12,351 nucleotides of DNA from an uncultured Campylobacter sp. (lineage in GTDB: Bacteria > Campylobacterota > Campylobacteria > Campylobacterales > Campylobacteraceae). Position numbers and translations under genes: made by a program. The stretch is taken from the NCBI GenBank assembly GCA_905373295.1, contig CAJPSJ010000030.1:1-12351 (forward strand). The letters run 5' to 3'. Positions within the stretch are counted from its first letter, which is position 1. Each line of letters begins with the position of its first letter. This document shows, piece by piece, positions 1-12,351 of this stretch. The notes under the pieces were generated by a model. It was not told where the DNA came from. It saw only the letters and a list, made by a program, of their open reading frames with translations, and ran no database searches.

Positions 1-1014
1 GCAAAATCTAAAAAGCAGGGCTCGCAGCCTCTGATGCAAATCGCTATGGACGCGCATATCGATAAAAATTCCACAAGTCTAAAAAAACTCGTCGTCGTAG
101 TCGTGGGCGAAGCGGCGAGAGCGGATAGATTTTCGCTAAACGGCTACGAGCGAGATACTAATCCGCTACTAGCCAAAGAGCAGGGTGTCGTAAGCCTAAG
201 CAATACCCATTCTTGCGGCACTTCGACGGCGCAAAGCGTGCCGTGCATGTTTTCGCTGCTAAATCGCGATGAATTTAGCGTCGAAAAGGCTGCGGAGGAG
301 CAAAACGTATTGGACATACTAAACCGCGCTGATGACATGGCGATTTTGTGGCGCGATAACAATTCCGATTCCAAAGGTGTGGCGCTGCGCGTAAAATATC
401 AGGATTTTAAAATTCCGCAAAATAATCCGATCTGCGACGTAGAGTGTAGGGATGAGGGGATGCTTGCGGAGCTTGATAAATTTGTCGCCGAAAACGCGGG
501 CAAAGACGTATTGATCGTGCTGCATCAGATGGGCAATCACGGGCCTGCGTATTTTAAGCGCTATAAGAAAGAATTTGAAAAATTTAGCCCCGTTTGCCGT
601 GATAACGAGCTTGAAAACTGCTCGCAGCAAGAAATTTCAAATGCCTACGACAACGCGATTTTATACACGGATTATTTTTTAAGCAAGGTTATAGATTTTT
701 TAAAGCCGTATTCTAAGACGCACGAAACGGCGATGATCTATATGAGTGATCACGGCGAGAGCCTCGGCGAGGGCGGCGTTTATCTGCACGGCATGCCCTA
801 TCTTTTCGCTCCCGAGGCGCAAAAGCATATCGGCGCCATCGTTTGGCTAGGTGATGGAAAAATGCGCGAAAGATATGATCTAAGCGCACTTAAATCGCAT
901 AAGGACGACGCTTTTTCGCACGATAATCTTTTTCACACGCTGCTTGGAATTTTTGAAGTAAATACCAAGGTGTATAACAAGGATTTAGATATTTTAAATG
1001 GAGTGAAAAATTAG
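1..1014 (+). CDS. Phosphoethanolamine transferase, EptA/EptC/MCR family (5' truncated)
   Basis: This is the C-terminal catalytic half of an inner-membrane enzyme that moves phosphoethanolamine from phosphatidylethanolamine onto lipid A or other surface acceptors. The frame is open from base 1, so the gene starts outside the window and the usual N-terminal membrane helices are missing; the ATG at 34 is internal. Counting from that ATG, the periplasmic alkaline-phosphatase-fold domain shows VGE (metal ligand E26), SCGTSTAQSVPCMFS with nucleophile T65 flanked by C61 and C71, HQMGNHGP (H169), and SDHGESLGEGGVYLHG (D239, H240, H252). The E26-T65 and H240-H252 spacings (39 and 12) equal those of MCR-1 E246-T285 and H466-H478. 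C134/C138 and C188/C196 look like the family's further disulfides. The acceptor (lipid A, flagellar rod or glycan, as for C. jejuni EptC) cannot be told from sequence. Its 3' end faces the convergent lysR gene. Confidence 0.9.
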   Translation, partial: AKSKKQGSQPLMQIAMDAHIDKNSTSLKKLVVVVVGEAARADRFSLNGYERDTNPLLAKEQGVVSLSNTHSCGTSTAQSVPCMFSLLNRDEFSVEKAAEEQNVLDILNRADDMAILWRDNNSDSKGVALRVKYQDFKIPQNNPICDVECRDEGMLAELDKFVAENAGKDVLIVLHQMGNHGPAYFKRYKKEFEKFSPVCRDNELENCSQQEISNAYDNAILYTDYFLSKVIDFLKPYSKTHETAMIYMSDHGESLGEGGVYLHGMPYLFAPEAQKHIGAIVWLGDGKMRERYDLSALKSHKDDAFSHDNLFHTLLGIFEVNTKVYNKDLDILNGVKN

Positions 1015-1217
1015 AATTTTGCGCTAAATTTCGTCGTAAATTGTGAGTGAAATTTTAGCAATAAAAATTCTATTGGCAAAATTCTAATTTAAACTTAGTT
1101 TGAAATTTTACCTAAACTTGAGCAAAATCTGCTCTAAAATTTTTTATGCAAAAGCTAATGCAGAAGCAAAGTGCTACAAAATCTCAATCTCTCATTTATC
1201 GTTGCGAGCTATGAATT
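1015..1217. other. Convergent AT-rich gap between the transferase gene and lysR
   Basis: This 203-base noncoding stretch holds no convincing gene. It is rich in AAATTT/AAAATTC words, including one exact CAAAATTC at 1077-1084, the word that recurs inside hydD. It also has the direct near-repeat ATGCAAAAGC / ATGCAGAAGC around 1147-1166. Both flanking genes end here, so terminators would be expected; the only candidates are weak hairpins. Confidence 0.6.
1120..1145 (+). terminator. Weak candidate terminator after the transferase gene
   Basis: GAGCA and TGCTC (1120-1124 and 1130-1134) form a 5-bp stem with a 5-nt loop, followed by TAAAA and a run of six T (1140-1145). The stem is short and the T-run starts five bases after it, so this is a weak intrinsic terminator at best. 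A second AT-rich dyad lies at 1023-1032/1049-1059 (GCTAAATTTC with GAAATTTTAGC) and has no T-run. Confidence 0.25.
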
Positions 1218-2123
1218 TTAAATTTCATTAGAAATTTTACGTGCAGTTTTAATAAACGCCTGTGCTAGATGGTTTAGACGTTTGCCTTTTTTGTAGGCGA
1301 TTATCAGCGTATTATCGAGCTCGCGCGCGCCTACATCAAAGAGCTTTATCCTGCTCGCCTTATCTTCTTTTATCATCTGCGGTATGCTAAAGCACGCTCC
1401 TGCGCCGCTTGCGACGATAGCATTGGCGATATCAAAGGTCTCCGTACGGCATAGCACTTTCGGCGCAAAGCCCGCAGCGGCAAAAAATGCATCTATCTGC
1501 TCGGCGCTTCTTAGGCTTTGATTAGGCAGGATGAATCTTTCCTCTTTTAAGCGCGAAATGTCAATTTTGGGAACAGATTCGTTTTTAAACTCAAGCGAGA
1601 GAGGATGAGTGGAGCTTAGAGCGACATAGGTTTTTTGCGTTAGAATTTTAACCCCGTCAAGCCCGCTCATATCGATGGGCAGTATCAGCATACCGACATC
1701 AAGATCACCTTGAAGTAGCATTTCACGAATGCTAAGCGCAGAAGAAAACTGCGTGATTTGCAAATCCGAATCCTTAAATTTCTTGCAAAACATCGGCAGT
1801 AGCGACGGCAGTAGATTATAGCCGTTTTGCGAAAAACCGATGCGAATTTTATCATTTTTTACGCCGCTTATTTCAGAGATATCGTTTTTTAGGTCGTTTA
1901 TGGCGTCAAAAATGACTTTGGCTTTACTAGCGTAAATTTTTCCCGCGCGCGTAAGCGAAATGGGATTACTCGTGCGGTTAAAAAGCTGAGTTCCAAGCTC
2001 GCGTTCCAGCGATAAAATGCTCTGCGATAGCGACGGCTGTGGGATTTTAAGTGCCTCGGCAGCCTTAGTAAAGCTACGGAATTCTGCTACTTTTAATACT
2101 AGCTCCATGCGATGCAAATTCAT
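1218..2123 (-). CDS. LysR-type transcriptional regulator
   Basis: A 301-residue LysR-family regulator, full length for the family. Residues about 3-62 form the winged helix-turn-helix (VAEFRSFTKAAEALKIPQPSLSQSI region, then LERELGTQLFNRTSNPISLTRAG), followed by a linker helix and, from about residue 91 (DKIRIGFSQNGYNLLP), the periplasmic-binding-protein-like effector domain. The start at 2123 is supported by a GGAGAGG ribosome site at 2128-2134 on the minus strand. It is divergent from mfrABE with 141 bp to the chosen mfrA start. LysR regulators often control the divergent neighbour, so control of mfrABE is a reasonable inference but is not shown. The effector is unknown; nothing in the binding domain lets me name a ligand. 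It ends convergently with the transferase gene. Confidence 0.92.
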   Translation of the reverse strand: MNLHRMELVLKVAEFRSFTKAAEALKIPQPSLSQSILSLERELGTQLFNRTSNPISLTRAGKIYASKAKVIFDAINDLKNDISEISGVKNDKIRIGFSQNGYNLLPSLLPMFCKKFKDSDLQITQFSSALSIREMLLQGDLDVGMLILPIDMSGLDGVKILTQKTYVALSSTHPLSLEFKNESVPKIDISRLKEERFILPNQSLRSAEQIDAFFAAAGFAPKVLCRTETFDIANAIVASGAGACFSIPQMIKEDKASRIKLFDVGARELDNTLIIAYKKGKRLNHLAQAFIKTARKISNEI

Positions 2124-2177
2124 TTAGCCTCTCCAATTGATAATTTAATTCTTATAAAATGATACACTAAATAATAT

Positions 2178-2206
2178 TTGACTTATGTTAAAAATGAAAC
2201 TAAAAT
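2178..2206 (+). promoter_or_regulatory. sigma70-type promoter for mfrABE
   Basis: TTGACT (2178-2183), a 17-base spacer and TAAAAT (2201-2206) match the -35 and -10 consensus at 5 of 6 positions each. Transcription would start near 2213, giving a leader of about 50 bases before the ATG at 2265. For lysR on the other strand, TATTAT (complement of 2171-2176) with TTTCAT 17 bases upstream is a much weaker candidate; if real, the two promoters overlap. Confidence 0.6.
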
Positions 2207-2233
2207 TACGCTTTTAGTTTAGAACTTTAAACT
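2197..2233. promoter_or_regulatory. Nested dyads over the mfrA -10: candidate operator
   Basis: AAACTAAAA (2197-2205) and TTTTAGTTT (2212-2220) are a perfect 9-bp inverted repeat with a 6-base spacer; the left arm overlaps the predicted -10. The right arm is reused in a second perfect dyad, AGTTTA (2216-2221) with TAAACT (2228-2233), again with a 6-base spacer. Three arms at even spacing next to a divergent LysR gene suggest a binding site for a dimeric or tetrameric regulator. The centre is even-length, so it is not an exact symmetric T-N11-A LysR box, and the binding protein is unknown. Confidence 0.45.
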
Positions 2234-2264
2234 TAAGCTAAGAATTTCTCAAATGGAGAGGAAA

Positions 2265-4145
2265 ATGAGCGAATCAAATTTCAACAGACGCGATTTCTTA
2301 AAATCGGCCTGTATCAGCGTCGGCGCGCTTAGCCTTAGCGGCTGCGTGGATACCGACAAGAGTAAAAGCGTAGACGGCGGCAACGAAGGCGGCCTTCCTA
2401 GTGTGGACGTACTCGTTATCGGCTCGGGAGGCGCGGGTTTGCGCGCAGCCGTGGCGGTAAGAAAGAGTAATCCAAATCTCAGCGTCGTCGTGGCTACGAA
2501 GATGATGCCTTCGCGCAACGCTACCTGTATGGCGGAAGGCGGTATTAACGGCGTTACGAGTTTCAGTGGCGGCGATTCATACAAGCTTCACGCCTACGAC
2601 ACCGTAAAGGGCGGCGCATATCTCGTAGATCAGGACGCCGCGATTAAATTTTGCGAGCTTGCGGGCCCTACGATTGCCGAGATGGATTATATCGGCACGC
2701 TATTTTCCAGAAACGCCAGCGGCGGCGTGGATGGCAAAGAAAGCGGCGTCCCGGGCGGCGTAGCGCAGCGCTTTATGGGCGGCGCGTCTAAAAAACGATG
2801 CAACTACTCCGCCGACAAGACGGGTCATATCTTGATGCACGCCTGTTTTGACGATGCGGTCAGCAACGGCGTGAAATTTTTAATCGATCACGAGTTACTT
2901 GAGATCAGCGCGCCTGACGGTAGATGCGAGGGCGTCGTACTTCGAAATATCCAAACCGGCGATTTTTATCCCGTGCTTTGCAAAGCCTTGGTAATCGCGA
3001 CGGGCGGATATACGAGGATGTTTTACAACCGCACCTCGGTGCCTTATATCGCTACCGGCGACGGTATCGCGGCTGCACTGCGCGCGGGTCTTGGATTTAG
3101 CGATCCGGAGATGGTGCAGTTTCATCCGACCGGTATCAAAAGCGGCGGCGCGCTCATTACCGAAGCTGCGCGCGGCGAGGGCGGATATCTGCTCAATAAC
3201 AAAGGTGAGCGTTTTATGAAAAACTACCACGAAAAGATGGAGCTTGCGCCGCGCGATGTCGTAGCTCGCGCGATCGAAACCGAGATTCGCGAGGGTAGGG
3301 GATACGGCGAGGGGCTAGGCGCATACGTGCTGCTTGACGTAAGACACCTCGGAAAAGATAAAATTTTAAAAGCCCTTCCTAAGATCAGACACACCGCCAT
3401 TTTGTTTGAGGGTATCGATCTTATCGAGGAGCCGATTCCGATTCGTCCGACCGCACACTACTCGATGGGCGGCATCGAAGTGTCTAAATTTGACGATATG
3501 AGCACTAAAATTTCGGGGCTTTACACCGCTGGCGAAGCGTCTTGTATCTCGATCCACGGCGCAAATCGCTTGGGCGGAAATTCTTTGACTGACGCCGTCG
3601 TAACGGGCAAGCTCGCAGGACTCGGCGCAGCGGATTATGCCTCAAAGCAGGAGGGCTTCGGCTCTGGTAAAAGAGCAAGCGAGCTGGCGCAAAAATGGCA
3701 GGCTAAATTTAAGCAGATCGCAAACGGCTCGGGCAAGGCAAACGAGATGTATGAGTTGCGCGAAGAGCTAGGCGCGCAGCTTTGGGATAATATGGGTATC
3801 TTTAGAACCGGCGAAAAGCTTGATCTGCTTTCGCAAAATTTAGAGGGTATCAGAGCGCGCTACGACGATCTACGCGTCGCGGATGTAAATCCGGTTATGA
3901 ATACCGCATTTACTGACTACGTCGAGCTTGGAAATTTAATCCTGCTTGCGCGTTGTGCGTGTTTGGCTGCGCAAAAGAGGCTTGAAAGCCGCGGCGCGCA
4001 TACCAGAGAGGATTATCCGAAGCGCGACGATAAAAATTTCTTAAAGCACAGTATCGTGACGATGAACGACGCGGGCGAGCTAAGCTTGGGCTACAAAGAG
4101 GTCGTCGTTACGGAATTCTCTCTTGACGGAAGGAAACCTCAATGA
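2265..4145 (+). CDS. mfrA: 8-methylmenaquinol:fumarate reductase flavoprotein MfrA (SdhA/FrdA family, Tat-exported)
   Basis: Catalytic flavoprotein of the periplasmic SdhABE-type fumarate reductase; reduces fumarate to succinate on FAD. I use the ATG at 2265 (626 residues) rather than the in-frame ATG at 2253, because GGAGAGG at 2255-2261 sits just ahead of it and would lie inside the longer form. N-terminal NRRDFLKS (R8, R9) is a twin-arginine signal; its hydrophobic stretch ends in LSGC (C27), a possible lipobox. The FAD Rossmann motif is VIGSGGAG. Active-site residues are present: H287 (HPTG), E300 and R303 (TEAARGEGG), R330 (PRD, matching E. coli FrdA R287), H398 (HYSMGG), R435 (GANRLGGNSL). 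At the position of the flavin-linking His (E. coli RSHT) the protein has RNAT, so Ala86. It overlaps mfrB by ATGA. It is not the cytoplasmic FrdA: the Tat signal and the mfrE neighbour mark the Mfr type. Confidence 0.93.
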   Translation: MSESNFNRRDFLKSACISVGALSLSGCVDTDKSKSVDGGNEGGLPSVDVLVIGSGGAGLRAAVAVRKSNPNLSVVVATKMMPSRNATCMAEGGINGVTSFSGGDSYKLHAYDTVKGGAYLVDQDAAIKFCELAGPTIAEMDYIGTLFSRNASGGVDGKESGVPGGVAQRFMGGASKKRCNYSADKTGHILMHACFDDAVSNGVKFLIDHELLEISAPDGRCEGVVLRNIQTGDFYPVLCKALVIATGGYTRMFYNRTSVPYIATGDGIAAALRAGLGFSDPEMVQFHPTGIKSGGALITEAARGEGGYLLNNKGERFMKNYHEKMELAPRDVVARAIETEIREGRGYGEGLGAYVLLDVRHLGKDKILKALPKIRHTAILFEGIDLIEEPIPIRPTAHYSMGGIEVSKFDDMSTKISGLYTAGEASCISIHGANRLGGNSLTDAVVTGKLAGLGAADYASKQEGFGSGKRASELAQKWQAKFKQIANGSGKANEMYELREELGAQLWDNMGIFRTGEKLDLLSQNLEGIRARYDDLRVADVNPVMNTAFTDYVELGNLILLARCACLAAQKRLESRGAHTREDYPKRDDKNFLKHSIVTMNDAGELSLGYKEVVVTEFSLDGRKPQ

Positions 4146-5116
4146 AATTTATCATAGACCGCTTCGACGGAAGCAAAAATTATAAGCAAGCCTATGAGCT
4201 TAGTTTAGAGCAGATCAAAGGAAAGACCCTGCTTGGAGTTTTGCAATTTATTAAGCAAAATTTAGACATCACTTTAAATTTTACCGCAGCGTGCCGTATG
4301 GCGATATGCGGAGCCTGTGCGGTAAGGGTAAACGGACACTCATATCTTGCCTGCGATACCAAGATGGAGGCTCTGCTTGCGGAGTATGAGAACCCCGATA
4401 GTTTTACGATCTCCCCTTTAAATAATTTTCGAGTGATCTCGGATCTAGTAGTGGATTGGGAGCCTAGTATCGAAAATTTAAGAAAGATTAAACCTACTAT
4501 TACTCCTAAGAAAGAATTTAGCGCCGAAAAGGGCTGTAAACAAAGCCCTGAGCAGATGGAGCGCGTAAAAAAGCAGTGGGATTGTATCCTTTGCGGATGT
4601 TGCGCTAGCGAATGCAATAAGCTAGAAGCTGACGCAAGCGATTATATGCAACCCTTTGTTTTTACCCATGCTAACCGCGCCGCGTTTGATTCAAGAAGCA
4701 GGGACGCTATGCCTCATCTAAAGCCTGCAGTGCTAAACGGATTATGGCTATGCGTACACTGCCAAGAGTGCGCCGATCGCTGCCCTAAAGGCATAAGCGC
4801 TCAAAGCGATATTACCGCACTTCGCGCCCTAGCGATGAAAAAGGGCTTAACCGCAGGAAGCGGTCCGGGACATGCCGAGGCGTTCCTGCTAGACATCGTA
4901 GAGGGAAGCGGAAGATTAAACGAGATCAAGCTCGCTTTAAGAAGCGAAGGCGTATTTGCCAATATGGGCAAGATGGATGTAGCGGCAAATTTAATGGCTG
5001 CAGGCAAGATGAATCCTCTTCATGCTTTCGGCGAAGAGGAGATCGAGGGTCATGCGCAGCTCGTTAAGATGATAGAGGCCGCACGCAAAGCTCAAGCTAG
5101 CGGCGAGATAGAATAA
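4142..5116 (+). CDS. mfrB: Methylmenaquinol:fumarate reductase iron-sulfur subunit MfrB
   Basis: Electron-transfer subunit of 324 residues linking MfrE to the flavin in MfrA. The N-terminal ferredoxin domain has C51, C56, C59 and C71 for [2Fe-2S]. The C-terminal domain has CILCGCCASEC (C148, C151, C154, C158) and CVHCQECADRCP (C204, C207, C210, C214). The numbering is the same as E. coli FrdB, where C148/C151/C154/C214 hold [4Fe-4S] and C158/C204/C210 hold [3Fe-4S]. Here position 207, Val in E. coli, is Cys, so the third cluster is probably [4Fe-4S], as described for archaeal SdhABE-type enzymes. After the second cysteine motif there is a C-terminal tail of about 110 residues that E. coli FrdB lacks. 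No signal peptide is visible, so it probably crosses the membrane with MfrA. Its start overlaps the mfrA stop by four bases (ATGA), implying translational coupling. Confidence 0.95.
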   Translation: MKFIIDRFDGSKNYKQAYELSLEQIKGKTLLGVLQFIKQNLDITLNFTAACRMAICGACAVRVNGHSYLACDTKMEALLAEYENPDSFTISPLNNFRVISDLVVDWEPSIENLRKIKPTITPKKEFSAEKGCKQSPEQMERVKKQWDCILCGCCASECNKLEADASDYMQPFVFTHANRAAFDSRSRDAMPHLKPAVLNGLWLCVHCQECADRCPKGISAQSDITALRALAMKKGLTAGSGPGHAEAFLLDIVEGSGRLNEIKLALRSEGVFANMGKMDVAANLMAAGKMNPLHAFGEEEIEGHAQLVKMIEAARKAQASGEIE

Positions 5117-5126
5117 GGAGGAGAGG

Positions 5127-5984
5127 ATGAATAACGAATTTGCATTTTTCCCGGGTTGCGTTTTAAGTCAAGCCGCAAAGGAATCTAAAATTTCACTTGA
5201 AGCGATCGCTCCGGTGCTGGGTATTAAACTTCATGAGATAAAAGGCTGGAGCTGCTGCGGGGCTAGTCAAGCTCAATGCGTCGATCCTATGGCAAGCCTA
5301 GTAGCTAATGCCAGAAACATCGCGCTAGCCGAGGGTATGAATATGCCTCTACTAACTACCTGCTCCACCTGTATGCTAACTCTAACCAAAGCAAAGCTAA
5401 CTTTGGATAAAGGAGCTAAAAGCTATATCAATACCTTTTTAAAAGAGGGCGGTATGCAGTATCAGGGAAGTACCGAGATTACGAGCCTGCTTTGGGTTCT
5501 ATATCAAAGCTTAGATACATTAAAAGCTAAAGTTACGAGGCCGCTAACAAATTTAAAAGTAGCGCTATTTTACGGCTGCCACTCATTAAGACCGGAGCGC
5601 GAGCTTAAAAAAGAGAGCTCGACCAATCCGAAAAGCTTTGAAGCGGTAGTTGGGGCTCTCGGCGCTCAGATAGTGCCTTTTGAAAAGCGCCTTGATTGCT
5701 GTGGCTTTCACGCTAGCTATCCAGCGGTAAAATCGGTATCTAAAATGTCAAGCGAGATCGTAAATGACGCTGCCGAGCATGGAGCGGACGTCGTAGTTAC
5801 TCCTTGTCCGCTATGTCAGATGCAGCTTGATATCTATCAGGAGCGATACCAAGAAGCGATGAACTCAAAGGCAAGAAAGCCGATCATCCACCTATCTCAG
5901 CTGGTAGGCCTTGCTCTTGGGCTAAGCAACGAGCAGCTTGGACTAAACATCAATATCCAAGATGCAACGAGATTGGTAAGCTGA
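5127..5984 (+). CDS. mfrE: Methylmenaquinol:fumarate reductase subunit MfrE (two CCG domains, HdrB-like)
   Basis: Third subunit (285 residues), taking the place of the membrane cytochrome found in classical fumarate reductases. It has two cysteine-rich CCG domains: C11, C43-C44-G, C79-x2-C82, and C151, C191-C192-G, C227-x2-C230. In heterodisulfide reductase HdrB such domains hold noncubane [4Fe-4S] clusters, so MfrE probably carries one or two of these and meets the menaquinol. The C-terminal LSQLVGLALGL is typical of HdrB-like proteins. There is no clear transmembrane helix or signal peptide; membrane contact would be peripheral and export would rely on the MfrA Tat signal. The ribosome site is very strong (AAGGAGGAG at 5115-5123), ten bases after the mfrB stop. 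This is the last gene of mfrABE. Confidence 0.92.
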   Translation: MNNEFAFFPGCVLSQAAKESKISLEAIAPVLGIKLHEIKGWSCCGASQAQCVDPMASLVANARNIALAEGMNMPLLTTCSTCMLTLTKAKLTLDKGAKSYINTFLKEGGMQYQGSTEITSLLWVLYQSLDTLKAKVTRPLTNLKVALFYGCHSLRPERELKKESSTNPKSFEAVVGALGAQIVPFEKRLDCCGFHASYPAVKSVSKMSSEIVNDAAEHGADVVVTPCPLCQMQLDIYQERYQEAMNSKARKPIIHLSQLVGLALGLSNEQLGLNINIQDATRLVS

Positions 5985-6007
5985 TCTTTGGGAAATTTTC
6001 TAAAGAT
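5984..6007 (+). terminator. Hairpin directly after the mfrE stop
   Basis: ATCTTTGGGAAA (5984-5995) can pair with TTTTCTAAAGAT (5996-6007) along its length with two G-U pairs, leaving a loop once the innermost pairs open. It starts at the last base of the mfrE stop. There is no T-tract afterwards (TTAACGG), so it may be a weak or factor-dependent terminator or an mRNA 3'-end stabiliser; the call is tentative. Confidence 0.3.
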
Positions 6008-6011
6008 TTAA

Positions 6012-6084
6012 CGGATGATTTTGCAAAAATATTTCGCCGCGACGCACAAACAGTGCACCTGCTAGTATCGCACAAAATCATCCG
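6012..6084. repeat. 12-bp inverted repeat with structured 49-nt interior
   Basis: CGGATGATTTTG (6012-6023) and CAAAATCATCCG (6073-6084) are perfect reverse complements. Nested inside are GCGA/TCGC (6039-6042, 6068-6071) and the small hairpin GCAC-AAACA-GTGC (6044-6056), all compatible with one folded structure. Neither side has a T-run, so it is not an ordinary intrinsic terminator. It could be a small RNA or leader element, a dispersed repeat, or a protein site. Confidence 0.5.
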
Positions 6085-6120
6085 ACCTACGCCTGCTTTA
6101 TCCTAAAATACTTTTTACCG

Positions 6121-6260
6121 CTATAAAATTCTTGGATAAAATTTTATCGCCTCGTAAATTTTAATGCTTCATAAAATTTAATGTTTTCTCCGCCGTCATT
6201 TAACGTTTCGTCCGCTGAGTAAATTTTAATTCGCCTTTTATTTTTAAATTTTAAACCCAT
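6121..6260. repeat. Array of degenerate TAAAATTTTAAT words with C/G-rich spacers
   Basis: At least six copies of an ATAAAATT/TAAATTTTAAT-type core follow one another (near 6123, 6136, 6154, 6171, 6219 and 6245), separated by short C/G-containing pieces such as CGCCTCG, GCTTC, CTCCGCCGTC and GTCCGCTGAG. The spacing is irregular. Within it GATAAAATTTTATC (6135-6148) is a perfect 14-bp palindrome. Some of this may only reflect base composition. Confidence 0.35.
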
Positions 6261-6328
6261 TAGACAACGAATAAATATAAAATTTTAATTAAATCTAACG
6301 AAATTTAAGGTGCATGAATTTTAAATTT

Positions 6329-6369
6329 TGATAGAATGCCATTTAAAAATATCCTAAATTTCAGGAGGA
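6329..6369 (+). promoter_or_regulatory. Extended -10 promoter and ribosome site for hydABCDE
   Basis: TG-A-TAGAAT (6329-6337) fits an extended -10 element. No -35 consensus is seen 16-18 bases upstream, which is usual for Campylobacter sigma70 promoters. Transcription would start near 6344, giving a leader of about 30 bases. AGGAGGA (6363-6369) is a near-ideal Shine-Dalgarno four bases ahead of the hydA ATG at 6374. Confidence 0.5.
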
Positions 6370-6373
6370 CATT

Positions 6374-7519
6374 ATGGTTGATTTGGCTCAAATTTCGGCT
6401 AGACTTGATGCCGTTGAGCGTTTGCCGCGAATAAAAGCGGATGAGAGCATACAAGAAAGGCTTAAGAGCAAAGGTTTTTCGCGCCGCGATTTTATGAAAT
6501 GGAGTGGAGCGATGACCGCGATGCTCGGGCTTCCGGCCGCATTTGCACCGAGCGTGGCGCGAGCTGCGGAACTTGCGGATCGCCTGCCGGTGATCTGGCT
6601 TCATATGGCGGAGTGCACGGGCTGTAGCGAGAGCTTGCTGCGCACCGACACGCCTAGCATCGACAGCCTTATATTTGATTACATTAGCCTAGAATACCAC
6701 GAGACGATAATGGCTGCCGCAGGCTGGCAAGCCGAGGAAAATTTAGAGGGCGCGATCGAAAAATATAAGGGGCGCTATATATTAATGGTCGAGGGCGGAA
6801 TCCCAAGCGGCGAGAATGAATTTTTCCTAACCGTGGGTCCTGAGGGCAAGAGCGGAGCTCAGCACTGCAAACACGCGGCCGAAGGCGCTGCGGCAATATT
6901 TGCGATCGGCACCTGTTCGAGCTTCGGCGGTATCCAAGCCGCGGCCCCGAATCCGACCGGCGCCGTAGGTTTGGACAAAATCATAAACAAACCCGTCATC
7001 AACATCCCGGGCTGTCCGCCTAGCGAAAAAAATATCGTCGGCAACGTGCTAAATTTTATCCTTTTCGGCACACTTCCAAGTCTGGACGTTTATAACAGGC
7101 CCAAATGGGCTTACGGGCTACGAATACATGATCTGTGCGAGCGCCGCGGACATTTCGACGCGGGCGAGTTTGTAGAAAGCTTCGGCGATGCGGGCGCGAA
7201 GGACGGATATTGCCTTTATAAAGTAGGTTGCAAGGGTCCTTATACATTTAATAACTGCTCGCGCGAGCGCTTCAACTCCCACACTAGCTGGCCGGTACAG
7301 GCGGGTCACGGTTGTATAGGCTGCTCGGAACCTGATTTTTGGGATCATATGGGACCTTTTGAGGAGCCTTTGGCGGATCGCCTTTACGAAAGCGTTTTCG
7401 GCGGGCTCGGCGCTGATGCTACCGCAGATAAGATAGGTGTCGGAATTTTAGCGATCACGGGTGTTGCGGTAGCGGCACATGCGGCGATTGCGTCATTTAA
7501 GAAAGATAAAGGGGAATAA
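6374..7519 (+). CDS. hydA: [NiFe] uptake hydrogenase small subunit HydA
   Basis: Electron-transfer subunit (381 residues) of a periplasmic, membrane-anchored H2-oxidising hydrogenase of the Wolinella HydABC type. A Tat signal is present: about 36 n-region residues, then SRRDFMKW (R37, R38), a hydrophobic stretch, and likely cleavage after A64 (VARA). Proximal [4Fe-4S] ligands are C81, C84, C181 and C214 (CTGC, GTC, PGCPP). Distal ligands are H252, C255, C280 and C286; medial [3Fe-4S] ligands are C295, C314 and C317. A C-terminal hydrophobic helix (about 354-375) followed by KKDKGE anchors the enzyme to the membrane and HydC. The long n-region is real if the start is at 6374, and the strong ribosome site there supports this; the next Met (41) lies after the RR motif. 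First gene of hydABCDE. Confidence 0.95.
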   Translation: MVDLAQISARLDAVERLPRIKADESIQERLKSKGFSRRDFMKWSGAMTAMLGLPAAFAPSVARAAELADRLPVIWLHMAECTGCSESLLRTDTPSIDSLIFDYISLEYHETIMAAAGWQAEENLEGAIEKYKGRYILMVEGGIPSGENEFFLTVGPEGKSGAQHCKHAAEGAAAIFAIGTCSSFGGIQAAAPNPTGAVGLDKIINKPVINIPGCPPSEKNIVGNVLNFILFGTLPSLDVYNRPKWAYGLRIHDLCERRGHFDAGEFVESFGDAGAKDGYCLYKVGCKGPYTFNNCSRERFNSHTSWPVQAGHGCIGCSEPDFWDHMGPFEEPLADRLYESVFGGLGADATADKIGVGILAITGVAVAAHAAIASFKKDKGE

Positions 7520-7521
7520 TC

Positions 7522-9243
7522 ATGTCGCAAAGAATCGTAATAGATCCGATAACCAGAATAGAGGGACATTTAAGAATAGAGGTCGTAGTGGATGATGAAA
7601 ACGTCGTCCGCGAGGCTTATAGTAGCTCGACGCTATGGCGCGGGCTTGAGACCATAGTAAAAAATAGAGATCCGCGCGACGCGGGATTTTTTATGCAAAG
7701 AATTTGCGGCGTCTGCACCTTCTCGCATTACAAAGCGGGTATCGTCGCGGTAGAAAACGCCCTCGGCATAACTCCGCCGCTAAATGCCTTGCTAACGCGC
7801 ACGTTGATGGCTAACGCGCTATTTTTACACGATCATCCGGTGCATTTTTATCAACTCCACGGGCTTGATTTTGTAGATGTAGTAAGCGCGCTTAGCGCCG
7901 ATCCTAAAAAAGCGAGCGAAGAGGCGTTTAAATACTGCGATACCCCTTATGCGTGCGGTGCGGATAAACTAAAAGAGGTGCAAGATCGCGTGGGCGCTTT
8001 TGTTAAAAAAGGCGCCTTGGGGCCTTTTGCCAACGCCTACTTCGGTCATCCAACATATAAGCTTAGCCCGGAGCAAAATTTGATCGCTCTTTCGCACTAT
8101 CTTGAGTGTTTGCGCATTCAGCGCACGGCGGCTCAGATGATGGCGATATTCGGTGCGAAGCAGCCTCATCCGCAAAGCCTTACCGTAGGCGGCGTAACCT
8201 GCGTGATGGATATACTAAGTCCTGCGAGACTTGGCGAATATATGTCTAAATTTAAAGAGGTCGCAGACTTCGTAAATCGCGCCTACTATCCTGATCTTGT
8301 AATGGCTGCGAAGGCTTACGGTAACGAGCCTAGCGTGCTAAATGATATCGGCGTGGCAAATTTATGGACTCATCAAGAATTTCAGCTTTCAAAGAACGAA
8401 TGGCTATTTCAAAGCGGCATGATTATGAACGGCGATATTAGCAAGGTTTTAGAGCTCGATGAGAACAAGATTACCGAGGAGGCAACGCATGCGTGGTATA
8501 AAAACGATGCGCCGCTTCATCCTTACGATGGCGAGCAAGAGCCGAATTATACGGGCCTTCAGGACGGACAGAGCATCGACGCGCACGGTAAAGAAGCGCA
8601 TACGAAGGTGCTCGATACCCAGGGCAAATACACCTGGATCAAGGCTCCGCGCTACGACGGCAAGCCGCTTCAGGTGGGACCGCTTGCAAATATCGTGGTA
8701 AATTACGCCAAGAAAAACGAGCGCGTAGTAAAGGTCGTGGATCAATTCCTAAAAGACGCCGGCTTGCCGCTTGAAGCGGTATTTTCGACGCTTGGACGAA
8801 CGGCGTGCCGTATGATCGAAGCTAAAGTCGTAGCCGATAACGGACTGATCGCGCTAGAAAATTTGATCGCAAACATCAAAAGCGGCGATACGCAAACCTG
8901 CGCAAAATATGTAATCGATAACTCAAAAGAGTACAAAGGTCGCTATATCGGTCACGTACCGCGCGGCGCACTTAGCCACTGGTGCAGGATCGAAAAGGGC
9001 GTCATCAAAAACTGGCAGGCGGTCGTACCTTCTACTTGGAACGCCACACCGAAGGATAAAGACGGCGCTATGGGCGCTTACGAATCCTGCTTGATCGGAC
9101 TTAAGCTTGCCGATCTTTCCAAGCCGCTAGAGATCATCCGCCGCATCCACTCTTACGATCCTTGCATAGCTTGCGCCGTGCACGTAATGGACGCTAAAGG
9201 GGCGGAGCTTGGCTGCTATAGGGTAGATCCCAGCAAAGGATAG
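7522..9243 (+). CDS. hydB: [NiFe] uptake hydrogenase large subunit HydB
   Basis: Catalytic subunit (573 residues) with the Ni-Fe site that splits H2. The N-terminal ligand motif is RICGVCTFSH (C62, C65) and the C-terminal one is DPCIACAVH (C548, C551). The 19 residues after H554 (VMDAKGAELGCYRVDPSKG) are the extension expected to be cut off by the maturation protease after Ni insertion. There is no signal peptide; the folded protein is exported with HydA through Tat, as known for this class. It starts two bases after the hydA stop, with AAAGGGG as ribosome site. Length and motifs are ordinary for group 1 uptake hydrogenases, and I see no truncation. Confidence 0.96.
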   Translation: MSQRIVIDPITRIEGHLRIEVVVDDENVVREAYSSSTLWRGLETIVKNRDPRDAGFFMQRICGVCTFSHYKAGIVAVENALGITPPLNALLTRTLMANALFLHDHPVHFYQLHGLDFVDVVSALSADPKKASEEAFKYCDTPYACGADKLKEVQDRVGAFVKKGALGPFANAYFGHPTYKLSPEQNLIALSHYLECLRIQRTAAQMMAIFGAKQPHPQSLTVGGVTCVMDILSPARLGEYMSKFKEVADFVNRAYYPDLVMAAKAYGNEPSVLNDIGVANLWTHQEFQLSKNEWLFQSGMIMNGDISKVLELDENKITEEATHAWYKNDAPLHPYDGEQEPNYTGLQDGQSIDAHGKEAHTKVLDTQGKYTWIKAPRYDGKPLQVGPLANIVVNYAKKNERVVKVVDQFLKDAGLPLEAVFSTLGRTACRMIEAKVVADNGLIALENLIANIKSGDTQTCAKYVIDNSKEYKGRYIGHVPRGALSHWCRIEKGVIKNWQAVVPSTWNATPKDKDGAMGAYESCLIGLKLADLSKPLEIIRRIHSYDPCIACAVHVMDAKGAELGCYRVDPSKG

Positions 9244-9246
9244 ATC

Positions 9247-9921
9247 ATGAAAAAAAGATTTGCGGAATACGAGTTCTCAATCGGTCTTAGGCTCACGCAC
9301 TGGCTGCGTGCGCTTTGCATTACGATTTTGGTGATTACCGGATATTACATCGCCTTTGTTTTCACCGCGCCCGAGGTGAGTCCCGAGCCGGTGCTTTTTA
9401 TGCAGGCTAAATTTAGATTCGTGCATCTGGTCTTCGGCTTTGCAATGATCGGCGCGGCGATCTTTAAAACCTACCTTTTCTTCTTTGATAAAAAGAGCAG
9501 AAAAGAGCTTTTGAGTATCAAGGATTTTTTTAGCCCACGCGTCTGGATCGCTCAGATCAAATACTATATCTTTTTGGGCGAGCACCCGCATCTTCGCGGC
9601 GTTTACAACCCGCTACAGTTCATCTCCTATCTGGGCTTTTATCTAGTGCTGTTCGTAATCTGCCTAACGGGAATGATTCTATACGTTCACGTCTATCACG
9701 AGGGGTTAGGCGGCGCGCTATACGGGCTCTTGCGCCCGCTAGAAGCTGCGATGGGCGGTCTAAGCGAAGTACGAATGATTCACCATCTTTGCATGAATAT
9801 CATCATAATCTTCGTGCCGATCCACGTCTATATGGCGGTCTTTAACGCCGTCAAGGGTAGAGACGGCGCGATGGATGCGATCGTAAGCGGCTATAAATTT
9901 AAAAAGGAAGAGCACGCTTGA
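9247..9921 (+). CDS. hydC: Hydrogenase di-heme cytochrome b subunit HydC
   Basis: Integral membrane subunit (224 residues) that takes electrons from HydA and reduces menaquinone. Four hydrophobic helices are visible, at about 20-40, 57-80, 125-148 and 178-200. Candidate heme b ligands are H18 (LTHWLRA), H60 (FRFVHL), H179/H180 (MIHHLCM) and H193 (VPIHVYM), placed as in the Ni/Fe-hydrogenase cytochrome b family. It starts three bases after the hydB stop with AAAGGA upstream. Its stop overlaps the hydD start (TTGA), so the two are probably translationally coupled. Together with the HydA C-terminal anchor it ties the periplasmic enzyme to the membrane. Confidence 0.94.
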   Translation: MKKRFAEYEFSIGLRLTHWLRALCITILVITGYYIAFVFTAPEVSPEPVLFMQAKFRFVHLVFGFAMIGAAIFKTYLFFFDKKSRKELLSIKDFFSPRVWIAQIKYYIFLGEHPHLRGVYNPLQFISYLGFYLVLFVICLTGMILYVHVYHEGLGGALYGLLRPLEAAMGGLSEVRMIHHLCMNIIIIFVPIHVYMAVFNAVKGRDGAMDAIVSGYKFKKEEHA

Positions 9922-10796
9922 GAGTGCTGGTACTGGGTATCGGCAACGTTATCTACGCGGACGAGGGCATAGGCGTGCACTTCGTCCGCGCGCTCGCGCA
10001 GAACTATAAATTTTATCCTAAAGCTACCGCGCGAAATTCTATGGCGGGCGAGGATTTAACGGTGCATAATTTTATGCAAAATTCTGTCCAAGTCTCTGCG
10101 ATACAAAATTCTACCTCGCAAAATTCCATAGAGCGCAACTCCTTGCAAAATTTTGCAGATGAGAATTCTATCTTTAAGCAAAATTTCGCAGCAGTAAATT
10201 TAAACCGAAATTCTACTTCAGAACATTCCGCAAAGCAGGATTCCGCTTCAAATTTTACTTTGCAAAATTCCATAATAAATTCCGCAGCGCAAAGCTCTAT
10301 CAATTCGGACTTTGTCGCCGCAAATTCAGCCGCCCCGAGCAGCAGCGCGGATCAGATCCGCTTTATCGACGGCGGGACTTTGGCTAGCTTTTTGATGCCT
10401 ACGATGGCAGAATTTGATGAAATTTTGCTCGTAGATTGCATAGACGCGGACGGCGCAAAGGGCGGCGAGGTGTATTTTTTCGACTACGACGCGATGCCTA
10501 AGCAGATCAGCTGGAGCGGCTCGGCGCACGAGGTCGAAATGCTTCAAACCCTGCAGATGATGGATCTTTGCGGCGATCTGCCTCACGTTAAAATTCTAGC
10601 GGTCGTGCCGCGGCGCATCGAAGAAGCGAGCTTTAAGCTAAGCTCCGTGATATTAGAGTCCTCAAAAATCATGGAAAAAACGGCGCTTAAGCACCTATCG
10701 GATCTTGGCTTCGCGCATGAAAAAATCGCCGATCTCAGCGCCCAAGACATCGCGGATCGATTTGCAAAAAGGGGGCGAGATGATAGTAGCATATGA
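9918..10796 (+). CDS. hydD: Hydrogenase maturation protease HydD with an unusual ~111-residue low-complexity insertion
   Basis: Cytoplasmic nickel-dependent endopeptidase (HyaD/HybD family) that removes the C-terminal tail of HydB. I read a TTG start at 9918: it gives the family N-terminus MRVLVLGIGN and has AGGAAG just upstream; GTG at 9924 is less likely. Nickel ligands fit E. coli HybD E16, D62 and H93 as E16 (DEGIG), D173 (LVDCID) and H204 (SAHE). From D151 (FIDGGT) to H204 the spacing equals HybD exactly (53). Between Y30 and I147, however, there are about 111 extra residues rich in Asn, Ser and Gln with repeated QNS/QNF/RNS/ENS. The protein is 292 residues, against about 165-180 normally. 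The frame stays open and all ligands are kept, so it is probably functional. Its end overlaps hydE by 17 bases. Confidence 0.93.
   Translation: MRVLVLGIGNVIYADEGIGVHFVRALAQNYKFYPKATARNSMAGEDLTVHNFMQNSVQVSAIQNSTSQNSIERNSLQNFADENSIFKQNFAAVNLNRNSTSEHSAKQDSASNFTLQNSIINSAAQSSINSDFVAANSAAPSSSADQIRFIDGGTLASFLMPTMAEFDEILLVDCIDADGAKGGEVYFFDYDAMPKQISWSGSAHEVEMLQTLQMMDLCGDLPHVKILAVVPRRIEEASFKLSSVILESSKIMEKTALKHLSDLGFAHEKIADLSAQDIADRFAKRGRDDSSI
10014..10349 (+). repeat. In-frame low-complexity repeat block inside hydD
   Basis: About twelve degenerate (C)AAAATTC words recur here, all in the hydD reading frame where they encode [Q/R/E]-N-[S/F]. Exact CAAAATTC copies start at 10077, 10104, 10119 and 10263, with spacings of 27, 15 and 144, all multiples of three. 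The block is clearly more AT-rich than the flanking hydD sequence and resembles the noncoding gaps of this window. Read on the minus strand, the words give repeated Glu-Phe-Cys. No terminal inverted repeats or target duplications typical of a transposable element are visible. Confidence 0.7.
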
Positions 10797-12351
10797 GTTT
10801 AACTACCTTAATGAAAACGCGCTGATAGCGCACTTCTTGCTGTTTTATGCCCGCAAAAGCATGCTGGAGTTTTGCCTGAAAAAAGAGGCGAGATTAATAA
10901 GCCTTTTCGTGCGCGGCGGCGAGGATGAAATTTTAAAATTTAGCGACGAGACGATGCCTCTGATTCCAAACTCCATATTTTTGGCAAAATCCTCCGTGCG
11001 CGTCGTGGTGGACGAGGGCGGCGCCGAAGCGAAAGCGCTGAAATTTAACGGCACGTTTAAAGATGCCTCCTCAGGCGATTTAAGTAAATTTTTAGAGGAT
11101 GAAATTTCAAACGCCCATAACACCGCTAAATTTAATAACTTCACTCCGCAAGTGATGAAAGAATACCTCGCTCGCGCCGAGCCCTCTCAAAACGAATTCG
11201 AAATAATAAGCGGCGCCGGCGTGCTTCATGAGGGAAAATTTGAAGCGGTAAGTAGGGAGAATTTTGCTTGCTTACTGGAGTTTTGCCGCATAAACTTATT
11301 TCATGCTCAGCAGGTGCAGATTAAGCGCGGCGACGCAACTTTCACGCTCAAGGCGGACGTGGATTTTAGCACCGATTTTTTGATAGCCGCGGGAGTGGGT
11401 GCGCTGGATGGGATTTTTGTGAGCGATGAAAAGAGCAAAATCGCGCTCGCAGCCTTCGAAAAGCCGCTCATAAGCCTAAAAACCAATGCGATCTTTAGAA
11501 AAAATCACGAGGACGCGCCTAAATTTTTTGACGTAAAGCTTGCGGGCGACATATTCCTGTTTGCGCTGGGGCGCGCTTTGGCAAGCGATGGGATCTATTT
11601 TTTAAGCGCAAAATGCGAAAGCGCGGCGCAAAAAGATAAAATTTTTAAAGTTGTGCCGCTGCAAAACGGCTTTTTGATCGTGCAAAATGAGGATTTTTTA
11701 AGCGGCAGCGCAAGCTCTTATCTGAAAAACTCAAACGACAAAAACTCCGCTCTTTTTGCGCTTACGTGCCGCGAGAAGGGAGTTTTGAACGACTCTAAAA
11801 AACGCGTTTTGCGCTGCTTTTTGGGCGTGGACACGGACGATGAGATCGCAATTTATGGCGAAAGCTCTAAAAAAATTCTGCTTAAATTCGATCTGCCGCG
11901 CAGCTTTGACGAGCTTAAGGCTCAAATTTGCGCGGACGAAACGGGCGCAAAGCTGTTTGAAAATTTCAGCGCCAAATTTAGCGTAAACGTCGCAAAAATC
12001 GATGAAATTTTAAAAAGCGCAAACGCGGGATTTCACGGTATCTTTAACGTCGCCGCGCAGCTTATCTGGGGGCGCGATGCGGCGTTTTTGATTGCGGCTG
12101 CGGAGGATTTTGCGGGCGGCAAAGGGGTGCGACTCGATTTTTGCACGGACGAGCGCGGCTGCGTGCAAGCGGATAAAATTTTGCGTTCGGCGATGAGCTA
12201 TGCGCTCGCAGGCGCCAATGAAAAGCTGTTTGCGTTCGGATTTTTCGATAGTTTGGGCTACTTTTTAAGCGATCTGGCGGATGAGCGCAAAGAGGACTTT
12301 GACGTTTTGATCTTCGGCGGCGCGATGTTTGGCGGGCGCAAATTTGCGGAT
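10780..12351 (+). CDS. hydE: Hydrogenase formation protein HydE (HypF C-terminal-like), 3' truncated
   Basis: The frame is open from ATG 10780 to the right edge (524 codons, no stop), so the C-terminus is missing. The start follows AGGGGGCGAG and overlaps hydD by 17 bases in another frame, suggesting coupling. Its place after hydABCD and its length fit HydE of Wolinella and Helicobacter, needed for forming the hydrogenase and weakly related to the C-terminal part of HypF. The visible support is local: GFHGIFNVAAQLIWGRD (about 417-433) resembles the HypF GRLFDAVAALLG region, and VLIFGGAMFGG (509-519) sits where HypF has its SGGVFQN glycine motif. I see no acylphosphatase domain, no CxxC zinc fingers and no HHxAH metal motif in the visible part. 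The first 400 residues match nothing I recognise. The biochemical role is unknown; the name rests mainly on context. Confidence 0.75.
   Translation, partial: MIVAYEFNYLNENALIAHFLLFYARKSMLEFCLKKEARLISLFVRGGEDEILKFSDETMPLIPNSIFLAKSSVRVVVDEGGAEAKALKFNGTFKDASSGDLSKFLEDEISNAHNTAKFNNFTPQVMKEYLARAEPSQNEFEIISGAGVLHEGKFEAVSRENFACLLEFCRINLFHAQQVQIKRGDATFTLKADVDFSTDFLIAAGVGALDGIFVSDEKSKIALAAFEKPLISLKTNAIFRKNHEDAPKFFDVKLAGDIFLFALGRALASDGIYFLSAKCESAAQKDKIFKVVPLQNGFLIVQNEDFLSGSASSYLKNSNDKNSALFALTCREKGVLNDSKKRVLRCFLGVDTDDEIAIYGESSKKILLKFDLPRSFDELKAQICADETGAKLFENFSAKFSVNVAKIDEILKSANAGFHGIFNVAAQLIWGRDAAFLIAAAEDFAGGKGVRLDFCTDERGCVQADKILRSAMSYALAGANEKLFAFGFFDSLGYFLSDLADERKEDFDVLIFGGAMFGGRKFAD

Follow-up and report, generated by a model that had tools for sequence, protein, structure and literature searches.

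An in-frame, length-variable array of the hexamer RAATTY in the hydrogenase maturation protease gene hydD of the Campylobacter gracilis lineage and its possible link to DNA uptake

DNA uptake words such as the DUS and USS are 9-12 bp long, are recognised as sequence and mostly occur as single or paired, dispersed copies. Such words are known to build up at places that proteins can accommodate; uptake sequences and proteomes were reportedly the subject of work by Findlay and Redfield in 2009, and the word of the methyltransferase CtsM was reportedly already called over-represented in C. jejuni by Beauchamp in 2017. In the portions of the literature accessible here, RAATTY is described as an m6A motif of C. 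jejuni and C. coli (PMC4335053, PMC4687069, PMC8627207), of which 27,986 of the 28,058 sites (99.74%) are methylated in C. jejuni F38011 (PMC4335053). In these same portions, a D12-class enzyme is credited with the methylation (PMC4294202), C. jejuni requires the m6A that CtsM places in RAATTY in order to take up DNA, discrimination during uptake is the stated consequence of this methylation (PMC10046745, PMC8468864), and biased uptake has been put forward as a molecular drive behind the DUS and USS (PMC1939737). Here, we analyse a window of DNA (the whole stretch of 12,351 nt introduced above) in which the hydD gene carries a length-variable in-frame array of RAATTY that is predicted to encode a disordered loop and that has likely grown and been kept because RAATTY would raise the uptake and recombination of the DNA carrying it. 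We assign this reading as a whole a probability of about 0.52; the DNA-level nature of the arrays is well supported, and the uptake step in C. gracilis is proposed by analogy with the described systems.

Along its entire length, the window aligns with 94.7% identity to the nearest genome, a closed genome of 2,281,652 bp (G001), and its species could be a sister species of the oral bacterium C. gracilis. The hydrogenase genes stand in the order hydA, hydB, hydC, hydD, and the features relevant here are as follows:

947-1237, no strand: RAATTY array over the gap that separates a LysR gene from a sulfatase-family gene; 11 sites, 6 wholly intergenic, the others in or across gene ends
6126-6395, no strand: RAATTY array upstream of hydA; 12 sites, 11 wholly intergenic
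6374-7519, plus strand: hydA, NiFe hydrogenase small subunit with a Tat signal (family search)
7522-9243, plus strand: hydB, NiFe hydrogenase large subunit (family search)
9247-9921, plus strand: hydC, Ni/Fe-hydrogenase b-type cytochrome, overlapping the start of hydD
9918-10796, plus strand: hydD, HybD/HyaD-type hydrogenase maturation protease of 292 codons with a TTG start (Pfam, 1CFZ alignment, Foldseek)
10017-10346, plus strand: RAATTY array or degenerate 15-bp minisatellite coding for HydD residues 34-143, not in the 27 other relatives measured
10034-10327, no strand: span of the 13 RAATTY sites in the hydD insert, at 10034, 10079, 10106, 10121, 10148, 10163, 10181, 10196, 10208, 10250, 10265, 10277 and 10322

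HydB would likely be the substrate of HydD. An in-frame GTG at 9924, six bases past the TTG, is an alternative start of hydD and fits the 290-aa form that is common in databases. The gene after hydD (10780-12351) is open at the window end, is without a Pfam match at E 0.001 and presumably resembles HydE of Wolinella and Helicobacter. Further upstream (2253-5984), successive genes encode a flavoprotein of the fumarate reductase/succinate dehydrogenase type, whose N-terminus looks Tat-like by eye, an Fe-S subunit and a subunit with a CCG domain.

HydD matched Pfam HycI with 83.4 bits (cut-off 23) and E. coli HybD (1CFZ) by sequence with E 1.4e-10, and its fold matched 1cfz_A in Foldseek with E 7.4e-12 and a TM score of 0.88 by target length. 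The score against TIGR00140 was 135.3, under the NCBIfam cut-off of 151.8, presumably because the insert splits the match. In the PDB alignment, residues 1-30 correspond to HybD 1-30 and residues from 145 onward to HybD from 34 onward, D173 pairs with HybD 62, and the DGGT-to-His spacing is 53 in both proteins because D151 of the DGGT motif and H204 pair with HybD 40 and 93, confirming the match at E16 and the equal spacing that a preliminary description of the window had claimed. E16, D173 and H204 of HydD are the equivalents of HybD E16, D62 and H93, which we take to be the metal-ligand positions, and they are invariant in 22 of 22 sequences. Both the metal ligands and the fold that define the HyaD/HybD family are present; HydD resembles E. 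coli HybD in fold, ligands and spacing, and differs from it in that 108 residues are added between the first helix/strand and the strand of the DGGT motif. The catalytic core is intact around an in-frame insert, as also claimed before, and HydD would act as an ordinary HybD-type protease bearing a tolerated loop. The search for a new Pfam domain in the insert returned only eCIS_core, at E 0.11 and under its cut-off, which we took as chance.

The distance from the GN motif to DGGT is 142 residues in the window and in G001, compared with 34 in 25 relatives and 36 in two (30 loci were fetched, 28 had both motifs, and L007 and L015 were left out), giving an excess of 108 residues, or 106 against the latter two, in a turn of the otherwise intact HybD core. 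A HydD-like match was found in 51 of the 60 genomes searched, and besides G001 no matching listed frame was longer than 223 aa; among the relatives measured, only the C. gracilis lineage has the insert. It is real and not an assembly error, since the closed genome carries it and the listed HydD proteins that could be measured, 179 of 187, all have a spacer of 54-136 residues. The AlphaFold2 model places 139 residues at a pLDDT of at least 90 and residues 38-142 below 50, predicting a disordered loop. The preliminary description had proposed about 111 extra residues at 10014-10349, gained by the gene and forming either a disordered loop or a variable tract. The gain, relative to the other species measured, and the variability are borne out, the loop agrees with the model, and the extent proved slightly narrower, at 108 residues and about 10017-10346; a conserved, structured domain at this position was looked for in close relatives and not found. 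Its suggestion that noncoding-type DNA had been inserted is unsupported, as the search of G001 for long DNA copies of the hydD block returned, besides hydD itself, a single match with E below 0.001, of 24 bp (40 of the 166 first-look candidates were scored).

Length alleles were compared in 187 listed HydD proteins, combining the overlapping best 120 of 2617 matches to the whole protein and best 120 of 2026 matches to the C-terminal core; 179 had both anchors, and the eight without an anchor were dropped. The spacers measured 54 (1 protein), 102 (9), 107 (2), 111 (6), 116 (146), 119 (5), 125 (9) and 136 residues (1), and only partly follow 5-residue steps. The alleles differ by in-frame indels, some of which fit deletions between QNS units: in single-deletion fits, most breakpoints of the 54-, 102- and 107-residue alleles fell at QNS/QNF units (deletions of 62, 14 and 9 residues), with no mismatch for the 54-residue allele and 6-14 mismatches for the other two. 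The 111-residue alleles fitted poorly, with 31-35 mismatches, and were rejected as simple deletions. Within the insert, the N of N[S/F] is conserved at 0.966 in comparison with 0.873 elsewhere (120 proteins).

The insert contains 13 RAATTY in 336 bp, eight of them AAATTC, and 12 of the 12 spacings are divisible by three. When codons were drawn by genome usage for an unchanged peptide, 3.39 sites were expected, and none of 2000 draws reached 13; the insert of G001 has 15 sites against 4.78 expected, and again none of 2000 draws reached this number. The DNA autocorrelation peaks at lag 15 (0.39), a value reached by none of 200 codon shuffles, while TRF at score 30 detected no array in hydD, from which we conclude that the units are strongly diverged. 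Between window and G001, 41 of 330 bases of the insert differ, with 14, 11 and 16 differences over the codon positions, and 23 of 110 residues are changed, compared with 0 of 33 and 5 of 149 in the N- and C-terminal cores, respectively. Nevertheless, G001 retains 12 of the 13 window sites (null mean 6.85, P 0.0027), and 12 of the 15 G001 sites are kept in the window (null 7.94, P 0.031). The earlier reading of a repeat of QNS, QNF, RNS and ENS therefore stands as far as the variable repeat tract is concerned; the unit, however, is set by the DNA word RAATTY and not by the peptide, and similar tracts occur in other core genes, in several frames, and in intergenic DNA.

The preference for the word extends across the genome. 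In 400 kb of G001, RAATTY occurs 10.5 times per kb, 2.93 times the first-order Markov expectation, compared with 0.23 times for YAATTR. In 282 mechanically called ORFs there are 2422 copies versus 1071 (sd 22) after synonymous shuffling, and in non-coding DNA 1091 versus 304 expected, with 42 versus 143 for YAATTR. The strongest word is AAATTT (1314 against 440), followed by the weaker AAATTC (589 against 382), with GAATTC near nil (80 against 69); the hydD insert, in contrast, has AAATTC at most of its sites. AAATTT ranks 1 of 2080 hexamer classes in G001 (in 16 stretches chosen without regard to tracts) and first as well in G007 and G009, and falls to rank 2042 of 2060 in G030 and to 1457 of 1997 in G045 (one 20-kb stretch each, with 20 ORFs in G030). 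Before AAT|TY, four-fold codons of G001 end in a purine in 0.90 of 439 cases versus 0.64 (767) and 0.65 (816) before other Asn contexts; this wobble contrast is also seen in G007 (0.93 versus 0.78) and G009 (0.94 versus 0.75), is absent in G003 (0.98 versus 0.96), and the purine share in G030 is 0.56 of 16. Non-coding AAATTT flanks in the G001 stretches L069-L088 suggest a longer palindromic preference, T-N-AAATTT-N-A (log2 0.87 at -2 and +7), and TAAAATTTCA occurs in G001 at 4.3 times its fourth-order Markov expectation. Separately, ACATGT, TGGCCA, TGTACA, GTTAAC, GTCGAC and GTATAC are strongly avoided in G001 genes (0.05-0.15 of the synonymous expectation), which hints at past restriction.

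RAATTY is also clustered. Clusters of at least eight copies per 200 bp numbered 52 versus 9.67 by random placement in the 16 G001 stretches (320 kb), 30 versus 4.06 in four picked G001 stretches and 14 versus 2.27 in 40 kb of G007, with little or no excess in most other relatives. Outside the insert, G001 retains 73 of the window's 73 coding sites (58.1 expected under a null that ignores codon constraint), as well as 16 of the 17 sites in the two longer intergenic regions (null 10.85): 11 of 11 in the ungapped columns of 5985-6373 upstream of hydA (P 0.004) and, at 1015-1217, five of six, which is not significant (null 4.10, P 0.38). The array at 947 has its best lag at 12, and no lag was significant in the array at 6126 (P 0.56), inside which a 17-bp tandem repeat of 2.6 copies, AAATTTTAATGCCTCAT, lies at 6139-6183. 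Compared with 31 other R/Y-W4 hexamer classes, coding RAATTY was retained in 148 of 150 versus 1086 of 1222 cases (p 1.8e-5, a value that is too optimistic as sites were counted in both directions); retention was 24 of 28 versus 28 of 43 in the insert (p ~0.06) and 36 of 39 versus 174 of 217 in intergenic DNA (p ~0.07). Synonymous positions and non-coding DNA both favour RAATTY, and its sites are conserved between the two strains.

hydD is not alone in carrying such an array: comparable ones lie in further core genes, where they use more than one reading frame, and between genes. All ten of the tract-bearing G001 ORFs that we picked match conserved Pfam families (names aided by NCBIfam), namely TrmA, MnmE, a PBP1C-type protein, DsbD, a NapG-type ferredoxin, NosL, phospholipase A, HisIE, CcsB/ResB and a NadD-RsfS fusion. 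Three of them were compared across 38 genomes: the open frame of TrmA has 523 aa in G001 versus 256-404 in 35 other genomes with a match, that of NadD-RsfS 582 aa versus at most 308 elsewhere, and that of MnmE 594 aa versus at most 471 in the best matches elsewhere. TrmA alleles (best 120 of 2288 listed, 115 measured) have 46-210 residues between the anchors, and 83 of the 115 share one 5-residue register. The autocorrelation of the inserts peaks at lag 15 in MnmE, is highest at lag 30 and also high at 15 in TrmA, and lies at lag 18 in NadD. The NadD tract uses a K/E-I frame instead of N[S/F], so the common factor is the DNA word. In G001 (L085:18052-19776) and most genomes of the genus searched, a single frame encodes NadD and RsfS as a fusion, and in G007 and G014 they form two frames; the NadD half of G001 is split by about 260 residues.

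Under a mechanical rule of at least six same-frame RAATTY in 240 bp, applied to ORFs of at least 150 aa, tracts were called in 17 of 236 ORFs from the 16 unpicked G001 stretches, compared with 9 of 285 in 15 relatives, six of which have any tract (Fisher p 0.04). Tracts as such are therefore not unique to C. gracilis, and only the particular inserts checked gene by gene (HydD, TrmA, MnmE and NadD) are lineage-specific. Among the 17 tract-bearing ORFs, 12 of 18 frame assignments are to the soluble xN[S/F] frame. If the G001 rate held over about 2,100 genes, on the order of 150 of them would carry tracts, a figure to be read with caution because the positions of the stretches were chosen by eye and not every ORF may be a gene. 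In G003, another species of the genus, a 314-aa ORF (L090:10902-11843) has an NSQNLEN-type tract with ten same-frame RAATTY in 240 bp.

G001 encodes, at C1:466512-467630, a D12 methyltransferase of 373 aa with nine relatives of at least 333 aa at 47-69% identity and three shorter pieces at 41-53%; the C. jejuni sequence is not among them, and the protein at a C. bilis locus is 52% identical. In a wide search for this family, at least 577 of 589 candidate stretches were confirmed and 80 loci were kept, with relatives in Treponema, Akkermansia, Clostridia and others, without general RAATTY enrichment. On the 67 loci of at least 9 kb, the observed/expected ratio of RAATTY had a median of 0.69 (range 0.11-2.42) in 61 non-Campylobacter loci and was 0.95-2.32 in six from Campylobacter. 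G030 carries a 47% identical relative, yet AAATTT ranks near the bottom of the hexamers in its single 20-kb stretch. We therefore rejected the presence of the methyltransferase as the sole cause: the enzyme alone does not enrich RAATTY, because G030 and the 61 non-Campylobacter carriers are without general enrichment, and such carriers fit a role for a recipient that prefers the word. A ComEC domain was found, and was also matched in 10 of 14 control genomes.

On this basis we propose that the D12 methyltransferase of G001 may methylate RAATTY, as its relative CtsM does, and that competent cells may prefer RAATTY-bearing DNA. Alleles with more copies would then win in transformation, and slippage or recombination between units would supply the gain and loss of whole units; array growth would be easiest in surface loops and where the xN[S/F] frame is used, a frame expected to encode soluble disordered sequence. 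The molecular drive argued for DUS and USS might, by analogy, act on the RAATTY arrays in the same manner. More tentatively, and at somewhat less than an even chance, C. gracilis might harbour a genome-wide family of self-promoting coding minisatellites in which each copy of the uptake word raises transmissibility, so that disordered loops, of the order of one hundred and variable between strains, would have remodelled its proteome.

The main rival is a neutral coding minisatellite, in which a 15-bp unit slipped or recombined into a tolerated turn and RAATTY is simply the content of the founding unit, with no uptake advantage. Plain slippage could yield such growth without uptake, and the 5-residue steps of the TrmA alleles (83 of 115 in one register), the periodicity at lags 15 and 30, the breakpoints of most of the 62-, 14- and 9-residue HydD deletions at QNS/QNF units and the slight codon-position structure of the insert divergence (14/11/16) all agree with it. 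We nonetheless regard this explanation as rather unlikely, if a serious contender, as the excess of RAATTY extends to non-coding DNA and to the synonymous sites of ordinary genes, arrays of different frame and lag (18 in NadD, 12 in the intergenic array at 947, none significant at 6126) share the hexamer, and 12 of 13 insert sites are kept versus 6.85 expected. Enrichment and conservation at the level of DNA would equally suit another function of RAATTY, such as nucleoid-protein binding, methylation-dependent regulation or mismatch repair, with the arrays as by-products, and the 99.74% methylation in C. jejuni F38011 (PMC4335053) is in line with this; however, such a function offers no clear reason for dense intragenic arrays, and the consequence stated for C. 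jejuni, in the accessible parts of the reports, is uptake discrimination (PMC10046745, PMC8468864), which makes it improbable.

Selection on the protein, with functional Asn/Ser/Gln-rich disordered loops serving condensates, partner binding or strain-variable tuning of the enzymes, could draw on the predominance of the soluble xN[S/F] frame (12 of 18) and on the conserved N of N[S/F] in HydD (0.966 versus 0.873), but with the peptide kept constant both the wobble test and the synonymous test favour the DNA word, NadD carries a different peptide made from the same word, lengths vary 2.5-fold in HydD and more than 4-fold in TrmA, and the HydD insert is predicted to be disordered, so that we consider this very improbable. 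Hardly any credence is left for a mobile palindromic or insertion element that landed in hydD, like the Rickettsia palindromic elements: although in-frame insertion into conserved genes of one lineage would suit it, long homologous copies were not found in G001 among the 40 of 166 candidates scored (apart from hydD, only the 24-bp match had E below 0.001), and lengths and units differ between loci.

Should growth driven by uptake be correct, an uptake bias would be strong enough to add more than 100 residues to enzymes of tRNA modification, NAD synthesis and hydrogenase maturation, with lengths that are allele-specific in the two proteins checked. Plasmodium proteins with Asn-rich loops offer an analogy, and the C. 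gracilis loops would be a bacterial counterpart with a testable cause, as well as a natural allele series for asking whether transformation drives sequences against protein economy. Database 'domains' of this kind in C. gracilis proteins are not to be taken as new functional domains. In the CC-licensed PMC literature we found no description of such inserts in C. gracilis, which is weak evidence of novelty.

Rickettsia palindromic elements are in-frame, lineage-specific insertions in conserved genes; the arrays here differ in that no homologous element copies were found among the candidates scored. With the CtsM system of C. jejuni they share the strongly enriched hexamer and a D12-class methyltransferase of similar size (373 aa in G001; M.CjeF38011I, 1104 bp), whereas the accessible parts of the accounts of that system make no mention of the dense arrays or protein inserts seen here (PMC10046745, PMC8468864, PMC4335053, PMC8627207, PMC4294202, PMC4687069). 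The DUS, USS and DUES of Neisseriaceae and Pasteurellaceae, for which molecular drive by uptake bias was proposed (PMC1939737), are likewise short words in excess of coding need, placed where proteins tolerate them. Over-representation beyond protein coding holds for RAATTY as well (2422 versus 1071, sd 22), but the word is of 6 bp and forms tandem-like arrays that add at least 100 residues to enzymes; because its copies are densely clustered (52 clusters versus 9.67) instead of dispersed singly or in pairs, the arrays may be said to work like DUS and USS without being members of this class. Bacterial coding VNTRs or minisatellites, known mostly from surface or contingency genes, resemble the arrays in their tandem-like units and in-frame length alleles, the tandem unit being visible here as lag 15 in HydD and the whole-unit alleles as 5-residue steps in TrmA, with only partial steps in HydD. 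For the type strain of C. gracilis, 'no contingency genes' were reported (PMC4574385). The arrays described here differ from known VNTRs in lying in HydD, TrmA, MnmE, NadD and HisIE, with one DNA word common to all of these loci.
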